DNA from: Pleurocapsa minor HA4230-MV1
GTDB taxonomy: Bacteria; Cyanobacteriota; Cyanobacteriia; Cyanobacteriales; Xenococcaceae
NCBI GenBank assembly: GCA_019359095.1
Contig: JAHHHZ010000027.1
Coordinates: forward strand, 62,001 to 126,000
DNA length: 64,000 bases
Direction of reading: 5' to 3'
In this document: one piece after another, positions 1 to 64,000 of the stretch
How the letters are laid out: every line of letters begins with the position of its first letter
Numbering within the stretch: position 1 is the stretch's first letter
Position numbers and translations under genes: made by a program
The notes under the pieces: model-generated
What the model was told of the DNA's origin: nothing
The model's database searches: none
The model's input: the letters and a program-made list of their open reading frames with translations, nothing else

Positions 1-379
1 TAAATAAATCGGGAGTACTGAGGATGTTGAATTGTAGTAAAAGCAAGATGATTATCGTGTAAACAGTTGAGGAAGCCAATCCCATCAACAACTCTTTTTT
101 GAAATTACGTTCTTTAGATTGTTCTTGAACTACATCCAATACTCCTAACTGCATCAAGAGAATTCCCAAGACATTAGAAAGCCAGTAGCCTGCGATCGCA
201 CAGGGTAAAAATAAGTTGGCAGAAAATTGAGCGCAGATATAGCCAAAGAAATAAGCGATCGGCAGATTGAAAAATAAATCATTCCACCAAGACAAGGGTG
301 AGAGCAGAAATCCCAATCCCACAAGTATTAAACCTTTGAGTTTCTTTAAAGAATTAATCGTATTAAAGTTTTGCAGCAT
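1..379 (-). CDS. Integral membrane protein, C-terminus cut by window edge
   Basis: An open frame runs on the minus strand from an ATG at 379 to the window edge, so the C-terminus is missing. The 126 visible residues start MLQNFNTINSLKKLKGLILV and are strongly hydrophobic. At least three membrane segments can be seen: one near residues 16-40, one near 48-85 and one near 103-120. A short charged loop (QEQSKERNFKKE) separates the last two. I do not recognise the family, and nothing in the fragment suggests an enzyme. The gene diverges from the ABC-F gene at 636, with an AT-rich 256-bp promoter region between them. The frame is open over its full length with codon use like its neighbours, so I think it is a real gene of unknown function. 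Confidence 0.65.
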   Translation of the reverse strand, partial: MLQNFNTINSLKKLKGLILVGLGFLLSPLSWWNDLFFNLPIAYFFGYICAQFSANLFLPCAIAGYWLSNVLGILLMQLGVLDVVQEQSKERNFKKELLMGLASSTVYTIIILLLLQFNILSTPDLF

Positions 380-635
380 TTGTAATTACATTTTTAATTA
401 AATTATATTTAAATTCTAAATGCATTTCAATACAATGGCAATTTTATTTCAATTCGCCTGTAAAATACTAGCTCAACGAAGTTTAAAAATAACTGAGAAA
501 CTAATTGAGGGGAAAATAGTTAAACATTTCAATTCATCAACCATATAATATAAATTAGACAAAAAATGTAACAAAAATAAATATAAAGCAAAGTACTTTG
601 CCCTACTACATTTCACTCATTACAGGAGATCATCC

Positions 636-2354
636 ATGTTGCGACTTGAACATATCAGTAAGACTTATACGACGGGGGAAGTTCTCAAAGACGTTACTTG
701 GGAAGTTAAACCTGGAGAAAGAGTAGGGTTAGTTGGGGTCAATGGCGCAGGAAAATCGACTCAGCTTAAAATCATTAGTGGTGAAATTGAAGCTACATCA
801 GGGGAAGTGATTCGTCCTGCCAGCCTCAAGATTGCTTATCTTACCCAAGAATTTGAGGTAGAGCCAACTCGCACGGTTTACGAAGAATTTTGGACGGTTT
901 TTGTCGAAGCCAACGAAATTCAGCAGCAGATGAATCAGGTGCAGCAGGATATGGAGACTGCTGATGCCGAACAATTAGATCGCTTAATCAATAGATTAGA
1001 TAAGCTACAGCGTCAGTTTGAAGCTTTAGAAGGTTATACCCTTGATGCTCAAATCGAGAAGATTTTGCCTGAGATGGGGTTTAGTTCAGAAGATGGCGAT
1101 CGCCTAGTAAGTTCTTATAGTGGCGGTTGGCAAATGCGCATGAGTTTGGGAAAAATTTTGCTGCAAGAGCCAGATTTGCTGCTACTGGATGAGCCGACTA
1201 ACCACCTAGATCTAGAAACAATTGAATGGTTAGAAAACTATTTAAGAAGGATTAATACGCCGATGGTGATTGTCTCTCATGACCGTGAGTTTCTCGATCG
1301 CCTTTGTACTAAAATCGTGGAAACGGAACGAGGTGTCTCCACCACCTATTTAGGCAATTATTCCTCCTACCTGCAACAAAAAGCCGAAGCTCGAATAGCT
1401 CAGGGTTCAACTTACGAACGACAGCAAAAAGAAATTGCTAAACAACAAGAATTTATCGAGAAATTCCGCGCCAGCGCCACCCGTAGTACCCAAGCTAAAA
1501 GTAGAGAGAAGCAGCTAGATAAGGTTGAGTTAGTTGAAGCACCCGTAGCCAACCTGAGAACTCTTAAATTCCGTTTTCCCCCGTCTCCCAGAAGTGGAAG
1601 AGAAGTAATAATTATTGAAGATTTAGTTCATGCTTACAACAATAATATTTTATTTTTGGGGGCAGAATTAACCATTGAAAGAGGCGATCGCATTGCGATT
1701 TTGGGTCCGAACGGTGCAGGGAAATCGACTTTGTTACGTATGGCGATGGGCATGGAAAAGTTTGACGAGGGTAAGATTGAGTTAGGTAAACATAACGTGA
1801 TTCCTGGCTATTTTGAGCAGAATCAAGCCGAAGCTCTAGATCTAAATAAAACCGTTATAGATACGATTCACGATGAAGTCCCCGACTGGAAAAACGAACA
1901 GGTACGGACTTTATTAGGACAGTTTTTATTTAGTGGGGAAAGTGCCTTTAACAAAGTTGAAGCTTTAAGTGGTGGAGAGAAGGCGCGATTAGCTTTAGCG
2001 AAAATGCTCCTCAAGCCTGCTAATTTGTTGATTTTAGATGAGCCGACTAATCACTTGGACATTCCTGCCAAGGAGATGTTGGAAGAAGCTTTGCAGCATT
2101 ATGATGGCACAGTGCTAATTGTGTCTCACGATCGCTATTTTATTTCTCAGACGGCTAACAAGATCGTCGAAATTCGCAATGGAGAATTAGTTGCCTATCG
2201 TGGAGACTATCACTATTATCTCGATCGAATTGCCGAAGAAAAAGAGAAAGCTCGACAACAGGCTGAGGCAGACTTAAAGGCAGCTACAAAACAAGCTAAA
2301 CAAGCCAAACAAGCTGAGAAAAAGAAAAACAAGCAGAAAAAAGCCAAAGCGTAA
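636..2354 (+). CDS. ABC-F family ATPase (ribosome-associated, EttA/Uup type)
   Basis: Soluble protein of 572 residues with two ABC ATPase domains and no membrane segment, the ABC-F layout. The first Walker A is GVNGAGKST (residues 34-42), followed by an SGGWQMRM signature and LLLLDEPTNHLD. The second half has GPNGAGKST, LSGGEKARLALAK and LLILDEPTNHLD. A charged linker (roughly 240-310) joins the domains. The C-terminus is a Lys/Ala/Glu-rich helix, a common RNA-binding tail in this family. ABC-F proteins bind the ribosomal E site and help with translation; none exports a substrate. Subtype (EttA, Uup or YheS) is not certain. The start is supported by AGGAGA seven bases upstream of the ATG. It is monocistronic, ending before a repeat-rich spacer. 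Confidence 0.93.
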   Translation: MLRLEHISKTYTTGEVLKDVTWEVKPGERVGLVGVNGAGKSTQLKIISGEIEATSGEVIRPASLKIAYLTQEFEVEPTRTVYEEFWTVFVEANEIQQQMNQVQQDMETADAEQLDRLINRLDKLQRQFEALEGYTLDAQIEKILPEMGFSSEDGDRLVSSYSGGWQMRMSLGKILLQEPDLLLLDEPTNHLDLETIEWLENYLRRINTPMVIVSHDREFLDRLCTKIVETERGVSTTYLGNYSSYLQQKAEARIAQGSTYERQQKEIAKQQEFIEKFRASATRSTQAKSREKQLDKVELVEAPVANLRTLKFRFPPSPRSGREVIIIEDLVHAYNNNILFLGAELTIERGDRIAILGPNGAGKSTLLRMAMGMEKFDEGKIELGKHNVIPGYFEQNQAEALDLNKTVIDTIHDEVPDWKNEQVRTLLGQFLFSGESAFNKVEALSGGEKARLALAKMLLKPANLLILDEPTNHLDIPAKEMLEEALQHYDGTVLIVSHDRYFISQTANKIVEIRNGELVAYRGDYHYYLDRIAEEKEKARQQAEADLKAATKQAKQAKQAEKKKNKQKKAKA

Positions 2355-2411
2355 TCTTCGTCGCAACCTTACTGGTTGAGTAATTCTCTTTGATCGAGCG
2401 AAAGTAGAATT

Positions 2412-2527
2412 ATATCAAGTCCGCTTAAATTACTTCTAATAAAATCTTAGCGTCTTAGCGTCTTTGCGACGCGAAGCTAGTCCTTTAGGGCGCGAGTTTT
2501 AATTGGAATTGTTTAAACGGACTTCAT
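2412..2527. repeat. Intergenic repeat R1, copy 1 (interrupted)
   Basis: About 116 bp with near-inverted ends (AAGTCCGCTTAA on the left, TTTAAACGGACTT on the right). The body has phased GCGTCTTTGCG motifs. It matches 3936-4026 closely but carries an extra 24 bp in the middle. Confidence 0.8.
2469..2492. repeat. Palindromic module inserted in repeat R1
   Basis: These 24 bp (ACGCGAAGCTAGTCC...GGGCG) are absent from the otherwise matching copy at 3936-4026, which reads straight through TTTGCGCGAG. The insertion can also be read as 21 bp flanked by a 3-bp GCG duplication. The same module recurs at many spacers in the window (about 4.55, 6.09, 11.4, 19.5, 28.1, 52.5 and 53.6 kb). Confidence 0.75.
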
Positions 2528-2559
2528 CTTACTCAACTTTAACTAATTACTAAAAACTT

Positions 2560-3021
2560 ATGACCCTGGAGCAACAGTTACAACTAATTATCGACGATGC
2601 AGCAAATTATGGTGTACCCAGCTCAGTTGTCGAAAGTGCGATCGCTCCCGTACTAAAAATATTTGCCGAGCAACTACAACATCTCGAATACTACATTCTG
2701 CAAAACTTAGCCGAAGATTGGGTTTTAACCACTATTGCTAATCCCCAACTACAGCAGTCAAAAAAAGTAATTTATGCCTTTATCTCCGTTCAGGATGCTG
2801 CAACTTTTCAGGGTACAGCCAATGCAGATTTGATCGCGATGCCAATTGATGTGGTGCAGCTTTTATTTCGACTCTTTTCGCTACAGGAAGTAGACAGTAT
2901 CATCTTTCTAGAAAATTCGCTAAATCTCAATCATGGGGTTGAAATAGAACGCGATCGCTTATCCCAGCTAATTCGACAGCAGATTGAGCAGTTAGGCAAA
3001 ATTCCGCCGAATATAGCTTAA
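2560..3021 (+). CDS. Conserved hypothetical protein, soluble
   Basis: A 153-residue acidic, soluble protein starting MTLEQQLQLIIDDAANYGVP. It has no signal peptide, membrane segment or cysteine cluster. The N-terminal half looks helical and the middle (VIYAFISVQDAATF) looks like a beta strand. I do not recognise it as an enzyme. HIP1-related GATCGC motifs inside the gene and codon use like its neighbours point to a resident cyanobacterial gene rather than a recent arrival. The start is the first ATG after an AT-rich leader that follows repeat R1. It stands alone: the genes on both sides are separated by more than 200 bp. Confidence 0.7.
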   Translation: MTLEQQLQLIIDDAANYGVPSSVVESAIAPVLKIFAEQLQHLEYYILQNLAEDWVLTTIANPQLQQSKKVIYAFISVQDAATFQGTANADLIAMPIDVVQLLFRLFSLQEVDSIIFLENSLNLNHGVEIERDRLSQLIRQQIEQLGKIPPNIA

Positions 3022-3287
3022 ATATCTGCAACAAAAGTTTATTTTGCAAATTAATATTGATATTTATATCGAAAATAGTTACGACTAGTCAGCAGTAATA
3101 GTCAGCTAGCTATAATTACAATCTAGAATTAGTCATAATGATCACAGTTGATGTGGGACAACATTTTGATCGCTTTACTTCGTCGATACGACCAAGCAAT
3201 CTCTTGTCTATCTCCATGCCACCTAGCAGCTGGATGATCCTCATAGCTAGCAACACGGTCACAAGTATCACGGCATTATAAAGTTAT

Positions 3288-3830
3288 ATGTCTAACGTCC
3301 ATAAATTTCACCGCTCACTACACTCTGGCACCGATCTTTTACAACAAGAATGGTCAGAATTCAATCGTTTTCACCCTCAAGGAACATATCCTTGTCCTGT
3401 CTGTCGTCATGGCAAAATAGCAGAAATGCCCTTAATGGAAACTTTTGCCTGTAGCTTTTGTCAACATATCTTTACTACCAACTTTGACCAACAATTGCTC
3501 AAGATGGTAGACAGCCAACTACCTTTAACTTGGTATTGGAATGGCAAAGTTTGGAAAGGGATTTATCGAGAAGGTGCAGAAGTCGGCTCGGTTTATATTC
3601 TACTGGCGATCGCTTTTGTGCTAATTCCCACAGCAATTATTGCCTTGGGGGTATATTTATTTCCACCCATGAATGGCAGCTTGTTATCCTGGTTTCCTTT
3701 GCTGTGGACAACTCTAACTTTCTGCGCTCATCTGTTTTGCGTAATCTGGCTCATTATTGAGTACTATCAATTTCCAATTTTCCTCTATGTTAGAGCTTTA
3801 AAAAGAAAACTGCTGAGTAGAATGAGTTAG
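3288..3830 (+). CDS. Zinc-ribbon membrane protein, uncharacterised
   Basis: A 180-residue protein with an N-terminal cytoplasmic part holding two CxxC pairs (CPVC near residue 36 and CSFC near residue 55), spaced like a four-cysteine zinc ribbon. Two hydrophobic segments follow, one near 102-126 (VYILLAIAFVLIPTAIIALG) and one near 132-162. The protein ends with a basic tail (RALKRKLLSRMS). The domain order suggests a membrane-anchored zinc-binding adaptor, but I cannot name a function. No operon partner is visible; the downstream spacer holds repeat R1 copy 2. The gene starts at an ATG that closely follows a short TTATAAAG tract. Confidence 0.7.
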   Translation: MSNVHKFHRSLHSGTDLLQQEWSEFNRFHPQGTYPCPVCRHGKIAEMPLMETFACSFCQHIFTTNFDQQLLKMVDSQLPLTWYWNGKVWKGIYREGAEVGSVYILLAIAFVLIPTAIIALGVYLFPPMNGSLLSWFPLLWTTLTFCAHLFCVIWLIIEYYQFPIFLYVRALKRKLLSRMS

Positions 3831-3935
3831 CTCTTAATCATCAAAGGGTTTAAATTTAGCCAAATAAGTCAAGATGGGTAGAAAATAAAGTCTAACCCAT
3901 CAAAAACTTACAAGCTTGAGAAATATTAATCTCTG

Positions 3936-4026
3936 ATATCAAGTCCGCTTAAGTGTTTCTAATAAAATCTTTGCGCCTCTGCGTCTTTGCGCGAGTTTTA
4001 ATTGGAATTGTTTAAACGGACTTCAT
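3936..4026. repeat. Intergenic repeat R1, copy 2 (uninterrupted)
   Basis: About 91 bp matching 2412-2527 but without the 24-bp insert. It starts ATATCAAGTCCGCTT and ends TTAAACGGACTTCAT, so the termini are imperfect inverted repeats. This copy serves as the empty site for the insertion in copy 1. Confidence 0.8.
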
Positions 4027-4109
4027 ATGGCAAAGTGGAGTTTGAAGCCATGAAAATAACAACGCCACTAAATTAAATATCGCATTAAATATCGCTATTT
4101 TAGCTAGTT

Positions 4110-4463
4110 TTAATTATTAGGTGCGACGGGTAAAGTTCGACCTTCTACTTGATCGAAATAAGGCATTACTTCTTCAGTGTAGTCAATTGGTAGAACCGCA
4201 CAAACATTTTCATGGGGGCGAGGAATAATTACCCAGGATTCTAAAGTAGCTCCTTCAGCTTTTTTAACCGCCTCAATACCCGCAGCCATAGCAGTTTTGA
4301 CTTCTGAGACATCTCCGCGAATATTGACGCTAAAACGGGCGCTACCGACACGAATATAGCCAACTAGAGTTACTCTACCAGCTTTTACCATAGCATCAGC
4401 AGCGGCTAAAATACCTGGAAATCCTTTTGTTTCGATCGAGCCTACAGCAGATTGAGATGGCAT
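4110..4463 (-). CDS. ccmK4: Carboxysome shell hexamer protein CcmK4
   Basis: Single BMC domain (117 residues) forming hexameric tiles of the beta-carboxysome shell. The start MPSQSAVGSIETKGFPGILA and the run RGDVSEVKTAMAAGIEAV with WVIIPRPHENVCAVLPID match the CcmK4 group rather than CcmK1/K2, which begin [14 protein letters not shown]. The pore-loop region and the C-terminal extension (DQVEGRTLPVAPNN) are also CcmK4-like. It lies downstream of ccmK3 on the same strand with a 229-bp spacer, so the two probably form the satellite ccmK3-K4 locus that many beta-cyanobacteria keep apart from the main ccm operon. CcmK3 and CcmK4 are known to form mixed hexamers thought to tune shell permeability. 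Paralogy assignment is by motif comparison from memory. Confidence 0.88.
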   Translation of the reverse strand: MPSQSAVGSIETKGFPGILAAADAMVKAGRVTLVGYIRVGSARFSVNIRGDVSEVKTAMAAGIEAVKKAEGATLESWVIIPRPHENVCAVLPIDYTEEVMPYFDQVEGRTLPVAPNN

Positions 4464-4549
4464 AAATTTGCTCCTTAAATTATTAATTACAAATACAAAT
4501 TAAGTAATCTTAAATTACTTTTACGGCCTGGAACATGGTCGGGAAACCC

Positions 4550-4575
4550 GTCCTAAAGGATTAGCTCCGCGTCAC
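4550..4575. repeat. Palindromic module in ccmK3-ccmK4 spacer
   Basis: GTCCTAAAGGATTAGCTCC...GTCAC is a reverse-strand copy of the GACGCG-AGCTA-TCCTTTAGGA module seen elsewhere. It lies between ccmK3 and ccmK4, beside a small CGGGAAACCCG hairpin. Confidence 0.55.
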
Positions 4576-4692
4576 CGTTTCCGCCTTACGAATACTAATC
4601 TTAGCCGACTAAGGGTAGTTTTAAAATACAGCTTTAAAATGCAGTTTTAAAATGCAGCTTTAAAATAGATTTAGCTACTTACGAATCGTCAC

Positions 4693-5007
4693 CTAAAAGC
4701 GATATTGTTCTACTTCTTCGGTATAGCCGATTGGTAAAACAGCAACGACATTGTCTGGAGGGTTCGGGACAATATAGTGAGTTGTCACCTCACCGCCAAA
4801 AGTATTTTCGGCTGCTGCAATTCCTGCCGCCATCGAAGGTCTGACTTCAGAAATTGGCCCGCGAATCGCAATTACAAAAGTAGCACTTTCGCCCTTATCA
4901 AAATACACTAGGGTAACGCGAGCAGCTTTTAACATGGCATCAGAAGCTGCTAAAACAGCGGGAAAACCCAAGGTTTGAATTACCCCTACTGCGTGTTGTT
5001 GAGACAT
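4693..5007 (-). CDS. ccmK3: Carboxysome shell hexamer protein CcmK3
   Basis: Single BMC domain of 104 residues. The start [51 protein letters not shown] follows the CcmK3 group, as does HYIVPNPPDNVVAVLPIGYTEEV in place of the [15 protein letters not shown] of CcmK1/K2. CcmK3 is thought not to form homohexamers and to assemble with CcmK4, encoded just downstream. The start codon follows a weak purine tract. The upstream neighbour on the same strand (5059-5670) is an unrelated hypothetical gene only 51 bp away, so transcription may begin upstream of that gene or in the short gap. Assignment rests on motif pattern and gene order. Confidence 0.88.
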   Translation of the reverse strand: MSQQHAVGVIQTLGFPAVLAASDAMLKAARVTLVYFDKGESATFVIAIRGPISEVRPSMAAGIAAAENTFGGEVTTHYIVPNPPDNVVAVLPIGYTEEVEQYRF

Positions 5008-5058
5008 AAATTTCAGTTCAAAAAATTCAAGTTAATCAAAGCATATGAGCTTAGACTA

Positions 5059-5670
5059 CTATATCTTGATTGCGCTCGGTTCCGATACCGTAGCAATAAT
5101 GCGATCGCAACCCGATTTTGGCTTTGCCCATTGATACTGAGATTCTTTGGGATCGCCCCAACACAAGCCTAGATAAATTTCAGTACGGGCAGCATCAATT
5201 TCTGCCCATTCTGTTTGACCGATTAACTTCCGCAGATAATCGCTAGATATTTTTCGGTGGTGATTACCATACTGGTTTTTTTGATGGTTAACTAACCAAA
5301 AATTCATCTGACAAGTAACTCGCTCCCAAAAATTTAAGATTTTAGTTCGAGCAGCAATCAGGATCTCTTTATCTCCCTCTACAGGAATCAACTGATTGTG
5401 GATTTCAGGATAGGTAATGCTTTGTTGCGCAAAACTGCAAGAACGCCAAATTATCCCCGAAACTCCATGCTGCTGTTGATATTCATGGATTTGGCTGCGA
5501 AAATCACGATAAGCAAAAACCTTGTTTACCTGATCCATATTGAGAGCTTTGGCAACTACGGGATCATTAATGCGCTGTGCCGAGGATAAGACTACACGCC
5601 TACCTTTCCAATTTTCTTTTAGCTCACAGTCTAATATTTTAATTAGTTCTTCGGTGGTATATGTCATCAA
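5059..5670 (-). CDS. Conserved hypothetical protein upstream of ccmK3
   Basis: A 203-residue soluble protein beginning MMTYTTEELIKILDCELKEN. Several aromatic and basic stretches (GVSGIIWRSCSF, NFWERVTCQMNFWLVNHQ, EIYLGLCWGDPKESQYQWAKP) suggest a compact folded domain. No membrane segment or known catalytic signature can be seen. The gene is on the same strand as ccmK3 and ends 51 bp before it, so the two could be co-transcribed. I do not know a carboxysome role for it and do not infer one. Two possible start codons are adjacent (ATGATG at 5670). Confidence 0.65.
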   Translation of the reverse strand: MMTYTTEELIKILDCELKENWKGRRVVLSSAQRINDPVVAKALNMDQVNKVFAYRDFRSQIHEYQQQHGVSGIIWRSCSFAQQSITYPEIHNQLIPVEGDKEILIAARTKILNFWERVTCQMNFWLVNHQKNQYGNHHRKISSDYLRKLIGQTEWAEIDAARTEIYLGLCWGDPKESQYQWAKPKSGCDRIIATVSEPSAIKI

Positions 5671-5833
5671 TCCAATGCGACTAAGACGGCACTATTTGCA
5701 TTGTAGCGCTGCTTTGTCAATGCTCGATAATAAAATAGATCGACTTTATTTTTGATTAAGATCTGGTGTAATAACTAGCATTCACGACAAAAATACGTAT
5801 GATAGGAAGGAAATCAATAGTTGGTAAGGTTTT

Positions 5834-6061
5834 ATGTCGTCAGAAAACATCGAAATTTGCCCCGTTTGTCAAGTTCAAATCAAAGACGATCGCGAGGTGA
5901 TTTTTAGCTCTGGTAAACCAGGCGATCGCACTAGGCTTTGGGCAAGAGTCTGTCAATATGTGGCAGGCAAGCGAGAAGGCTGCATTAATCAAAATGCGGA
6001 GAAAATTTCGGCGATTCAGCCGACGGATAGCTACCAGCCAGCTACTTTTAAGCAAGAATGA
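5834..6061 (+). CDS. Small cysteine-containing conserved protein
   Basis: A 75-residue protein with one CPVC pair near the N-terminus (MSSENIEICPVCQVQIKDD) and two further cysteines (VCQY and GCINQN), which could complete a zinc site. The middle (IFSSGKPGDRTRLWARVCQYV) is basic and aromatic. It resembles small cyanobacterial zinc-finger-like proteins of unknown function. The frame holds two HIP1-related sites and starts at an ATG following a GGTAAGG tract. It is not in an operon; a tandem-repeat and palindrome cluster follows the stop codon directly. Function unknown. Confidence 0.65.
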   Translation: MSSENIEICPVCQVQIKDDREVIFSSGKPGDRTRLWARVCQYVAGKREGCINQNAEKISAIQPTDSYQPATFKQE

Positions 6062-6064
6062 TTG

Positions 6065-6209
6065 GTAATTACTGATTACTGATTATTTGCGACGCGAAGC
6101 TAGTCCTTTAGGGCGAAGCTTATGCTAAAGCACTAGCTACGCGTCGTCCTTTAGGACTCATTACTGAGGTTGTCCAAAAGATACACCTTCGGATATACCT
6201 TTTGGTATT
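6065..6209. repeat. STRR tract plus palindromic modules
   Basis: A short 7-bp tandem repeat (unit TGATTAC) is followed at 6089 by the GCGACGCGAAGC...TCCTTTAGGG module, its near-mirror ACGCGTCGTCCTTTAGGA, and a CGGATATACC arm. The whole unit fills the spacer between the small Cys protein and ilvA. Confidence 0.7.
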
Positions 6210-6214
6210 ACTGA

Positions 6215-7786
6215 TCAGCTGAGGAATAGTTTGTAAGAAGGGTTTGAGCTTTCGTCCCAGTGGCGATAGCCGATGGAGTTGAGGAACTTTTGCCATTCAG
6301 CCATTTCATCTGGTGGTACTTGCATCCCGACGGCTATACGCCCATAATCAGCACCGTTGTTACGATAGTGAAAGAGACTAATATTCCAATTAGGACTCAT
6401 ACAGCTTAAGAACTTAACTAATGCTCCTGGGCGTTCGGGAAACTCAAAGCGATAGAGGAGTTCGTTTTCTGATAAAGGCGATCGCCCGCCAACCATATGC
6501 CGTAGGTGCATTTTAGCTAGTTCATCGTCTGTCAGATCGATAGTTTCAAACCCTTGCGCCACAAAAGTCTCCACGATGGAAGCTGCATCAGCGCGATTTT
6601 GAATTTGAATACCGACAAAAATATAGGCTTTGTGTTCGTTAGAAATGCGATAGTTAAATTCGGTTAAATTGCGTTTACCGATGCATTCACAAAATTTAAG
6701 AAAGCTGCCCCTGGCTTCGGGAATAGTTACGGCAAAAATTGCCTCGCGACGTTCACCAAATTCGGCTCTTTCCGAGACAAATCTGAGACGATCGAAGTTC
6801 ATGTTTGCCCCGCAGGCGATCGCTACTAGGGTTTCTCCTGTAATATTTTCCCTTTCTACATAAGCTTTAGCTCCAGCGATCGCTAATGCCCCAGCAGGTT
6901 CTAAGATCGAGCGGGTATCTTGAAACACATCTTTAATCGCAGCACAGGTATCATCTGTATCGACCAAAATAATTTCGTCTACATAGTCTTGACATAAACG
7001 AAAAGTTTCCTCTCCCACTTCCCGCACTGCCACACCATCGGCAAACAAACCGACTCTAGGTAGACAAACGCGATATCCTGCCTTGAGGGATTGAGACATG
7101 GCATCGGCATCTACAGGCTCTACCCCAATAATCTTAATTTCTGGACGTAAACGCTTGATATAGGCAGAAATTCCGCCAATTAGACCACCACCACCAATGG
7201 CAACAAAGATAGCGTGGATTGGCTGCTGGTATTGTCGTAAAATCTCCATGCCAATTGTTCCTTGTCCAGCAATCACATCAGGATCGTCAAATGGATGAAT
7301 GAAGGTCAAACCCTTCTGTTGACATAGTTGCTTGGCATGGGCGCAAGCATCATCATAGGTATCTCCCCACAACACTACATTTCCGCCACGGGCTTTGACT
7401 GCATCTATCTTTACCTGGGGGGTAGTTACAGGCATGACAATAATTGCCGTTGTGCCTAAATGCTGGGCAGCTAAAGCGACACCTTGAGCATGATTGCCAG
7501 CAGAAGCTGCAATTACGCCTTGCTGGAGAACATCTGGGGGCAGTTTTGCCATTTTGTTATAAGCACCCCTGAGTTTAAAGGAAAATACTGACTGCATATC
7601 TTCTCGTTTCAGCAGCAGTTTATTATTGAGCCTAGCTGACAAATTAGGCGCGTATTCTAACGGAGACTCTTGGGCAACATCATAAACGCGGGCATTAAGA
7701 ATCCTCTCCAAGTAGTCGGATTTCATTGGCGGAGTTGCTATGTATAGATAATCCTCAAATTTTACCAAAAATTCTTCTCTATTCAA
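6215..7786 (-). CDS. ilvA: Threonine ammonia-lyase, biosynthetic
   Basis: PLP enzyme that deaminates threonine to 2-oxobutanoate, the first step of isoleucine synthesis, in the cytoplasm. The PLP lysine sits in SVFSFKLRGAYNKM (Lys71). The asparagine loop SAGNHAQGVA and the phosphate-binding loop AIGGGGLIGG are both present. After about residue 330 come two ACT-like regulatory domains (around 345-420 and 440-515), including GGRSPLSENELLYRFEFPERPGAL, which mark the long allosteric form inhibited by isoleucine. At 523 residues it has the normal length for this type. It is monocistronic and faces a repeat-rich spacer downstream. No attenuator or T-box can be seen upstream. Confidence 0.95.
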   Translation of the reverse strand: MNREEFLVKFEDYLYIATPPMKSDYLERILNARVYDVAQESPLEYAPNLSARLNNKLLLKREDMQSVFSFKLRGAYNKMAKLPPDVLQQGVIAASAGNHAQGVALAAQHLGTTAIIVMPVTTPQVKIDAVKARGGNVVLWGDTYDDACAHAKQLCQQKGLTFIHPFDDPDVIAGQGTIGMEILRQYQQPIHAIFVAIGGGGLIGGISAYIKRLRPEIKIIGVEPVDADAMSQSLKAGYRVCLPRVGLFADGVAVREVGEETFRLCQDYVDEIILVDTDDTCAAIKDVFQDTRSILEPAGALAIAGAKAYVERENITGETLVAIACGANMNFDRLRFVSERAEFGERREAIFAVTIPEARGSFLKFCECIGKRNLTEFNYRISNEHKAYIFVGIQIQNRADAASIVETFVAQGFETIDLTDDELAKMHLRHMVGGRSPLSENELLYRFEFPERPGALVKFLSCMSPNWNISLFHYRNNGADYGRIAVGMQVPPDEMAEWQKFLNSIGYRHWDESSNPSYKLFLS

Positions 7787-7943
7787 TCGGAATCAAAAAT
7801 CATTAATATTCAATTAGATGCGTTAATAGTTATTGATAGTTGTTGGGTTTCACTTCGTTCTACCCAACCTACCAGATCGGCGATCGCACTTATTGAGGGG
7901 ATTTGGACAATATCGCGGATGCAAATCTTATATAGAGAGCGTT

Positions 7944-8471
7944 TTAATACTTTCTATCATCTGACTCTGAAAATATTTTGGCAATCCCAAATATTGCGCC
8001 TCCTACTGCAACTGCACCTACAGCTACAGCTGCAAGTGGTAATCCCACTGTAGTTGTAAAGCCTATAGTACCTAATATACCCGCAGCAGGAACAGTCGTT
8101 TCTACTAGTGCTAATCCAGCACCAGCAACAAAACCAGCATTACAAGCAGCACCAGCGTTTCGGACTTGCTGACTATCTGGTTCACCAGAAGTACAGCAGG
8201 TAGCAAAGTGTTCACAGTTATTAAAAAACAACCTGTAATTTGGTTCATGTAATCTTCTTTCTGCTCTTCTAACTATTGCATCAGGCGAATATTTATAAGA
8301 ATAAGATTTAACATAAACTTGTTTTCCTTGAGCAAATTCTCTGTAGGAAGTTTTAGTAATTTTTCCTCCTTCTTGTTTTCCCCTGTAATGAATTACAGTT
8401 CCGTCTCCGCAATTAATACCATGATGAGTAATTAACCCTGCATGAACGTAAATATGATCGCCTTTAGTCAT
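7944..8471 (-). CDS. LRAT-fold (NlpC/P60-like) protein with membrane tail
   Basis: A 175-residue protein whose first 100 residues carry the LRAT hallmarks: H-x-G-I with a G-D-G-T-V-I-H strand (His17, His28) and the NCEHF box with the candidate nucleophile Cys86. Proteins of this fold are thiol acyltransferases or lipases acting on phospholipid or retinoid substrates. The C-terminal half (about 105-165) is Gly/Ala/Val-rich and hydrophobic, forming one or two membrane segments, as in animal LRAT and HRASLS proteins. The cellular substrate is unknown. The gene is alone, and a 449-bp AT-rich region lies upstream. The family call rests on visible motifs; the membrane tail strengthens it. Confidence 0.8.
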   Translation of the reverse strand: MTKGDHIYVHAGLITHHGINCGDGTVIHYRGKQEGGKITKTSYREFAQGKQVYVKSYSYKYSPDAIVRRAERRLHEPNYRLFFNNCEHFATCCTSGEPDSQQVRNAGAACNAGFVAGAGLALVETTVPAAGILGTIGFTTTVGLPLAAVAVGAVAVGGAIFGIAKIFSESDDRKY

Positions 8472-8920
8472 AATAGTAGTTAAGAATAAATTGTTAACTA
8501 TTATTATGTTTTATGGTAGTGGTCAATGTAAATACAAAACAATAATTATTATATAAAATAGCAATACTTTTATGTAAAGTTATAGAAAATTTTTAAAATT
8601 AGATCTTACTATCTTCTCTAGGGTAAGCTCATCTCAATCACTCTTGACAGAAGGTATTGAGAACCGTCACCATGTAATCATTGTTCATTAGAGCTTGTTT
8701 TCGTTTTTGGCAAAGACTACGCTTAAAAGGATGATCGCAAGTGCTTAAGCAAATTCTCCGCGATTAAATTCCAGGCAGGTTCTGCACGGTTTTTGGAACT
8801 TGATATTTTTTAGCGATCGCTTTATCTTCTTCGTCTAAGTACAGGACAGGAAGAACGCAAAGTCAGATAATACGTAAAGATAAAAGTTAACAAGAATTCT
8901 ATAGTTACAAACAGAACGTC
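8472..8920. other. 449-bp intergenic region between LRAT gene and mtn operon
   Basis: Divergent promoter region, AT-rich near the LRAT gene, with one HIP1 octamer near 8814. Short coding-like scraps on the minus strand (around 8700-8870) have no start and are broken by frame changes, so I do not call a gene. No S-adenosylmethionine riboswitch is visible ahead of mtnD. Confidence 0.4.
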
Positions 8921-9478
8921 ATGGCAAGTTTAAAATTAGAAGATGGCACAATATTAACTCAACCTCGTGATATTGCGCGCGAGTTAGCGCCTTTAAATAT
9001 TGAACTCCAGCATTGGTCGATGGGTGAAAATTCCCAACTGTTAGCCTTGTTGGCTCAACCTCAACTGAGGGAGTCTGAAAAAGCAGACATTTTGCAATAT
9101 TTAGATCACTACTTCCATGAACTACAAGCTAAAGATTGCTATCAATCTCGAGATTTAATTGTTGTGCATCCAGAACTTCCTCAACTCGATCGGATGTTGG
9201 ACAAGTTCGATCGCTGTCATACCCATGCCGACGATGAAGTACGTTATATCATTGATGGCGAAGGAATTTTTGGCTTCGTACGGCTTGACGCTTCCCAAAT
9301 AGAACTGACTGTCACAGCCTCAGAGTATATTAACGTACCTGCTGGTACTGAACACTGGTTTTACCTATCTCCTAGTCGTAGGATCAAGGCAATACGATAT
9401 TTTATCGATACGACGGGTTGGGTACCAGAATATACCAATACCCCGATTCGGTTTCGGCAGTCTGGTACGCTGGTATAG
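8921..9478 (+). CDS. mtnD: Acireductone dioxygenase (methionine salvage)
   Basis: Cupin-fold metal dioxygenase of 185 residues. It converts 1,2-dihydroxy-3-keto-5-methylthiopentene to 4-methylthio-2-oxobutanoate and formate when iron is bound. The metal ligands lie in CHTHADDEVRYI (H-x-H and the following Glu) and in GTEHWFYL (last His). It is the first gene of a three-gene methionine-salvage operon; mtnW starts 25 bp after its stop. The leader is AT-rich, and no riboswitch is seen. Placing it with the RuBisCO-like enolase and the dehydratase confirms its role in recycling methylthioadenosine. No phosphatase gene (mtnX or mtnC) for the intermediate step lies in the operon. Confidence 0.94.
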   Translation: MASLKLEDGTILTQPRDIARELAPLNIELQHWSMGENSQLLALLAQPQLRESEKADILQYLDHYFHELQAKDCYQSRDLIVVHPELPQLDRMLDKFDRCHTHADDEVRYIIDGEGIFGFVRLDASQIELTVTASEYINVPAGTEHWFYLSPSRRIKAIRYFIDTTGWVPEYTNTPIRFRQSGTLV

Positions 9479-9503
9479 AGATCGAAACGCAGGTCTAAAA
9501 ATC

Positions 9504-10580
9504 ATGTTGATTGAAGTTGATTATCTGTTTCCGCCCGATGTAGATGCGGAAAAACAAGCCACTATTATTGCCGTTGGTCAAACTGCTGGTACTTGGAGTC
9601 AGCGTTATGCCGATCGAGCTGATTCTTTACGCTCCCACTTAGCCACAGTGGTGGATGTTAAAGAGCGATCGCTAGGTAAAGTTGCTACCATCCGTTTTCC
9701 TCTGAGTAATGTAGAGAACGACATCCCCAGCTTGCTGGTAATGATTTTTGGTAAATATTCCATGGCGGGGGTAGCTAAGGTAATCGATATTCGGCTACCG
9801 AGTGATTACGGGCAGCGTCCGAAATTTGGCATTACGGGTATTCGCCAACATCTAAAAGTTTTCGATCGCCCGCTAGTAATGGCTATCTTTAAACCAGCCT
9901 TGGGTTTGAGTGCCAGCGATCACGCTACCATTCTTCAAGAAGTTGCTGGTGCTGGCTTGGACTTAATCAAAGATGATGAAATCATGGGCAATTTGAACAG
10001 TGCGCCTACCCTCGAACGTTTGAAAGCTTGTCGAGTTGTCATCAATGATCTCAAACAGCAAACAGGGAAAGAACTACTCTATGCTGTTAATGTTACGGGT
10101 AGAGCCGATCGCCTGCTAGCCAATGCACGGGAATTAGTAAGGGCTGGTGCCAATGCCTTGTTGTTAAATGTATTAGCCTATGGCTACTCCGTGCTGGAAG
10201 CGTTGGCTGCCGATCCTGAAATTAACGTTCCCATCTTTGCCCATCCCGCTTTAGCTGGAGCAATGTGTGGCTCACCACATTATGGCTTAGCCTATTCCGT
10301 TGTTTTAGGAACGCTGATGGCTCATGCTGGTGCTGATGCCGTACTATATCCAGCCCACTATGGGAGTCTGCCCTTTGCAGCTACTGAAGAAGCGCGTATT
10401 CGCGATCTTCTGCGCAGCCGTAATTGTTTTCCAGTACCATCGGCGGGTATTAAACCCGAGATCGTACCGCAAGTACTAGCCGATTATGGTCAAGATGTTA
10501 TTCTCAATGCAGGTACTGGTATTATGGATCATCCCCAGGGTTCTGCCGCTGGGGTGCAAGCTTTTCGCCAACAATTGTAA
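9504..10580 (+). CDS. mtnW: RuBisCO-like protein, DK-MTP-1-P enolase
   Basis: RuBisCO-like protein of 358 residues, expected to act as 2,3-diketo-5-methylthiopentyl-1-phosphate enolase in methionine salvage. It keeps the lysine motif FKPALGLS (Lys130) and the metal/carbamate motif KDDE (Lys156, Asp158, Glu159), equivalent to Lys201/Asp203/Glu204 of true RuBisCO. It lacks the loop-6 Gly-Lys-x-Glu-Gly-Glu-Arg motif present in RbcL at 30526-31941, so carboxylase activity is not expected. The protein is shorter than the roughly 400-residue Bacillus enzyme. Its stop overlaps the mtnB start (TAATG), implying translational coupling. Flanking mtnD and mtnB support the enolase role over other RuBisCO-like families. 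Confidence 0.92.
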   Translation: MLIEVDYLFPPDVDAEKQATIIAVGQTAGTWSQRYADRADSLRSHLATVVDVKERSLGKVATIRFPLSNVENDIPSLLVMIFGKYSMAGVAKVIDIRLPSDYGQRPKFGITGIRQHLKVFDRPLVMAIFKPALGLSASDHATILQEVAGAGLDLIKDDEIMGNLNSAPTLERLKACRVVINDLKQQTGKELLYAVNVTGRADRLLANARELVRAGANALLLNVLAYGYSVLEALAADPEINVPIFAHPALAGAMCGSPHYGLAYSVVLGTLMAHAGADAVLYPAHYGSLPFAATEEARIRDLLRSRNCFPVPSAGIKPEIVPQVLADYGQDVILNAGTGIMDHPQGSAAGVQAFRQQL

Positions 10581-11209
10581 TGAACGAATCAGACCCTCGT
10601 CCCTTTTTGATCGATGCCGCCCAGCAATTTTATCAACGACGATGGATGTACGGTACGGCGGGGAATTTATCCGCCAGATTGAACGATGGTAGTTTTTGGA
10701 TTACAGCCAGTGGTCGTGCCAAAGGAAATTTAACCGAACGCGATTTTGTCCGTTTAGTCCCCAGTGAAAACGATTTGATTTTGGCTATAGAGCAACCACA
10801 GCCACCACCTTCCCCTTCGGCAGAAACCAGTATCCATCAGGCTATTTACCAGCTTTTCCCCGCCGTCCGCGCTTGCTTTCACGTTCATTCGATTGAAGCA
10901 AACTTAGTAGCCAACCAGGCAGTAGCGGGCGAACTGGCTTTACCACCCTTAGAAATGCTCAAAGGCTTTGGTCTGTGGCAAGAGCATCCCCAAGTCGCCA
11001 TACCTGTTTTTACCAACCATTTAGAAGTACCCAAAATCGCCCAGGAGATTGTCGATCGCTTTTCTACTCTGCCACCGTCAGTCCCTGCCCTACTCATTGC
11101 CAATCATGGGGTCACAGTCTGGGGAGATTCGCTGCTGGAGACCTTTCAGCGACTAGAGATTGCTGAATACATTTTTTCTTACATGGTCTTACAGAAAAAA
11201 AACACTTAA
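10580..11209 (+). CDS. mtnB: Methylthioribulose-1-phosphate dehydratase
   Basis: Class II aldolase-fold zinc enzyme of 209 residues that dehydrates methylthioribulose-1-phosphate to diketo-methylthiopentyl-phosphate, the substrate of MtnW. Visible motifs are the substrate loop GTAGNLSAR, ITASGRAKGNL, the zinc-site HVHS and the later NHG (LIANHGVTVWG). The glutamate before the HVHS segment (SAETSIHQAIY) is also present. It overlaps mtnW by one base and closes the operon. After the stop the spacer holds a RuBisCO-unrelated repeat cluster and no clear terminator. MtnB-W-D cover three consecutive steps; isomerase mtnA and the phosphatase must be encoded elsewhere. Confidence 0.93.
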   Translation: MNESDPRPFLIDAAQQFYQRRWMYGTAGNLSARLNDGSFWITASGRAKGNLTERDFVRLVPSENDLILAIEQPQPPPSPSAETSIHQAIYQLFPAVRACFHVHSIEANLVANQAVAGELALPPLEMLKGFGLWQEHPQVAIPVFTNHLEVPKIAQEIVDRFSTLPPSVPALLIANHGVTVWGDSLLETFQRLEIAEYIFSYMVLQKKNT

Positions 11210-11359
11210 TACCATTTCTCTTTAAAGTTGCACTTAATATTTTGATTGTAAGTCTCGCGCAAAGACGTTTATCCCGCTTAGTTTGGGGCAAAGACGCAAA
11301 GGAGTCAGATCTGATTTAATGCATTGTCATAGAGAATTGGTATAAGCTCGCTACGCATA

Positions 11360-11515
11360 GATAGTCCCCGACGCGAAGGACGGACGCGTCAGCTGACGCG
11401 AAGCTAACCCTTTAGGGAATCCTTTAGGACAAGCCCCCAATCCCCCGACGCGAAGCTAGTCCTTTAGGGCAAGTCCCCAGGTCTTTGATTTGTAGCAAAC
11501 ATTTGTAGATTTCAT
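11360..11515. repeat. Composite repeat R2, copy A (abuts dynamin gene)
   Basis: This 156-bp unit starts GATAGTCCCCGACGCGAAG and ends TTTGTAGATTTCAT. It contains two full TCCTTTAGGG modules and an ACGCGTCAGCTGACGCG palindrome. The last base lies next to the stop codon of the dynamin-like gene. A second copy lies inverted at 19446-19588. The rest of the 11210-11516 spacer holds GCAAAGACGCAAAGG-type filler like repeat R1. Confidence 0.75.
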
Positions 11516-11516
11516 C

Positions 11517-13214
11517 TTATAACTGTGCTGCCTCTTGCTCAATTTGCTTAAACTGATCTACTAACGGTATCACCTTCTGCTCTTCTTCCCCAACGTAACT
11601 ATAGATATTGGCAAAGTTGCGTTCAATTTCTTCGTAGATAATATCTAACTTGGAATTCAACTTAGCAGATAGTTCGCTTTCAAAACGGGTTTTTTCCTGA
11701 TCCAGTTTTTCTTCAAACTGTCTAATAATCTTGCGCTTTTTCAACACTAAAGTTCCGCCAGCAAACAATAAGCCCACTCCAGCAAAAGCAGTGCCGATAA
11801 TGTCTAATAATACTATCTCTGTTAAAGCAGCGATCGCCGTACCCGCAACGGTAGCTGCACCACCACCCAAGAATCTAGGGGCAACACTGGCATTAACTGA
11901 TTCAATCGAATGAAGAAAACTTTTATCGTCTAGTAAGGTAGCAACTTTTTGCTGCACATCTTCAACTATTTCTTGGCGACTTTCAATCGTGTTAACGGTG
12001 ATGACATTCGTAGTTACGTGGTTGACTTTGATATCGTGCAAGTCATCTACTAGACTGTGGAGTAAATCTTTAATGCCCCCCACAAAATGTTTAATGCCAT
12101 CCTGAGATATTTCACCCAGAGAAGTTTTAAGCTCATACTCGCAGCTTTGCTTCAGCTCATCCATCCAAGTTGGGGCAGATTTTTGAGTCCGAAAGAGTAC
12201 GGCAAATGAACCCTTGACTAAAGTAAAGAGCGATAGCTGTTCGCGAAAATCTGCTTTGACTCTGGCGGTAATTGTATCGTACTTAGTCAGGAGTCGCTTA
12301 ATCAAAGATTCTAGTTCAAAGCCTGACTGTCGTTTATTTTGCAGTAACTTAGTTTTAATCTTGCTCACAACCGCCTGATCTTTAATTAACTGCTGCTGCA
12401 CCGTAACTAAGTCTTTTCTCAATAAGTCAATAATTTGCTCACTAGTTTTCTTGACTCCCTGAAGCTTTAATCTTTTAGTACTACCATCTTTAAGAGTTTG
12501 CTGAATATAATTTCTCACCTCTTGAAAACCACTAAGATCGGTTTCCCCGTTTATTTCCCACTCAACGGAAGTAGCAAACACGACAGGAGAGGGGATACCC
12601 TTTTGCACAGCTAATTCTACGAGCTTTTCTTTATTTTTGGCTAATTCTTCGGGTTTAGCTAAATCTGCCTGTTGCAAGACAAATACGACTTTTTTACGCC
12701 ACTCTTTATTTACGTAGTTTAATAATTCCCAAGCGCTACGAGTATAAGGATTTTTGGCAAAAAAGACAAAGAAAATTAAATCACTATTAGGAATAAAATC
12801 TTTCGTAATCTCCTGATGATTTTCCACAATCGTATTTGTCCCAGGAGTATCCACTACGGATAAAGTTTTGAGGATTTCGTTAGGCAAGCCAATCTTGCGC
12901 AAATACTGATTTACGGGTTGCTCAAACTGTTCCTTACTATAAATAAGTTGTTGAATAACATCGGTGCAGGGATCGGCTGCGGTTTTACAAATATCTGCCT
13001 GCAACAAAGCATTGATAAAGCTACTTTTTCCCGCCTTAACCTCCCCCACCACGACAAACAAAAATGGCTCATTAATGTTGACTCGTAAATTACGAATAGT
13101 CCCCTGTAGCTGTTGATTATTAATTTCGGTGGCAAATACCTGTAGTTGTTTTAATAAACTGTCTAAACTCGATTGATATTGAACCAACGCCCGATCGACA
13201 AGAAGATTATCCAT
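11517..13214 (-). CDS. Bacterial dynamin-like GTPase
   Basis: A 565-residue large GTPase. The P-loop is GEVKAGKSSF (residues 57-66), the G3 motif is DTPGTN, and a G4-like VLQQADLA follows. After the GTPase domain come long helices, then a hydrophobic hairpin near residues 450-490 (TVAGTAIAALTEIVLLDIIGTAFAGVGLLFAGGTLVL) that fits a membrane paddle. The C-terminus is again coiled coil. Such proteins tubulate or fuse membranes; in Nostoc and other bacteria they are linked to membrane stress or thylakoid remodelling. It is a single gene here, whereas many bacterial dynamins occur as tandem pairs, so a heterologous partner may lie elsewhere. The exact role is unknown. Confidence 0.88.
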   Translation of the reverse strand: MDNLLVDRALVQYQSSLDSLLKQLQVFATEINNQQLQGTIRNLRVNINEPFLFVVVGEVKAGKSSFINALLQADICKTAADPCTDVIQQLIYSKEQFEQPVNQYLRKIGLPNEILKTLSVVDTPGTNTIVENHQEITKDFIPNSDLIFFVFFAKNPYTRSAWELLNYVNKEWRKKVVFVLQQADLAKPEELAKNKEKLVELAVQKGIPSPVVFATSVEWEINGETDLSGFQEVRNYIQQTLKDGSTKRLKLQGVKKTSEQIIDLLRKDLVTVQQQLIKDQAVVSKIKTKLLQNKRQSGFELESLIKRLLTKYDTITARVKADFREQLSLFTLVKGSFAVLFRTQKSAPTWMDELKQSCEYELKTSLGEISQDGIKHFVGGIKDLLHSLVDDLHDIKVNHVTTNVITVNTIESRQEIVEDVQQKVATLLDDKSFLHSIESVNASVAPRFLGGGAATVAGTAIAALTEIVLLDIIGTAFAGVGLLFAGGTLVLKKRKIIRQFEEKLDQEKTRFESELSAKLNSKLDIIYEEIERNFANIYSYVGEEEQKVIPLVDQFKQIEQEAAQL

Positions 13215-13272
13215 TGTAGGAAATTAACAAATAATTAAGTAATAAATTGTAAGAATATAAATCTAATATTTG

Positions 13273-13321
13273 GCTAAAAGCTAAAAGCTAAAAGCTAAAA
13301 GCTAAAAGCTAAGAGCTAAAA
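13273..13321. repeat. 7-bp tandem repeat (STRR), unit GCTAAAA
   Basis: Seven head-to-tail units, the sixth with one change (GCTAAGA). It lies between the divergent dynamin-like and csaB genes. Confidence 0.92.
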
Positions 13322-13364
13322 ACAATGCTATCTTCAACTCAACATTACAAAGTTAACAAAACAA

Positions 13365-14414
13365 ATGAGTCATACTAAAGCAGTATTGTGTGGATATTAT
13401 GGCATGGGTAATGCGGGAGATGAAGCATTATTGGTGTCACTGCTACAAATGCTGCCCGCAGAGGTTGAGCCAATCGTCTTGTCTGGTAATCCGCAAGCTA
13501 CGAAGAAAAGTTACGGTGTGGCAAGTTGCGATCGCAAATCTACTTTTGCTCTGTTAAAAGTTCTGCAACAGTCTGATGTTTTTATTTGGGGTGGTGGTAG
13601 TTTGATGCAGGATGCTACTAGTATTGCTAGCCCTATTTACTATGCAGGCTTGATGGCGCTGGCGCAACAAAGAGGTTTGACAACTATTGCCTGGGCGCAG
13701 GGAATTGGCCCTTTAAACAAATCTTTGACTCGCTGGTTAACTAAACAGGTTTTATTAGGATGTAATGTTATCAGCGTTCGCGATCAAGCCTCGGCAGAAC
13801 TTCTAAGTAATTGGCAGATCAAACCCCTAATTGCCCCCGATCCTGTTTGGGCATTACGCAGCCAAACCCCTCCAGCATTACCCGATACCGATAAACCAAT
13901 TGTGGCAGTGGTATTGCGATCGCATCCTTTATTAACCCCGAACCGTCTTCAGACTTTAATTCAAGCAATTCAAGACTTTCAGACTCAAAGTAACAGCTTC
14001 ATCTTATTAATTCCTTTCCAACCAGCTCAAGATCTGGCGATCGCCGAACACGTTGCTGCTCAGTTACAACAAGATTATGCGATCGTGTCGATTCCTCATC
14101 CTCAACAATTAAAAGGATTATTTAAGGAAGTAAAAATGGCGATCGGGATGCGATTACACAGTTTAATTATGGCAGCCGCCGAAGGCTGTCGCTGTTTTGC
14201 CTTAAGCTACGATCCTAAAGTTACTCAACTGATGTCGGAACTCAACCTGCCAGGATACGAGCTAAGGGATCTCCCCAATCAGCCAGAAATAATTAGTGCT
14301 GCTTGGTTAGCACAATTAGAGCAGCATGGGAGCGGCTCTGAACAGATTCAATCGCTAGTAGATCGAGCTTTAATACATCAACAACTATTAAGAAAAACAA
14401 TTATCAAAGATTAA
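13365..14414 (+). CDS. csaB: Polysaccharide pyruvyl transferase CsaB
   Basis: A 349-residue enzyme of the polysaccharide pyruvyl transferase family. It adds a pyruvyl ketal to a cell-wall-linked polysaccharide. The family start GYYGMGNAGDEALL is present at residues 9-22, followed by FIWGGGSLMQD and WAQGIGPL, and late IGMRLHSLIMAA. In Gram-positive bacteria and cyanobacteria, pyruvylated wall glycan is the ligand for SLH domains. In cyanobacteria those domains sit on outer-membrane porins such as SomA, so CsaB tethers outer membrane to peptidoglycan. The gene diverges from the dynamin-like gene across a tandem repeat. A hairpin follows the stop codon. Confidence 0.93.
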   Translation: MSHTKAVLCGYYGMGNAGDEALLVSLLQMLPAEVEPIVLSGNPQATKKSYGVASCDRKSTFALLKVLQQSDVFIWGGGSLMQDATSIASPIYYAGLMALAQQRGLTTIAWAQGIGPLNKSLTRWLTKQVLLGCNVISVRDQASAELLSNWQIKPLIAPDPVWALRSQTPPALPDTDKPIVAVVLRSHPLLTPNRLQTLIQAIQDFQTQSNSFILLIPFQPAQDLAIAEHVAAQLQQDYAIVSIPHPQQLKGLFKEVKMAIGMRLHSLIMAAAEGCRCFALSYDPKVTQLMSELNLPGYELRDLPNQPEIISAAWLAQLEQHGSGSEQIQSLVDRALIHQQLLRKTIIKD

Positions 14415-14415
14415 C

Positions 14416-14444
14416 AAACCTTGGCATTTTTTGACTCAAGGTTT
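14416..14444. terminator. Hairpin after csaB, terminator-like
   Basis: An AAACCTTG / CAAGGTTT stem of 8 bp with a 13-base loop starts just after the csaB stop. No U-tract follows, so it may stabilise the 3' end rather than terminate transcription. Confidence 0.4.
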
Positions 14445-14637
14445 AAGCTATATCTAATCAAATCTAAAGCAAAAGCAAAAGAGAAAACTATTATCTCATT
14501 TTATATTTATACTACATTTAAAGTCTTACCAAATTAAGCAATTAAATAATAAATTGATACAGACCAATTGCGAGAAAACACGCACATAATTTAGCTCTAA
14601 TTGCTCTATTCTGAATCAGTAGAAAAGTACCAAAACT

Positions 14638-15579
14638 ATGCACGAAGCCAACCAAAATACCAATTCATTCGATGCTGAACCAACTTTTTCTCCTCAAGGC
14701 GATCGCCTCAAACAAAATGAGGGAGAATCTGTGCGTGAATCAACCATAAAAGAGCCAGCAGAAAACAAGACTGATTCAGCAGCAAATGAATCATCAACGG
14801 GAATTATGGATTGGCAAAGAGTAGCTCATAAACTGCGGGAATACAACCGCAAGTTACTTAAAAAAGTGTTTCGTCTCGAACAAGAATTAGCCGAAATTGA
14901 CAATAAGTTTAATAAATACGTTGAGAAGTCGCAAAATAGCGATGTACTATTAGCTCGTCAAGCGGAAGAATTAGAAAGCTATCAAGAAAAAGTCGCCCTA
15001 CTGCTCAAGCAATTAGCAGGCTCTCAACAGCAAATAGAAAATCAAGAACTGCTCATTCAGCAAGTATCTCAACAACATGAATTTTCTCAACAGCAAACAG
15101 CCCAGCTAGAGAGAGAATGTACTCTTTTGCAGGAAAAATATAACCAGAAAGCTTTTGAATTAGCGACCAAAGAACAAGAAAGCGAAAGATTAAAAAGTGA
15201 ACTCAGCCAACAACAAGACAGCGTGTTGCAACAAGAAGCCAAATTAAAAAAATATCAAGAGGCAGCATCACGTAAAGAAAAGGCTGTTAGTCGTAACCAA
15301 AACTATCCTCATAATCGCTTTATTCAGCCTTGGTCAACCTCAATTATTCCTGAGCCGAAGATTGCTCTACCCAAAAATAAGTCTCAATCTACTAAAGTTC
15401 AAAAGACTCTTGGCAACACAGCCGAGACAATCCAAACAGCAGCTAAGGTCGCTACCTGGTCAGCCACCACAGCTCGTAATAAAGCCGAGCAGACTCAAGT
15501 GGCCACCAAGCATAACCAAAGTAAAAAGCCTCAGTCTTTGGCAGCAGTCGATTTACCAACTTTTCCTCGTCCTCAGTAG
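14638..15579 (+). CDS. Coiled-coil protein, uncharacterised
   Basis: A 313-residue protein with a disordered, acidic N-terminus (1-55). A long Gln/Glu/Leu-rich coiled coil covers about residues 58-225 (for example VFRLEQELAEIDNKF and QQTAQLERECTLLQEKY). A basic, Thr/Ala-rich tail follows from about 230 to 313. There is no membrane segment, signal peptide or enzyme motif. The shape suggests a scaffold or filament-type protein. It follows csaB on the same strand after a 223-bp spacer, so it probably has its own promoter. I do not recognise a family; related low-complexity coiled-coil proteins are common and hard to place in cyanobacteria. Confidence 0.75.
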   Translation: MHEANQNTNSFDAEPTFSPQGDRLKQNEGESVRESTIKEPAENKTDSAANESSTGIMDWQRVAHKLREYNRKLLKKVFRLEQELAEIDNKFNKYVEKSQNSDVLLARQAEELESYQEKVALLLKQLAGSQQQIENQELLIQQVSQQHEFSQQQTAQLERECTLLQEKYNQKAFELATKEQESERLKSELSQQQDSVLQQEAKLKKYQEAASRKEKAVSRNQNYPHNRFIQPWSTSIIPEPKIALPKNKSQSTKVQKTLGNTAETIQTAAKVATWSATTARNKAEQTQVATKHNQSKKPQSLAAVDLPTFPRPQ

Positions 15580-15590
15580 CTAGCATCTTA

Positions 15591-15797
15591 GAGGATATCT
15601 GAAAAGTCTAATTGCTCCGTTTCCAGTGGGTAGATCCCCCTAAATCCCCCTTAACAAGGGGGACTTTGATTCCGATTCCCCCCTTGTTAAGGGGAGGCAG
15701 CGCGTTGCGGAGGTTTCCTCCGTTGTAGCGACTGCCGTGGGCTAGGGGGGATCTGCTAGGGTCTAAGCATAACAGAATTGAGTTCTCAGACATCCTC
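15591..15797. mobile_element. MITE-like element, copy 1
   Basis: This 207-bp element has imperfect terminal inverted repeats (left GAGGATATCTGAAAAG; right, read inverted, GAGGATGTCTGAGAAC). The interior is made of smaller palindromes, including CCCCCTTAACAAGGGGG stems. A second copy lies inverted at 48896-49147. No transposase is encoded; it would need to be moved in trans. A 61-codon minus-strand frame (15608-15793, MSENSILLCLDPSRSPLAHG...) spans almost the whole element and recurs in copy 2; I treat it as a by-product of the repeat. Flanking TA dinucleotides could be a target duplication in this copy. Confidence 0.8.
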
Positions 15798-15859
15798 TAA
15801 GTAGAAATACTAATGAAATATTAATAAAGGCTAATAGAACAGATTTGGAATAAATTAAT

Positions 15860-15902
15860 GTTGCGATTTATACCAAATATACCTCGCTCAATCAGCTATG
15901 TT
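15860..15902 (+). promoter_or_regulatory. Candidate NtcA-activated promoter of ntcB
   Basis: GTT-N8-TAC (15860-15873) differs by one base from the NtcA consensus GTA-N8-TAC. It is followed after 23 bases by TATGTT (15897-15902), a good -10 hexamer. That spacing is typical of NtcA class II promoters. The ntcB start lies 54 bp further on. Visible in the sequence; activity is inferred. Confidence 0.5.
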
Positions 15903-15956
15903 CAATTATTAAGGCAAGTTGTTCATAAAGTCTAGCTGTTTGCCAAAAGAGAAATT

Positions 15957-16922
15957 ATGCGAATCGAGCAGTTGCAAGCCTTTTTAGCAATTACGGAAAC
16001 AGGGAGTTTTGGACAGGCAGCAAAAAAATGTGGCGTAACTCAATCTACTATTAGCCGTCAAATACAGTCGCTAGAACAAGATTTAGGATTAATGCTGTTT
16101 CACCGCAGCACTCAAGCAAAATTGACCCTGGGTGGGGAGAAACTTTTACCTCGCGCTCAAAGAATTTGTCAAGAATGGCAAAAAACTACTAAAGAATTTG
16201 CTGAACTTATGGCAGGAAGGCAACCTGAACTTTGTATTGCTGCCATTCATTCCGTTTGCGCTCATTATTTACCGCCGATTTTGCAGCAGTTTTGTCAAGA
16301 CTATCCAGAAGTCCAGTTAAGAGTTACGGCATTGGGTAGCGATCGCGCCCTAAAAGTACTGCGGGATGGTTTAGTTGATGTGGCGATCGTCATGAACAAC
16401 CGTTTTTTAACCAACTCAGCCGAAATAGAGCTAGCCGTATTATATGAAGAACAGATTGATGTTTTAATGGCCGCTGAGCATCCTTTGAGTAAGCAATCGC
16501 ATATTTCACCTTTGGAGCTAGTTAAATATCCTCAAGTGGTCTTTAAAGACGGCTATGGTATGCAAAGATTGGTACAGGAATGGTTCGATCATCAAAATGT
16601 GCAGTTCAAAACGGCGATGGAGTTAAATACTTTAGATGCCTTTCGAGGAGTAATTCGCGCAGGAGAGATGATTGCTTTGTTGCCTCATAAAGCTCTGACT
16701 GACTCCTACAACGATCCAACTTTAGCGATCCGACCACTGCGATCGCCTGAATTAACCTCAGACAACAATGGATTTGAGTCGAATAGTATTCTGACTCGCC
16801 AGGTAGTAATGGTGACAACTAGCGATCGCCTCCTAATTCCTCCCATTGGTCATTTTTATAATTTAGTTCAAGATTTTAGTAAATCGTCAAAAATAGAAAA
16901 ATCACGGTTAGTTAATAAGTAA
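15957..16922 (+). CDS. ntcB: LysR-type nitrate-assimilation regulator NtcB
   Basis: LysR-family transcription factor of 321 residues. The N-terminal winged helix-turn-helix reads MRIEQLQAFLAITETGSFGQAAKKCGVTQSTISRQIQSLE. The rest is a periplasmic-binding-protein-like effector domain. I assign NtcB because the N-terminal pattern fits and because the next gene is CnaT: the ntcB-cnaT pair is known from Anabaena PCC 7120 (all0602-all0601), where both are needed for expression of the nitrate-assimilation (nir) operon. A candidate NtcA box lies upstream, as expected for an ntcB promoter. cnaT begins 15 bp after the stop. No nir, nrt or narB genes are in this window. Confidence 0.85.
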   Translation: MRIEQLQAFLAITETGSFGQAAKKCGVTQSTISRQIQSLEQDLGLMLFHRSTQAKLTLGGEKLLPRAQRICQEWQKTTKEFAELMAGRQPELCIAAIHSVCAHYLPPILQQFCQDYPEVQLRVTALGSDRALKVLRDGLVDVAIVMNNRFLTNSAEIELAVLYEEQIDVLMAAEHPLSKQSHISPLELVKYPQVVFKDGYGMQRLVQEWFDHQNVQFKTAMELNTLDAFRGVIRAGEMIALLPHKALTDSYNDPTLAIRPLRSPELTSDNNGFESNSILTRQVVMVTTSDRLLIPPIGHFYNLVQDFSKSSKIEKSRLVNK

Positions 16923-16937
16923 TTTTTGGTAGTATCC

Positions 16938-17987
16938 ATGAGCAATGAGTTTCGAGAATTACTGAAAAGAGTCGGCAGCGGGACTCATACTAGCAAAAAC
17001 TTAACCCGTGCCGAAGCAGCCACTGCTACAGAAATGATGCTGTTACAGACAGCCACCCCCGCTCAAATAGGCGCATTTATGATTGCCCATCGGATCAAGC
17101 GCCCAACACCAGAAGAATTAGCGGGTATTTTAGATACATTCGATCGATTAAGTCATAAGCTAGAAATTTTTCCTGCTCATCAATATCAGCCTGTGGTTTT
17201 AGGTACTCCCTATGATGGGCGATCGCGTACCGTTCCTGTAACCATAATTACGGCGCTAATTTTGGCTACGGCTAATGTCCCTGTAATATTGCATGGTGGC
17301 GACTGTCTGCCAACCAAATACGGCATTCCCCTAGTTGAAATTTGGCAGCAGTTGGGAGTAGATTTTTCCAGCTTAAATCTAGCTCAGGCGCAGAGTGTTT
17401 ACAATCAAACTAATCTTGGTTTCAGCTATCTCCCGCAACATTTTCCTGCTGCTCGCAGCTTTGTTACTTTTCGCGAGCAAATTGGCAAACGTCCTCCTTT
17501 TGCCACCGCAGAACTAGTCTGGTGTCCGATTGCTGGGGAGGCTCATCTAGTAGCTGGATTTGTGCATCCCCCCACAGAAGAGCGTTTTCGAGAAACTTTT
17601 AAGCTTAGAGGAACTAAAAACTATACTTTAGTCAAAGGCTTAGAAGGTAGTTGCGATCTTTCTCAAAACCGCACGGGAATCATGGCCTTAAGTCAGCCAG
17701 AGGGAGATTTTGAACGTCTTTTGCTAGATCCCCATAAATATGGCTTGAGCGGTTCTGATCTGACATTTGAATCAAATGCTCAAGCGATCGCTTTAATTAA
17801 AGAAACTATTCAAGGTGAGAAGAATCAACTATTATCTGCCGCAATTTTAAATGGCGGTTTCTATCTGTGGCGTTTTAAAATTACGCCTACTTTGGAATCA
17901 GGCTTTGCTTTAGCGGAACAGATGTTGACCACCGCAAAAGTTGCCCACAAACTATCTGAGCTTCAATCAGTAAGCAATGAACAGTAA
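16938..17987 (+). CDS. cnaT: CnaT, anthranilate phosphoribosyltransferase-like protein
   Basis: A 349-residue protein resembling TrpD-type glycosyltransferases (GTHTSKNLTRAEA, QIGAFMIAHRIKRPTPEELAG, ILHGGDCLPTKYG). The true TrpD loop GTGGD is changed (VLGTPYDGRSRTVPV), so tryptophan synthesis is unlikely. In Anabaena, CnaT is required for nir-operon expression by an unknown mechanism. I use the ATG at 16938 rather than the TTG at 16926, because it leaves a short leader and starts the family sequence MSNEFRELL. The gene is 15 bp after ntcB and is likely co-transcribed with it. Its stop codon is the first copy of a 7-bp tandem repeat leading to the next gene. Confidence 0.85.
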   Translation: MSNEFRELLKRVGSGTHTSKNLTRAEAATATEMMLLQTATPAQIGAFMIAHRIKRPTPEELAGILDTFDRLSHKLEIFPAHQYQPVVLGTPYDGRSRTVPVTIITALILATANVPVILHGGDCLPTKYGIPLVEIWQQLGVDFSSLNLAQAQSVYNQTNLGFSYLPQHFPAARSFVTFREQIGKRPPFATAELVWCPIAGEAHLVAGFVHPPTEERFRETFKLRGTKNYTLVKGLEGSCDLSQNRTGIMALSQPEGDFERLLLDPHKYGLSGSDLTFESNAQAIALIKETIQGEKNQLLSAAILNGGFYLWRFKITPTLESGFALAEQMLTTAKVAHKLSELQSVSNEQ

Positions 17988-18015
17988 TCAGTAATCAGTA
18001 ATCAGTAATCAGTAA
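17982..18015. repeat. 7-bp tandem repeat (STRR), unit CAGTAAT, forming the cnaT-MMADHC gap
   Basis: Four perfect CAGTAAT units plus a fifth ending in A. The first unit supplies the cnaT TAA stop and the last runs into the next ATG at 18016. The array is the whole intergenic sequence, and it leaves no room for a Shine-Dalgarno site. Confidence 0.9.
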
Positions 18016-18567
18016 ATGCGATCTCCACTTAGGCTAAATCTCCTCAATCCATCATCAGGAAAAGCAGTTGATGTCTGCGTAGCATCTCCCCACCAGTTTG
18101 CGATCGAACATCAACAACAGCTATTACCAGATTGGGAAACTCCTCTAAGCTATTTAATTTTAGTTTTACAACAATCAGCTATTTCTCTGCAAGAATCTAC
18201 TGTCTTAGTTGCAGCAGAAAAGGAGCGACTACGAGCAGAATTTATATGTTTTGGCTGTAATGTAATTTTCACCTTACGCGATCGAGGATATAGCAGCGAT
18301 TTATTCGATCCTCGTACTGGTTATCCCCTACTAGCTCCTCAAGACATGACCTGGGATGATAATGCAGCGGTCAAAGCTCTACTTAACTATCCTGTAGTAA
18401 ACCATCAACAATGTTCTTTAATTACCCATCCCATTTGGGAGCATCATGTATATCCTTCGACCATTGCCACCACTGCACCTCAAGCTCTGCTCATCTCAAG
18501 TTTGAAACAAGCGATCGTCAGTCAAAATTGGCAGCTTCAAGAATTGCTAACTGACCAAATCATGTGA
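18016..18567 (+). CDS. MMADHC (CblD)-family cobalamin-trafficking homolog
   Basis: A 183-residue soluble protein that resembles the C-terminal domain of MMADHC, the protein that routes cobalamin to methionine synthase and methylmalonyl-CoA mutase in animals. Shared landmarks are DPRTGYPLLAP (human DPSSGLAFFGP) and CSLITHPIWEHHVYPSTI (human CKVIRHSLWGTHVVVGSI), in the same order and spacing to the C-terminus. Cys133 falls where human Cys262, the residue that forms a Co-S bond, lies. Family alignment is from memory. It follows cnaT with no ribosome-binding site, so translation may be coupled or leaderless-like. A role in nitrate control is not known; context suggests the ntcB-cnaT transcript includes it. 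Confidence 0.75.
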   Translation: MRSPLRLNLLNPSSGKAVDVCVASPHQFAIEHQQQLLPDWETPLSYLILVLQQSAISLQESTVLVAAEKERLRAEFICFGCNVIFTLRDRGYSSDLFDPRTGYPLLAPQDMTWDDNAAVKALLNYPVVNHQQCSLITHPIWEHHVYPSTIATTAPQALLISSLKQAIVSQNWQLQELLTDQIM

Positions 18568-18770
18568 AATTATATTAAATTTTGTAAAAGATATTGCTTT
18601 TGTCAGATGTTCCTTTTTTAGAGCATAAAGTGTTAGGATTCATATTGAGATAAAGATCGGCAACCCAGTTGTATTCAGTATTGATAGGTTTTTCCATATA
18701 GTATTGATTTGGTTTTTTTCCGAAATTTAAACTCCCTACATCTAATGTGCATTCAGGAGACATTCAGTCC

Positions 18771-19058
18771 ATGTCAATTTACGTTGGTAATCTCAACTAT
18801 GAGGTTAGCCCAGAAGATTTAAGCGAAGTATTTTCAGAATACGGTAAAGTTAAACGAGTTCATCTTCCTACTGATCGTGAAACAGGTCGCAAACGCGGTT
18901 TCGGCTTTGTAGAAATGGAAACAGAAGCAGAAGAGGATAAAGCAATTGAGACTCTAGATGGAGCAGAATGGATGGGTCGCGAGATCAAAGTCAATAAGGC
19001 AAGACCTCGCGAAACCAGAAGTTCTTTCGGTGGTGGTGGTCGTCGAGATCGCTTCTAA
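18771..19058 (+). CDS. rbp: RRM-type RNA-binding protein (Rbp)
   Basis: Small RNA-binding protein of 95 residues with one RRM. RNP2 is IYVGNL (residues 3-8) and RNP1 is RGFGFVEM. A short Gly/Arg tail (FGGGGRRDRF) follows. I start at the ATG at 18771, preceded by CAGGAGA about 12 bases upstream; a longer frame from 18747 would place that ribosome-binding site inside the coding sequence. Cyanobacterial Rbp proteins bind mRNA and several are cold-induced or membrane-associated; some direct photosystem mRNAs to thylakoids. The long AT-rich leader upstream fits a regulated 5' UTR. A terminator-like hairpin follows, then a small basic protein gene. Confidence 0.93.
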   Translation: MSIYVGNLNYEVSPEDLSEVFSEYGKVKRVHLPTDRETGRKRGFGFVEMETEAEEDKAIETLDGAEWMGREIKVNKARPRETRSSFGGGGRRDRF

Positions 19059-19081
19059 ACTGCAAAACTGAATCGAAATTG

Positions 19082-19133
19082 CGCTTCTGGGGGGCAACTA
19101 GATTATGATGCTAGAGACTCTCAGAAGCGTTTT
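19082..19133 (+). terminator. Hairpin with U-tract between rbp and small basic gene
   Basis: A CGCTTCTG / CAGAAGCG 8-bp stem followed by TTTTATT. It could terminate rbp transcripts or act as partial attenuation before the downstream small gene. Confidence 0.5.
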
Positions 19134-19159
19134 ATTGTGTAATGAGGAATCATACCTAA

Positions 19160-19342
19160 ATGGCTAAACGTCGTAACGCGAAAAAAGAAAAAGCTGCTCG
19201 TAATAAGATCAATGCGCGCAAATTCCGTAAGCAAACTAGTCGCTACGGAAATAATCGTGGCAAAAGAAACTACAACGGTAACAGCGATAACAAAGAGACA
19301 GCAGACGCTAACAATGGCGACTCTGATTCTGGAGATAATTAG
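19160..19342 (+). CDS. Small highly basic protein, uncharacterised
   Basis: A 60-residue protein. The first half is very basic (MAKRRNAKKEKAARNKINARKFRK) and the second half is Asn/Asp-rich and probably disordered. The N-terminal pattern looks like a nucleic-acid- or ribosome-binding segment; it sits in the place where many cyanobacteria have rpsU (ribosomal protein S21) after rbp, but the sequence is not a clear S21. It follows rbp by about 100 bp on the same strand, beyond a hairpin, and ends before a strong terminator. That flanking makes it a plausible real gene despite its size. Function unknown. Confidence 0.65.
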   Translation: MAKRRNAKKEKAARNKINARKFRKQTSRYGNNRGKRNYNGNSDNKETADANNGDSDSGDN

Positions 19343-19371
19343 TCGGTTAAATCCGTCTCTATTTTTATTTC

Positions 19372-19417
19372 AGCTCTACTAATGAAGGTTAGATAACTTC
19401 TTGGTAGAGCTTTTTTT
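19372..19417 (+). terminator. Rho-independent terminator after small basic gene
   Basis: AGCTCTAC pairs with GTAGAGCT (8 bp), with an inner GAAG/CTTC pairing possible in the loop, followed directly by seven T residues. It closes the rbp/small-protein unit. Confidence 0.75.
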
Positions 19418-19445
19418 GGTCGTAGGGAGTAGAAAAGACCTATAT

Positions 19446-19588
19446 ATGAAATCTACAATTGTTTGCTACAAATCGAAGACTTGGGGACTTGGAAACTTGG
19501 GGACTTGCCCTAAAGGACTCCCTAAAGGGTACACCTTCGGACGATGCGAAGCGAGTGCTTTAGTATAAGCTTCGCGTCGGGGACTATC
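19446..19588. repeat. Composite repeat R2, copy B (inverted relative to copy A)
   Basis: It starts ATGAAATCTACAATTG and ends CGTCGGGGACTATC, the reverse complement of the ends of 11360-11515. The middle has a different set of TCCTTTAGGG and CGAAGC modules and a duplicated CTTGGGGACTTGG stretch. Confidence 0.75.
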
Positions 19589-19624
19589 TATCTGTATCAT
19601 TCTTATTTGTATTTCATCTAAATT

Positions 19625-20554
19625 TTAAGTTAAGGCAACTTCAGTGAGTAATTTCAGAGGAGTTAGCTCTTTAAGTAATTGTAGGGAAGATTGATCGCGG
19701 ACAAACAAAGAGCCAGCAAAGCCAAGGGAATTAATCGGAATATTTTGGAAGGATTCACGCGATCGCGGTACGATCATCATCCATTCTCTAGTTGCTAAAA
19801 AGTTATATGCTCCAGGTTGTTGCTGAGTCTGGGGATCGATCTCAAACCCCACATGATTTAATAAAGCCTGATATCTTTGCAGCATAATTTCTGCTGCTAC
19901 TGTGGGGGAATGATGGTTCGAGATATTTAAAGTCGCAATTCCATGACGAAAGGGAAAACTGTCTAATTGACCTAAAGAATTTTTAAATGTGATGTTGGCG
20001 ATCGCCTCTTCTAAAGGTCGATGCATTACATTGGGGAGAAAAGGCAGGGGAATCAGCTGTAAATGCTTATGACTTTGGGACGCACCAGCGGTTTTGCCAC
20101 CGTTGAAAAATGCCAGTCCATCTATTTCCTGTAGACAATGCCACAACGCAGTAAAATCCTGTAGATTAAGCAAATCTGTTTGGGATTCAAAATCGCGAGT
20201 CACAATCAGCAAATGATTATTGACCACATTAAACTTGTTCAGCAAGCAAAGATGAGAAGGAGAAAGATCGCCGACAAATAGATCGCTTTCATAAGGCAAA
20301 AAAGGATCTATTTTCTGACCAGTTTGATGTTCCTGTTGATGCTGTTTTTTACTTGCTTGTTCTTTGCGAGCTAAATTAGATAGAGTCCGAACTACAAAAG
20401 AGATATCTTGCTGCTGGATCAAATGATACTCAGTTTCAATAGACTTGAGCGCACCACATTGACGAGCAAGTTTCGTCTGCTCAGTAGTTTTTGACCATAA
20501 AGTACCAGGCTGTAGTAAAAATCTAGCTGTGGGTTGATTTACAGATTTTTCCAT
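19625..20554 (-). CDS. ATP adenylyltransferase / Ap4A phosphorylase
   Basis: A 309-residue HIT-superfamily enzyme that splits diadenosine tetraphosphate with phosphate into ATP and ADP. The catalytic motif SHKHLQLIPLP has His162 and His164. The C-terminal ATP-transferase segment GAYNFLATREWMMIVPRSRESF is present, with the NHLLIVTRDFESQ strand ahead of the active site. The length matches yeast Apa1/2-like proteins found in cyanobacteria. It would control Ap4A, a stress-linked dinucleotide. The gene is on the same strand as ribF, 74 bp downstream of it, so the two may share a transcript. Repeat R2 copy B lies just beyond the stop. Confidence 0.9.
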   Translation of the reverse strand: MEKSVNQPTARFLLQPGTLWSKTTEQTKLARQCGALKSIETEYHLIQQQDISFVVRTLSNLARKEQASKKQHQQEHQTGQKIDPFLPYESDLFVGDLSPSHLCLLNKFNVVNNHLLIVTRDFESQTDLLNLQDFTALWHCLQEIDGLAFFNGGKTAGASQSHKHLQLIPLPFLPNVMHRPLEEAIANITFKNSLGQLDSFPFRHGIATLNISNHHSPTVAAEIMLQRYQALLNHVGFEIDPQTQQQPGAYNFLATREWMMIVPRSRESFQNIPINSLGFAGSLFVRDQSSLQLLKELTPLKLLTEVALT

Positions 20555-20628
20555 AGTTTGCCCTATTTATTTAGCGATCTTAATCTGTTATCTCAATAAT
20601 TATGCCAAGAGTTAAGAAATTGATAATT

Positions 20629-21573
20629 TTAAGAGCTTTCTAACACTAATTGACAATCTTGTTTAATTTGCTGCTTCAATGCTTCTAATGAATCGAACTT
20701 TTGTTCTGGTCGAATAAACTGCATCAAGTTTACCTTAAGAGACTGACCATAGAGATCTCCCGACCAATTGAGCAGATGTACTTCAATAGTTGGAACTGCT
20801 CCTGCTACGGTAGGACGACAACCAATATTCATCACGCCTTTAATTGTGGTTTGCTCGGTTGTTTGCTCGAAAAAAACATCCACGGCATATACTCCAAAGC
20901 GCGGTAAGAACTTTTCGGGAGCTAACTGTAAATTTGCTGTAGGAAAGCCGATGGTACGACCTAGCTGTTGTCCTGTAACTACTTTTCCCCATAGACTATA
21001 TGGTCTATCTAACATCAAGTTAGCAGTTTTCATGTCTCCTGCTGCTAATGCCTGACGAATCAAAGAGCTACTGACACGAACTTGTTGCTGATAGCGATCG
21101 CCATATTTATGTAATGAATTCAGCTGTACTTCAATGCCATAATCAGCAGCAATATTTTTCAGATCTGTTCCAGTGCCTTTTCTTTGATAGCCAAAACGAA
21201 AATCTACACCAACACTAATAAAAACAGCTTGTAGTTGTTTGACTATAATCTGTTCGACAAACTGTTCGGGAGTCAGGGATGCTAAACCGCGATCGAAGGG
21301 TAATAAGACTAATTGCTCAATACCTAGATCTGATAATAATTCTGCTTTTTGCGGAATGGGGGTTAATAGCTGTAATTTTCCTCCTGTAAAGAACTCGCGG
21401 GGGTGAGGAGTAAAACTAACTACAGTCGGATATATATGGGGTTGCTGCGTAGACTTAAACGAATTAATAATTGGTCGCAAGACAGCGCGATGTCCTTGAT
21501 GAATACCATCAAAATTGCCAAGGGCGATCGCTGTAGGGGTTTTGATTTGTTCGATTGAGGATGTTATAAACAC
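20629..21573 (-). CDS. ribF: Bifunctional riboflavin kinase / FAD synthetase
   Basis: A 314-residue two-domain enzyme making FMN from riboflavin and FAD from FMN. The N-terminal nucleotidyltransferase domain has ALGNFDGIHQGHRAVL (GxFDGxHxGH motif), and a VSSSLIRQAL loop follows. The C-terminal kinase domain starts near residue 190 with LWGKVVTGQQLGRTIGFPTANL and continues to GVMNIGCRPTV. Both active-site regions are complete. The gene precedes the Ap4A phosphorylase on the minus strand. No FMN riboswitch is seen upstream, which is normal for cyanobacteria. Confidence 0.95.
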   Translation of the reverse strand: MFITSSIEQIKTPTAIALGNFDGIHQGHRAVLRPIINSFKSTQQPHIYPTVVSFTPHPREFFTGGKLQLLTPIPQKAELLSDLGIEQLVLLPFDRGLASLTPEQFVEQIIVKQLQAVFISVGVDFRFGYQRKGTGTDLKNIAADYGIEVQLNSLHKYGDRYQQQVRVSSSLIRQALAAGDMKTANLMLDRPYSLWGKVVTGQQLGRTIGFPTANLQLAPEKFLPRFGVYAVDVFFEQTTEQTTIKGVMNIGCRPTVAGAVPTIEVHLLNWSGDLYGQSLKVNLMQFIRPEQKFDSLEALKQQIKQDCQLVLESS

Positions 21574-21658
21574 GCTTTACATTTTTACATATTTTTACAT
21601 AATTTTATGGCTAGATGAATCATCAGGTGAATTGGGAATAGTAAATGTTGATTATTGA

Positions 21659-22909
21659 ATGGGAACTATAGCATTAGATAGAGTTTTTAGTAATACTATG
21701 GTGAAGCTGCAACATATTTCTTGGGCAACAATTTTACTGATCTTAAGCCCAACTAACATTGATATTTCCTCTGCTTCAAATATTCCCCTCAAAGCCGAAT
21801 CAACTGCGATCGCGATGGAAACATATCAATTGGCGCAACAACAGGAAGGCGATGATGAAATGGTTGATGCCTCGACAAAAACAGAATCGAAATATTTATT
21901 GCCTTCATCGATGGTACTTAGAATGCTTGCTATTGGCTTGCCAGCAACAATTTTGGTCTTTCTAATCGGTCAACCAATAGTAAAAGGAATATTTAAAAGT
22001 AATGAACCAGAAACATTGGATCGACCTTCCGTACCCGAAGGCTCGATAAATCTGCACTCTCACTCTTTTAAAGAAATTACTCTTATTGGTAACAAGGTAG
22101 AGAAAATTAAGAATGACAAGTTTGCTAGCAAAGAGTTTTTACTTTTGCTCAGAATCAAGATCAATATGGCTAAAGAAGCAGAGGGTTATCAGGGTTTAGG
22201 TAGCTGTGTCGATCTAGTTCAGGCAGGGATCATTGCGCAAAAAAGTTTTTTGCGTTTAGAACAGACTGAGTTACGCTACCGTAGCCGTAAACAACAAGAT
22301 TTTTATCGCTACGTTGCCGAAAATCTTGAAGGTGAAATTGACAAGGAAGCTTTTGCTCAAAACATCAAACAGAAGAAAACGGAAATCTTACCTTCGATCG
22401 CCACCGAAGAAGGAAGAGATGCCATCGATGCTTATACTAAAGAACTGAATATTCTCAGTCAATATAAACTAGGTTTAAAGCTACTATCTTTGTTCAAGCA
22501 GTATGAATTAAAGGATTTTTCCATTCTTAAAAAAATTGCCGACATAGTTGAAGCTTTTGGAAACAAAGATTTAGTCAAGAGTGATGATTTAATCTCTCCC
22601 GTATTAGAAAACTACGAAAGCTTTGAAAAACTCGGCCCAATTATCGGCATGTCTCCAGCGGAAAGTACGCCTCAAGCCTATGCCAGAATCTTACAGGTAA
22701 TTGGTTTAACCAATCGTCACGGCAAAGCATATCTCGAATTTGAACAGCTAGTTCAACTCCTGAAAAAATGGGAACAACCCTATAAGGCGATCGCTTTAGT
22801 ACGGAAAGAATACACGGAAGATAAATACAGTATTCCTGCTGAGTTTAAGCAAGATATTCCAGGCTGGAACACCTATCAAAAATATGCTGAGTATCTCCCC
22901 GATTTGTAA
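21659..22909 (+). CDS. Membrane-anchored conserved hypothetical protein
   Basis: A 416-residue protein with a hydrophobic N-terminal segment and a second one near residues 85-115 (MVLRMLAIGLPATILVFLIGQPIVKGIF). A long, charged, helical soluble part follows. The end carries GMSPAESTPQAYARILQVIGLTNRHGKAYLEFEQLV, a conserved-looking motif. There is no enzymatic signature. The start is uncertain: the reported ATG at 21659 is weakly placed, and an internal ATG at 21698 would give a cleaner signal-like N-terminus (MVKLQHISWATILLIL). The gene diverges from ribF over 85 bp. Codon use is like its neighbours. I do not recognise the family. Confidence 0.7.
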   Translation: MGTIALDRVFSNTMVKLQHISWATILLILSPTNIDISSASNIPLKAESTAIAMETYQLAQQQEGDDEMVDASTKTESKYLLPSSMVLRMLAIGLPATILVFLIGQPIVKGIFKSNEPETLDRPSVPEGSINLHSHSFKEITLIGNKVEKIKNDKFASKEFLLLLRIKINMAKEAEGYQGLGSCVDLVQAGIIAQKSFLRLEQTELRYRSRKQQDFYRYVAENLEGEIDKEAFAQNIKQKKTEILPSIATEEGRDAIDAYTKELNILSQYKLGLKLLSLFKQYELKDFSILKKIADIVEAFGNKDLVKSDDLISPVLENYESFEKLGPIIGMSPAESTPQAYARILQVIGLTNRHGKAYLEFEQLVQLLKKWEQPYKAIALVRKEYTEDKYSIPAEFKQDIPGWNTYQKYAEYLPDL

Positions 22910-22934
22910 TTGCCACTCACATTATCCAGATCAT

Positions 22935-23750
22935 CTAAATTAGATTAGATTTCGTAGTTAGCTGTAATATTCCTTGAGTGACACTGGGAAACAATCGATG
23001 CAAGAAAGAGGGGACTTTTGCCGAACCAACTATTACTTCGGCTTGAGGATGTTTAACTGCATCCCAAATAGCTTGAGCAACATCTTCTGGTTTACTAGCT
23101 AAAGGACTAGTGAGCATCTTTTCCATTGCTTGACGACGCTTTTGTTCTGCTTGAGGATCGCGATCTCTAAAAACTGCACGTTCTAGAAAATCGCTATTAG
23201 TGACGCTAGGATGTATCCCCGAAACATGGATACCTTGAGGTTGCAATTCTAAACGCAAAGTTTCGGTTAAACCCGTAATAGCATATTTGCTAGTACAGTA
23301 GGCGGTCATATTGGGTAAGGGAACTTTGCCCCCAAAAGAGCCGACGTTAATTATATTGCCCTGCTTTCTAGTTATGAAATGGGGTAACAATGCTTTGATG
23401 GTGTAAATATATCCCCAGAGGTTGACGTTAATAATTTTTTCCCAATCTTCAATACTAGTCTCGGCCATCGGCGCATTCATGCATATCCCAGCGTTATTAA
23501 TCAAAACATCGATCGCCGAAAATTGTTTGATGCCCAAATTGACTAATTCTGCTACCGCAGAGCGATCGCTTACATCTGTGGTAACAGCTAATACTTGTCT
23601 GCCATAACTTTTTATTTGTTCGGCAGTAGAATCCAATTTATCTTTAGTTCGGGCGGTAATAATTAGATCGTAGCCATTTTTGGCAAACAATAAAGCGGTA
23701 GCTTTGCCAATCCCTTGAGATGCACCAGTAATTAAAGCAGTAGAAGACAT
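22935..23750 (-). CDS. Short-chain dehydrogenase/reductase
   Basis: A 271-residue classical SDR. The cofactor motif is TGASQGIGKA (residues 7-16), then NNAG (DVLINNAGICMNAP), a catalytic serine (NVGSFGGKVP) and YxxxK (YCTSKYA). An arginine two residues after the glycine motif is missing, so the cofactor preference is not obvious. The C-terminal region is longer than a minimal SDR and ends VTQGILQLTTKSNLI. The substrate cannot be named from the sequence. It stands upstream of nothing obvious on its strand and is convergent with the 21659 gene, 25 bp away. Upstream lies a 130-bp inverted-repeat element. Confidence 0.9.
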   Translation of the reverse strand: MSSTALITGASQGIGKATALLFAKNGYDLIITARTKDKLDSTAEQIKSYGRQVLAVTTDVSDRSAVAELVNLGIKQFSAIDVLINNAGICMNAPMAETSIEDWEKIINVNLWGYIYTIKALLPHFITRKQGNIINVGSFGGKVPLPNMTAYCTSKYAITGLTETLRLELQPQGIHVSGIHPSVTNSDFLERAVFRDRDPQAEQKRRQAMEKMLTSPLASKPEDVAQAIWDAVKHPQAEVIVGSAKVPSFLHRLFPSVTQGILQLTTKSNLI

Positions 23751-23905
23751 ATTTTCAGAGCGTTTTTAGAGCGAAACTAGATAATAAAGCACAAGTCAAA
23801 AGCAACTGTGTACTTCCTAAATCTTAGGAATGATCGACTGCTATCTGCATCAATAGAAAGACATATAGCCGTACAAAGTTAAATTAGGACATTAGCTAGG
23901 AGGGA

Positions 23906-24035
23906 AGTCAATACTTCTGGTTTAAGCTTTGTTATTGATTAGTTAAGTAGTAGGTAGTAGGTAGCGTTACTCGTTACTCGTTACTTTTCTAGCCTCATAG
24001 ATTAATCCGCATTTGTTAAACGAGAAGTATTGGGA
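23906..24035. repeat. Inverted-repeat element enclosing two STRR tracts
   Basis: AGTCAATACTTCTGGTTTAA (23906-23925) pairs with TTAAACGAGAAGTATTGGGA (24016-24035) with few mismatches. Inside are two heptamer arrays (GTAGTAG-type near 23947 and GTTACTC-type near 23965). The 23751-24046 spacer holds no gene that I can see. Confidence 0.55.
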
Positions 24036-24046
24036 GCGAAGTAAGG

Positions 24047-25987
24047 TTACAGTTGTGATTCCCAGAGTAGTTCGTCGCGATCGAACAAAGAAATCTTGGT
24101 AATTTGCATCGGCTTAGTAAATATGCCGCTCAAGCTACCAAACCAACCGCCATTGTTACCTGATTCATGGGTGAGTTTAACCATAATTTGCTTTTTGTAG
24201 TCTTCTTCTCCCCCTGGATAAATCACTGTGCCTTCACAGCTTACTTGAGTCGAGAAAGTACCATCTTCTAGCTTGACTGGTTGAGCTACAGAATTAACAG
24301 GACAGTTTGGGGATAGTGCAGATACAGATATATTTCCTGGCTGTTGAGACTTGGCTTGGTAAAATATCCGTAAGACAGGATTTTCAATCCCTCTAGCAGG
24401 AGCATGGGACTGATTGACAATCGAAAGAGTTAATTCAGTGGCTGATTCAATTTCTTTAATTTGAGATTCAACATAAATTTCTGGTTGATTTACTGCGGGA
24501 AAAGTTATTTCTGCTAGCGGTTCTTGGCCAAATTCAGCATACATCTTAGCTAAAGCCCCTGTAAAAGCTGCATTGTACCCTACACCTACTTCATTCATAA
24601 CCCAATCAGTGCGATCGTCTGACCAGTTATCTTGCTCATCTGGGCCACCTACCAAAGCACCCATCAAGAGGTTACGAGTTTCTACTGGGTCAGACATATT
24701 GTTGAGCCAGCTTCCATGAGCAGTGCGATGGTGAGGGTTTTGAGGCGAATTTTTACCATAGCCGATTTGGTAGCTGCGTTGGGCAGGATTTTGACCGAGT
24801 ATATAGTCAATTTGACTAACGCCAAAATCAAAATAACGCTGTGCTTGCTCGATTTGCCCTTGGGATTTGAGCCAATCACTATAAATAAAACCGACAAAAC
24901 TAGTATTGGCACTTAAAACCAGAGAAGCCCATTTAACTAAGAAAGCTAAACCACCTGGAGTATAGGTGATTTTCTCGCCCTGATAGCCGACAGTCCAAAA
25001 ATCCAACCAAGCTTCAGCTCGTTGCCGATATTCTTCCTTGCCTGTTAATTGAGCGAGTAAAACATAAGTCCCATAAGATTTATCATCAAACTGATAAGTA
25101 TAGTTATAGGGTTTGCTCATCTGGACATACTCAGACTCCGCCTTAGCTAAATATTCTGAATCCACACCTTGAGCTTGTTTGGCTTTATATAACCAAATTG
25201 CCCCCCAAACTAACTCATCTTGATAGCCATTGTTAGAGGTATAAAAAGGATTAGCCTCTTTAAGACAATCAGAATATTTACCCCGATAGGTATTAGCAAA
25301 ATCGAATAGTCGTTCGGCTTTTTGCACTAGTAGATTAGCATATTCCGTCTCACCATTATTACGAAAGAAAATAGAGCTAGAAGCTAGAGCAGCAGAAGTT
25401 TCCGCCGCTAAATCCGTCCCAGGACAAGTGGTATCAATTTTGTAGGCTGGGCGCTCCATTTCGTAATGCACCACCTCTAATGGCCCCCACCAGTTGTGAT
25501 CTAGCTCACCATTACCCACCTGTCCATAAAGAACATATGACCCAGGATTATCATTAGCAAAAGAACTGAGTAAATAATCCGTAGCCCATTTAATATTCTG
25601 CGATAAATGCTCTAGCTGACCAGATGCTTGATAAGCAGAGTAATATTCAATGCCACCCCAAGCTAAATTAACCACCGCAAACGCCAAAGGAAAATTAAAC
25701 TTGACGTTATCCCCTGCATCAACCCAACCGCCAGTGAGATCTAAGCCAACATCCTCCCCATCTTTGGGAGTAGAATCTCCCCGCCAGGGAAAACGATTCC
25801 ACTCTGGTAGTTTGCCCGTCTGTTGTGCTTCATAAAATAAAATCGATTTTTGTAGTGCTTCGCCATAGTTTATGCTCTCTGAGCTGACGCTCGGTAACGA
25901 GGTCAAAGCAACCAAGACAAACGCCATCACTCCCGCTAATATTTGCTTGAATTTGGGTTTTTTGCTCAAGTTGAAGTTTAAATACAT
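24047..25987 (-). CDS. Secreted GH9 endoglucanase (cellulase)
   Basis: A 646-residue glycoside hydrolase family 9 enzyme that would hydrolyse beta-1,4-glucan by inversion. A signal peptide is visible (basic start, hydrophobic 17-30, ALTSLPSVSSES). The catalytic base motif is GGWVDAGDNVKF (Asp90, Asp93) and the acid is in DWVMNEVGVGYNAAF (Glu466). The conserved PHHRTAHGSW and NWSDDRTDW segments are present. From about residue 490 to the end is a beta-rich C-terminal domain with two cysteines (CPVNS, SCEGT) that could be a CBM-like module; I cannot assign its family. No cellulose synthase gene lies nearby. Confidence 0.92.
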   Translation of the reverse strand: MYLNFNLSKKPKFKQILAGVMAFVLVALTSLPSVSSESINYGEALQKSILFYEAQQTGKLPEWNRFPWRGDSTPKDGEDVGLDLTGGWVDAGDNVKFNFPLAFAVVNLAWGGIEYYSAYQASGQLEHLSQNIKWATDYLLSSFANDNPGSYVLYGQVGNGELDHNWWGPLEVVHYEMERPAYKIDTTCPGTDLAAETSAALASSSIFFRNNGETEYANLLVQKAERLFDFANTYRGKYSDCLKEANPFYTSNNGYQDELVWGAIWLYKAKQAQGVDSEYLAKAESEYVQMSKPYNYTYQFDDKSYGTYVLLAQLTGKEEYRQRAEAWLDFWTVGYQGEKITYTPGGLAFLVKWASLVLSANTSFVGFIYSDWLKSQGQIEQAQRYFDFGVSQIDYILGQNPAQRSYQIGYGKNSPQNPHHRTAHGSWLNNMSDPVETRNLLMGALVGGPDEQDNWSDDRTDWVMNEVGVGYNAAFTGALAKMYAEFGQEPLAEITFPAVNQPEIYVESQIKEIESATELTLSIVNQSHAPARGIENPVLRIFYQAKSQQPGNISVSALSPNCPVNSVAQPVKLEDGTFSTQVSCEGTVIYPGGEEDYKKQIMVKLTHESGNNGGWFGSLSGIFTKPMQITKISLFDRDELLWESQL

Positions 25988-26075
25988 CAGTAAATATATA
26001 AAAATGTTCTAATTTACTAGGCTAACGTGCAATATGTCATATAGCCGATAAACTACCAAATTTTCATATTTGAAG

Positions 26076-26444
26076 CTAGAAAATTTTAACTTTGTTTGAA
26101 GATAATTCTTCTTGCAAAAAAAGATGGCGATATTTAGCAGTTGTGGCGATCGCTAGTAGCTTAATATTTTGAATGTTGCTTAAATAATTAGTAGCAAACT
26201 CTCTTGCCAGATTTAGATCGAGAAAAACTCCATTCCAACCATATCTATTTTGTTCAAACCATTTATCTGCTTGACCTTGCAGTAACTTAAATTCTTCAAT
26301 AGTTAGTTTTAATTTTCTGCGGTATCGCTCTGGCTCTTTATCTCCAATGTCATTGATCCAGGTCAAAATAGATAAATCGGGATGGTGAGAACAAATACAA
26401 GTACTGAGACTATAAAATTTTTGAGGTATGAGAGAGTTGTTCAT
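26076..26444 (-). CDS. Hypothetical protein, soluble
   Basis: A 122-residue soluble protein with a run FKLLQGQADKWFEQNRYGWNGVFLDLNLAREFATNYL and no known motif. The gene is on the minus strand, upstream of the GH9 gene by 88 bp, but a functional link is not evident. It lies divergently from lpdA with 160 bp between them. The frame is intact and has two HIP1-like sites; the translation has a plausible amino-acid composition. I do not recognise a family. Confidence 0.5.
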   Translation of the reverse strand: MNNSLIPQKFYSLSTCICSHHPDLSILTWINDIGDKEPERYRRKLKLTIEEFKLLQGQADKWFEQNRYGWNGVFLDLNLAREFATNYLSNIQNIKLLAIATTAKYRHLFLQEELSSNKVKIF

Positions 26445-26604
26445 CCAACTTTTGCAGGGTGAACTCTCAACCAGATAATAACCGCCTAAAAAATATGTTT
26501 CTGTCCTAGACTACTTTTGTTCTTCGAGGTGTTGATTCTATCCTCTATTTAATCGCAGATAAACTTTACAATAAGAAATTGCAGCCATTATCGAAGAAAT
26601 AGCT

Positions 26605-28038
26605 ATGAGTGAGTTTGATTACGATTTAATTATTATTGGCGCGGGGGTTGGTGGTCACGGTGCAGCACTACACGCGGTTAAAAGCGGTTTAAAAACAGCA
26701 ATTATTGAGGCGGGTGACATGGGTGGTACTTGTGTCAACCGTGGCTGTATTCCTTCTAAAGCCTTACTGGCTGCTTCTGGTAGAGTTAGAGAATTGGGCG
26801 ATCGCCATCACCTCCAAGATCTGGGAATTCAACTGGGAGATGTGCAGTTTGAACGTCAGGCGATCGCCGATCATGCTACCAATTTGGTTAATAAGATTCA
26901 AGGGGATTTAACTAACAGTCTCAAGCGTCTCAAGGTGGATATCATTCGTGGCTGGGGGGAGCTGGCAGGAACCCAAAAGGTTAAAGTATCAAGTGATGCT
27001 GGGGATCAAACCTATACAGCGAAAGAAATTATGCTTTGCCCTGGATCTATCCCTTTTGTCCCTAAAGGTGTCGAAATTGATGGTCAAACTGTTTTTACCA
27101 GCGATAATGCAGTCAAATTAGAGTCCCTTCCTAACTGGATTGCGATTATTGGTAGTGGCTATATTGGCTTGGAATTTTCTGATGTATATACAGCTTTGGG
27201 TTGCGAAGTAACCATGATTGAAGCCCTGGACACTTTAATGCCTGGTTTCGATCCTGATATTGCCAAAATTGCCAAAAAAGTGCTTCTCGATCAGCGAGAT
27301 ATTGAAACCTACAAGGGTGTCTTTGCCACTAAAATTACGCCTGGTACACCTGTCCAGATTGAATTAACCGATGCCAAAACTAAAGAGGTAGTAGAAGTCT
27401 TAGAAGTAGATGCTTGTTTAGTCGCTACTGGACGTATTCCCGCCACTAAAAAACTCGGTCTAGAAACTTTAGCTGTTGAAATCGATCGACGAGGCTTTAT
27501 ACCCGTCAACGATAAAATGCAGGTATTACGTGACGGCAAACCTGTACCTCATCTTTGGGCGGTAGGAGATGCTACGGGTAAAATGATGCTGGCTCATGCT
27601 GCTTCAGGACAAGGAGTAATTGCGATCGAAAATATGTGTGGCGCAGACAAGGAAATAGACTATCGTTGTATTCCCGCTGCTGCCTTTACTCATCCTGAAA
27701 TTAGCTATGTGGGCTTAACCGAAGCACAAGCTAAGGAAGAAGGCGAAAAATCAGGCTGGCAAGTAGCTACAGTCAAGTCTTTCTATAAAGGTAACTCCAA
27801 AGCTCTAGCCGAAGGCGAAACTGAAGGTGTGGCTAAAATTATTTATCGTCAGGATACAGGAGAATTACTAGGAGTACATATCATTGGTATCCATGCTTCC
27901 GACTTAATTCAGGAAGCAGCAAATGCGATCGCCCAGCGAGAATCTGTGCAAAATCTCTCTTTTAATATTCATACTCATCCCACCCTCTCGGAGGTACTCG
28001 ATGAAGCCTATAAACGCGCTCAAGTAGTTGGTGTTTAG
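26605..28038 (+). CDS. lpdA: Dihydrolipoamide dehydrogenase
   Basis: FAD-dependent E3 subunit of 2-oxoacid dehydrogenase complexes and the glycine cleavage system (477 residues). The FAD motif is [15 protein letters not shown]. The redox-active disulfide is in [16 protein letters not shown] (two cysteines, five residues apart). The NAD motif is [14 protein letters not shown]. The C-terminal dimer part holds [14 protein letters not shown] with the His-Glu pair ([10 protein letters not shown]). Its glycine-cleavage role is relevant to photorespiration, alongside glyK at 52.6 kb. The gene is monocistronic and followed by a palindromic repeat cluster. Confidence 0.95.
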
Positions 28039-28086
28039 GCTAGTTGTTGGGGTATGCTCTTTAGCATTCCCTACCCTCACAAAGCT

Positions 28087-28203
28087 TATACCATTTGCGC
28101 AGCTTATGCTAAAGTACTAGCTACGCGTCGTCCTTTAGGACAATGGTATATCCGAAGGTGTATCCTTTAGGACTTCCTACTTCCTACTTCCTATTTCCTA
28201 TTT
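28087..28203. repeat. Palindromic module cluster plus STRR
   Basis: TATACCATT...AATGGTATA forms a 9-bp stem around CTACGCGTCGTCCTTTAGGA. A second TCCTTTAGGA follows, then four CTTCCTA heptamer units at about 28172-28200. The tRNA gene starts six bases beyond. Confidence 0.7.
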
Positions 28204-28208
28204 TTTAA

Positions 28209-28281
28209 TGGAGCATAGCGGATTTGAACCGCTGACATCTTGCATGCCATGCAAGCACTCTACCAACTGAGCTAATGCCCC
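28209..28281 (-). tRNA. tRNA-Ala (GGC)
   Basis: A 73-base cloverleaf on the minus strand. Acceptor GGGGCAT pairs with ATGCTCC (one G-U), D-stem GCTC/GAGT, anticodon arm CTTGC-ATGGCAT-GCAAG giving anticodon GGC, and T arm AGCGG-TTCAAAT-CCGCT. CCA is not encoded. It reads GCC and GCU alanine codons. Confidence 0.95.
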
Positions 28282-28334
28282 TAATACCAAAATAATACTA
28301 CCACAATTAGTGCAACTAGGTCACTGTAGGCAAT

Positions 28335-28517
28335 TTAACTAAGACGACCTAAGCAACTATTAATTATAAAGTAAACCACCAACATGGCTGCTGCGGACGC
28401 TCCAACCAGTGTTCCTGCCAGCATTAGAGAGAACTCTTGCCGTTCCAAAGCCGATTGCATCAAGTGCAACGACCATGCCACTAGGGCAACATCAAATATG
28501 AGAATTGGAATCAGCAT
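28335..28517 (-). CDS. Small two-helix membrane protein
   Basis: A 60-residue protein with two hydrophobic segments, one near residues 1-22 and one near 31-53 (LMLAGTLVGASAAAMLVVYFII), linked by ALERQEFS. No motif is recognised. It sits between tRNA-Ala and hisF on the minus strand. The length and hydrophobicity pattern are consistent with small thylakoid or plasma-membrane subunits, but no known photosystem peptide fits. I rate it as probably real because the frame fills the gap cleanly. Confidence 0.5.
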   Translation of the reverse strand: MLIPILIFDVALVAWSLHLMQSALERQEFSLMLAGTLVGASAAAMLVVYFIINSCLGRLS

Positions 28518-28613
28518 ACTTTACGAAATGTAAACATGTATCTATCTTAGTATACAAGTTTTGGTTTTTGCTAGGTAACCTAATTAATTTAAGCTTTGCT
28601 AAAGATCGAGAGC

Positions 28614-29384
28614 TTAGGTCATGCGGATGGGAACTTGACGCTCCTGTAAATATAATTTGATTTCTTTGACGCTTAGTTGACCAAAATGTAGTAACGATGC
28701 CAACAAAGCAGCTTCGGCTTTTCCCCGATCAAAAGCGTCATAAATATGTTGACAGCTTCCCGCTCCACCAGAGGCAATTACAGGAATTTCTACGTGTTCG
28801 GCAATAGTTCGGGTCAAGTTTAAATCGTATCCTGCTTGAGTTCCATCAGCGTCCATGCTGGTTACCAAGAGTTCTCCAGCTCCCCGTTGAGCCATTTCTG
28901 TCGCCCAAGCGATCGCGTCTATACCCGTATTTTTGCGTCCTCCACGGACATAAACATCCCAGCCAGGATTATTACGATCAACTCGTCTACGAGCATCAAT
29001 TGCCACGACGATACACTGTTTGCCAAAGCGATCGCTTGCATGATTAATTAACTCTGGCTGGCGAACTGCTGCGGAGTTGATACTCACTTTATCTGCACCA
29101 GCTCGTAACAAAATTTTAATATCTTCTAAGGATTGAATTCCTCCACCAACAGTCAGAGGAATAAACACTTGTTCGGCAGTGCGATATACAACATCAACAA
29201 TTGTTCCTCGATCTTCATGGGTAGCTGTAATATCTAGAAAGACTAGCTCATCTGCTCCTGCATCATTGTAGACTTTAGCTAGTTCGACAGGATCTCCCGC
29301 ATCTTTGAGATCGACAAAATTAACCCCCTTCACCACTCGCCCAGCGTTTACGTCAAGACAAGGTAAAATTCGTTTAGCAAGCAT
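28614..29384 (-). CDS. hisF: Imidazole glycerol phosphate synthase cyclase subunit HisF
   Basis: A 256-residue TIM barrel that, with HisH, makes imidazole glycerol phosphate and AICAR in histidine synthesis. The start [23 protein letters not shown] holds the catalytic Asp of the first strand. [14 protein letters not shown] and VIASGGAG mark further phosphate-binding loops. A second catalytic Asp lies in [13 protein letters not shown]. It is downstream of rbcS on the same strand, but a strong terminator (29535-29575) lies between, so it has its own promoter. It is monocistronic, as is normal for scattered his genes in cyanobacteria. Confidence 0.95.
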
Positions 29385-29534
29385 AGTTCAATTAGTAGTT
29401 GAGCAAAATATCTGTGGAGTTAATATTTAACAAGATCAATTGATGGATATTTTAAGGCGATCGCTAATATTTATCATTTAGTCTAGCAAAAGAAGCGCAA
29501 TTGTCTAAACCAGAATTTTTATCCGCTACACAAT

Positions 29535-29575
29535 AAAAAAGGACGAGACTAGCATCGATTGCTAGAATCATCCTT
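29535..29575 (-). terminator. Rho-independent terminator of rbcLXS
   Basis: Read on the minus strand, AAGGATGA pairs with TCGTCCTT (one G-U), and inside it CTAGCA pairs with TGCTAG. A run of six T residues follows. It lies 71 bp after the rbcS stop. Confidence 0.85.
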
Positions 29576-29645
29576 AATTCTCTATTAGTAATGCGCTCAG
29601 ATTCACTATTATCTGAACACCACTAACAATTAAGTTCTGTGTTTC

Positions 29646-29984
29646 TTAGTAACGATTTTGACTGTTAGGCTTGTAAACAATAAAGCTAACAGTTTGGCAT
29701 TGCTTGATGTTGTCAAAACCAACTACTCGAATATAACAATCAGAGTATTCAGAACGGCACTCGCGCACTTCGTTTAATACTTCTTGAGAACTACGAGCAT
29801 CAAATAAAGGCAATTTCCACAAAGTCCAGTGGTGCAACTCGGGAGTAGGATCTTTTTCAAATTCTACACCAGGGATATAACCTTGATCGATCATAAAATC
29901 GATCTGTTTAGCGATTTGCTGATCTGTTAAAGGTGGTAGATATGAAAGGGTTTCGTAACGACGCTCTTTAGGTAAAGTTTTCAT
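29646..29984 (-). CDS. rbcS: RuBisCO small subunit (form IB)
   Basis: A 112-residue small subunit of ribulose-bisphosphate carboxylase, packaged in carboxysomes. It starts [19 protein letters not shown], with [21 protein letters not shown] and [24 protein letters not shown] near the end, as in cyanobacterial and plant RbcS. The short beta-A/beta-B loop is of cyanobacterial type. It is the last gene of rbcL-rbcX-rbcS; rbcX ends 24 bp upstream. Its terminator is at 29535. CcmM (33357) carries four RbcS-like repeats that bind RuBisCO to condense it. Confidence 0.97.
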
Positions 29985-30008
29985 GTTTTCTTTGTCTGTA
30001 TGTATGTT

Positions 30009-30413
30009 CTAATCAGAATCTTCGGTTTCTTCCGTTGCTTCTGAAGCATCTTGATTTAATGCTTCATCTGATGTTTGGGTAAGACGTTCCAAAAGATGAC
30101 GACGATGAGCCAAATTACTTTCTTTAATTCCAACTGCGACTATTTCTGGCAAAAATTCGAGAGTTTGCTCTGCTATATCAGCACGAACAGTCATAATCCG
30201 TAGAGCAAGTTCTTTGCCTCTAGGTTCGGACATAATCTCCTGAATATAGGCTTCGGCATCTCGTAATTTTCCCCCTGAAGAATACTGTCTGAGCCAGATA
30301 GATTCTTGAGGATTAGTTTCGGCTAATTGGGCAATGACTAGCTGCACTGCTTTAAAGGTTAAATAGTTTTGGATAACTTTTGCCGTCTCTTTGGCAATAT
30401 CTTGAGGTTGCAT
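30009..30413 (-). CDS. rbcX: RuBisCO assembly chaperone RbcX
   Basis: A 134-residue helical chaperone that binds the C-terminal EIKFEFD peptide of RbcL and helps form RbcL8 cores. The N-terminal part reads DIAKETAKVIQNYLTFKAVQLVIAQLAETNPQESIWLRQY, with the groove residues Tyr and Gln of the RbcL-peptide site visible. The C-terminus is acidic (EATEETEDSD). The binding partner motif is present in RbcL here ([14 protein letters not shown]). It sits between rbcL and rbcS, the usual cyanobacterial order. The intergenic gap to rbcL is 112 bp. Confidence 0.96.
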   Translation of the reverse strand: MQPQDIAKETAKVIQNYLTFKAVQLVIAQLAETNPQESIWLRQYSSGGKLRDAEAYIQEIMSEPRGKELALRIMTVRADIAEQTLEFLPEIVAVGIKESNLAHRRHLLERLTQTSDEALNQDASEATEETEDSD

Positions 30414-30525
30414 TTAGTTTTGATAGTTATTCTGAGATTTTAAACTTGACCTATTTAGTTCCTCATTTTCAATCTCAGAATTAACTACTTGCTGTTCACA
30501 AATAACTATGCTCTAAGCTCTAAAT

Positions 30526-31941
30526 TTAGAGAGTATCTACTGCATCAAACTCGAACTTAATTTCTTTCCAAAGTTCACAAGCAGCAGCTAACTCAGGACT
30601 CCAACGACAAGCTTCGCGGATAACATCATTACCTTCACGAGCTAGGCTACGTCCTTCATTACGAGCTTGAATACAAGCTTCTAAAGCAACACGGTTAGCA
30701 GTTGCACCAGGTGCATTACCCCAAGGATGTCCTAAAGTACCACCACCAAACTGGAGACAAGAATCATCGCCAAAGATTTCCACCAGTGCAGGCATGTGCC
30801 ACACGTGGATACCACCAGAAGCGACAGGCATGACTCCAGGAAGAGAAGCCCAATCTTGAGTGAAGAAGTTACCGCGAGAGCGATCTTCTTCTACATAGTC
30901 TTCACGCATTTGGTCAACAAAACCTAGAGTGATATCGCGTTCACCTTCAAGTTTACCAACCACAGTACCTGAGTGGAGGTGGTCACCACCAGACAGACGC
31001 AAACATTTAGCCAAAACGCGGAAGTGAATACCGTGATTTCTTTGACGGTCAATTACAGCGTGCATTGCGCGGTGAATGTGGAGTAAGACACCGTTACGAC
31101 GACACCATTTAGACAAAGTAGTGTTAGCAGTAAAACCACCAGTCAGGAAGTCATGCATAACGATAGGAGTACCAATTTCTTTGGCAAACTCAGCACGTTC
31201 CATCATGTCTTCACAAGTAGCAGCAGTCACGTTTAAATAGTGACCTTTTACTTCATTTGTTTCAGCCTGAGATTTTTCAATCGCTTCTTGTACAAATAAG
31301 AAGCGATCGCGCCAACGCATGAAAGGTTGTGAGTTAATATTTTCGTCATCTTTGGTGAAATCCAGACCACCACGAAGACACTCATATACTGCACGACCGT
31401 AGTTCTTAGCAGATAGACCTAACTTAGGTTTAATAGTGCAACCCAATAAAGGACGACCATATTTATTTAACAGGTCTCTTTCTACAGTAATTCCGTGAGG
31501 AGGCCCTTGGAATGTTTTGAGCAAAGCTACAGGAAAACGAATGTCTTCTAGACGCAAAGCACGCAAAGCTTTGAATCCAAATACGTTACCTACCAAGGAA
31601 GTCAGAATGTTGGTTACAGAACCTTCTTCAAACAAGTCCATGGGGTAAGCAACAAAACAGAAGTATTGATTATCTTCACCAGGAACAGGCTCAACTTCAT
31701 AACAACGACCTTTATAGCGATCGAGATCGGTTAAACCATCAGTCCATACTGTTGTCCATGTACCAGTAGAAGATTCCGCAGCTACAGCAGCAGCACACTC
31801 TTCAGCAGGAACACCAGGTTGGGGTGTCATCCGAAAACAAGCCAAAAGGTCTGTATCCTTCGGTGTATAGTCTGGGGTGTAATAAGTTAGTCGATAGTCT
31901 TGTACACCAGCCTTAAATCCAGCACCTGTCTTAGTTGCCAT
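30526..31941 (-). CDS. rbcL: RuBisCO large subunit (form IB)
   Basis: A 471-residue catalytic subunit that carboxylates or oxygenates ribulose-1,5-bisphosphate. Active-site residues are all present: TIKPKLGLS (Lys171), the carbamylated lysine in [10 protein letters not shown] (Lys197, Asp199, Glu200), HIHRAMHAV, loop 6 GKLEGER, and SGGIHVW. Sequence and the linked rbcX and rbcS place it in form IB. GGAGGAA lies nine bases before the ATG. The gene begins its own transcription unit, behind a 645-bp spacer and a terminator that closes the ccm operon. The C-terminus ends with the RbcX-binding EIKFEFD. Confidence 0.98.
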
Positions 31942-32483
31942 CTTTGGTCATTCCTCCATAAATAAAACGCTTATTTTTACTTTCTCTATAGAGCCACTCG
32001 TGATGACAGGCTGATAGCCATGCCACGCAAAGGTTTTTAAATTAAGACTAAATCTTGCTTTGATCAAACCCTATTCAGTTCATTAAATCTAGATCTCACA
32101 GGAGTGGCAGATAAATTAGTTGGTGACTCTATATACCGTTAAAAAAATCAGTAGAAAGATGTTTTGTAGTCTCAAAAAAACCGTTGCTATAAATAGCAGA
32201 GTAAGCTATTTTTCTTCAGTAATTTCTTATCTTCATAGAATATCATGAATGTTAATACTTAGTCAGTATTTTTAGCTCTGTTTTGATTGGTTTATTTTTT
32301 ATAAAGCATAAAATAAACTAATCATTTTTCAATGATAATCATTAAAATTAAGAATTATTAATATTTTCTTTATTTGGTTGCTTACAAGATACTCTGTCGA
32401 AGCTTAAATTTAAACTCATAAGTATTTTTACTCATCTATTTTTAATTAGATATCTTCTGAATTTGATTAATAGTTGCTTAAAT
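31942..32483 (-). promoter_or_regulatory. rbcL promoter and 5' leader region
   Basis: This long AT-rich stretch without any gene lies between the ccm terminator and rbcL. It contains a 7-bp-stem hairpin (AAATAGC/GCTATTT, near 32190-32215) and a 13-base near-palindrome AATGATAATCATT near 32328-32340 that resembles half of a Fur box. A purine-rich leader precedes the ribosome-binding site. No promoter hexamers are clear enough to place. Confidence 0.4.
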
Positions 32484-32516
32484 AAAAAAACCAATACAAA
32501 TAACTATTTGTATCGG
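32484..32516 (-). terminator. Rho-independent terminator of the ccm operon
   Basis: Read on the minus strand, CCGATACAAATA pairs with TATTTGTATTGG (12 bp with one G-U), a 2-base loop, then seven T residues. It lies about 70 bp after the ccmN stop and separates ccm from rbcLXS. Confidence 0.9.
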
Positions 32517-32586
32517 CTATCTAAGGTAGGAAAAATGTGTCAGTATTTCTCGTAGATTCGTCATATATTTCATCTTTAGGAAAATT

Positions 32587-33240
32587 TTATGGGCTTTGAG
32601 AACCAGAATGATGAGTTTTATTGTGAGGAAAGAGAGTGATTAAAAGTTCATTAATATAAAGCTGACCGACTACTGGTTTTTTATTCTGGTTAAGAGGATT
32701 TTGAGTTGCCGTTTCAACTGGAGTAACCGAAGGTGAATCTGGAACGGAATGAGAATTTTGAACTGATTGATGCTTCGGTTTATCTACGCTATCAGACTTG
32801 CTATCATTGACCCCGACGTGATTGACGTTTTTGCTATTTTTGCTTGATTGAGTTTGGGGTTGCGCATGGCTATTTTCTTCTACCTGACGAGAACCATCAC
32901 CGATAATCGAGCCAGGTTCAATTACAACCATTGTCGCCACATCTGATTGAAAAATGGTAGTTGAAGTACCAATACAACAATTACTTCCAATCTTACTCGC
33001 TCCAATAATCAGTACCCCAGCACCTAAAATCGCTCCACTACCTATTTCAATAGAACCTTGAGCCGCATTAATAATCGCTCCCATGCCAATGCAAGCATCT
33101 GCACCAACAATAATCTTATGCTCAGGTGCAGCCTGCAAGATTACTCCTGGAGCCAAGGATGCTGTAGGATGAATCTCGACATCGCCACTAATGCGGATAT
33201 CTTTATTTATAGTAGGTTGTGGAGGCGGGAGATAAATCAT
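32587..33240 (-). CDS. ccmN: Carboxysome assembly protein CcmN
   Basis: A 217-residue adaptor linking the CcmM-RuBisCO core to the shell. The N-terminal half (about 12-120) is a left-handed beta-helix with hexapeptide repeats (GVILQAAP, VGADACIGMGAIINAAQGSIEIGSGAILGAGV). A Gln/Ser/Asn-rich linker (125-190) follows. The last 25 residues hold the encapsulation peptide VGQLYINELLITLFPH, an amphipathic helix that binds CcmK2. It is the last ccm gene, 116 bp after ccmM. The terminator at 32484 closes the operon. Confidence 0.95.
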   Translation of the reverse strand: MIYLPPPQPTINKDIRISGDVEIHPTASLAPGVILQAAPEHKIIVGADACIGMGAIINAAQGSIEIGSGAILGAGVLIIGASKIGSNCCIGTSTTIFQSDVATMVVIEPGSIIGDGSRQVEENSHAQPQTQSSKNSKNVNHVGVNDSKSDSVDKPKHQSVQNSHSVPDSPSVTPVETATQNPLNQNKKPVVGQLYINELLITLFPHNKTHHSGSQSP

Positions 33241-33356
33241 GGAGAAAAATAAACAGATTGATGGACGCAGGAGCAGTTTTGGTCGTCAATATTGATTGTT
33301 ATTTATACAACAACCGCTCCATTGCCCGCGATCGCGATCGCCACCTCTAAGTTGGC

Positions 33357-35456
33357 TTATGGTCGCTGAATAATAGTTTCGGCGACTCTTTTTTTACTTT
33401 TAGGATCGATACCCAGCAGCCTGACATATTCACCAGAATGTTCGGCTAAACATACTTCTAACAACGCTACTACGTCTAGCTCATGACGACTATCGATAGT
33501 AGAGCAGCTTTTCCAAGATTGAGCTTTAAAACGACGTTTATCAGCGTGTTCTGTCCCGATTTTATAACCAGCAGCTAATAAAGAACGTACTTCCTGGACT
33601 GCTTCATCGTTTAAATGCTTTGTACTGAACTGATTGTAGTTAGGTGAGCGACCCTGGTGTTTGGAGCCACTGGTATAGTCAGAAACAAAATATCCTCTGC
33701 CATTGCCATTGCCATTACCATTGCCATTGCTGCTATGACCATTGTCACTACGGCCGTTTTGATAACTGTCTTCTGGACGTTGAATAATAGTTTCGGCGAC
33801 CCGACGTTTTGCCTGATCGTCAATACCCAACATCCGAACATATTCGCCAGAATGTTCTACCAAACAAGCTTCTAAAGCAGCAATAACGTCTGATTCACGA
33901 CTACTTTCAATTGGGGAGCAACTTTTCCAAGATTGAGCCTTAAAACGCCGTTTATCAGCGTGTTCTGTCCCAATCTTAAATCCAGCAGCTAACAAAGAAC
34001 GAATTTCTTGGATAATTTTAGAACCAAGTCTGCCGACCCCATTACTGTTACCATAACTGTAGCTTTCTTTATTACTACTATAGCTATGGTTGTTGCCATT
34101 ACTACCACTGTAGCTAGAAGAACTACGATTAGATTGAGTGGGATTATCGCCAGGACGCTGAACGATAATCTCAGCGACTCTTCGTTTGGCATTAGCATCT
34201 ACTCCAATCACACGAATGTATTCTCCTGGGTAATCAGCAACAGCCTGCTCGATCGCATTGAAAACTTTATTGCCGCTTACCTGTCCGATGGTAAGCCAGG
34301 ATTTAGTTCTAAAACGGCGTTGATTAGCATGTTCGATCCCAATATTACAGCCTTGAGCAATTAAACTATTGATCTCTTGTGCAGCACCGTTCCCTAAATT
34401 ACCGCTAGGCTGACCTGTACTACGATTTCTGCCACTCCGACTTTTACTAGAAACATGAGTTGCCACGCTTCTAACAGTTCCTTCTCCTGGAGTGTCTTCA
34501 GGACGCTGGATCACGACTTCGGCGACTCTTCTTTTGGCTCTGGGGTCAACCCCAATTAATCTGACGTATTCTCCTTGGTATTCATGAAGTATAGACTCTA
34601 ACCTGGCGACAACTTGATTCTCATTTCTGCCGTCAATTTGACCAATCGTTAACCATGATTTGGTTTTAAAACGACGTTGGTTTGCATGTTCAGTGCTGAT
34701 GATACAGCCTTGCGCTAGTAGCGATCGCACTTGGGTTTTAATATCTGAACTTAAACTCATATTACTTACTGAATTTGTATATTCACTTTGGTCGTTAATA
34801 TCGGAATTTTGCTCTGCGTCTGTTCCTTTCGATACTTTATATACTTGAGGATTAACGCAAGCCTCATCATCGGCACAGCGATAACCAGCTAAAAGAGCCT
34901 CGTTAATTTCGACTACATGGTTGGCAAAATCGCGATCGCTATCAATTACATTAGGAAGGCGTTCTGCCTGCTGCTGGTTGACGATCACTGCTCCTGAAGG
35001 AACATACTTCCCAGGAGGAATCTCCACGTCCTGAATCAAGGCGTGCATCATGATAATGCAACCATCCCCCACCTTGGCATTGAATACGGTGGAGCGAAAA
35101 CCAATAAAGCATTCATCCCCAATGTATGCTGGCCCATGAATAAGTGCCATATGGGTAATACAGGTGTTCTTGCCAATCCAGACTGAGTATTCTTGGCGAT
35201 CGTCACCAACTACTCGACCCTGTTCTAGACCATGAATTACAACACCATCTTGAATATTGCTGCTTTCTCCAATGAAAAAAGGCGTTCCCTCATCGGCTCG
35301 AATGGAACTACCTGGGGCCACAAAAACATTCGCGCCAATCCGCACATCACCAATTAAACGCGAAAAAGAATGTACGTAGGCAGTCTTATCCACTTTTGGT
35401 TTTGCTAAATTGTTCGACCACGGAGTCGGGGGAGCCGCCTTGGTGCGGGCTGCCAT
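33357..35456 (-). CDS. ccmM: Carboxysome scaffold CcmM with four SSU-like repeats
   Basis: A 699-residue protein that condenses RuBisCO. Residues 1-200 form a gamma-carbonic-anhydrase-type beta-helix with metal histidines His75, His102 and His107, and the redox pair Cys194/Cys200 (YRCADDEAC) needed for activity in other CcmM proteins. Four RbcS-like repeats follow, starting near 236, 361, 473 and 618, each with TEHA-x-x-RRF and SW motifs and ending in VQRP/IQRP. Ser/Asn/Gly-rich linkers join them; the Gly-Asn run near 600 is low complexity. A Met at 233 (34760) is a candidate start for the short CcmM35-type isoform. It lies between ccmL and ccmN. Confidence 0.96.
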
Positions 35457-35607
35457 TGTTTCAATTCCTCCTAAACTAAAACTAACTTAACGAGCGACCC
35501 TGCTGACGAAACGCCAGCTAAGGCTTTAATCTGGCTTGACCGTGAACTCGCGAGCTGATTATCTGTCAAATTGATCTTGATCTAACTGTATTTTATGTCA
35601 ATCAAGT

Positions 35608-35916
35608 CTATGACAGCCGTTCAGCTTCTTTCTTGCTATAAAGGGCATTGCGCTCAACATTGACCGTATCAATAATGCCCACAATGGTAGCGTCAAGAGG
35701 TTTTAATTCTTGACCAGCTTCGATTCTGGCCGCGCTACCGCGACTAACTAAGACCCATTCGCTAACACCAGCCCCAATCAAGTCTCCAGCAACTTCATAC
35801 TTAGGAAGAAGCTGCCCTTCTTCATCAATATATTGAACTAGAAGCAACTTAATCCCTCTCATACTGGGGACTTTATGCGTGCTAACTACCGTGCCGCGAA
35901 CTTGGGCTATCTGCAT
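35608..35916 (-). CDS. ccmL: Carboxysome vertex protein CcmL
   Basis: A 102-residue BMV-domain protein that forms pentamers capping the carboxysome vertices. The family start MQIAQVRGTVVSTHKVPSM and RGIKLLLVQYIDEEGQLLPKYEVAGDLIGAGVSEWVLVSRGSAAR match CcmL. It ends TVNVERNALYSKKEAERLS. It lies 31 bp after ccmK1 and 151 bp before ccmM. The low copy number needed for 12 vertices is normally set by translation; no special element is visible here beyond an ordinary spacer. Confidence 0.96.
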   Translation of the reverse strand: MQIAQVRGTVVSTHKVPSMRGIKLLLVQYIDEEGQLLPKYEVAGDLIGAGVSEWVLVSRGSAARIEAGQELKPLDATIVGIIDTVNVERNALYSKKEAERLS

Positions 35917-35947
35917 AACATGTTGCCTAAATTAATTTTAGGTAATT

Positions 35948-36286
35948 TTAGGGTCTTCTTAAAGGACGAGGATTAACGCTTTCTCTGAATTGCTCCACCG
36001 CTTCGGTGTAACGAATTGGCAGAACATATTCGAGGTTTTCGTGAGGACGAGCAATAATGTGAGTAGACAACACTTGACCGCCATTTACTCTGCTAACATT
36101 CTCAGTACCTGCTGATACAGATGCTTGGACTTCGGATACATCGCCACGGACGATTACTGTAACGCGACCTGTGCCGATTTTTTCGTATCCGACTAGGGTT
36201 ACACGCGCTGCTTTAACCATGGCATCTGCTGCTTCTACTACCGCAGGAAAACCCAAGGTTTCGATCATTCCAACTGCAATTGACAT
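35948..36286 (-). CDS. ccmK1: Carboxysome shell protein CcmK1
   Basis: A 112-residue BMC-domain hexamer protein of the shell facets. The core is nearly identical to the two upstream copies, but [10 protein letters not shown] and the tail [10 protein letters not shown] identify it as CcmK1 (CcmK2 ends at QFR). I start at MSIAVGM (36286), with GGAGC ten bases upstream; the longer frame from 36343 runs through a hairpin. It is the third ccmK in the operon. CcmL follows 31 bp on. CcmK1 may join CcmK2 in mixed facets; the paralog label is by comparison from memory. Confidence 0.93.
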
Positions 36287-36315
36287 AACTATTTTGCTCC
36301 TGATTTTTTTTAAGA

Positions 36316-36337
36316 ATGTTCCGCCTGGGCGGAACAT
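36316..36337 (-). promoter_or_regulatory. Perfect 10-bp hairpin in the ccmK1 leader
   Basis: ATGTTCCGCC pairs with GGCGGAACAT around a 2-base TG loop. It lies between the ccmK2b stop and the ccmK1 ribosome-binding site, 15 bases before the site. No U-tract follows, so it is more likely an mRNA processing or stabilising element than a terminator. Confidence 0.65.
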
Positions 36338-36408
36338 GGTCATTTAATTGCTTAATCTGCTATTAATTTTGTGATGAACTTCGTTCAATCTGCTCTTTTA
36401 ATAATTTA

Positions 36409-36720
36409 TTAATAGGTGCGGAACTGCTCGACTTCTTCGGTATAACGAATTGGCAGAACGTATTCGAGGTTTTCATGAGGACGGGCAATGATGTGAGTAG
36501 AAAGTACTTGACCACCATTTACTCTAGTTACGTTCTCAGTGCCTGCTGCTACAGACGCCTGGACTTCAGATACATCGCCGCGGACGATTACTGTAACGCG
36601 ACCTGTGCCAATTTTTTCGTATCCGACTAGAGTGACGCGCGCTGCTTTAACCATAGCATCTGCTGCTTCTACTACCGCAGGGAAACCCAAGGTTTCGATC
36701 ATTCCAACTGCAATTGACAT
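36409..36720 (-). CDS. ccmK2: Carboxysome shell protein CcmK2 (second copy)
   Basis: A 103-residue BMC-domain protein. It differs from the first copy by only a few residues (ENVTRVNGG versus ESVKRVNGG, and QFRTY versus QFRSY). I start at MSIAVGM (36720), with AAAGGAG about ten bases before; the longer frame from 36759 starts in the leader. The leader holds a GCTAGC-TATATT-GCTAGC hairpin (36739-36756). Two nearly equal CcmK2 genes in tandem suggest a recent duplication that boosts the dose of the main facet tile. The 122-bp gap to ccmK1 contains the 10-bp hairpin. Confidence 0.93.
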
Positions 36721-36818
36721 AATTTTTACTCCTTTACAGCTAGCTATATTGCTAGCCACGTTTTGCTAAATTTACTAGTGTTTAAGTATTGTGATTACTA
36801 ATTTGAGTTACTAACTTA

Positions 36819-37130
36819 TTAGTAGGAGCGAAACTGTTCTACTTCTTCGGTGTAGCGAATTGGTAGTACATATTCGAGGTTTTCGTGAGGGCGAGCAATG
36901 ATATGAGTAGAAAGTACTTGACCACCATTTACTCTTTTTACAGATTCAGTACCTGCTGCTACAGATGCCTGTACTTCTGACACATCGCCTCGCACAATTA
37001 CTGTAACGCGACCAGTCCCAATTTTTTCGTATCCTACTAGGGTGACACGGGCTGCTTTAACCATAGCATCTGCTGCCTCTACTACTGCTGGAAATCCCAG
37101 AGTTTCAATCATTCCAACCGCAATTGACAT
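36819..37130 (-). CDS. ccmK2: Carboxysome shell protein CcmK2 (first copy)
   Basis: A 103-residue BMC-domain protein and the first gene of the main ccm operon. [53 protein letters not shown] is the canonical CcmK1/K2 sequence, and the KIGTGR segment forms the central pore. It ends [19 protein letters not shown] lies just before the start. The encapsulation peptide of CcmN binds this type of protein. Divergent ndhF4 begins 614 bp away, so the two carbon-uptake units share one regulatory region. Confidence 0.95.
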
Positions 37131-37744
37131 TTTTTTTCCTCTTCAAACCAGATATACACACAACAAACATGTCTGACAGTTGGGGTAAAAAACTTACCTT
37201 GCCAACCAGCCGTGCTTTATCACTCCTAAATGTGGCTTGCTAAATCCAACCTGAATGGCTCATAGAGAACTATCAACTGTAGTATAGTTATCTACTTTTC
37301 TTTTGGGGTTGAACATAAAGATAGCTGAAACCGCATCATTCAAAAAACCATCATTTCGTTAGCAATAAATAAGCCAATGCTAATTTATTTACTCCTACAT
37401 CAAGCATAAATAACCATGACGCCTTTGACAATATAAAACATGATTATATTTTTTAATTTGATTGTTAATGAGAATTAATACCTGCTTAAAAAAGCGACAC
37501 AATATTTGACAATCAATTGTACCTATTGATGCTATTGATATTTTTTATAATTTATTTATAAGTGATAGTCTGCACTGAAAATAAATAATGGTTCAATTTA
37601 AAAAAGAATAGAGACGTAATAGCTGATAAAATAGGCTTTTAATCAAAAAATAAATTTTACGGTTGAGCTAAGAGAAATTAGCAGCAGTCAGCTTTAAGAT
37701 TCGCAATTATAAATTTTGGCATAGTAAATTATTAAACAGTTTGG
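37131..37744. promoter_or_regulatory. Shared divergent region between ccm operon and ndhF4
   Basis: A 614-bp gene-free stretch, AT-rich toward ndhF4 and more mixed near ccmK2. It should hold the promoters of both operons. A TGATATTTTTTATAATTTATTTATAA stretch near 37540 is A/T-rich and could hold a promoter, but I cannot assign hexamers with confidence. No small RNA or gene is evident. Confidence 0.45.
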
Positions 37745-39640
37745 ATGACTGACTTTTTATTAGAAAATTTTTGGTTCATACCTATATATAGCTTAATAGG
37801 TGCATTAATCACCTTGCCTTGGTCTTTAGGTATTGTGCGCCAAACAGGGCCTCGTCCGGCGGCATATATTAATATCCTCATGACGATAGTGGGTTTTATC
37901 CACAGTTCGATTATTTTCCATCTCACCTGGAGTAGACCAGCACGACAACTAGTTTTTCATTGGCTACAGGTTGCAGACCTTGATTTAACTTTGTCGTTTG
38001 AATTGTCTCCTGTCAGCTTTGGTGGATTGGAGGTGGTGACGGGTATCAGTTTATTAGTACAAATATATGCTCTGGGGTATTTAGAAAAAGACTGGTCGTT
38101 GGCGCGCTTTTTTGCTTTGATGGGCTTTTTTGAAGCTGCCCTGGCGGGTATAGCTATGAGCGATTCTTTGCTTCTCAGCTACTGTTTATTAGAAGCATTG
38201 ACTTTATCTACTTATTTACTAGTCGGTTTCTGGTATGCTCAACCCTTAGTTGTTACTGCTGCCAGGGATGCTTTTTTAACTAAAAGGGTAGGGGATATTG
38301 TTTTGTTGATGGGTATTGTCGCTCTTTCTAATTATGGAGAGGGACTAAATTTTTCCCAGTTAGAAACTTGGGTCAGAGGAAATCAGCTGGCACCGTCAGT
38401 AGCAGCTTTATTAGGTCTGGCTTTGATTGCAGGGCCGATTGGTAAATGCGCTCAGTTTCCGCTTAACCTTTGGCTAGACGAAGCAATGGAAGGGCCTAAC
38501 CCAGCAGGAATCATGCGGAATTCGATTGTGGTTTCGGCGGGAGCTTATGTTTTGATTAAGTTAGAACCTGTGACGACGCTCTCTCCAGTCTCTGCCTATG
38601 TTTTGATTATTGTCGGGGCAATTACCGCCATTGGTACGTCTTTAATGGCGATCGCCCAAATAGATATTAAGCGCGCTTTGTCTCATTCAACCAGCGCCTA
38701 TATGGGTTTGGTGTTTATTGCTGTCGGCTTGAGGCAGGTAGATATTGCCTTTTTGCTCTTGTTTAGTCATGCGATCGCTAAAGCACTATTGTTTATGAGT
38801 GCAGGATCGGTCATCTTAACCACCAATAATCAAAACGTTACGGAAATGGGTGGCTTATGGTCAAGAATGCCAGCAACCAGTCTATCTTTTCTAGTTGGCG
38901 CAGCAGGACTGATTGCTCTTTCCCCTCTAGGAATGTTCTGGACATATGACCGTTGGTTTAGTGGCGCTTGGGATGTAGATTGGTGGCTGCTGCTGATTAT
39001 CATGTTTGTTAACGTCTTTTCCGCAATTAACTTGACCAGGCTATTTAGAGTGATTTTTCTCGGCCCACCTAAAGTCAAAAGTCGTCGTGCGCCCGAAGTT
39101 CCCTGGCAAATGTCAGTACCAATGGTATCCCTAATAATAGTTACTTTAATTACTGCCTTTGCCCCCGCACAATGGTCACTGTGGTTGAGTCCCAATACAC
39201 CTTTAGCTCTAGAACGACCAGAATTGGTTATTCAGTATGCAACACCTTTATTAATCGCCTCTGGTGCGCTGGGATGTATTATCGGTTCAACGATCAAGGT
39301 ACGTAAAGCCTGGGCGCGGTCAAGTAACCTTACATTGCGCTTTTTCCAAGATTTACTGGCTTATGATTTCTATATTGACAAGCTGTATGAACTGACGGTG
39401 ATCGCTGCGGTATCCAACTTAGCTAAATTGACCTCGTGGATAGATCGCTACATAGTAGATGGAGCGGTTAATTTTGTGAGTTTGGCAACCATTTTTAGCA
39501 GTAATGCTCTCAAATACAATACTTCTGGACAATCCCAGTTTTATCTTGCCACGATCATTATTGGGGTGGGATTACTTTTGTGGTCGATGATTAATGGTCA
39601 GTGGTCACTGGTAACAAATTATTGGTCGTCCATTATGTAA
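37745..39640 (+). CDS. ndhF4: NDH-1 CO2-uptake subunit NdhF4
   Basis: A 631-residue multi-pass membrane subunit of the NDH-1 complex, a proton-pumping antiporter-like protein of the NuoL family. It has about 15 membrane segments and the family charges (LEALTLSTYL glutamate; lysine in FLTKRVGDIVLL and GKCAQFPLNLWLDEAMEGP). The shorter length and divergence from respiratory NdhF1, and the ndhD-cupB neighbours, mark a CO2-hydrating NDH-1 form. I choose F4 over F3 because the same divergent ccmK/ndhF-ndhD-cupB order is known at alr0869-0871 of Anabaena. ndhD4 starts 85 bp on. Confidence 0.85.
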   Translation: MTDFLLENFWFIPIYSLIGALITLPWSLGIVRQTGPRPAAYINILMTIVGFIHSSIIFHLTWSRPARQLVFHWLQVADLDLTLSFELSPVSFGGLEVVTGISLLVQIYALGYLEKDWSLARFFALMGFFEAALAGIAMSDSLLLSYCLLEALTLSTYLLVGFWYAQPLVVTAARDAFLTKRVGDIVLLMGIVALSNYGEGLNFSQLETWVRGNQLAPSVAALLGLALIAGPIGKCAQFPLNLWLDEAMEGPNPAGIMRNSIVVSAGAYVLIKLEPVTTLSPVSAYVLIIVGAITAIGTSLMAIAQIDIKRALSHSTSAYMGLVFIAVGLRQVDIAFLLLFSHAIAKALLFMSAGSVILTTNNQNVTEMGGLWSRMPATSLSFLVGAAGLIALSPLGMFWTYDRWFSGAWDVDWWLLLIIMFVNVFSAINLTRLFRVIFLGPPKVKSRRAPEVPWQMSVPMVSLIIVTLITAFAPAQWSLWLSPNTPLALERPELVIQYATPLLIASGALGCIIGSTIKVRKAWARSSNLTLRFFQDLLAYDFYIDKLYELTVIAAVSNLAKLTSWIDRYIVDGAVNFVSLATIFSSNALKYNTSGQSQFYLATIIIGVGLLLWSMINGQWSLVTNYWSSIM

Positions 39641-39725
39641 CAGCGCTATTTTAATTAGCAATTTTAAGCTGCAATTTTAGACTGTAATTTTTAATCGATT
39701 TTATTCAATTCTTTGAGATAGCATC

Positions 39726-41177
39726 ATGCTTAGTGCTTTAATCATCATTCCTTGCTTGAGTGCAGCCATCATGGGGTTACTGCCCGCAAAAGGCAATAGT
39801 CCACGCCAGATCGCGATTGTTACAGCGATCGCTGTTTTCGCTGTTAATCTCATTCTGGCTTGTCAGTTTGATTTTCAACACGAGAGTTTTCAGTTTGTGG
39901 AAGATATCGCCTGGATTCAATGGATCGGCTTGAACTACCACTTAGGAATTGATGGTCTTTCTTTTCCGCTGGTGTTGCTCAACAGTTTTTTAACCTTAAT
40001 TGCTATCTTTAGCACTAATCCTCAGATTCAGAGACCTAGACTGTATTATGCCATGTTGCTGTTGTTAAGTGGCGGTGCAGCTGGGGCATTTCTGGCTCAA
40101 GACTTACTCTTATTTTTCCTATTTTATGAACTGGAAATTGTCCCTCTCTACTTCTTAATTGCCATTTGGGGTGGCCCCAAAAGAGGTTATGCAGCAATGA
40201 AATTTCTGCTCTATACTGCTCTTTCGGGAATTTTGGTTTTAGCTTCTTTCTTGGGACTAGTTTGGCTAACTGGGGCAACTAACTTCGATTATTTACCTCT
40301 GCGATCGCACGATCTATCCCTAGCCACTCAGTTATTACTTTTGGCACCTTTATTGGTGGGAATTTTTATCAAAATTCCGATTTTTCCTTTTCATACTTGG
40401 CTTCCTGATGCCCACGTTCAAGCATCCACACCAATCTCCGTCTTATTGGCAGGAGTACTGTTAAAACTAGGTACTTATGCTCTATTACGTTTTGCGGTCG
40501 GTCTATTCTTCGACGGTTGGTTATATCTTGCGCCTTGGCTAGCGATTTTAGCTGCCATTAGTGCTTTATATGGCGCTTCCTGTGCGATCGCTCAAAAAGA
40601 TATGAAGAAAGTAGTAGCCTATTCTTCTGTGTCTCATATGGCTTATATTCTTCTGGCAGCAAGCGCTACGACTCGTCTCAGCATGACCGCTGCGGTATTC
40701 CAGATGGTGAGTCATGGCTTAATCTCTGCTTTTCTGTTTCTACTGGTAGGCATGGTCTATAAAAAGACTGGCTCACGAGATGTTGATGTTCTCAGAGGTT
40801 TGCTCAACCCAGAAAAAGGACTTCCTGTGACGGGAGGCATGATGATTTTGGGAGTAATGGCAAGTTCGGGATTACCAGGAATGGTGGGTTTTATCTCCGA
40901 ATTTCTCGTATTTCGTGGCAGTTTTCCCATTTTTCCGATTCCGACTCTACTTTGTTTAGTGGCAACGGGTTTGACCGCCGTGTATTTTCTGTTGGTAGTT
41001 AATAAAGTGTTTTTTGGCCGCTTAACTGAAGGATTAGCGCAGATTCCCCCTGTGCGGTGGCAAGAACATGCTCCTGCCTTTGTCTTACTACTGCTGATTA
41101 TCGCTTTTGGTCTTAAGCCAGATTGGGTAACTCACTGGAGCGAGGTACAGGCGATCGCACTTTTGCCAGGCAGTTAA
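39726..41177 (+). CDS. ndhD4: NDH-1 CO2-uptake subunit NdhD4
   Basis: A 483-residue NuoM-type antiporter-like membrane subunit with about 14 transmembrane helices. The glutamate of FFLFYELEIVPLYFLIAIWGG and the lysine/His segment PIFPFHTWLPDAHVQASTPISVLLAGVLLKLGTYALLRF are both present. It pairs with NdhF4 in the NDH-1MS' complex that energises constitutive CO2 conversion to bicarbonate. It lies between ndhF4 and cupB with short gaps, so one transcript is likely. The number 4 follows the neighbour argument given for ndhF4. Confidence 0.85.
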   Translation: MLSALIIIPCLSAAIMGLLPAKGNSPRQIAIVTAIAVFAVNLILACQFDFQHESFQFVEDIAWIQWIGLNYHLGIDGLSFPLVLLNSFLTLIAIFSTNPQIQRPRLYYAMLLLLSGGAAGAFLAQDLLLFFLFYELEIVPLYFLIAIWGGPKRGYAAMKFLLYTALSGILVLASFLGLVWLTGATNFDYLPLRSHDLSLATQLLLLAPLLVGIFIKIPIFPFHTWLPDAHVQASTPISVLLAGVLLKLGTYALLRFAVGLFFDGWLYLAPWLAILAAISALYGASCAIAQKDMKKVVAYSSVSHMAYILLAASATTRLSMTAAVFQMVSHGLISAFLFLLVGMVYKKTGSRDVDVLRGLLNPEKGLPVTGGMMILGVMASSGLPGMVGFISEFLVFRGSFPIFPIPTLLCLVATGLTAVYFLLVVNKVFFGRLTEGLAQIPPVRWQEHAPAFVLLLLIIAFGLKPDWVTHWSEVQAIALLPGS

Positions 41178-41252
41178 GTCACCACTATTTTTAATCTAAT
41201 TTAATTTAAAAGTTTAAATCTTGAATTCAACTACTGTATTAAATAAATAATC

Positions 41253-42419
41253 ATGGCTCGTATCTCTAAAAGCTCTAAATCCTTGTTGGTAGAGGAGTAC
41301 ATCACCAGATTAGAACAAGGATCGGCGTTACTTGATGATTCTCCACAGAACTTGCTCGAAGTTGTGGGCATTCTCAAAAGCTATGGGGTAGTTTTAGATG
41401 CTTACTCCATAAATTTAAACTATATTGCTGATACTCAATTTCTGAAACTGTTTCCCTTTTTTAAATACTTCAACGGCAAGGTGAATGCGAATACTGTAGC
41501 CAAGTTTATAATCCACGATCGCATTAACTACGAATACGCGGAATATTCCATGAAAGCAATGTTTTGGCATGGTGGTGGTGGTGTCGATGCCTATCTTGAT
41601 ACGCCAGAATTTACAGCAGAAACAGAACGATTGATTAAAGCCTATTATCGCTATAATCCCTTGATGTTGGCGCTCCACAAAGCATTCCCCGACTTTGTAC
41701 CTGAGCAAATGCGTCAAATGGCTTATTACAGTGCTTTAGGTCAGTTTTGGCGAGTAATGAGCGATATCTTTCTTAATTTGTCAGATAGTTATGACCAAGG
41801 GAAGATTAAATCTATCCCAGATGTGGTGCAGTTTGTGCTTGATGGTTTAGTTGCAGATGCAGCACGTCCAATTACCTATACGGTTAAGCTGCGTGGTCAA
41901 GAATACGACATTATCCCTAAATCAGCAGGAATAACTTTTTTGGTGGACACTGGTGTTCCTTATATAGAGGCAATCTTCTTCCGTGGTACTCCTTTTGCGG
42001 GAACTGTTTCCTATAACGCTCAAGCCTACGAAATTCCTTACGATCTAGGAATGTTTAATTATGGAGCTTTATACGCCGATCCTTTGCCTATCGGTGGTGC
42101 TGGCATTCCCCCAACCTTATTGATGCAGGATATGCGCCATTTTCTACCAGATTATCTTCATCAACTTTATCAAGTTAAAAGCGTCCGTGGACTAGGCGAT
42201 CTGCGAGTGCAAATTTGCGAAAGTTTTCAAAAATCAATGTTTTGTGTCACTACTGCTGCTGTCAAAGGATTAGCTCCCTATCCCTTGGATACAACAAACC
42301 CCGAAGAAAAGCTAGCTAATCGTAAATATCTAACGGGGTGGCTCAATCGAATTTTAGAATCTCAACTAATTAAGGTGAATAATGAGACTCAAAGTCAGTC
42401 GGCACTGAAGCATAGCTAG
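41253..42419 (+). CDS. cupB: CO2 hydration protein CupB (ChpX type)
   Basis: A 388-residue protein that docks on NDH-1 with NdhF4/NdhD4 and hydrates CO2 as a one-way carbonic-anhydrase-like reaction. It is soluble by hydropathy, with conserved runs NLLEVVGILKSYGVVLDAYSINLNYIAD, YAEYSMKAMFWHGGGGVDAYLDTPEF and YYSALGQFWRVMSDIFLNLSD. The Trp-His-Gly-Gly stretch and other His residues may form its zinc site. Length and gene order fit CupB; CupA (ChpY) is the alternative for inducible systems. No cupS gene, which accompanies cupA, follows, which also favours CupB. Confidence 0.86.
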   Translation: MARISKSSKSLLVEEYITRLEQGSALLDDSPQNLLEVVGILKSYGVVLDAYSINLNYIADTQFLKLFPFFKYFNGKVNANTVAKFIIHDRINYEYAEYSMKAMFWHGGGGVDAYLDTPEFTAETERLIKAYYRYNPLMLALHKAFPDFVPEQMRQMAYYSALGQFWRVMSDIFLNLSDSYDQGKIKSIPDVVQFVLDGLVADAARPITYTVKLRGQEYDIIPKSAGITFLVDTGVPYIEAIFFRGTPFAGTVSYNAQAYEIPYDLGMFNYGALYADPLPIGGAGIPPTLLMQDMRHFLPDYLHQLYQVKSVRGLGDLRVQICESFQKSMFCVTTAAVKGLAPYPLDTTNPEEKLANRKYLTGWLNRILESQLIKVNNETQSQSALKHS

Positions 42420-42463
42420 ACAGATAAATTTTTTCCAGCGGAAAGTATAGTTGCAATGTTACA

Positions 42464-42488
42464 GGAAATAGGAAATAGGAAATAGGAA
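42464..42488. repeat. 7-bp tandem repeat (STRR), unit GGAAATA
   Basis: Three and a half units between cupB and the merR-type gene. Confidence 0.85.
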
Positions 42489-42537
42489 GTAATTAGAATA
42501 AAGTTAGACTAAAAAAAAATTCAGAAGTTAATCAATT

Positions 42538-42978
42538 GTGAGTAAGCTAACTCAACTTAAAATTGGCGAATTGGCTAAACAAACAAATCTTTCTGTGGGA
42601 ACTTTACGCTACTACAGCGATCTAGGATTATTGCAACCAGTACAAATAGGTGATAACGGCTACCGTTATTATGCTCAGGATGCACAGAAACAAGTTGAAT
42701 TTATCAAAAAAGCTCAGACTATTGGATTTACCCTTAAAGAAATAAAACAAATTTTAGATGTGCGCGATCGCGGTGAAATACCTTGCAATTTAGTACAAGA
42801 TTTACTAGACAACAAGATCGAGCAGCTAGAAATTCAAATTAAGAAAATGAGTCTATTTCAGCAAGAGTTACAAAAATATCGTCTTAGCTGGAGCGATAAC
42901 TCTAATCTTCAATCTGACTTACAAGAGGTTTGTCCTCTGATTGCTAGTGTGTCTATCGACTTAGCGCCGACAAATTGA
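42538..42978 (+). CDS. MerR-family metal-responsive regulator
   Basis: A 146-residue MerR-type DNA-binding protein. The winged helix is LKIGELAKQTNLSVGTLRYYSDLGLLQPVQIGDNGYRYY, then a dimerising coiled coil. Cys83 (GEIPCNL) aligns with the metal-binding Cys79 of ZntR; Cys132 is the only other cysteine, near the C-terminus. That suggests a zinc/cadmium/cobalt-type divalent sensor rather than a redox (SoxR) one, but the incomplete set of ligands leaves this open. The start is GTG (42538). The metallothionein gene lies downstream, on the same strand, separated by a tandem repeat and the opposite-strand tRNA-Phe. Confidence 0.85.
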   Translation: MSKLTQLKIGELAKQTNLSVGTLRYYSDLGLLQPVQIGDNGYRYYAQDAQKQVEFIKKAQTIGFTLKEIKQILDVRDRGEIPCNLVQDLLDNKIEQLEIQIKKMSLFQQELQKYRLSWSDNSNLQSDLQEVCPLIASVSIDLAPTN

Positions 42979-42987
42979 TTAGTAATT

Positions 42988-43011
42988 ACTGATTACTGAT
43001 TACTGATTACA
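42988..43011. repeat. 7-bp tandem repeat (STRR), unit TGATTAC
   Basis: Just over three TGATTAC units begin 10 bp after the merR stop. The same unit is seen at about 6065 and in imperfect form near 53570. Confidence 0.85.
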
Positions 43012-43033
43012 CAATAAATATTTGTTATTTAAA

Positions 43034-43106
43034 TGCCGGGACGCAGACTTGAACTGCGGACACATGGATTTTCAATCCATTGCTCTACCACCTGAGCTAT
43101 CCTGGC
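43034..43106 (-). tRNA. tRNA-Phe (GAA), acceptor stem with A-C mismatch
   Basis: A 73-base cloverleaf on the minus strand. The anticodon arm is ATGGA-TTGAAAA-TCCAT, giving GAA. The T arm CGCAG-TTCAAGT-CTGCG is perfect. The acceptor is GCCAGGA against TCCCGGC, leaving A4 opposite C69; other cyanobacterial tRNA-Phe genes usually have T there. CCA is not encoded. Confidence 0.93.
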
Positions 43107-43190
43107 TTGCGTTTTTTTGCGCTTAATCAATGTAGCAGACTGAATGTCTAATTTGCAACCCTATTTGCAAAATAATTATGCTGCTTGTTA

Positions 43191-43217
43191 TATTTCAACA
43201 GATATTCACACTATAAT
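43191..43217 (+). promoter_or_regulatory. Metallothionein promoter with SmtB-like operator
   Basis: TATAAT (43212-43217) is a perfect -10 hexamer, 34 bp before the start codon. The sequence TCAACAGATATTCA just upstream differs at one position from the TGAACAGATATTCA-type operator of SmtB/ZiaR repressors. A MerR-type site is the alternative, since the nearest metal regulator is MerR-like. Seen directly; regulator is inferred. Confidence 0.45.
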
Positions 43218-43251
43218 AAACGTAATTTCTAGTAAAAAAGAGGGCCATCCT

Positions 43252-43416
43252 ATGACAAATGCCACTGTAGTAAAATGCGCTTGCGATCGCTGTCATTGCG
43301 AAATTTCTTTAGAGAATGCCATCAAAAAGAACGAGCAATATTATTGTTGTGAGGCTTGCGCCAACGGACATACTGAGGATCAAAGCTGCAAAATGTCAGA
43401 TTGCCACTGTGGTTAA
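43252..43416 (+). CDS. smtA: SmtA/BmtA-type metallothionein
   Basis: A 54-residue zinc/cadmium-binding protein with ten cysteines and three histidines (CACDRCHC near the N-terminus, YCCEAC in the middle, SCKMSDCHCG at the end). The pattern and the central YYCCEACANGHT segment match Synechococcus SmtA (YYCSEACADGHT). It buffers or stores divalent metals in the cytoplasm. I start at the ATG at 43252; a longer frame from 43144 includes the promoter and is unlikely. The MerR-family gene upstream is a natural candidate regulator. A palindrome of AT-rich TTAATAATTA follows the stop. Confidence 0.94.
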   Translation: MTNATVVKCACDRCHCEISLENAIKKNEQYYCCEACANGHTEDQSCKMSDCHCG

Positions 43417-43446
43417 TAATTAGTAATTAATCATTAATAATTAATT

Positions 43447-43695
43447 ATGTCCATAGCACCAGATCAATATCTATCTCCTGAAGAATCAGCCGATATTGAT
43501 GCGGCATTACTTTCTAGTAGCGAAAAGTTTCTCACTCGCCTGACTATTTCCTCTCAAAGGTTATTGCAGGCGATCGCTCAAGATTATCAAATAGGAATTG
43601 CCGAACTAACCCACACTCAGATTATTCAATGGTTTGAAAATGATAGTAAAGCCAAACGAGAGCAAGGAGATGATGCAGGAACTCTAAAATGGTAG
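43447..43695 (+). CDS. Small conserved hypothetical protein
   Basis: An 82-residue soluble, helical, acidic protein starting MSIAPDQYLSPEESADIDAALLSSSEKFLTRL and ending DDAGTLKW. No signature is known to me. It begins 30 bp after the metallothionein stop on the same strand, so it may share its transcript. The next gene, ispG, is about 110 bp on. The frame is intact and of ordinary composition. A link to metal handling is possible only by position. Confidence 0.6.
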   Translation: MSIAPDQYLSPEESADIDAALLSSSEKFLTRLTISSQRLLQAIAQDYQIGIAELTHTQIIQWFENDSKAKREQGDDAGTLKW

Positions 43696-43808
43696 TTAAA
43701 CCCAGCCTTAATCAACAATAGACGACAGCTGATTAAAGTCATAACCCCTTAGCTTTACAATAGAATCTAGACTAAATAAATTCTTAATAGAGCAATACTT
43801 GACTCGTT

Positions 43809-45026
43809 ATGCAAACTCTGGATAATCTTAATCTTACTAACACCCCAGCTTTTGATACCACTATCCATAGGCGAAAAACGCGAGGGGTAAAAGTTGGTGA
43901 CATTACTATCGGTGGTGGCAATCCAGTGGTAGTACAGTCGATGATTAACGAAGATACTTTAGATATTGATGGCTCAGTTGCCGCAATCCGCCGTCTGCAT
44001 GAAATTGGCTGTGAAATTGTCAGAGTGACCGTCCCCAGCATGGCTCATGCTAAAGCCTTAGCTGAAATAAAGCAAAAATTAGCCCAGACTTATCAAGCAG
44101 TCCCTTTAGTCGCAGATGTCCACCACAACGGCATGAAAATCGCCTTGGAAGTGGCTAAGCATGTCGATAAGGTGCGAATTAACCCAGGTTTATACGTCTT
44201 TGAAAAACCCAAAAGCGATCGCACTGAATACACTCCCACCGAATTTGCGGAAATTGGTAGCAAAATTCGTGAAACTTTAGAACCTTTGGTTGTCTCACTG
44301 CGAGATCAAGGTAAGGCGATGCGCATTGGGGTTAACCATGGCTCTCTCTCAGAAAGGATGCTGTTTACCTACGGTGATACTCCTGAAGGGATGGTAGAGT
44401 CGGCGCTAGAGTTTATTAAAATCTGTGAATCACTAGAGTTTTACAATATTGTTCTGTCTCTTAAAGCTTCTCGCGTTCCTGTCATGCTGGCAGCCTATCG
44501 CCTCATGGTACAGCGCATGAATGAGTTGGGTATGGAGTATCCCTTACACTTGGGGGTTACAGAAGCGGGAGATGGCGAGTATGGCAGGATTAAATCTACG
44601 GCGGGCATTGGGACTCTCTTAGCTCAAGGCATTGGCGATACAATTCGCGTGTCTTTAACTGAATCACCAGAGAAAGAAATCCCTGTTTGCTATAGCATCT
44701 TGCAAGCATTGGGACTCCGCAAAACAATGGTAGAGTATGTTGCTTGTCCTTCCTGTGGTCGAACTCTATTTAACCTCGAAGAAGTGCTGCATAAAGTACG
44801 CGAGGCAACCAAGCATCTAACAGGTTTAGATATTGCTGTAATGGGCTGTATTGTCAATGGCCCAGGGGAAATGGCAGATGCCGATTATGGTTATGTTGGT
44901 AAGCAGCCTGGCTATATTTCTCTTTATCGTGGTCGAGAAGAAATTAAAAAAGTTCCTCAAGATCGAGGGGTAGCGGAATTAATTAATTTAATCAAGTCTG
45001 ACGATCGCTGGGTTGAACCAGATTAG
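43809..45026 (+). CDS. ispG: 4-hydroxy-3-methylbut-2-enyl diphosphate synthase (ferredoxin)
   Basis: A 405-residue [4Fe-4S] enzyme of the MEP isoprenoid pathway, feeding carotenoid, chlorophyll phytyl and quinone side chains. The TIM-barrel part has [24 protein letters not shown] and RINPGLY. The cluster-binding end shows [15 protein letters not shown], then [30 protein letters not shown], giving the three cysteines. In cyanobacteria the electron donor is ferredoxin. The gene ends 35 bp inside the convergent DUF2243 gene. Promoter lies after the 43447 gene. Confidence 0.96.
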
Positions 45027-45495
45027 ACTCAGTTACACGCTCTCGATTGATAATAAACCAGCCAACTAATATAGACATAACACCTGCACCAATAAAGCCT
45101 AAATCCCAAGCGAGTTGGTGCGCGCCTGGTTTTACATGGTGAATTTGCAAAATATGATGGCTAAGAATCCCTTCTACAACATTAAACATTCCCGCACCGA
45201 TACAGAATGCACCAATGAAAACTGATGTAGATAACTCAACGTCATCCCGTTTAACTGCTATCCACAGAGTAATTATGCCAGTCAGCGTCATAATCCAGTC
45301 AAAGAGGTGAAACAAACCATCGCCTAAAGTATTTAATTCTAAACCCGCCACAGTGTTGCTACTTTCAATGTTGGTAAACATATGATGCCACTGTAGTAGT
45401 TGATGAAAAAAAATACCATCAAAAAAGCCACCTTGTCCTAAACCTAAGAATATTCCTGCCAGAAATAAAGAGCGATGATGATTAATAATATTCAT
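44992..45495 (-). CDS. DUF2243 membrane protein
   Basis: A 167-residue integral membrane protein with four predicted helices. It carries the DUF2243 pattern: [26 protein letters not shown] near the N-terminus and [16 protein letters not shown] in the middle, with repeated HH and His-x-x-His positions ([19 protein letters not shown]) that could bind metal or haem. Function is unknown in all members I know. Its 3' end overlaps the 3' end of ispG by 35 bp in convergent orientation, so transcription of one can affect the other. The start is 337 bp from thiC, divergent. Confidence 0.85.
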
Positions 45496-45735
45496 TGTTT
45501 CTATGCTAATTAAGATTCAAATGTTGTTGATTTACAGCTGCTGATTGAAGAATTATTAAACTAGGTCGTCAAAAAAAAATAGCGATCGCTTTGCGCTAAT
45601 CTTTAAAGAGCAATTATGGCGTTCTTAATTATTATTATTACAAAGGCTTTTTAAGAAATAATGCTTTGGGTGAAGAAATAATTACTTCGGTTCTCAGCAG
45701 AAATTGTCACTGGTAAATAATGTTAGAATTCCCAT

Positions 45736-47218
<1,483 letters not shown>

Positions 47219-47241
47219 TAGGTTAGTCAATAGTAATTATG

Positions 47242-47269
47242 GAGTAAGTATTCACTTACTCTTTTTTTT
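47242..47269 (+). terminator. Rho-independent terminator of thiC
   Basis: GAGTAAG pairs with CTTACTC (7 bp, 6-base loop), followed by eight T residues. Confidence 0.85.
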
Positions 47270-47342
47270 AGGCAAAAAAGCTGCTACAAAAAATGCCGAT
47301 CTGAGTCGTTAAAATTAATCTAGATGACCTTGAGGTGCGACC

Positions 47343-47636
47343 ATGACTCTCGATGATTTGACTCCAGCCCTAAAAGAAAAAATTAAAGAAATTGCAGCTC
47401 AACATGGAGCTTTTAACGTGCGGATATTTGGTTCTGTCGCCAGAGGACAAGCCGATCAAAACAGCGATCTAGATTTGCTAGTAGATTACGATTTAAATAA
47501 AATTAGCCCCTGGTTTCCCGTGCGGCTAATACGAGATCTGGAAAATTTACTAGGCATTAAAGTGGATGTAGTAACCACCGAAGGACTAAAAGACAGAATC
47601 CGCAAAGAAGTTTTGCAAAACTCTTTAATCCTATGA
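47343..47636 (+). CDS. mntA: MNT-type nucleotidyltransferase antitoxin MntA
   Basis: A 97-residue minimal nucleotidyltransferase with the motif GSVARGQADQNSDLDLLVDYD, giving GS-x10-D-x-D (Ser31, Asp42, Asp44). In HEPN/MNT systems this enzyme adds AMP groups to the toxin and silences it. It starts 10 bases after an AGGTGC tract. The downstream HepT-like gene overlaps it by four bases (ATGA), the usual coupled layout. It is part of a type VII toxin-antitoxin pair. Codon use is slightly more A/T-rich than thiC, consistent with a mobile accessory module, though this is only an impression. Confidence 0.92.
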   Translation: MTLDDLTPALKEKIKEIAAQHGAFNVRIFGSVARGQADQNSDLDLLVDYDLNKISPWFPVRLIRDLENLLGIKVDVVTTEGLKDRIRKEVLQNSLIL

Positions 47637-47965
47637 GAAATGATCGAGAAAGAATAGGAGATATTCAAGAAGCAATTAATAAAATTGAAAAGTACGCAAT
47701 TAAGGGAAAAACAGAATTTTTTGCCAATGAACTTATACAAAGCTGGATAATTTTACAATTACAAATCATTGGTGAAGCTGCGCGAGCGATGACTCCTGAC
47801 ACCCATCAACAATATCAAAAAATTAACTGGCGAGACATAATAGATTTTCGCAACTTATTAGTTCACGAATACTTTCGGGTAGATTTAAAAATTATCTGGC
47901 AAATAATCGAGCAAGAAATACCAACTCTCAAAAAAGAAATTGATTTAATTCTTAAACAAGACTAA
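47633..47965 (+). CDS. hepT: HEPN-domain toxin HepT (DUF86)
   Basis: A 110-residue all-helical HEPN protein. The RNase motif R-x4-H-x-Y reads DFRNLLVHEYF (Arg73, His78, Tyr80); the tyrosine is the site AMPylated by MntA. It overlaps mntA by four bases. Such toxins cleave tRNA or other RNA when unmodified. The pair is complete, so it is probably active. The aminoglycoside-phosphotransferase-like gene at 48040 is a separate unit 75 bp on. Confidence 0.92.
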   Translation: MRNDRERIGDIQEAINKIEKYAIKGKTEFFANELIQSWIILQLQIIGEAARAMTPDTHQQYQKINWRDIIDFRNLLVHEYFRVDLKIIWQIIEQEIPTLKKEIDLILKQD

Positions 47966-48039
47966 TCCAAGCAATTGCTTTACTCGCATTAGCTTAAATA
48001 TACGATCGCACTAATACTTTTTCTACTTTAACCAAGTTA

Positions 48040-48810
48040 ATGAACTTTTCTGATGACTGGACTCCTCTTGTTGGAGGAAATGTAAATTTAGTTGCCCTCA
48101 AGGGTAATGTAGTTCGACGTAAGCTTACACCAGTTAGCCCTGCTATTCACCAACTACTAAAATATCTAGAAGCCAAAAATTTTCTATCCGTTCCTAGGCT
48201 TCTCGACAGTGATGACGAATATGAATATTTTTCGTATTTTCCTGGCAAAGCAATTTTTAGACCTTGGTGTGACGCAATTAAAACTGATGAATTTATCGCA
48301 CAATTAGGTGAGTGGCTCAAAAATTATCATGAGGTTGTGGTTGATTTTAGGTTAAAAGGCGATGTTCATTTTAATTGGGGATTTACTTTCCCAGAGGCTG
48401 ATATGATTGTTTGCCATGGGGATTTAGGCCCTTGGAACTGTATTCAAGAAAATGGTAAATTTCAAGGTATTATCGATTGGGATTTAGCGCATTATGGCTA
48501 TGTAATGGACGATATAGCCGAGTTTGCGTTTGAATTTATTCCTTTTCAGCCCAATCTTCCAGAAATAACGGGAGAAGAGTTATCAAATGCAAGTCTTATT
48601 GAGCGTTTAGAAGTTTTTTGTCAAGCCTATGGAAATCTGAAACCTGGCAAAATTTTGGAGCATATTCCTGTTTACCTTACTCGGATGAATGCAGATTTGA
48701 GAAAACAAGCAAGCTTAGGTATTGAACCTTTTGTTTCTTTTGTCGCAGGAGGTATTGCTGATAAATTAGATCGGCATAAAGCCTATGTATTGTCGCATTG
48801 GTTAAATTAG
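48040..48810 (+). CDS. APH-family small-molecule phosphotransferase
   Basis: A 256-residue kinase of the aminoglycoside/choline phosphotransferase fold. The catalytic loop is VCHGDLGPWNCI (His126, Asp128, Asn133), and GIIDWDLAHYGY holds the metal Asp146. The substrate is unknown: the family covers aminoglycosides, choline, homoserine, fructosamine and others. It is not close to a resistance cassette, and no mobile element other than the nearby MITE is seen, so a housekeeping or metabolite-repair role is as likely as resistance. The start is the ATG at 48040. Confidence 0.85.
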   Translation: MNFSDDWTPLVGGNVNLVALKGNVVRRKLTPVSPAIHQLLKYLEAKNFLSVPRLLDSDDEYEYFSYFPGKAIFRPWCDAIKTDEFIAQLGEWLKNYHEVVVDFRLKGDVHFNWGFTFPEADMIVCHGDLGPWNCIQENGKFQGIIDWDLAHYGYVMDDIAEFAFEFIPFQPNLPEITGEELSNASLIERLEVFCQAYGNLKPGKILEHIPVYLTRMNADLRKQASLGIEPFVSFVAGGIADKLDRHKAYVLSHWLN

Positions 48811-48895
48811 TAGAATAATACATCTTGTGTATAAAATTATTCGCCTTACATTTGGTAATAATTTCAGGAATTTGTAGGTCGATAAATTCTACTCA

Positions 48896-49147
48896 GAGGA
48901 TGTCTGAGAACTCAATTCTGTTATGCTTAGACCCTAGCAGATCCCCCCTAGCCCACGGCAGTCGCTACAACGGAGGAAACCTCCGCAACGCGCTGCCTCC
49001 CCTTAACAAGGGGGGAATCGGAATCAAAGTCCCCCTTAACAAGGGGAGCCACTGCGGTCTTGGGGTCTCCCCAAGTAGAGCAAGTGGCATGGATTTAGGG
49101 GGATCTACCCACTGGAAACGTAGCAATTAGACTTTTCAGATATCCTC
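48896..49147. mobile_element. MITE-like element, copy 2 (with nested insert)
   Basis: A 252-bp reverse-orientation copy of 15591-15797. It starts GAGGATGTCTGAGAAC and ends GACTTTTCAGATATCCTC. Compared with copy 1 it has an extra stretch of about 46 bp near 49048-49093 (GCCACTGCGGTCTTGGGGTCT...GTGGC), itself a long hairpin. TCA lies on both sides and may be the target duplication. A plus-strand frame with the same MSENSILLCLDPSRSPLAHG start spans it; I regard that as a repeat by-product. Confidence 0.8.
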
Positions 49148-49222
49148 TCAAACTGCGATCGCTTTTTCCTAAGCAATATAAGTTCGACAAAATTAAACAA
49201 CAGTATCAGGTTTGGTTAAGCT

Positions 49223-50083
49223 CTATTGAAGTACCATGGAGGATTTTGCTAAAATCTTCTGTACTCGTTCGATAACTGTGGTTAAATACGCGTAATCTGG
49301 CAGTGGTTCATTGGGTAGATAGCCAGCACTAGAGGCAATGAAAGAGGGAGTATCGCGTAACGCCAATCTAATTTGCTCCTGTTGATTCCGCTCTAGGCGA
49401 TCGCTAATGAGAATTGCTCCTGAAGGTACGTTGTGGCGATCGAGGTAAATAACCTTAAATTGGTTAGGTTTGTAGTCTTGCTTGAGCAGATTAAAGTCTT
49501 CTAGAGATAAAGCACCTGCGGTAATTTGATTTTGGTCGAGCAGTTGCAAAATATCTTTGGGAGTAGAAGCGAATAGTACCTTTTTAAAATTCAGTCCATA
49601 TAAATTAAAGATTGGTAGATAATATCCTGTAGCCGAGCCTTTCTGTCCTAAAGCAATAGTTTGTGCTGCTAAATCCTGACGACTTTTGACGATTGAATCT
49701 TGTTTGGTAACAATGACTGAACGACTCTGATCTTTACCTTCTAGGGGAACTAATGGTTCGTAGTTATATTGCGTAATGGCGATCGCTGCTAATCCTGGAG
49801 GTGCGAAGACTAAATCCCACTTTTTACCTGAAATTTGGTTTAAAGCACGGACTTCATTATAGGCTGGCTCAAGCTCAATTAAACTATTTTGCTGTGTTCC
49901 TAAATACTCTTGAAAATCTTGATATTGTTGGAGCGATTTTTCATTTTCACCGTAGCTAACTACACCGACACTAAGCTTATCAATGCTAGTCTGCTTGGGG
50001 CGATTATCCTTGGGATCTGCTCCGCGATCGCAAGCTATCAAAGTAAATATAATTATTGCTAATACAGTATGTTGTAAGCGCAT
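49223..50083 (-). CDS. PhnD-like periplasmic-binding lipoprotein
   Basis: A 286-residue solute-binding protein of the phosphate/phosphonate-binding (PhnD-like) class II fold. The signal peptide ends in a lipobox (IIFTLIAC, Cys18), so it should be anchored to the outer face of the plasma membrane. The motif KLSVGVVSYGENEKSLQQYQDFQEYL is typical. No permease or ATPase gene is adjacent. The neighbours, a haem-type receptor and a Ser/Thr kinase, suggest that it senses a ligand for a signalling system instead of feeding a transporter. It is divergent from the receptor gene by 120 bp. Confidence 0.85.
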   Translation of the reverse strand: MRLQHTVLAIIIFTLIACDRGADPKDNRPKQTSIDKLSVGVVSYGENEKSLQQYQDFQEYLGTQQNSLIELEPAYNEVRALNQISGKKWDLVFAPPGLAAIAITQYNYEPLVPLEGKDQSRSVIVTKQDSIVKSRQDLAAQTIALGQKGSATGYYLPIFNLYGLNFKKVLFASTPKDILQLLDQNQITAGALSLEDFNLLKQDYKPNQFKVIYLDRHNVPSGAILISDRLERNQQEQIRLALRDTPSFIASSAGYLPNEPLPDYAYLTTVIERVQKILAKSSMVLQ

Positions 50084-50203
50084 ATTATTGAGATTTCTTG
50101 CATAATGAGCGATTTTCTTTTACTTTTTTTATTAAACCAATATTCAGTATGTCAATACAATGTAAACAGAAAATTTTAAACTATAAAAACTGCGATAGAT
50201 CAA

Positions 50204-51097
50204 ATGTATAAAAATCTTAAATTAGGGTTTAAGCTCAATATTCTTTTAGCAATAATTTTATTATCGCTGACTATAGCAATGGGACTTGTTTTATCTAGAA
50301 CTCTGCAAAATTATGCCGAGCAGGTGATTGTCGATGAAGCGTCAATGCTAATGGCAACCATGAATTCAGTTCGTAATTATACTGATACCCAGGTTAATCC
50401 CGAACTGTCAGCTCGTCTGGAAACAGAACAAATTTTTTTACCCCAAACAGTTCCTGCTTATTCTGCTAGAGAAGTTTTTGAGCATTTACGTTCTGAAGAA
50501 CAATATAATCAATTTTTTTATAAAGAAGCAACCCTTAATCCAACTAATCTTCGAGATAAGGCAGATGAGTTTGAAGCTGAAATTATCCAGTCTTTTAAAG
50601 ATACTTCTACTAAACAAAAACAGGGTTTTCGTTCAATTCCTGGAGGAGAAATTTTTTATATTGCTCATCCTTTAAAAATTGAAAAAGAAAGTTGTTTGCG
50701 CTGTCATAGTACACCAAATATAGCCCCTGCAAGCTTAATTACCTCTTATGGTAGCGATAATGGTTTTGGTTGGAAACTTAATGAAATTGTGGGAGCACAG
50801 ATTATTTCTGTACCATCTAGTCAGGTTTTTGATGAGGCTAGGCAGCTGCGTTATTTGTTAATTGGTAAGGTAGTGATCTTTTTGCTGCTAGCTAGTATTC
50901 TACTTAATTTATTTCTCAAATTTGCGATTACCGACCCGCTAAAAAAAATGTCTTATTCTTCTAAACAGCTTAGTATGGGAGATATGGAGATTGAATTCGA
51001 GCAAAAGACTAACGATGAGATTGGTATCTTAGCAGCCTCCCTTAATCGCTTAAAAGTTAGTTTAAAAATGGCAATGGAAATGTTAGAAAATCAATAG
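50204..51097 (+). CDS. Tll0287-like haem receptor ending in a HAMP domain
   Basis: A 297-residue membrane receptor. TM1 is near residues 8-32 and TM2 near 217-241, with an extracytoplasmic DUF3365/Tll0287-like domain between them. That domain has a single haem-type motif CLRCH (Cys164, Cys167, His168). After TM2 there is one HAMP domain (242-295), and the protein then ends: no kinase, GGDEF or methyl-accepting output is attached. A His, redox or gas signal is plausible. It is divergent from the PhnD-like gene and convergent with the kinase gene, 6 bp away. Confidence 0.85.
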   Translation: MYKNLKLGFKLNILLAIILLSLTIAMGLVLSRTLQNYAEQVIVDEASMLMATMNSVRNYTDTQVNPELSARLETEQIFLPQTVPAYSAREVFEHLRSEEQYNQFFYKEATLNPTNLRDKADEFEAEIIQSFKDTSTKQKQGFRSIPGGEIFYIAHPLKIEKESCLRCHSTPNIAPASLITSYGSDNGFGWKLNEIVGAQIISVPSSQVFDEARQLRYLLIGKVVIFLLLASILLNLFLKFAITDPLKKMSYSSKQLSMGDMEIEFEQKTNDEIGILAASLNRLKVSLKMAMEMLENQ

Positions 51098-51103
51098 CTT
51101 TGA

Positions 51104-52294
51104 CTAAATCAACCGCTGTTTAAATTCTTTTGCCTGCTGAGAATTAGGTATAGTTTCGGCTAATGAATTGCAAAATTCGCTTTTGCTCATGTTCGGATTT
51201 TGCTTAATTATACGTTGACATATAATATTTGCCATGGGACCAATAAACTCGGTTAATTCTTGACGACAGCGTGCGATAAACTCAGGAGTTACCTTGACGT
51301 TAAAGCTAGACGATAATATTGTCGTAGTAGCAGTGTTAGCCAATGATTTTTCAGCTAGAGAATGGTCGGAAATCTCATCAAACTTCTCATCTAAAACCTG
51401 TAAGCTGGAATCGATCCCAACCGCTGCTTGAAAAATTGCTCGACTATCAGAGGGTCGTTGCGCAGGAGAAAATGCCATCATGCGATCGATTAAATCAACA
51501 AATTCTGGAGCAATATCTGGTACGGCAGAATCCCAAATCAATTTTTCTTTAATTGAATCATAAAATGTAGCTGGGTTTTGAGCAGTCAAAAGGTAGATCA
51601 TCGTACCACCCAACGCATAAAAATCTGATTGCAGTACTGCTTTGCCTCTCGCTTGCTCAATCGGCGTAAAGCCTTGGGTGATAACTTGTGTAATTTCTCC
51701 TTCTACCATCTTCTGTAGGTAGCTTTGGGTTACTTCCCTAGCCGTACCAAAATCAATTAAAGCTAGACAGCCATTGGAACGCAACATAATGTTTGAGGGT
51801 TTTATATCTCGATGAAAAAAATTTTTGTTGTGTACTTGTTCCAGAAGTAAAGCTAATTCCGCTAGCCAACGTAAAGCTCTTTTTGGTTTAATCGGCAAAT
51901 TGCCACGTTGTTTGATATATTCATTAAGGTTTAATCCCTCAATTTTCTCCATCACCAAACAATGTAAAGGTTCTTTTCTACCTACGGCAAAATAGATAAA
52001 ATACCCATCTAAGTCCGTTTTAGGTATACCAGGATGATTGAGCATCCCTAACACCTGAGCTTCCTGTTTAAATAGCTCTACATATTTAGGATGATTGTCA
52101 ATTAATACTTTGAGTACCCAAGGACGAGAATTTAAATCTAATATTTCATAAGTTGTGCCAAATCCACCTTGACCCAGTTCTTTAACTACACGATATCTTC
52201 CGTCCAACAGTAGTTCTGAGCTACATTCCTGGCAAAAAATTAGGGTGTCTGAATTATGTATTTTTTTACATTCAGGATTAATGCATAGACTCAT
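51104..52294 (-). CDS. Ser/Thr protein kinase with N-terminal zinc ribbon
   Basis: A 396-residue Hanks-type kinase. A four-cysteine zinc ribbon (Cys4, Cys9, Cys21, Cys24) opens the protein. The kinase domain has GQGGFG (41-46), Lys62, HRDIKPSN (161-168) and DFGTA (181-185), so it should be active. A roughly 60-residue C-terminal domain (TPEFIARCRQELTEFIGPMANIICQRI) is of a type shared by cyanobacterial signalling proteins. There is no membrane segment. It lies convergent with the HAMP receptor and shares the locus with the PhnD-like lipoprotein, so it may be their output; this is inference. Confidence 0.9.
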   Translation of the reverse strand: MSLCINPECKKIHNSDTLIFCQECSSELLLDGRYRVVKELGQGGFGTTYEILDLNSRPWVLKVLIDNHPKYVELFKQEAQVLGMLNHPGIPKTDLDGYFIYFAVGRKEPLHCLVMEKIEGLNLNEYIKQRGNLPIKPKRALRWLAELALLLEQVHNKNFFHRDIKPSNIMLRSNGCLALIDFGTAREVTQSYLQKMVEGEITQVITQGFTPIEQARGKAVLQSDFYALGGTMIYLLTAQNPATFYDSIKEKLIWDSAVPDIAPEFVDLIDRMMAFSPAQRPSDSRAIFQAAVGIDSSLQVLDEKFDEISDHSLAEKSLANTATTTILSSSFNVKVTPEFIARCRQELTEFIGPMANIICQRIIKQNPNMSKSEFCNSLAETIPNSQQAKEFKQRLI

Positions 52295-52470
52295 GAGCTT
52301 TAGTTAAAAATATTAAAGAAATATATTTTAGTTGGTTGAAATCTAAACATAATCAGCATAAACAAGAAGTTTAATTCCATGTTACCAAAAGCCAAAAGTT
52401 CAATTAATCATGAGAATAACTTTTGAGGCTGTTTAAGAATAGATCTAGATCAAGCGATCCGTAGGCTAGG

Positions 52471-52573
52471 CGCGTCCTAAAGGATTAGCTCCTAACGTCG
52501 CGTCACGCGGAGCTAGTGCTAAAGCACATTGTACCCTTGTGGTATACCGCTACGCATATCCTTTAGGGGAGCC
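52471..52573. repeat. Palindromic module cluster upstream of kinase gene
   Basis: Contains CGCGTCCTAAAGGATTAGC, then its mirror CGCGGAGCTAGTGC, and TATCCTTTAGGGG. It lies in the 312-bp spacer between the kinase and glycerate kinase genes; the rest of that spacer is AT-rich and holds no gene. Confidence 0.65.
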
Positions 52574-52606
52574 TAATCGCCAATTGTCTATACTCAAATA
52601 TGTTTC

Positions 52607-53566
52607 CTATTTGGAATGACTATAAATTCTGCCCAAACTGCGATCGCTTTTTATTTCCACTACTAAATCAGTATGACTAAGTAAAGGCTTAATAAACAAT
52701 TCTGGATGAAGAGCTTTCCAGAAATACTCGACAAAGCGATCGATCTCCTCATCACTCATCCCCGATTTGCCAAGAGCAATCATTTTATGTTCGGCATCTT
52801 TGCGCCATTGTTTACTGAGACGATAATCTTCGGGATTTAAAACGATCAAACTGTCTAATTTTGACCATAGAGGTAAATATGCCTGAAGACGCTGATTATT
52901 ATCTCTAGCAAACTGCCGATCTTGTTCTGTAATTATCGGTGCAGGACAATGATTAAAAGAATCTAGTTCTAAAGGCTGTACACCGACAAACCAACCTTCA
53001 AACAAGAGAAGATCGGGTTTTGCTATGGCTTCTGGAGTAGTGCGATCGCCTGCACCATTAAATGCCGATTTATCAAACCGAGGTAGTAAAATCTGAGCAG
53101 GACTATTTTCTTCTAAGCACTGTTCAATTACCTTAAGACCCAAAGCTAGATCGTGTGTACCAGGAGGGCCTCGCCAGAGTAATCGTGGATCTTGCTGTTG
53201 TAGCGTTTGTCTTTGAGGGTAGGTTAAGTAAAGATCGTCAAGGGAAAGGGTAGCAACGGAAAAACCGAAATAACTCAGTATATGTTGAAGAATGATACAG
53301 AGGGTTGACTTACCTGTTCCTTGGCTGCCCAAAATTCCTTGAACAAAAGTCCGATTTAACTTTTGTCTTGCTGTAGCCAAATCTAATGCGATGGGTAGCC
53401 ATAATTTTTCTAAGGTAGAGACAATAGCATCTTGCTCTTTAAATCCAAAACTGTGACAGACTGACGTAACTTCAACCAAAAGCTCTGCATAAAACCTAGA
53501 CTCCTTACCCTGAACAATAAGACTTTCTAGTTTAAAATTATCTGCACTCTCCTGGTTCATGTTCAA
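52607..53566 (-). CDS. glyK: D-glycerate 3-kinase
   Basis: A 319-residue P-loop kinase of the plant-type GLYK family that returns photorespiratory glycerate to 3-phosphoglycerate. The Walker A is GILGSQGTGKSTL, followed by TLSLDDLYLTYPQRQTL and LPRFDKSAFNGAGDR, then LLFEGWFVGVQP, the glycerate-site motif. It belongs to photorespiration, the pathway that acts on the oxygenation product of RuBisCO, also encoded in the window. It is followed on its strand by a repeat spacer. The upstream gene (Ycf20) is on the same strand, 129 bp away. Confidence 0.9.
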   Translation of the reverse strand: MNMNQESADNFKLESLIVQGKESRFYAELLVEVTSVCHSFGFKEQDAIVSTLEKLWLPIALDLATARQKLNRTFVQGILGSQGTGKSTLCIILQHILSYFGFSVATLSLDDLYLTYPQRQTLQQQDPRLLWRGPPGTHDLALGLKVIEQCLEENSPAQILLPRFDKSAFNGAGDRTTPEAIAKPDLLLFEGWFVGVQPLELDSFNHCPAPIITEQDRQFARDNNQRLQAYLPLWSKLDSLIVLNPEDYRLSKQWRKDAEHKMIALGKSGMSDEEIDRFVEYFWKALHPELFIKPLLSHTDLVVEIKSDRSLGRIYSHSK

Positions 53567-53588
53567 TAATTACTGATTACTGTTCATT

Positions 53589-53683
53589 GCGACGCGAAGG
53601 ACGCGAAGCTAATCCTTTAGGGCTAGTCCTTTAGGGTTCACTGTTCATTGCTCATTGTGACGCGAAGCTAATCCTTTAGGACT
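53589..53683. repeat. Tandem palindromic modules upstream of glyK
   Basis: Three linked copies of the GACGCGAAGCTAATCC...TTTAGG module alternate with TTCACTGTTCATTG-type heptamer filler. It fills the glyK-ycf20 spacer. Confidence 0.7.
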
Positions 53684-53695
53684 CACTGCTCATTG

Positions 53696-54049
53696 TCAAG
53701 ATCCTATTTTGAAGGCTTCCAAAAACAGACTATAGATCAAACCAATCTTAAATAAATTCAACGCCTCAATATACAGCGATCGCCTTTTAGGTAATGCGCC
53801 TTTTTCCTGACGGTTGGGACGACTATAAACCAACTTACTAACAAATTCGGTAAATATAAATAAGATAACTGCTGCGGAAACATCCCAAACCGCAGCCGCT
53901 CCAGCAGTTGTGGAAATTGCCGAACCCATAAAAAAACCTAGGAGAATGCTAATCAAGCTTAAAGAAATGCGTCGCCAAGGATTACTAAATAATAATTCTA
54001 AGCGATCGCCTGTAACTGCTACCAAAGAATTAAGCCGAGTACGTTGCAT
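53696..54049 (-). CDS. ycf20: Ycf20 / DUF565 membrane protein
   Basis: A 117-residue membrane protein matching chloroplast-encoded Ycf20. The hallmark RLELLFSNPWRRISLSLISILLGFFMGSAISTTAGAAAVWDVSAAVILFIFTEFVSKLVYSRPN has two helices; a third is near the end (LNLFKIGLIYSLFLEAFKIG). Its function is not settled; plant members affect non-photochemical quenching. It is followed on the minus strand by glyK and preceded by the DUF3611 gene, which is 9 bp upstream, so these two are co-transcribed. Confidence 0.9.
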   Translation of the reverse strand: MQRTRLNSLVAVTGDRLELLFSNPWRRISLSLISILLGFFMGSAISTTAGAAAVWDVSAAVILFIFTEFVSKLVYSRPNRQEKGALPKRRSLYIEALNLFKIGLIYSLFLEAFKIGS

Positions 54050-54058
54050 GATTAATTA

Positions 54059-54655
54059 CTATTTATCAATACGACTATAAATCCATAAAGAACTTACCAA
54101 TCCAGTACAATGAGCCAAAATAATGCTGAAGCAGGCTTGAATAATAAATACATCTAAAGAATTTACAAATTCGGTGTTTTGTTGATTATTAAAAACTTTT
54201 GCAGGATCGAAAGCTAATGTTTTAGAAAGTACTATGCCTGTAATTGTTTCTCCACCTATAACACTAATAATTATGCCAACAATACTGGTAATAATTGCAA
54301 TTTGAATGATTTTAATCGTGGCAGACTTCTTTGGTGGCGTAGTGTTGGGTCGAGAAAACTGACTCGCCATTTTGCCATATCTAAAAGTAATGCATATTCC
54401 CACAACTAGACAAATCAGTCCGCAGACAGCACAAAATAGGCTAAAACCAATACCAGGGTTGCTTCTTTCTGTTTGATTGACGATCGCCAAAGCTAAGGTA
54501 ACACTGGATACAACTCCCAAGACCAACTGCGTCCAAAATCCCGCTAATCCAGACCAGCGTAGTGCTTGGGCTACTCGACGTCTGCGTTCCGATTGAGGCA
54601 GAGTTGCAGATTTGCCAGTACCAGAAAAAGGGGTAATTTCTGATTCTTTGGGCAT
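54059..54655 (-). CDS. DUF3611 membrane protein
   Basis: A 198-residue protein of the DUF3611 family, found in cyanobacteria and chloroplasts. After a polar N-terminus (QSERRRRVAQALRWSGLAGFWTQLVLGVVSSVTLALAIV) it has four membrane helices. AGGAG lies eight bases upstream of the start. It lies 9 bp before ycf20 on the same strand. Both are green-lineage thylakoid proteins of unclear role. The divergent rnpB promoter lies about 160 bp upstream. Confidence 0.88.
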   Translation of the reverse strand: MPKESEITPFSGTGKSATLPQSERRRRVAQALRWSGLAGFWTQLVLGVVSSVTLALAIVNQTERSNPGIGFSLFCAVCGLICLVVGICITFRYGKMASQFSRPNTTPPKKSATIKIIQIAIITSIVGIIISVIGGETITGIVLSKTLAFDPAKVFNNQQNTEFVNSLDVFIIQACFSIILAHCTGLVSSLWIYSRIDK

Positions 54656-54854
54656 AGTTAAAATTCTCCTAAATAAGTAATAGCCATAAATTTAGTCAGT
54701 TCAAAGGAAATTTATTAATTATTACAATTTTAATCAACAGTTCAATTAACTAGTGATAAATAATCCACAATGCTCGGCAAGAGCTAGGTAAATTTTAACC
54801 AAGTTAGACAATTGTTTGAGATTACATATCAAATAATAATAGACTAGATAGACA

Positions 54855-55250
54855 AGAGAGTTGGCGAGGTGGTTGCAGATTTGTCCTAGAGGCAAATTTG
54901 AGGAAAGTCCGGACTCCCAAAAGACCAGACTTGCTGGATAATTCCCAGTGCGAGCGATCGCGAGGATAGTGCCACAGAAAAATACCGCCGTGTAGGGGTT
55001 GTTCATGAACTATCCCTACAGGGTAAGGGTGCAAAGGTGCGGTAAGAGCGCACCAGCAGTATCGAGAGGTACTGGCTCGGTAAACCCCAGTAGGGAGCAA
55101 GGTCGAAGGGATTAGGGTTGGTCTTTTTCCCATCCCGACCAAGGAGAACCGCATGAGGTGTTTGGTAACAAGCATCCTAGATAGATAACTACCCTTGAAT
55201 CTAGGTAACTATGATTCGAGAACAGAATCCGGCTTACGTTCTAACTCTCT
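54855..55250 (+). ncRNA. rnpB: RNase P RNA, type A
   Basis: Catalytic RNA that trims tRNA 5' leaders. P1 pairs AGAGAGTT at the 5' end with AACTCTCT at the 3' end. GAGGAAAGTCCGG, GCCACAGAAA, GGTAAGGGTGCAAAGGTG, AGAG-x-GCACCAGCAG and the 3' GAACAGAATCCGGCTTACGT are universal RNase P landmarks. TAATAA at 54834 with TTGTTT at 54812 is a plausible promoter. Its 3' end is 25 bases before the rnc start. A frame from 55195 that would extend rnc into this RNA is rejected. Confidence 0.96.
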
Positions 55251-55275
55251 TTATCTTTCGTATTGTCTCTACTTA

Positions 55276-56022
55276 ATGTTTGAAGATCCCAGAAGGCAAA
55301 AACAATTGCAAACTCTAGCTCAGAAGCTAGGATTATCTGCTCACACGCCGATTGACTGGTCGTTGCTAGATTTGGCTTTGACTCATCCTAGTGTGTCTCG
55401 AACCCACAACTACGAACAGCTAGAATTTGTGGGAGATTCAGTCATACGTTTAATTACTGCCGAGTTACTGCTGGAAGTTTATCCTCAAGAGTCCGTAGGG
55501 GAATTTGCTGCGGTTCGTTCCATCTTAGTCAGCGATCGCGTTTTAGCTCAACTAGCGGAAAGTTTTGGGATTGAACCTTATCTTTTGATTGGGACTAATG
55601 CCACAGGTAATCCTACAGGGAGACAATCTTGGTTAGCAGATGCTTTTGAAGCTCTATTAGGAGCGCTATATCTAAGTACGCACAACATGGATCTGATTCG
55701 TCCTTGGCTAGATCGAGCTTTGCAAAAGAAGGCGGTGGAGGTGATGAATGATCCTGCTCGCTTCAATTATAAAGATGCTTTACAAGAATGGACTCAGGGA
55801 AAATATAAAATTTTGCCAGAATATAAAGTAGTAGAGAATAAGCAGCTAGATTCAGTTTTAAAGCTAGCTAGTAATAAATCATCTTGGCACGACCAGCGTT
55901 TTGTGGCGGAAGTTTGGTTTCAGGGCAAATTATTAGGTACGGGTTATGGAAGATCGAAAAAGGCTTCAGAACAAGCTGCTGCTAAGGAAGCTTTTTTAGC
56001 AATACAGAATAAGGATAATTAA
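55276..56022 (+). CDS. rnc: Ribonuclease III
   Basis: A 248-residue double-strand-specific RNase that processes rRNA and mRNA. The catalytic signature NYEQLEFVGDSVI has Glu47 and Asp54; ADAFEALLGALYL gives Asp122 and Glu125. The C-terminal dsRBD runs from about 165 to 245 (DALQEWTQGKYKILPEYKV ... GKLLGTGYGRSKKASEQAAAKEAFLAI). I start at the ATG 55276 (MFEDPRRQK); the longer frame from 55195 reads through the 3' end of RNase P RNA. Read-through from rnpB would make an mRNA led by that RNA. The next gene is a response regulator. Confidence 0.94.
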   Translation: MFEDPRRQKQLQTLAQKLGLSAHTPIDWSLLDLALTHPSVSRTHNYEQLEFVGDSVIRLITAELLLEVYPQESVGEFAAVRSILVSDRVLAQLAESFGIEPYLLIGTNATGNPTGRQSWLADAFEALLGALYLSTHNMDLIRPWLDRALQKKAVEVMNDPARFNYKDALQEWTQGKYKILPEYKVVENKQLDSVLKLASNKSSWHDQRFVAEVWFQGKLLGTGYGRSKKASEQAAAKEAFLAIQNKDN

Positions 56023-56082
56023 ACTACTGGTCATGTTAGTTAACCGTTTAAAATAATCTAATCGATTATTGTAGGCTAATTT

Positions 56083-56760
56083 ATGCGGGTTTTATTAGTA
56101 GAAGATGAGTTGGGAATCGCTCAGTTTATTACTCAAGGTCTGAAGGAAGTAGGCTACATCATAGACAGAGCTGAAGACGGTCAGGCAGGTCAAGATTTGG
56201 CTGAAGCTTACGAATACGATCTGATTATCCTCGATATTATGCTGCGGAAAGTTAATGGTTTACAGTTACTCAAGAAAATTCGCTCGGCAAAAAATATAAC
56301 TCCTGTGTTGTTGTTAACGGCTAGAGATACTGTAGAAGATCGGGTACAAGGATTGGATCTTGGTGCAGATGATTATCTAGTTAAACCTTTTGATTTTTCT
56401 GAATTATTAGCTCGTCTGCGAGCCTTGCAACGTCGTCCCCCGTTACAGTTTGATACAGTTTTAAAGGTTGGAGACTTGGTTATGGATACTATTAAAAGAG
56501 AGGTACGTAGAGCAGGCAGATTAATCGCCTTAAGCCCTTTAGAATATAATTTGCTTGAATATTTGATGCGCAATAGCGATCGCGTTTTGACTCGAACTCA
56601 AATTGGCGAGAAAGTTTGGGCGCTTGATTTTTGCAGTAGCTCTAATGTAGTAGATGTTTATATTGGCTATCTGCGACGCAAAATTGATAAAGGTTTCTCT
56701 CAAGCTTTAATTCATACTAGTAGAGGTGTTGGTTATTGTTTGAAGACGGATGTAAATTGA
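56083..56760 (+). CDS. OmpR-family response regulator
   Basis: A 225-residue two-domain regulator. The receiver has Glu/Asp at VEDEL and the phosphorylated Asp51 (LIILDIML), with the conserved Thr (LLLTA) and Lys (VKPF). The output domain is a winged helix ending VDVYIGYLRRKID. It lies 30 bp before the histidine kinase gene on the same strand, so the two form a pair. Sequence resembles the metal/stress-linked RppA or CopR types, but I cannot decide which. Target genes are unknown. Confidence 0.93.
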   Translation: MRVLLVEDELGIAQFITQGLKEVGYIIDRAEDGQAGQDLAEAYEYDLIILDIMLRKVNGLQLLKKIRSAKNITPVLLLTARDTVEDRVQGLDLGADDYLVKPFDFSELLARLRALQRRPPLQFDTVLKVGDLVMDTIKREVRRAGRLIALSPLEYNLLEYLMRNSDRVLTRTQIGEKVWALDFCSSSNVVDVYIGYLRRKIDKGFSQALIHTSRGVGYCLKTDVN

Positions 56761-56790
56761 GCCTTAATCTTCATCATTTGTCTATTTTAC

Positions 56791-58248
56791 ATGTTTGAAA
56801 GCTTAAGACTATTTTGGCGAGCAAAAAGATCTTTAAGAGTGCGTTTAACTGCTTGGTATTTGTTGCTGTTAGGCGGTACTTTGATGATCTTTAGTGGTTA
56901 TTTATATCTACAGTTAAAATTCAGCTTACTGAGTCAATTGGATACTACTCTCAAAGTAGCTAGTACAGAGATTTTGACTAACTTAGTTGTCCAAAATGAG
57001 CGGATTAACTTTAGCGATACTGAGCAGTTTTGGTCTAATCAACAACAATTGACCAGTGCTGGCTTTTCGGCTCGAATTATTGCTTCAGATGGTACTATTA
57101 GCGATGGTTTCGGCAATTATCAAACTATCAAGATTCTATTGCCTCACAAAAAAGGTTATCAAAAATTAAGTACACAAGATCAAAAATGGCGCACTTATAA
57201 TCTACCATTAGCGATCGCCAACTCGAAAATTAGCGAAACAACTTGGGAGCATAATCGACCAATCCAGTGGTTACAGGTAGCTCAATCTTTAGAACCCGTA
57301 ACTAAAGCCTTAGCTCATCTTTTAACTTTGATCTTATTTGGCTTTCCCCTAATCTTATTTTTTGCTAGTTTGGGCGGACTATTTTTAGCAGATCGTGCCT
57401 TGAGTCCGATTAATCGAATTATTCGCACCGCCGAAGCAATTAATTCAGACGATTTGAGTTACAGAATTAACTATCAAGGAGTATCAGATGAAGTGGGACG
57501 TTTGGCAATGACTTTTGATCGGATGCTCAATCGAATTGAATTAGCTTTTGAACATGAACGGCGTTTTATTGCTGATGCTTCCCATGAGTTGCGCACACCT
57601 TTAACTGTAATCAAAGGAAAAATTGGCGTGATTTTAAGCCGTCAACGCACTCCTGCTGAATATGAAACTGTCTTACAGGAGTTGAATAGTCAAACAAATC
57701 GTTTAATTCGTCTGACTAATAATTTATTATTTTTAGCCCGTTTAGAACAAGAACAACTTCAAGGAAAAGAAGATTTGCTCAAAGTAGATTTAAGTAGTTT
57801 ACTTGAGGTTTTAATTGAACAAATTCAACTAACTGATGAGTATGAAATCGATCTTCAGGCTGAGATTATACCTAATTTATTTGTTTTGGGTAATTCTGAC
57901 TTATTGACTAGTTTATTTTTAAACATTTTGGACAATGCAGTCAAGTATACCCCGCCTGGGGAGCAAATTCGCTTAACAACTAAGCTAGATCAGCAACAAA
58001 AACAAATTATCGTGGCGATCGCTAATACTGGAGTGGGCATTGCAGCAGAAGATTTACCTTATTTATTTGACCGCTTTTACCGTCTTAATCGCGATCGCGC
58101 TAGCCATAATCAAGGATCGGGTTTAGGTTTGGCGATCGCTGCTTTAATCACTCGTTATCATGGAGGTCAAATTGCTGTAACTAGCCAAGATGAACTAACT
58201 ACTTTTGAGGTTGTTTTACCTAGTGATGCTAGTAATTTTTCGGCTTAA
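56791..58248 (+). CDS. Membrane sensor histidine kinase
   Basis: A 485-residue sensor with TM1 near residues 20-42, an extracytoplasmic domain (43-175) and TM2 near 176-200, then a HAMP domain. The phosphorylated His265 lies in ADASHELRTPL. N box NILDNAVKYT, G1 ANTGVGI and G2 GSGLGLAIA complete the ATPase part. It is the partner of the OmpR-type regulator just upstream. The external domain lacks an obvious metal-binding motif. It is convergent with pxcA, 14 bp apart. Confidence 0.93.
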   Translation: MFESLRLFWRAKRSLRVRLTAWYLLLLGGTLMIFSGYLYLQLKFSLLSQLDTTLKVASTEILTNLVVQNERINFSDTEQFWSNQQQLTSAGFSARIIASDGTISDGFGNYQTIKILLPHKKGYQKLSTQDQKWRTYNLPLAIANSKISETTWEHNRPIQWLQVAQSLEPVTKALAHLLTLILFGFPLILFFASLGGLFLADRALSPINRIIRTAEAINSDDLSYRINYQGVSDEVGRLAMTFDRMLNRIELAFEHERRFIADASHELRTPLTVIKGKIGVILSRQRTPAEYETVLQELNSQTNRLIRLTNNLLFLARLEQEQLQGKEDLLKVDLSSLLEVLIEQIQLTDEYEIDLQAEIIPNLFVLGNSDLLTSLFLNILDNAVKYTPPGEQIRLTTKLDQQQKQIIVAIANTGVGIAAEDLPYLFDRFYRLNRDRASHNQGSGLGLAIAALITRYHGGQIAVTSQDELTTFEVVLPSDASNFSA

Positions 58249-58262
58249 AAGCATCAAGTACT

Positions 58263-59534
58263 TTATTCATTCATGTTTTTGAGGGTGGCTACAGCAGAAG
58301 GAGAAATACGGTTGAGATATCTAAAGATCCAATATTTTAAGATTGTATCGAGAATAACGGGAAAAGTAGCAATAAACAAAAATATCGCACTATGATTGGG
58401 TTGAACTCCTAAATGGCTGGCTAAGCCTTCTAGAATAACTTCCCAGCCGTGAGGGGAATGGAAACCAACGAATACATCTGTAAATAGAATAATTAAAAAT
58501 GCTTTGGCACTATCACTTAAGCCATACATAATATCGTCCAAGAAACTTTTAATCGCCGTAATGCCTCGGCTATTAGTTAAAGCCACAATAACGAAGGTAA
58601 ATAAACCTAATAAGTCGGCAAAAACATTGCTGATAGAACTATTACTTTTATGGCGAAATTCTACTGCTAATTCGTTAACTTTTTCCTTTAATTTTTCCTC
58701 AATAATTTCTGGAGCAATCGCTGGAACTATACTGAGTAAATTATTAAATTTTAGTTCTTCTTCAAAATTTTGTAACTCTTTAAAAGCTTCTTCTTTCATT
58801 TCTAAATTAATAAAAATCTCTGAATGATGCTCTTTACGATAATTTTCTACTAAAGGTAATAGAAAAAACTGTTTTGATATTTTTTGCGTTATTAGAGGAA
58901 TTATAATTAATAATAAAAGACAGCGAATAGCTGCTTGAGTAACTCGCCTTTGACGACGAAAATTTTGAATCACTTCTACTTCACTATCACTCTTAAGATC
59001 GGTCTTAATCTTTTGGAAAGTTCTACCAAGCGATCTTGGCAAAGCTCCTGTTTTTTGGGTAATTGCTGGAACTTTGGTCAAATTATCTTTACCCTGAGTC
59101 TGGCTGTCAATTTTGATTTCTAATTTTTCGATAGTATTTACTTCAGAAACAATCGGCAGCTCAATATTATTTTCTCGATGTTCATTTAACACTTCTTCAA
59201 TTAAAATAATTTTTGACCAATAACCTTGATCATGATTATTTAAAAAAAAACGACTAACTTTAAATTCTGCTAAGTTTACTTTAATACTTGTTAGATATCT
59301 ATCTATATCAGACTGCAAATAATTCAAGATAATATCTTGATTATTTTCCATTTTAGTTTGGTTTTGGGACGTAGCATAATCTGCTTTTAAAGATTTAATA
59401 CTCAAAGCAGCTAAGTAAGCTCTTTCTAAGGCTCTAGCTGGAGTATTAGTAAACCATTGATAGCTATTCTGAGAATAAGTAAGTAGATTATGCAGAATAA
59501 CTTCTGTTTGATGATTATCTAAAGAGTTTTTCAC
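58263..59534 (-). CDS. pxcA: Proton-extrusion protein PxcA (CotA/CemA family)
   Basis: A 423-residue inner-membrane protein for light-driven proton efflux, which supports inorganic-carbon and nitrate uptake. The soluble N-terminal part is followed by a membrane domain (about 200-415) with four helices. The family end FHSPHGWEVILEGLASHLGVQPNHSAIFLFIATFPVILDTILKYWIFRYLNRISPS is clear. It is related to chloroplast CemA (Ycf10). It lies downstream of the CA/sbtBA group on the same strand, about 120 bp from it, so it belongs to the carbon-handling theme. Its promoter should lie in the AT-rich spacer upstream. Confidence 0.92.
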   Translation of the reverse strand: MKNSLDNHQTEVILHNLLTYSQNSYQWFTNTPARALERAYLAALSIKSLKADYATSQNQTKMENNQDIILNYLQSDIDRYLTSIKVNLAEFKVSRFFLNNHDQGYWSKIILIEEVLNEHRENNIELPIVSEVNTIEKLEIKIDSQTQGKDNLTKVPAITQKTGALPRSLGRTFQKIKTDLKSDSEVEVIQNFRRQRRVTQAAIRCLLLLIIIPLITQKISKQFFLLPLVENYRKEHHSEIFINLEMKEEAFKELQNFEEELKFNNLLSIVPAIAPEIIEEKLKEKVNELAVEFRHKSNSSISNVFADLLGLFTFVIVALTNSRGITAIKSFLDDIMYGLSDSAKAFLIILFTDVFVGFHSPHGWEVILEGLASHLGVQPNHSAIFLFIATFPVILDTILKYWIFRYLNRISPSAVATLKNMNE

Positions 59535-59658
59535 GATACGATTAACTTAATTTTTGTTTATTTTATTTTTTAAAAATATGCTCTAACTTAAATTATATTT
59601 TTTTCTGCTCTCAAATATTAGTATGTGTTGCGTATAAATATGTCTTTTAAACTTAGTA

Positions 59659-60327
59659 TTAATGAATAAATGGTAGTGGATTGGGAATTGGAAATGGCCC
59701 AGAACTTAGTAGACAAAACTTACTACAATCCGAATCATAGGCATTGATTTTACCAGTTTCAATTTCATATATCCAAGCATGAAGGGATATTTTTCCTGCT
59801 CGCATTTTAGAACGAATTACAGGATAAGTTTCTAGATTTTCGATCTGAGTCAAAACATTTTCTTCAACAGCTATTTTTAACAACTCCTCTTCAGTGCAAT
59901 TAGCATAATTTTCTTTTAACAAACGTCGAATAGACTCACCATGATGTTTTAACCAGTCATAAACTAAAGGCATGTCATCATTTAATTTATTAAGCTGTAA
60001 AAGGGCTTTCATACTACCGCAATGAGAATGTCCACAAACAATAATATGTTCAATGTTTAAAGCAGCAACTGCATATTCAATTCCTGCACCCTCACTACTA
60101 TTGAGAGTTCCATGAGCTGGAATCATATTGCCAATATTGCGGATCACAAACAGTTCCCCTGGTTTTGTTTGAGTTAGTAAGTTAGGGTCAATTCTCGAAT
60201 CAGAACAGGTAATAAATAAAACTTCTGGAGTTTGTTTGAGAGACAATTCTTGGAAAAACTTTTGATGAGTATCAAAATAGTTATTTTGGAATTGACTTAA
60301 CCCTTGAATAATTTTGTTAATAGGCAT
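59659..60327 (-). CDS. Beta-carbonic anhydrase
   Basis: A 222-residue zinc enzyme for CO2/HCO3- interconversion. Zinc ligands are Cys41 (ITCSDSRIDP), His100 and Cys103 (VCGHSHCGSM), with the Asp43-Arg45 dyad. It is the third gene of sbtA-sbtB-CA and lies 61 bp after sbtB. There is no signal peptide or carboxysomal extension, so it is not CcaA with its CcmM-binding tail. A cytosolic carbonic anhydrase next to a bicarbonate importer would leak carbon unless tightly controlled, which makes the location of interest. The C-terminus is Pro-rich and short. Confidence 0.9.
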   Translation of the reverse strand: MPINKIIQGLSQFQNNYFDTHQKFFQELSLKQTPEVLFITCSDSRIDPNLLTQTKPGELFVIRNIGNMIPAHGTLNSSEGAGIEYAVAALNIEHIIVCGHSHCGSMKALLQLNKLNDDMPLVYDWLKHHGESIRRLLKENYANCTEEELLKIAVEENVLTQIENLETYPVIRSKMRAGKISLHAWIYEIETGKINAYDSDCSKFCLLSSGPFPIPNPLPFIH

Positions 60328-60388
60328 AAATAACTCTATAAATTGCCATATTATCTTTAAACCACAATAATATTTGCCGACAAATCGT

Positions 60389-60682
60389 TCAATGATTAAT
60401 CCAAGCTGCTTCTGTAACTAAACAGATTCCACCAACTTTTTTTAGAAGAGGCTTAATTTCTTCGGTCAAAAAATTTAGCTGTTTTTCATTCGTGCAAACG
60501 GTCAAAATATAAGCGTTGCTAAATACTCTGTCGAGATCAATATCGGTGAAACCGCGATCGCCTTTTCCAGTTGTGTTATCAATCACGGTATAGCCCGATA
60601 CACCGACTTTTTCGAGTATTTTTAGCACGCGCTCAAGTTTTTGACTACTAATGATGATTTCTACTTTGTGAACTGATTGCAT
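60389..60682 (-). CDS. sbtB: SbtB, PII-like regulator of SbtA
   Basis: A 97-residue PII-like trimer protein that binds adenylates (AMP, cAMP, ATP) and controls the bicarbonate transporter SbtA. Family features are KVEIIISSQKLERVLKILEKVGVSGYTVIDNTTGKGDRG and DRVFSNAYILTVCTNEKQLNFL. The protein ends GGICLVTEAAWINH, without the C-terminal CGPEGC-type loop that SbtB of Synechocystis uses for redox control. It starts 3 bp after the sbtA stop, so translation is coupled. Its single T-loop region is intact. Confidence 0.93.
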   Translation of the reverse strand: MQSVHKVEIIISSQKLERVLKILEKVGVSGYTVIDNTTGKGDRGFTDIDLDRVFSNAYILTVCTNEKQLNFLTEEIKPLLKKVGGICLVTEAAWINH

Positions 60683-60685
60683 TGT

Positions 60686-61783
60686 TTAAACAAATAAATG
60701 TTTGATTATTTCTAAATAAAGCGGAATGCCAACAATAATGTTGAAGGGAAAAGTAAGAGCCAACGCCATAGAAACATAAAGACTGGGATTAGCTTCTGGG
60801 ACAGTCATTCTCATCGCTGCGGGAACGGCAATATAAGAGGCACTAGCGCATAAAACTGCAAACAATAAAGCGTCGCCTTCTGTAAAACCCAAAACTTTGG
60901 CGATCCCAATTCCAATTAAGGCATTAATGACTGGAATAAACACAGAAAAGCTAATTAAAAATGTACCAGTTTTACTTAAATCTTTGATTCTTTTAGCAGC
61001 CACTAATCCCATGTCTAATAAAAAGAAAGTTAAAGCACCATAGAAAATACCTTGAGTAAATGGTTCTAGTTTTGTCCAGCCCTCTTCTCCAGTTAAAATG
61101 CCAATAATTAAACTCCCAATTAACAGAAAAACTGAGGCATTCAAAAAAGCTTCTCTTAAAACTTGACCCCAAGAAAAGTCAGATTGCTCTTGGTTAATTT
61201 TATCCTTCTGAGTAGTAGGAAATGCTGCTGAGGGAGTACCAGTAGCAGATGAATACTGATATTTACTTTCGCCATTGTATTCAGGTTCAAATTTTGGTGA
61301 GGAACTACTTAATTCCTTTACTGGAGCAAACATTTTAACCAAAATAATACCCACAATAATTGCAGGAGATTCCATTAAAGCTAATGCAGCTACCATATGT
61401 CCACCGTAAGGAATTTGGAGCTTTTCCAAAAAAGAACTCGCCGTAATAAACGTCACAGCACTAATTGAACCATAAGTAGCAGCGATCGCCGCAGCGTTAT
61501 AGCTATTAAGCTTAGTCTTTAAGATAAAAAAGGTATAGATTGGCACTACACAAGCCATGACTATTGATGCTAGTAAAGTGAGTGCAATGTTTAAATTAAT
61601 GCCACTTTCTGCTAATTCATGACCACCTTTAAAACCAATCGCAATTAAAAGATATAAAGAAAATAGTTTAGGTAGAGGCGCAGGAATTTCCAGATCAGAT
61701 TTAGTAAACACGGCGAGCATCCCCAAAAAGAAAAACAACACTGGGGGATTTAGTAAATTAAATAAAATTAGACTGCCATCCAT
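60686..61783 (-). CDS. sbtA: Sodium-dependent bicarbonate transporter SbtA
   Basis: A 365-residue high-affinity Na+/HCO3- symporter with about ten membrane helices. The family features are LLNPPVLFFFLGMLAVFTKSDLEIPAPLPK near the start, AAIAATYGSISAVTFITASSFLE and SASYIAVPAAMRMTVPEANPSLYVSMALALTFPFNI in the second half, which form the inverted-repeat core. The cytoplasmic loop between halves (about 165-215) is polar and variable. It is the first gene of sbtA-sbtB-CA and lies 327 bp from trxA, divergent from it. It gives an inducible bicarbonate route beside NDH-1 CO2 uptake. Confidence 0.95.
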   Translation of the reverse strand: MDGSLILFNLLNPPVLFFFLGMLAVFTKSDLEIPAPLPKLFSLYLLIAIGFKGGHELAESGINLNIALTLLASIVMACVVPIYTFFILKTKLNSYNAAAIAATYGSISAVTFITASSFLEKLQIPYGGHMVAALALMESPAIIVGIILVKMFAPVKELSSSSPKFEPEYNGESKYQYSSATGTPSAAFPTTQKDKINQEQSDFSWGQVLREAFLNASVFLLIGSLIIGILTGEEGWTKLEPFTQGIFYGALTFFLLDMGLVAAKRIKDLSKTGTFLISFSVFIPVINALIGIGIAKVLGFTEGDALLFAVLCASASYIAVPAAMRMTVPEANPSLYVSMALALTFPFNIIVGIPLYLEIIKHLFV

Positions 61784-62110
61784 AAGTTGCTCTTAGCTGA
61801 TTTATTGTGACAATGTTAGTTTACAGATCTCCAATCAAGATAATCCAAAGTTTGTAAGAAAATAATGAGAGAATTCTAAGAATTTTCTTATAGAACAGGA
61901 AATACCTAGGTTTCCTCGGCTTATTCCACTTTCACAGGAGACGCTATCTGAAAAGTAATAATGCTCAAATATTTGGTACAGGAGCAAAAATTTTTGGGAT
62001 CTCACTCTTAAGATGTAAAGTCTAATTGCTTTAGATCCTGTTGAACATTGACCGTGGTAGAATCCTATATTATTGAAAAGGATTTATGATAAGTAAGGAC
62101 TTAAGTAAGT
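61784..62110. promoter_or_regulatory. Divergent region between sbtA and trxA
   Basis: 327 bp of gene-free DNA holding both promoters. No clear NdhR-type TCAATG/ATCAAT box was found by eye, and no Yfr1 (ACTCCTCACAC), although Yfr1 is often found next to trxA. TTGAC near 62049 and TATATT near 62067 look like promoter parts for trxA but are too close to pair. Confidence 0.35.
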
Positions 62111-62437
62111 ATGTCATCATCAGCCGCGCCAGTAACAGATGCTAGTTTTCCTGAAGAGGTTCTAGAAAGCTCAGTACCAGTTTTAGTAGACTTTTGGGCC
62201 CCTTGGTGCGGGCCATGCCGCATGGTTGCGCCAGTAGTCGATGAAATCGCCGAGCAGTACGACGGGCAAATCAAAGTTGTCAAGTTAAATACAGACGAAA
62301 ATCCCCAAGTTGCTAGTCAGTATGGTATTCGTAGCATTCCTACTTTAATGATCTTCAAAGATGGTCAACGAGTAGACATGGTAGTGGGCGCAGTACCCAA
62401 AACTACTTTGGCAACTACCATCGAAAAGTATCTTTAA
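62111..62437 (+). CDS. trxA: Thioredoxin (m-type)
   Basis: A 108-residue thioredoxin with the active site [13 protein letters not shown] (Cys33, Cys36), a cis-Pro in [10 protein letters not shown] and the usual C-terminal [16 protein letters not shown]. It reduces target disulfides and passes electrons from ferredoxin:thioredoxin reductase to carbon-metabolism enzymes. CcmM here keeps a redox Cys pair, one possible target. It is monocistronic. AAGTAAG lies before the ATG, a weak ribosome-binding site. Confidence 0.96.
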
Positions 62438-62863
62438 ATTTAGATATTTTTAGTTTGTCTCACAATAATTACAGCTCGATAGCTCTAGCAAATTAGATTA
62501 AAGATTAAAAATTTAGCTAGAGCTAATCAAAAACAAAAGCCAATTCTCAAGATTTGAACAGCAAAATCAAGAGTAACAACCAAGGCTAAGATTAATTTTT
62601 GACTTTAGTTATTTTCATTGAGCCAGCAAAGTCATCTAGGGTGTATTGCCCATTGACTCCACTCAAAAATTCGTCGGTTGCTTTTCTACATCCGCCCCAA
62701 TCGTGGTGGAGCAATCATCTCAAAAATATCATAGATAAATAGTCGGGTAGGACTGTTGTACATCAAGATTACTCTGTTTAAAGTTAATTATCTCCCTTAA
62801 TCGGCAACGGTTGCAGATTCAATTAAAATAAGTGATGATTGAAAGTCCTTATCATGCCTAACT
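62438..62863. other. 426-bp spacer between trxA and LOG gene
   Basis: AT-rich near trxA. The middle holds a short minus-strand coding remnant (see 62592-62711). The last 100 bp should contain the LOG-gene promoter. No RNA gene is recognised. Confidence 0.35.
62592..62711 (-). pseudogene. Possible remnant of a methyltransferase C-terminus
   Basis: The minus strand encodes about 37 residues between stops, including HHDWGGCRKATDEFLSG and YTLDDFAGSMKI. The first part resembles the C-terminal GCRKAVDEF signature of TylF-type SAM-dependent methyltransferases. The upstream part is broken by a stop (TGA) and no start is present, so if related, it is a decayed fragment. Family call is weak. Confidence 0.3.
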
Positions 62864-63928
62864 ATGGACGCATTTGCCAGTAACTCAAAGATTTTAGATC
62901 AACAGCTACAGCAACTACTTGTCGATTTAGCAAACCATCCCCAAGGTAAATTGATTCAAAGAGCTTTACAGGTACTACTGAGGGTTGCAGGGGAAGACAC
63001 AGAGCGTCTGGACTGGAAAATTTTAACTGCATCTCTAGAAGATTTAGAACAGGGGTTTAAAAAATTTTCTCCCTATCGCCATACCAGAAAAATCGCTATT
63101 TTTGGTTCTGCCAGAACTTCACCTCAGCAGCCAGAATATCAGGTAGCATCCGATTTTGCTCGTTGTATGACCCAAGCAGGGTTTATGGTCATTACAGGGG
63201 CAGGAGGGGGTATTATGCAGGCAGGAAACGAAGGTGCAGGTAGAGATAATTCTTTTGGCTTAAATATTAAACTTCCTTTTGAACAGGGTGCAAACTCCGC
63301 AATTAATGGGGATGATAAGCTGATTAATTTCAAATACTTCTTTACGCGGAAATTATTTTTCTTAAAAGAGAGTGATGCGATCGCTCTTTTTCCAGGAGGA
63401 TTTGGCACTCAAGACGAGGCATTTGAAACTCTGACTCTTTGTCAAACTGGTAAATATGGACCTGTACCGTTGGTGTTAGTGGATCGACCAGGGGGAGATT
63501 ACTGGCATTCTTGGAATGATTATATTTGCAATCAATTAGAAGCCAAGGGTCTAATTAGTCCCGAAGATTCTAGTTTATATACGATTACCGATCGCCTGGA
63601 TGTTGCTTGTCAGACCATCAAGAATTTTTATCGAGTGTACCATTCAAGTCGTTATATAGGCAAGCTGTTTGTCATACGCCTCAAACTAGAATTGTCAGAT
63701 CTGATGGTGGCAGAATTAAATCAAGAATTTAATGATATTCTCAGCCACGGAGAGATTAAGAAAAATATTGCTCTGCCTGAAGAACAGCAAGACTTGGAAG
63801 CTCTTGTTTTGCCACGCTTAAGCTTTTATTTTAACCAGAAAAGCTTTGGTCGTCTTTATCAGCTAATCAGTAAAATCAATCGTTTGGGGGATGCTTGTAA
63901 TGCCACCAAACACCCCGAAATTAAGTAG
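62864..63928 (+). CDS. LOG-family phosphoribohydrolase-like protein
   Basis: A 354-residue protein with a Rossmann-type LOG domain (TIGR00730). The nucleotide motif is VITGAGGGIMQAGNEGA and the signature PGGFGTQDEAFETLTL is complete (PGGFGT at 177-182). Family members release cytokinin-like bases from nucleotide monophosphates or act as AMP/PPi hydrolases. It has a roughly 70-residue helical N-terminal extension and a longer C-terminal part than minimal LOG proteins, the long form common in cyanobacteria. It is the last full gene of the window. Confidence 0.88.
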   Translation: MDAFASNSKILDQQLQQLLVDLANHPQGKLIQRALQVLLRVAGEDTERLDWKILTASLEDLEQGFKKFSPYRHTRKIAIFGSARTSPQQPEYQVASDFARCMTQAGFMVITGAGGGIMQAGNEGAGRDNSFGLNIKLPFEQGANSAINGDDKLINFKYFFTRKLFFLKESDAIALFPGGFGTQDEAFETLTLCQTGKYGPVPLVLVDRPGGDYWHSWNDYICNQLEAKGLISPEDSSLYTITDRLDVACQTIKNFYRVYHSSRYIGKLFVIRLKLELSDLMVAELNQEFNDILSHGEIKKNIALPEEQQDLEALVLPRLSFYFNQKSFGRLYQLISKINRLGDACNATKHPEIK

Positions 63929-64000
63929 TATTACTAGGGCAAGTGAAAATAAAGTAAATAATAAAAGACATATATTAAGCTTTGTATGGATATTTGCTGT

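Follow-up and report, generated by a model that had tools for sequence, protein, structure and literature searches.

The third gene of an ntcB-cnaT nitrate-control locus in Pleurocapsa minor encodes, by sequence and predicted fold, a cyanobacterial form of the CblD (MMADHC) C-terminal domain that exists as a protein by itself. Our preferred reading, to which we assign a probability of roughly 0.5, is that the protein is a bacterial CblD-type handler of (pseudo)cobalamin that probably serves the methionine synthase MetH, and that the ntcB-cnaT operon of a single pleurocapsalean genus took up its gene. Family membership, the predicted fold, an invariant cysteine, purifying selection and a synteny that is limited to the genus are what the data show; the binding of B12 and the service to MetH are inferred from them.

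Genetic organization of the ntcB-cnaT-cblD locus

In the window, i.e., the complete stretch of 64,000 nucleotides that was analyzed, ntcB, cnaT and cblD lie on one strand with small gaps and with cblD in last position (Table 1). A sequence-only reading of this DNA had already placed the third gene in a unit with ntcB and cnaT. CnaT matches the equivalog model NF005635/PRK07394 with 495.8 bits (cut-off 287) and contains Glycos_trans_3N and Glycos_transf_3 domains, and 28 bp separate the cnaT stop codon from cblD. Among 30 cnaT loci used for comparison, 12 encode directly 5′ of cnaT a LysR protein to which the LysR-type regulator is 64%–68% identical, and we name the regulator NtcB, as a candidate assignment, on the basis of this synteny and of the gene order in Anabaena. 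A CnaT equivalog adjacent to a gene for an NtcB-type LysR protein marks an NtcB-CnaT unit in the window.

Table 1. Genes and repeat of the ntcB-cnaT-cblD region (positions in the window)
Feature	Position	Strand	Size	Basis or remark
ntcB-type LysR regulator gene	15957..16922	+	321 aa	PF00126 + PF03466
cnaT, anthranilate-phosphoribosyltransferase-like	16941..17987	+	348 aa from its ATG	NF005635/PRK07394
Short tandem repeat AATCAGT x 7.3	17965..18015	+		Tandem Repeats Finder; covers cnaT stop and gap before cblD
cblD/MMADHC-like gene	18016..18567	+	183 aa	PF10229, PDB chains, predicted structure
RNA-binding (RRM) protein gene, downstream of cblD	18774..19058	+		RRM_1; probably a unit apart from ntcB-cnaT-cblD

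The third protein belongs to the CblD family

The resemblance to the C-terminal domain of MMADHC proposed for the third protein was borne out. A search with the PF10229 (MMADHC) model gave a match above the gathering score (48.3 bits, cut-off 27, E 1.5e-12) in which residues 31–157 align to model positions 137–264, that is, to the C-terminal domain. When used as the query, the 183-aa protein matched the sequences of four PDB CblD entries (E 1.3e-6 to 1.5e-4), and a profile built from 24 relatives matched PDB CblD chains with an E value of 4.4e-19; as far as sequence comparison goes, the relationship is far beyond chance. The AlphaFold2 model (mean pLDDT 83.6, pTM 0.81) retrieved eight matches at E ≤ 0.001 with Foldseek, all of them human or mouse CblD/MMADHC chains, the best being 6x8z (E 5.9e-9, TM 0.66/0.75).

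With the human and mouse proteins (PDB 5cuz, 6x8z, 9mrs; 5a4r) the cyanobacterial protein has in common the modified nitroreductase-type C-terminal domain, a DP-x-x-G motif and a Cys-x4-His-x2-Trp loop; the motif DPRTGYP occupies residues 98–104. Identity over the aligned part amounts to 21%–24%, and the N-terminal region of the mammalian proteins is absent. Database entries that bear the family name and are plasmid-borne are members of the same family (32%–34% identity; GO term cobalamin metabolism), but their genes lie among other genes, and the 7 kb flanking them on each side contain no annotated ntcB or cnaT. The dN/dS values of cblD against two relatives (about 0.15 and 0.20) speak for purifying selection at the sequence level, and in a phylogenetic tree both the genus (100/99) and the family (98/94) of the window organism are monophyletic. 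A search for CblD relatives in viral contigs found none.

The conserved cysteine and its human counterparts

The motif CSLITHPIWEHHVYPSTI, which had been pointed out before, is present, and the loop of the protein reads C133-x4-H138-P-x-W. It had further been claimed that Cys133 aligns with human Cys262 and that the latter binds cobalt. The alignment stands, Cys262 being the second cysteine of the human CC pair; the assignment as cobalt ligand does not, because structure 6X8Z, entitled human CblD(C262S)-thiolato-cob(III)alamin, is that of a C262S mutant, so that the cobalt-bound thiolate must be Cys261. The human loop contains two cysteines, whereas the cyanobacterial one has a single cysteine at the position of residue 262. 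The 174 loci with a family match yielded 140 distinct cyanobacterial sequences for residue counts; Cys133 and His138 are invariant in all 140, the cysteine thus being conserved among orthologs, and none of the 140 has a cysteine at the human 261 position, whose role as ligand is known for the human protein. Two smaller sequence sets combined the window protein with 23 of the 29 further proteins that an initial search had returned (A1) and with the 35 of 80 that passed a filter at 90% identity (A2).

Cys133 and His138 fall into the part that is equivalent to loop 255–266 of human CblD. According to work on the human protein, predicted complexes show this loop directed at the pocket in which MTR accommodates cobalamin; MTR is pulled down and loaded by MMADHC, whereas its binding to MMACHC is weak at most, and Cys261 and Cys262 are both given as responsible for cobalamin binding and loading (PMC13376404).

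Among the genomes checked, the neighborhood of ntcB and cnaT is restricted to one genus

Of the 12 carriers within the genus of the window organism, 10 have cnaT upstream of cblD, and in nine of these ten loci the gap is −4 to 68 bp. The ntcB gene is also present in eight of the ten, while in the remaining two the available sequence does not reach as far as ntcB, and the RRM gene follows 3′ of cblD in all ten. The CblD proteins of the genus carriers are 52%–81% identical to that encoded in the window. That 10 of 12 species have retained the neighborhood at this divergence speaks against a chance event of very recent date, and a functional connection within the genus may still exist.

The expectation that the gene is generally kept near cnaT is correct for this genus and fails beyond it. 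None of three carriers in sister genera has cnaT upstream of cblD; in the phylum sample the two genes adjoin in two of 67 carriers, both from the window's genus; and the arrangement occurs in none of the 75 other named cyanobacterial loci, which come from the 80 best-scoring among 204 relatives and of which five (L107, L109, L147, L154, L163) offer less than 500 bp upstream of the match. Conversely, the 12 ntcB-cnaT pairs from cyanobacteria of the same order (among 30 cnaT loci; CnaT 55%–62% identical, LysR gene 5′ on the same strand) have no cblD beside them, the gene being found elsewhere in nine of these genomes and without a match in three. On the phylum sample and the other named loci we reject the idea that cblD generally accompanies ntcB-cnaT, and cblD is not a conserved member of the NtcB-CnaT unit across cyanobacteria. 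Among the genomes checked, its position beside nitrate regulators looks like the gene order of one genus, not a general rule. Outside the genus, contexts vary. The broader suggestion of a link between cobalamin or flavin chemistry and nitrogen control is not supported by this distribution; the flavin part is weakened further by a report that mouse MMADHC does not bind FMN/FAD (PMC4705923).

Of 386 genomes of the phylum, 67 carry a CblD homolog. A cnaT match over the cut-off was obtained in 164 genomes, at least 102 of them without a cblD match, and six of the 67 cblD carriers lack a strong cnaT match, G379 among them having a partial one. Some missing matches, such as cnaT in these six carriers, may be gaps in the records, since one genome record (G046, see below) is probably incomplete or masked.

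Neighbor clusters were analyzed for 80 named loci over about 6.5 kb on each side where sequence was present. No neighbor that could betray the function of cblD is universal. Clusters with an ExbB/MotA-type protein (31 loci) and an HODM-like protein (24 loci) were named by Pfam; of 75 loci examined by tblastn over the whole stretches, 33 have ExbB and 28 have HODM. The other large clusters comprise proteins in 41, 29, 22 and 19 loci, which by their sequence would be K+-channel-like, argD-like, rsmH-like and ndhH-like, respectively, and a 73-aa ORF in 26 loci. None of the large clusters, two named by Pfam and the rest provisionally from sequence, looks B12-related. In sister genus g142, cblD precedes an FdhD/NarQ-family gene (PF02634) by 9 bp in one species and is about 2 kb from such a gene, on the same strand, in the other; tblastn found FdhD/NarQ in none of 75 other loci.

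The NtcA-type sequence GTA-N8-TAC is absent from the 400 bp upstream of ntcB in five loci (window and L091–L094), and the looser GTR-N8-YAC occurs in one of them (L093, 27 bp upstream). Outside the genus, NtcA-like sites are not enriched upstream of cblD (1/72 vs. 50/833 for other called genes; the 72 are those of 75 loci in which a called cblD gene is preceded by 300 bp of sequence). A cobalamin riboswitch at gathering score was found neither in the window nor in seven further loci.

Cobalamin-dependent enzymes and CblC

The window genome contains the MetH activation domain and gave no match for MetE. The class II ribonucleotide reductase (RTPR) model produced only a 24.9-bit cross-hit, and a match to TIGR02504 (276.8 bits, below the cut-off of 399.95) was read as class I because this model also responds in E. 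coli. Of the few candidates tested in this genome, MetH alone stands out as a clear B12 client. MetH was found in 79 of 80 genomes (42 chosen as carriers and 38 as non-carriers), a frequency at which co-occurrence is uninformative about the client. G046, which at first sight was a carrier without MetH, gave no match for MetE or for either ribonucleotide reductase model and was discounted as a record that is probably incomplete or masked. MetH does not generally need cblD, given its presence in 79/80 genomes against 67/386 for cblD.

In animals, MMACHC/CblC (PF16690) is related to CblD in structure and binds to it (PMC4705923). Its best Foldseek E value with the cyanobacterial model was 0.75, which is not significant, and PF16690 matched none of 80 cyanobacterial genomes, 14 control genomes being likewise silent.

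Discussion

We infer that the CblD protein would hold (pseudo)cobalamin via the loop with the invariant Cys133 and pass it to MetH, by analogy with human MMADHC loading MTR. No CblC partner would be used in this delivery; we propose that it is dispensable because an organism that synthesizes corrinoid itself, as this one would, has no imported forms to strip. Within a single genus of the Pleurocapsales, cblD would have become the last cistron of the ntcB-cnaT operon, co-transcribed and co-expressed with the nitrate-control genes, yet it would be no conserved part of nitrate control because the capture is lineage-specific.

Several observations weigh against this reading: the equivalent of Cys261 is never a cysteine in 140 sequences; the family is patchy relative to MetH; and no cobalamin riboswitch was found in the window or in seven further loci, nor do the large neighbor clusters look B12-related. 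Cysteine pattern, patchiness and neighbors would suit a protein that kept the CblD fold and the cysteine loop and works without a corrinoid as a thiol/disulfide or protein-interaction adaptor, and MMADHC itself is described as a nitroreductase fold repurposed for protein interaction (PMC4705923). We regard this adaptor as a tentative alternative and doubt it, as the invariant cysteine and histidine sit in the part equivalent to the cobalamin-handling loop of human CblD, where both Cys261 and Cys262 are credited with binding and loading (PMC13376404). A different B12 client, above all RTPR-type ribonucleotide reductase, is very improbable: matches (E < 1e-50) are found in 27 of 43 carriers and 16 of 37 non-carriers (one of the latter, G314, below the model cut-off), but the difference is not significant (Fisher p 0.12) and is confounded by ancestry, no single client is favored, and the window genome has only the cross-hit.

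The protein could also be a functional third component of nitrate control together with NtcB and CnaT in the genus, for example a cobalamin- or thiol-based sensor or adaptor tuning CnaT/NtcB-dependent nir expression. The tight cnaT-cblD spacing in the genus, the accompanying ntcB and the FdhD/NarQ-family gene in g142 would fit. We nevertheless consider it unlikely, since no other genus examined has the adjacency, NtcA-like sites are not enriched outside the genus, six carriers lack a strong cnaT match and at least 102 of 164 cnaT genomes are without cblD. Rather improbable, too, is the far-reaching idea that a CblC-free, single-cysteine CblD is wired into the pleurocapsalean nitrate operon, with CnaT/NtcB and hence nitrate assimilation under direct control of the corrinoid or thiol status; its less demanding half, a bacterial CblD-only cobalamin route to MetH, is likelier.

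Most work on CblD concerns its part in B12 trafficking in animals. A text search of open-licence literature found no paper on cyanobacterial CblD, which is weak evidence of absence, and a study of fungal genomes describes its exact function outside animals as undocumented (PMC8085122). A bacterial CblD that has retained, without exception, just one of the two human loop cysteines and apparently does without CblC is a simple test system that could show which cysteine carries cobalamin and whether CblD alone loads MetH. The nitrate angle, being the gene order of one genus, is of lesser weight; still, we know of no mechanism for CnaT, and the genus offers a natural third gene beside ntcB-cnaT for probing it.

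Identity of the Three Genes

The closest named relatives of the window, taken from the best 80 of 204 matches of a genome-contig scan, are Hyellaceae CSU_1_1 and Pleurocapsa CCALA 161, and by this sequence comparison its source is a pleurocapsalean cyanobacterium. The sequence-only reading had described an ntcB-cnaT nitrate-control locus with a third gene for an MMADHC (CblD)-type protein; this observation is sound, and the three genes are co-directional. The CnaT protein scores 495.8 bits against NF005635/PRK07394 (cut-off 287) and is thus a strong member. Of 30 cnaT loci fetched in a phylum search, 12 have a co-oriented gene immediately 5' of cnaT whose LysR product is 64-68% identical to that of the window, which supports the naming of both genes; such a match is absent, within the stretches fetched, from the other 18, of which 15 have a CnaT type of 39-43% identity and three a closer one (56-59%). 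The original paper on cnaT is reportedly Frias 2003. The third protein matches PF10229 with an E value of 1.5e-12 and also matches CblD sequences in the PDB. An AlphaFold2 model calculated from 36 sequences (pLDDT 83.6, pTM 0.81) matches eight PDB chains at E <= 0.001, all of them human or mouse CblD/MMADHC; because solved structures went into the training of AlphaFold2, the predicted fold is not wholly independent of the sequence evidence. NCBIfam contains no model matching the protein at E <= 1. Judged by sequence and predicted fold, it is a true CblD homolog, and dN/dS values of 0.086/0.58 and 0.108/0.54 against two close relatives indicate a maintained gene. A description of cnaT is found in PMC9430850.

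Features of the window and of two loci of sister genus g142
Feature	Position	Remark
LysR regulator gene (ntcB-type)	window, 15957-16922	co-directional with the next two genes
CnaT-type protein gene	window, 16941-17987	co-directional with LysR and cblD genes
cblD-like gene	window, 18016-18567	183-aa protein; co-directional with LysR gene and cnaT
7-bp repeat AATCAGT, 7.3 copies	window, 17965-18015	covers cnaT end and gap before cblD
Three consecutive genes resembling methionine salvage	window, 8921-11209	about 5 kb upstream of the trio
Protein-kinase gene beside 319-aa ORF (TTG start)	window, 51104-52294, 52607-53566	
cblD and FdhD/NarQ-family gene (PF02634), genome G392	L179, 1549-2901	cblD 9 bp before PF02634 gene
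cblD and FdhD/NarQ-family gene (PF02634), genome G393	L189, 1306-4779	same strand, about 2 kb apart

Shorter runs resembling the repeat occur in the cnaT-cblD gap of two relatives (L091, L092). In the methionine salvage-like row, the middle gene encodes a RuBisCO-like protein (PF00016), and we take the first and third to be acireductone dioxygenase-like and class II aldolase-like, respectively. The 319-aa ORF has no Pfam match at 1e-5.

Genetic Environment of cblD

A 24-sequence profile retrieved cblD from 67 of 386 genomes of the phylum (47 of 291 by PF10229 alone); 164 of the 386 contain cnaT above its cut-off. A strong cnaT match is present in 61 of the 67 carriers, on the same contig as cblD in 31 and on separate contigs in 30; the remaining six are G121, G225, G278, G379 (which has a partial match), G177 and G262, whose records may in some cases have gaps. 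Only two of the 67 carriers have the two genes adjacent: the match ends are 32 bp apart in the window genome and 48 bp apart in G064, which belongs to its genus; the third-closest pair is 21.9 kb apart. Likewise, cnaT accompanies cblD only in these two genomes among the 30 loci of the first search (flanks of about 1.5 kb, one shorter), and in the best 80 of 204 relatives it lies beside cblD in five, corresponding to five genus genomes, and in none of the other 75, five of which have less than 500 bp upstream. The general connection of cblD with nitrate control that had been suggested therefore does not survive the synteny test.

Within the window's family, cblD is present in 15 of 27 genomes, and in 12 of the 13 of its genus. 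Ten of these 12 carry cnaT upstream of cblD, separated by -4 to 68 bp in nine and with an RRM gene and 801 bp in between in the tenth; ntcB is present too in eight, and the stretch or contig stops short of it in the other two. Of the exceptions, G408 (a chromosome) has no cnaT within 8 kb, and G406 is a 4.2-kb contig with a different gene 79 bp upstream of cblD. No cnaT was found near cblD in any of the three sister-genus carriers (8-9 kb stretches). In a tree of 37 sequences, genus (100/99) and family (98/94) are monophyletic; relationships inside the genus are poorly resolved, and some sequences from elsewhere sit on long branches. This tree fits, without proving, a single capture of cblD in the genus.

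NtcA-like sites (GTA-N8-TAC) are not enriched upstream of cblD outside the genus, where the 300 bp preceding the gene contain one for 1 of 72 cblD genes, as against 50 of 833 among the remaining genes called mechanically in the same loci. Neither the window nor any of four relatives has such a site in the 400 bp before ntcB; the looser GTR-N8-YAC appears there once, in L093. The window as a whole contains 18 strict sites versus 9.2 expected (18 was reached by one of 100 shuffles); two fall within the coding regions of ntcB and cnaT, and none lies 5' of ntcB.

Outside the genus, the neighbors of cblD differ between loci. Genes for ExbB (PF01618) occur in 33 of 75 loci and for an HODM-alpha-like haem protein (PF11927) in 28; the latter often follows cblD immediately 3' on the same strand (L110, L143 and others among L096-L170). 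In G395, cblD starts 6 bp after a glucosylglycerol-phosphatase gene. FdhD/NarQ proteins serve molybdenum enzymes, and their genes near cblD in sister genus g142 (Table) are therefore a second, weak hint, from one genus, toward nitrate metabolism or molybdenum enzymes. Two large Gloeothece plasmids (L218, NC_011738.1; L219, NC_014533.1) harbor distant copies amid other genes, already annotated as MMADHC-type; one copy has an integrase gene at a distance of about 3 kb, and the other overlaps a nuclease A inhibitor gene.

The Loop Cysteine

Cys133 and His138 are invariant in all 140 distinct family sequences, drawn from 174 loci and collected by a profile with the Cys133 position fixed, so that distant relatives without this cysteine could be missed. 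The two residues are separated by four residues in 138 sequences and by three in two. Cys133 had been aligned with human Cys262 as the residue binding cobalt. The alignment stands, as the four-residue spacing belongs to the second human cysteine; the statement about cobalt is inexact, because the human cobalt complex 6X8Z carries the C262S exchange and the bound thiolate there is that of Cys261. A 2026 structural paper holds both Cys261 and Cys262 responsible for binding and loading (PMC13376404). In contrast to human CblD, the cyanobacterial family never has cysteine at the position equivalent to Cys261 (0/140; Lys, Gln, Asn, Asp, Glu, Gly, Arg, Ala, Leu or Ser instead), and the position following Cys133 is cysteine in 27 of 140.

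Possible Function

Cyanobacteria usually make their own corrinoid, mostly pseudocobalamin, and such a host would have no need of a CblC that strips cyano or alkyl groups from imported forms; CblC matches were found in none of 80 genomes, and control genomes likewise gave none. The window genome contains MetH and no MetE match. Its hit to the class II RTPR model, at 24.9 bits, is a cross-hit. TIGR02504, a model that also matches E. coli, gives a match below the cut-off, which we read as class I. The 3.8-Mb single contig of G046 (L016, L050) matches neither MetH, MetE nor either ribonucleotide reductase model, and the record is therefore probably incomplete or masked.

The most economical reading is that the homolog acts as a CblD-type corrinoid handler for MetH, to which we assign a probability of about 0.5. 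According to PMC13376404, human MMADHC binds and loads methionine synthase, to which MMACHC binds weakly if at all. Two points speak against service to MetH: the enzyme is nearly universal (79 of 80 genomes tested) whereas cblD is patchily distributed, and the family lacks the cysteine that acts as the ligand in the human protein. An adaptor that works without B12 would be a less likely alternative. A real role in nitrate control, to which the genus synteny and the g142 neighbors point and against which the phylum-wide synteny speaks, is unlikely, and a B12 client other than MetH would be more improbable still. The remaining interest lies in a bacterial CblD family with a single invariant loop cysteine.
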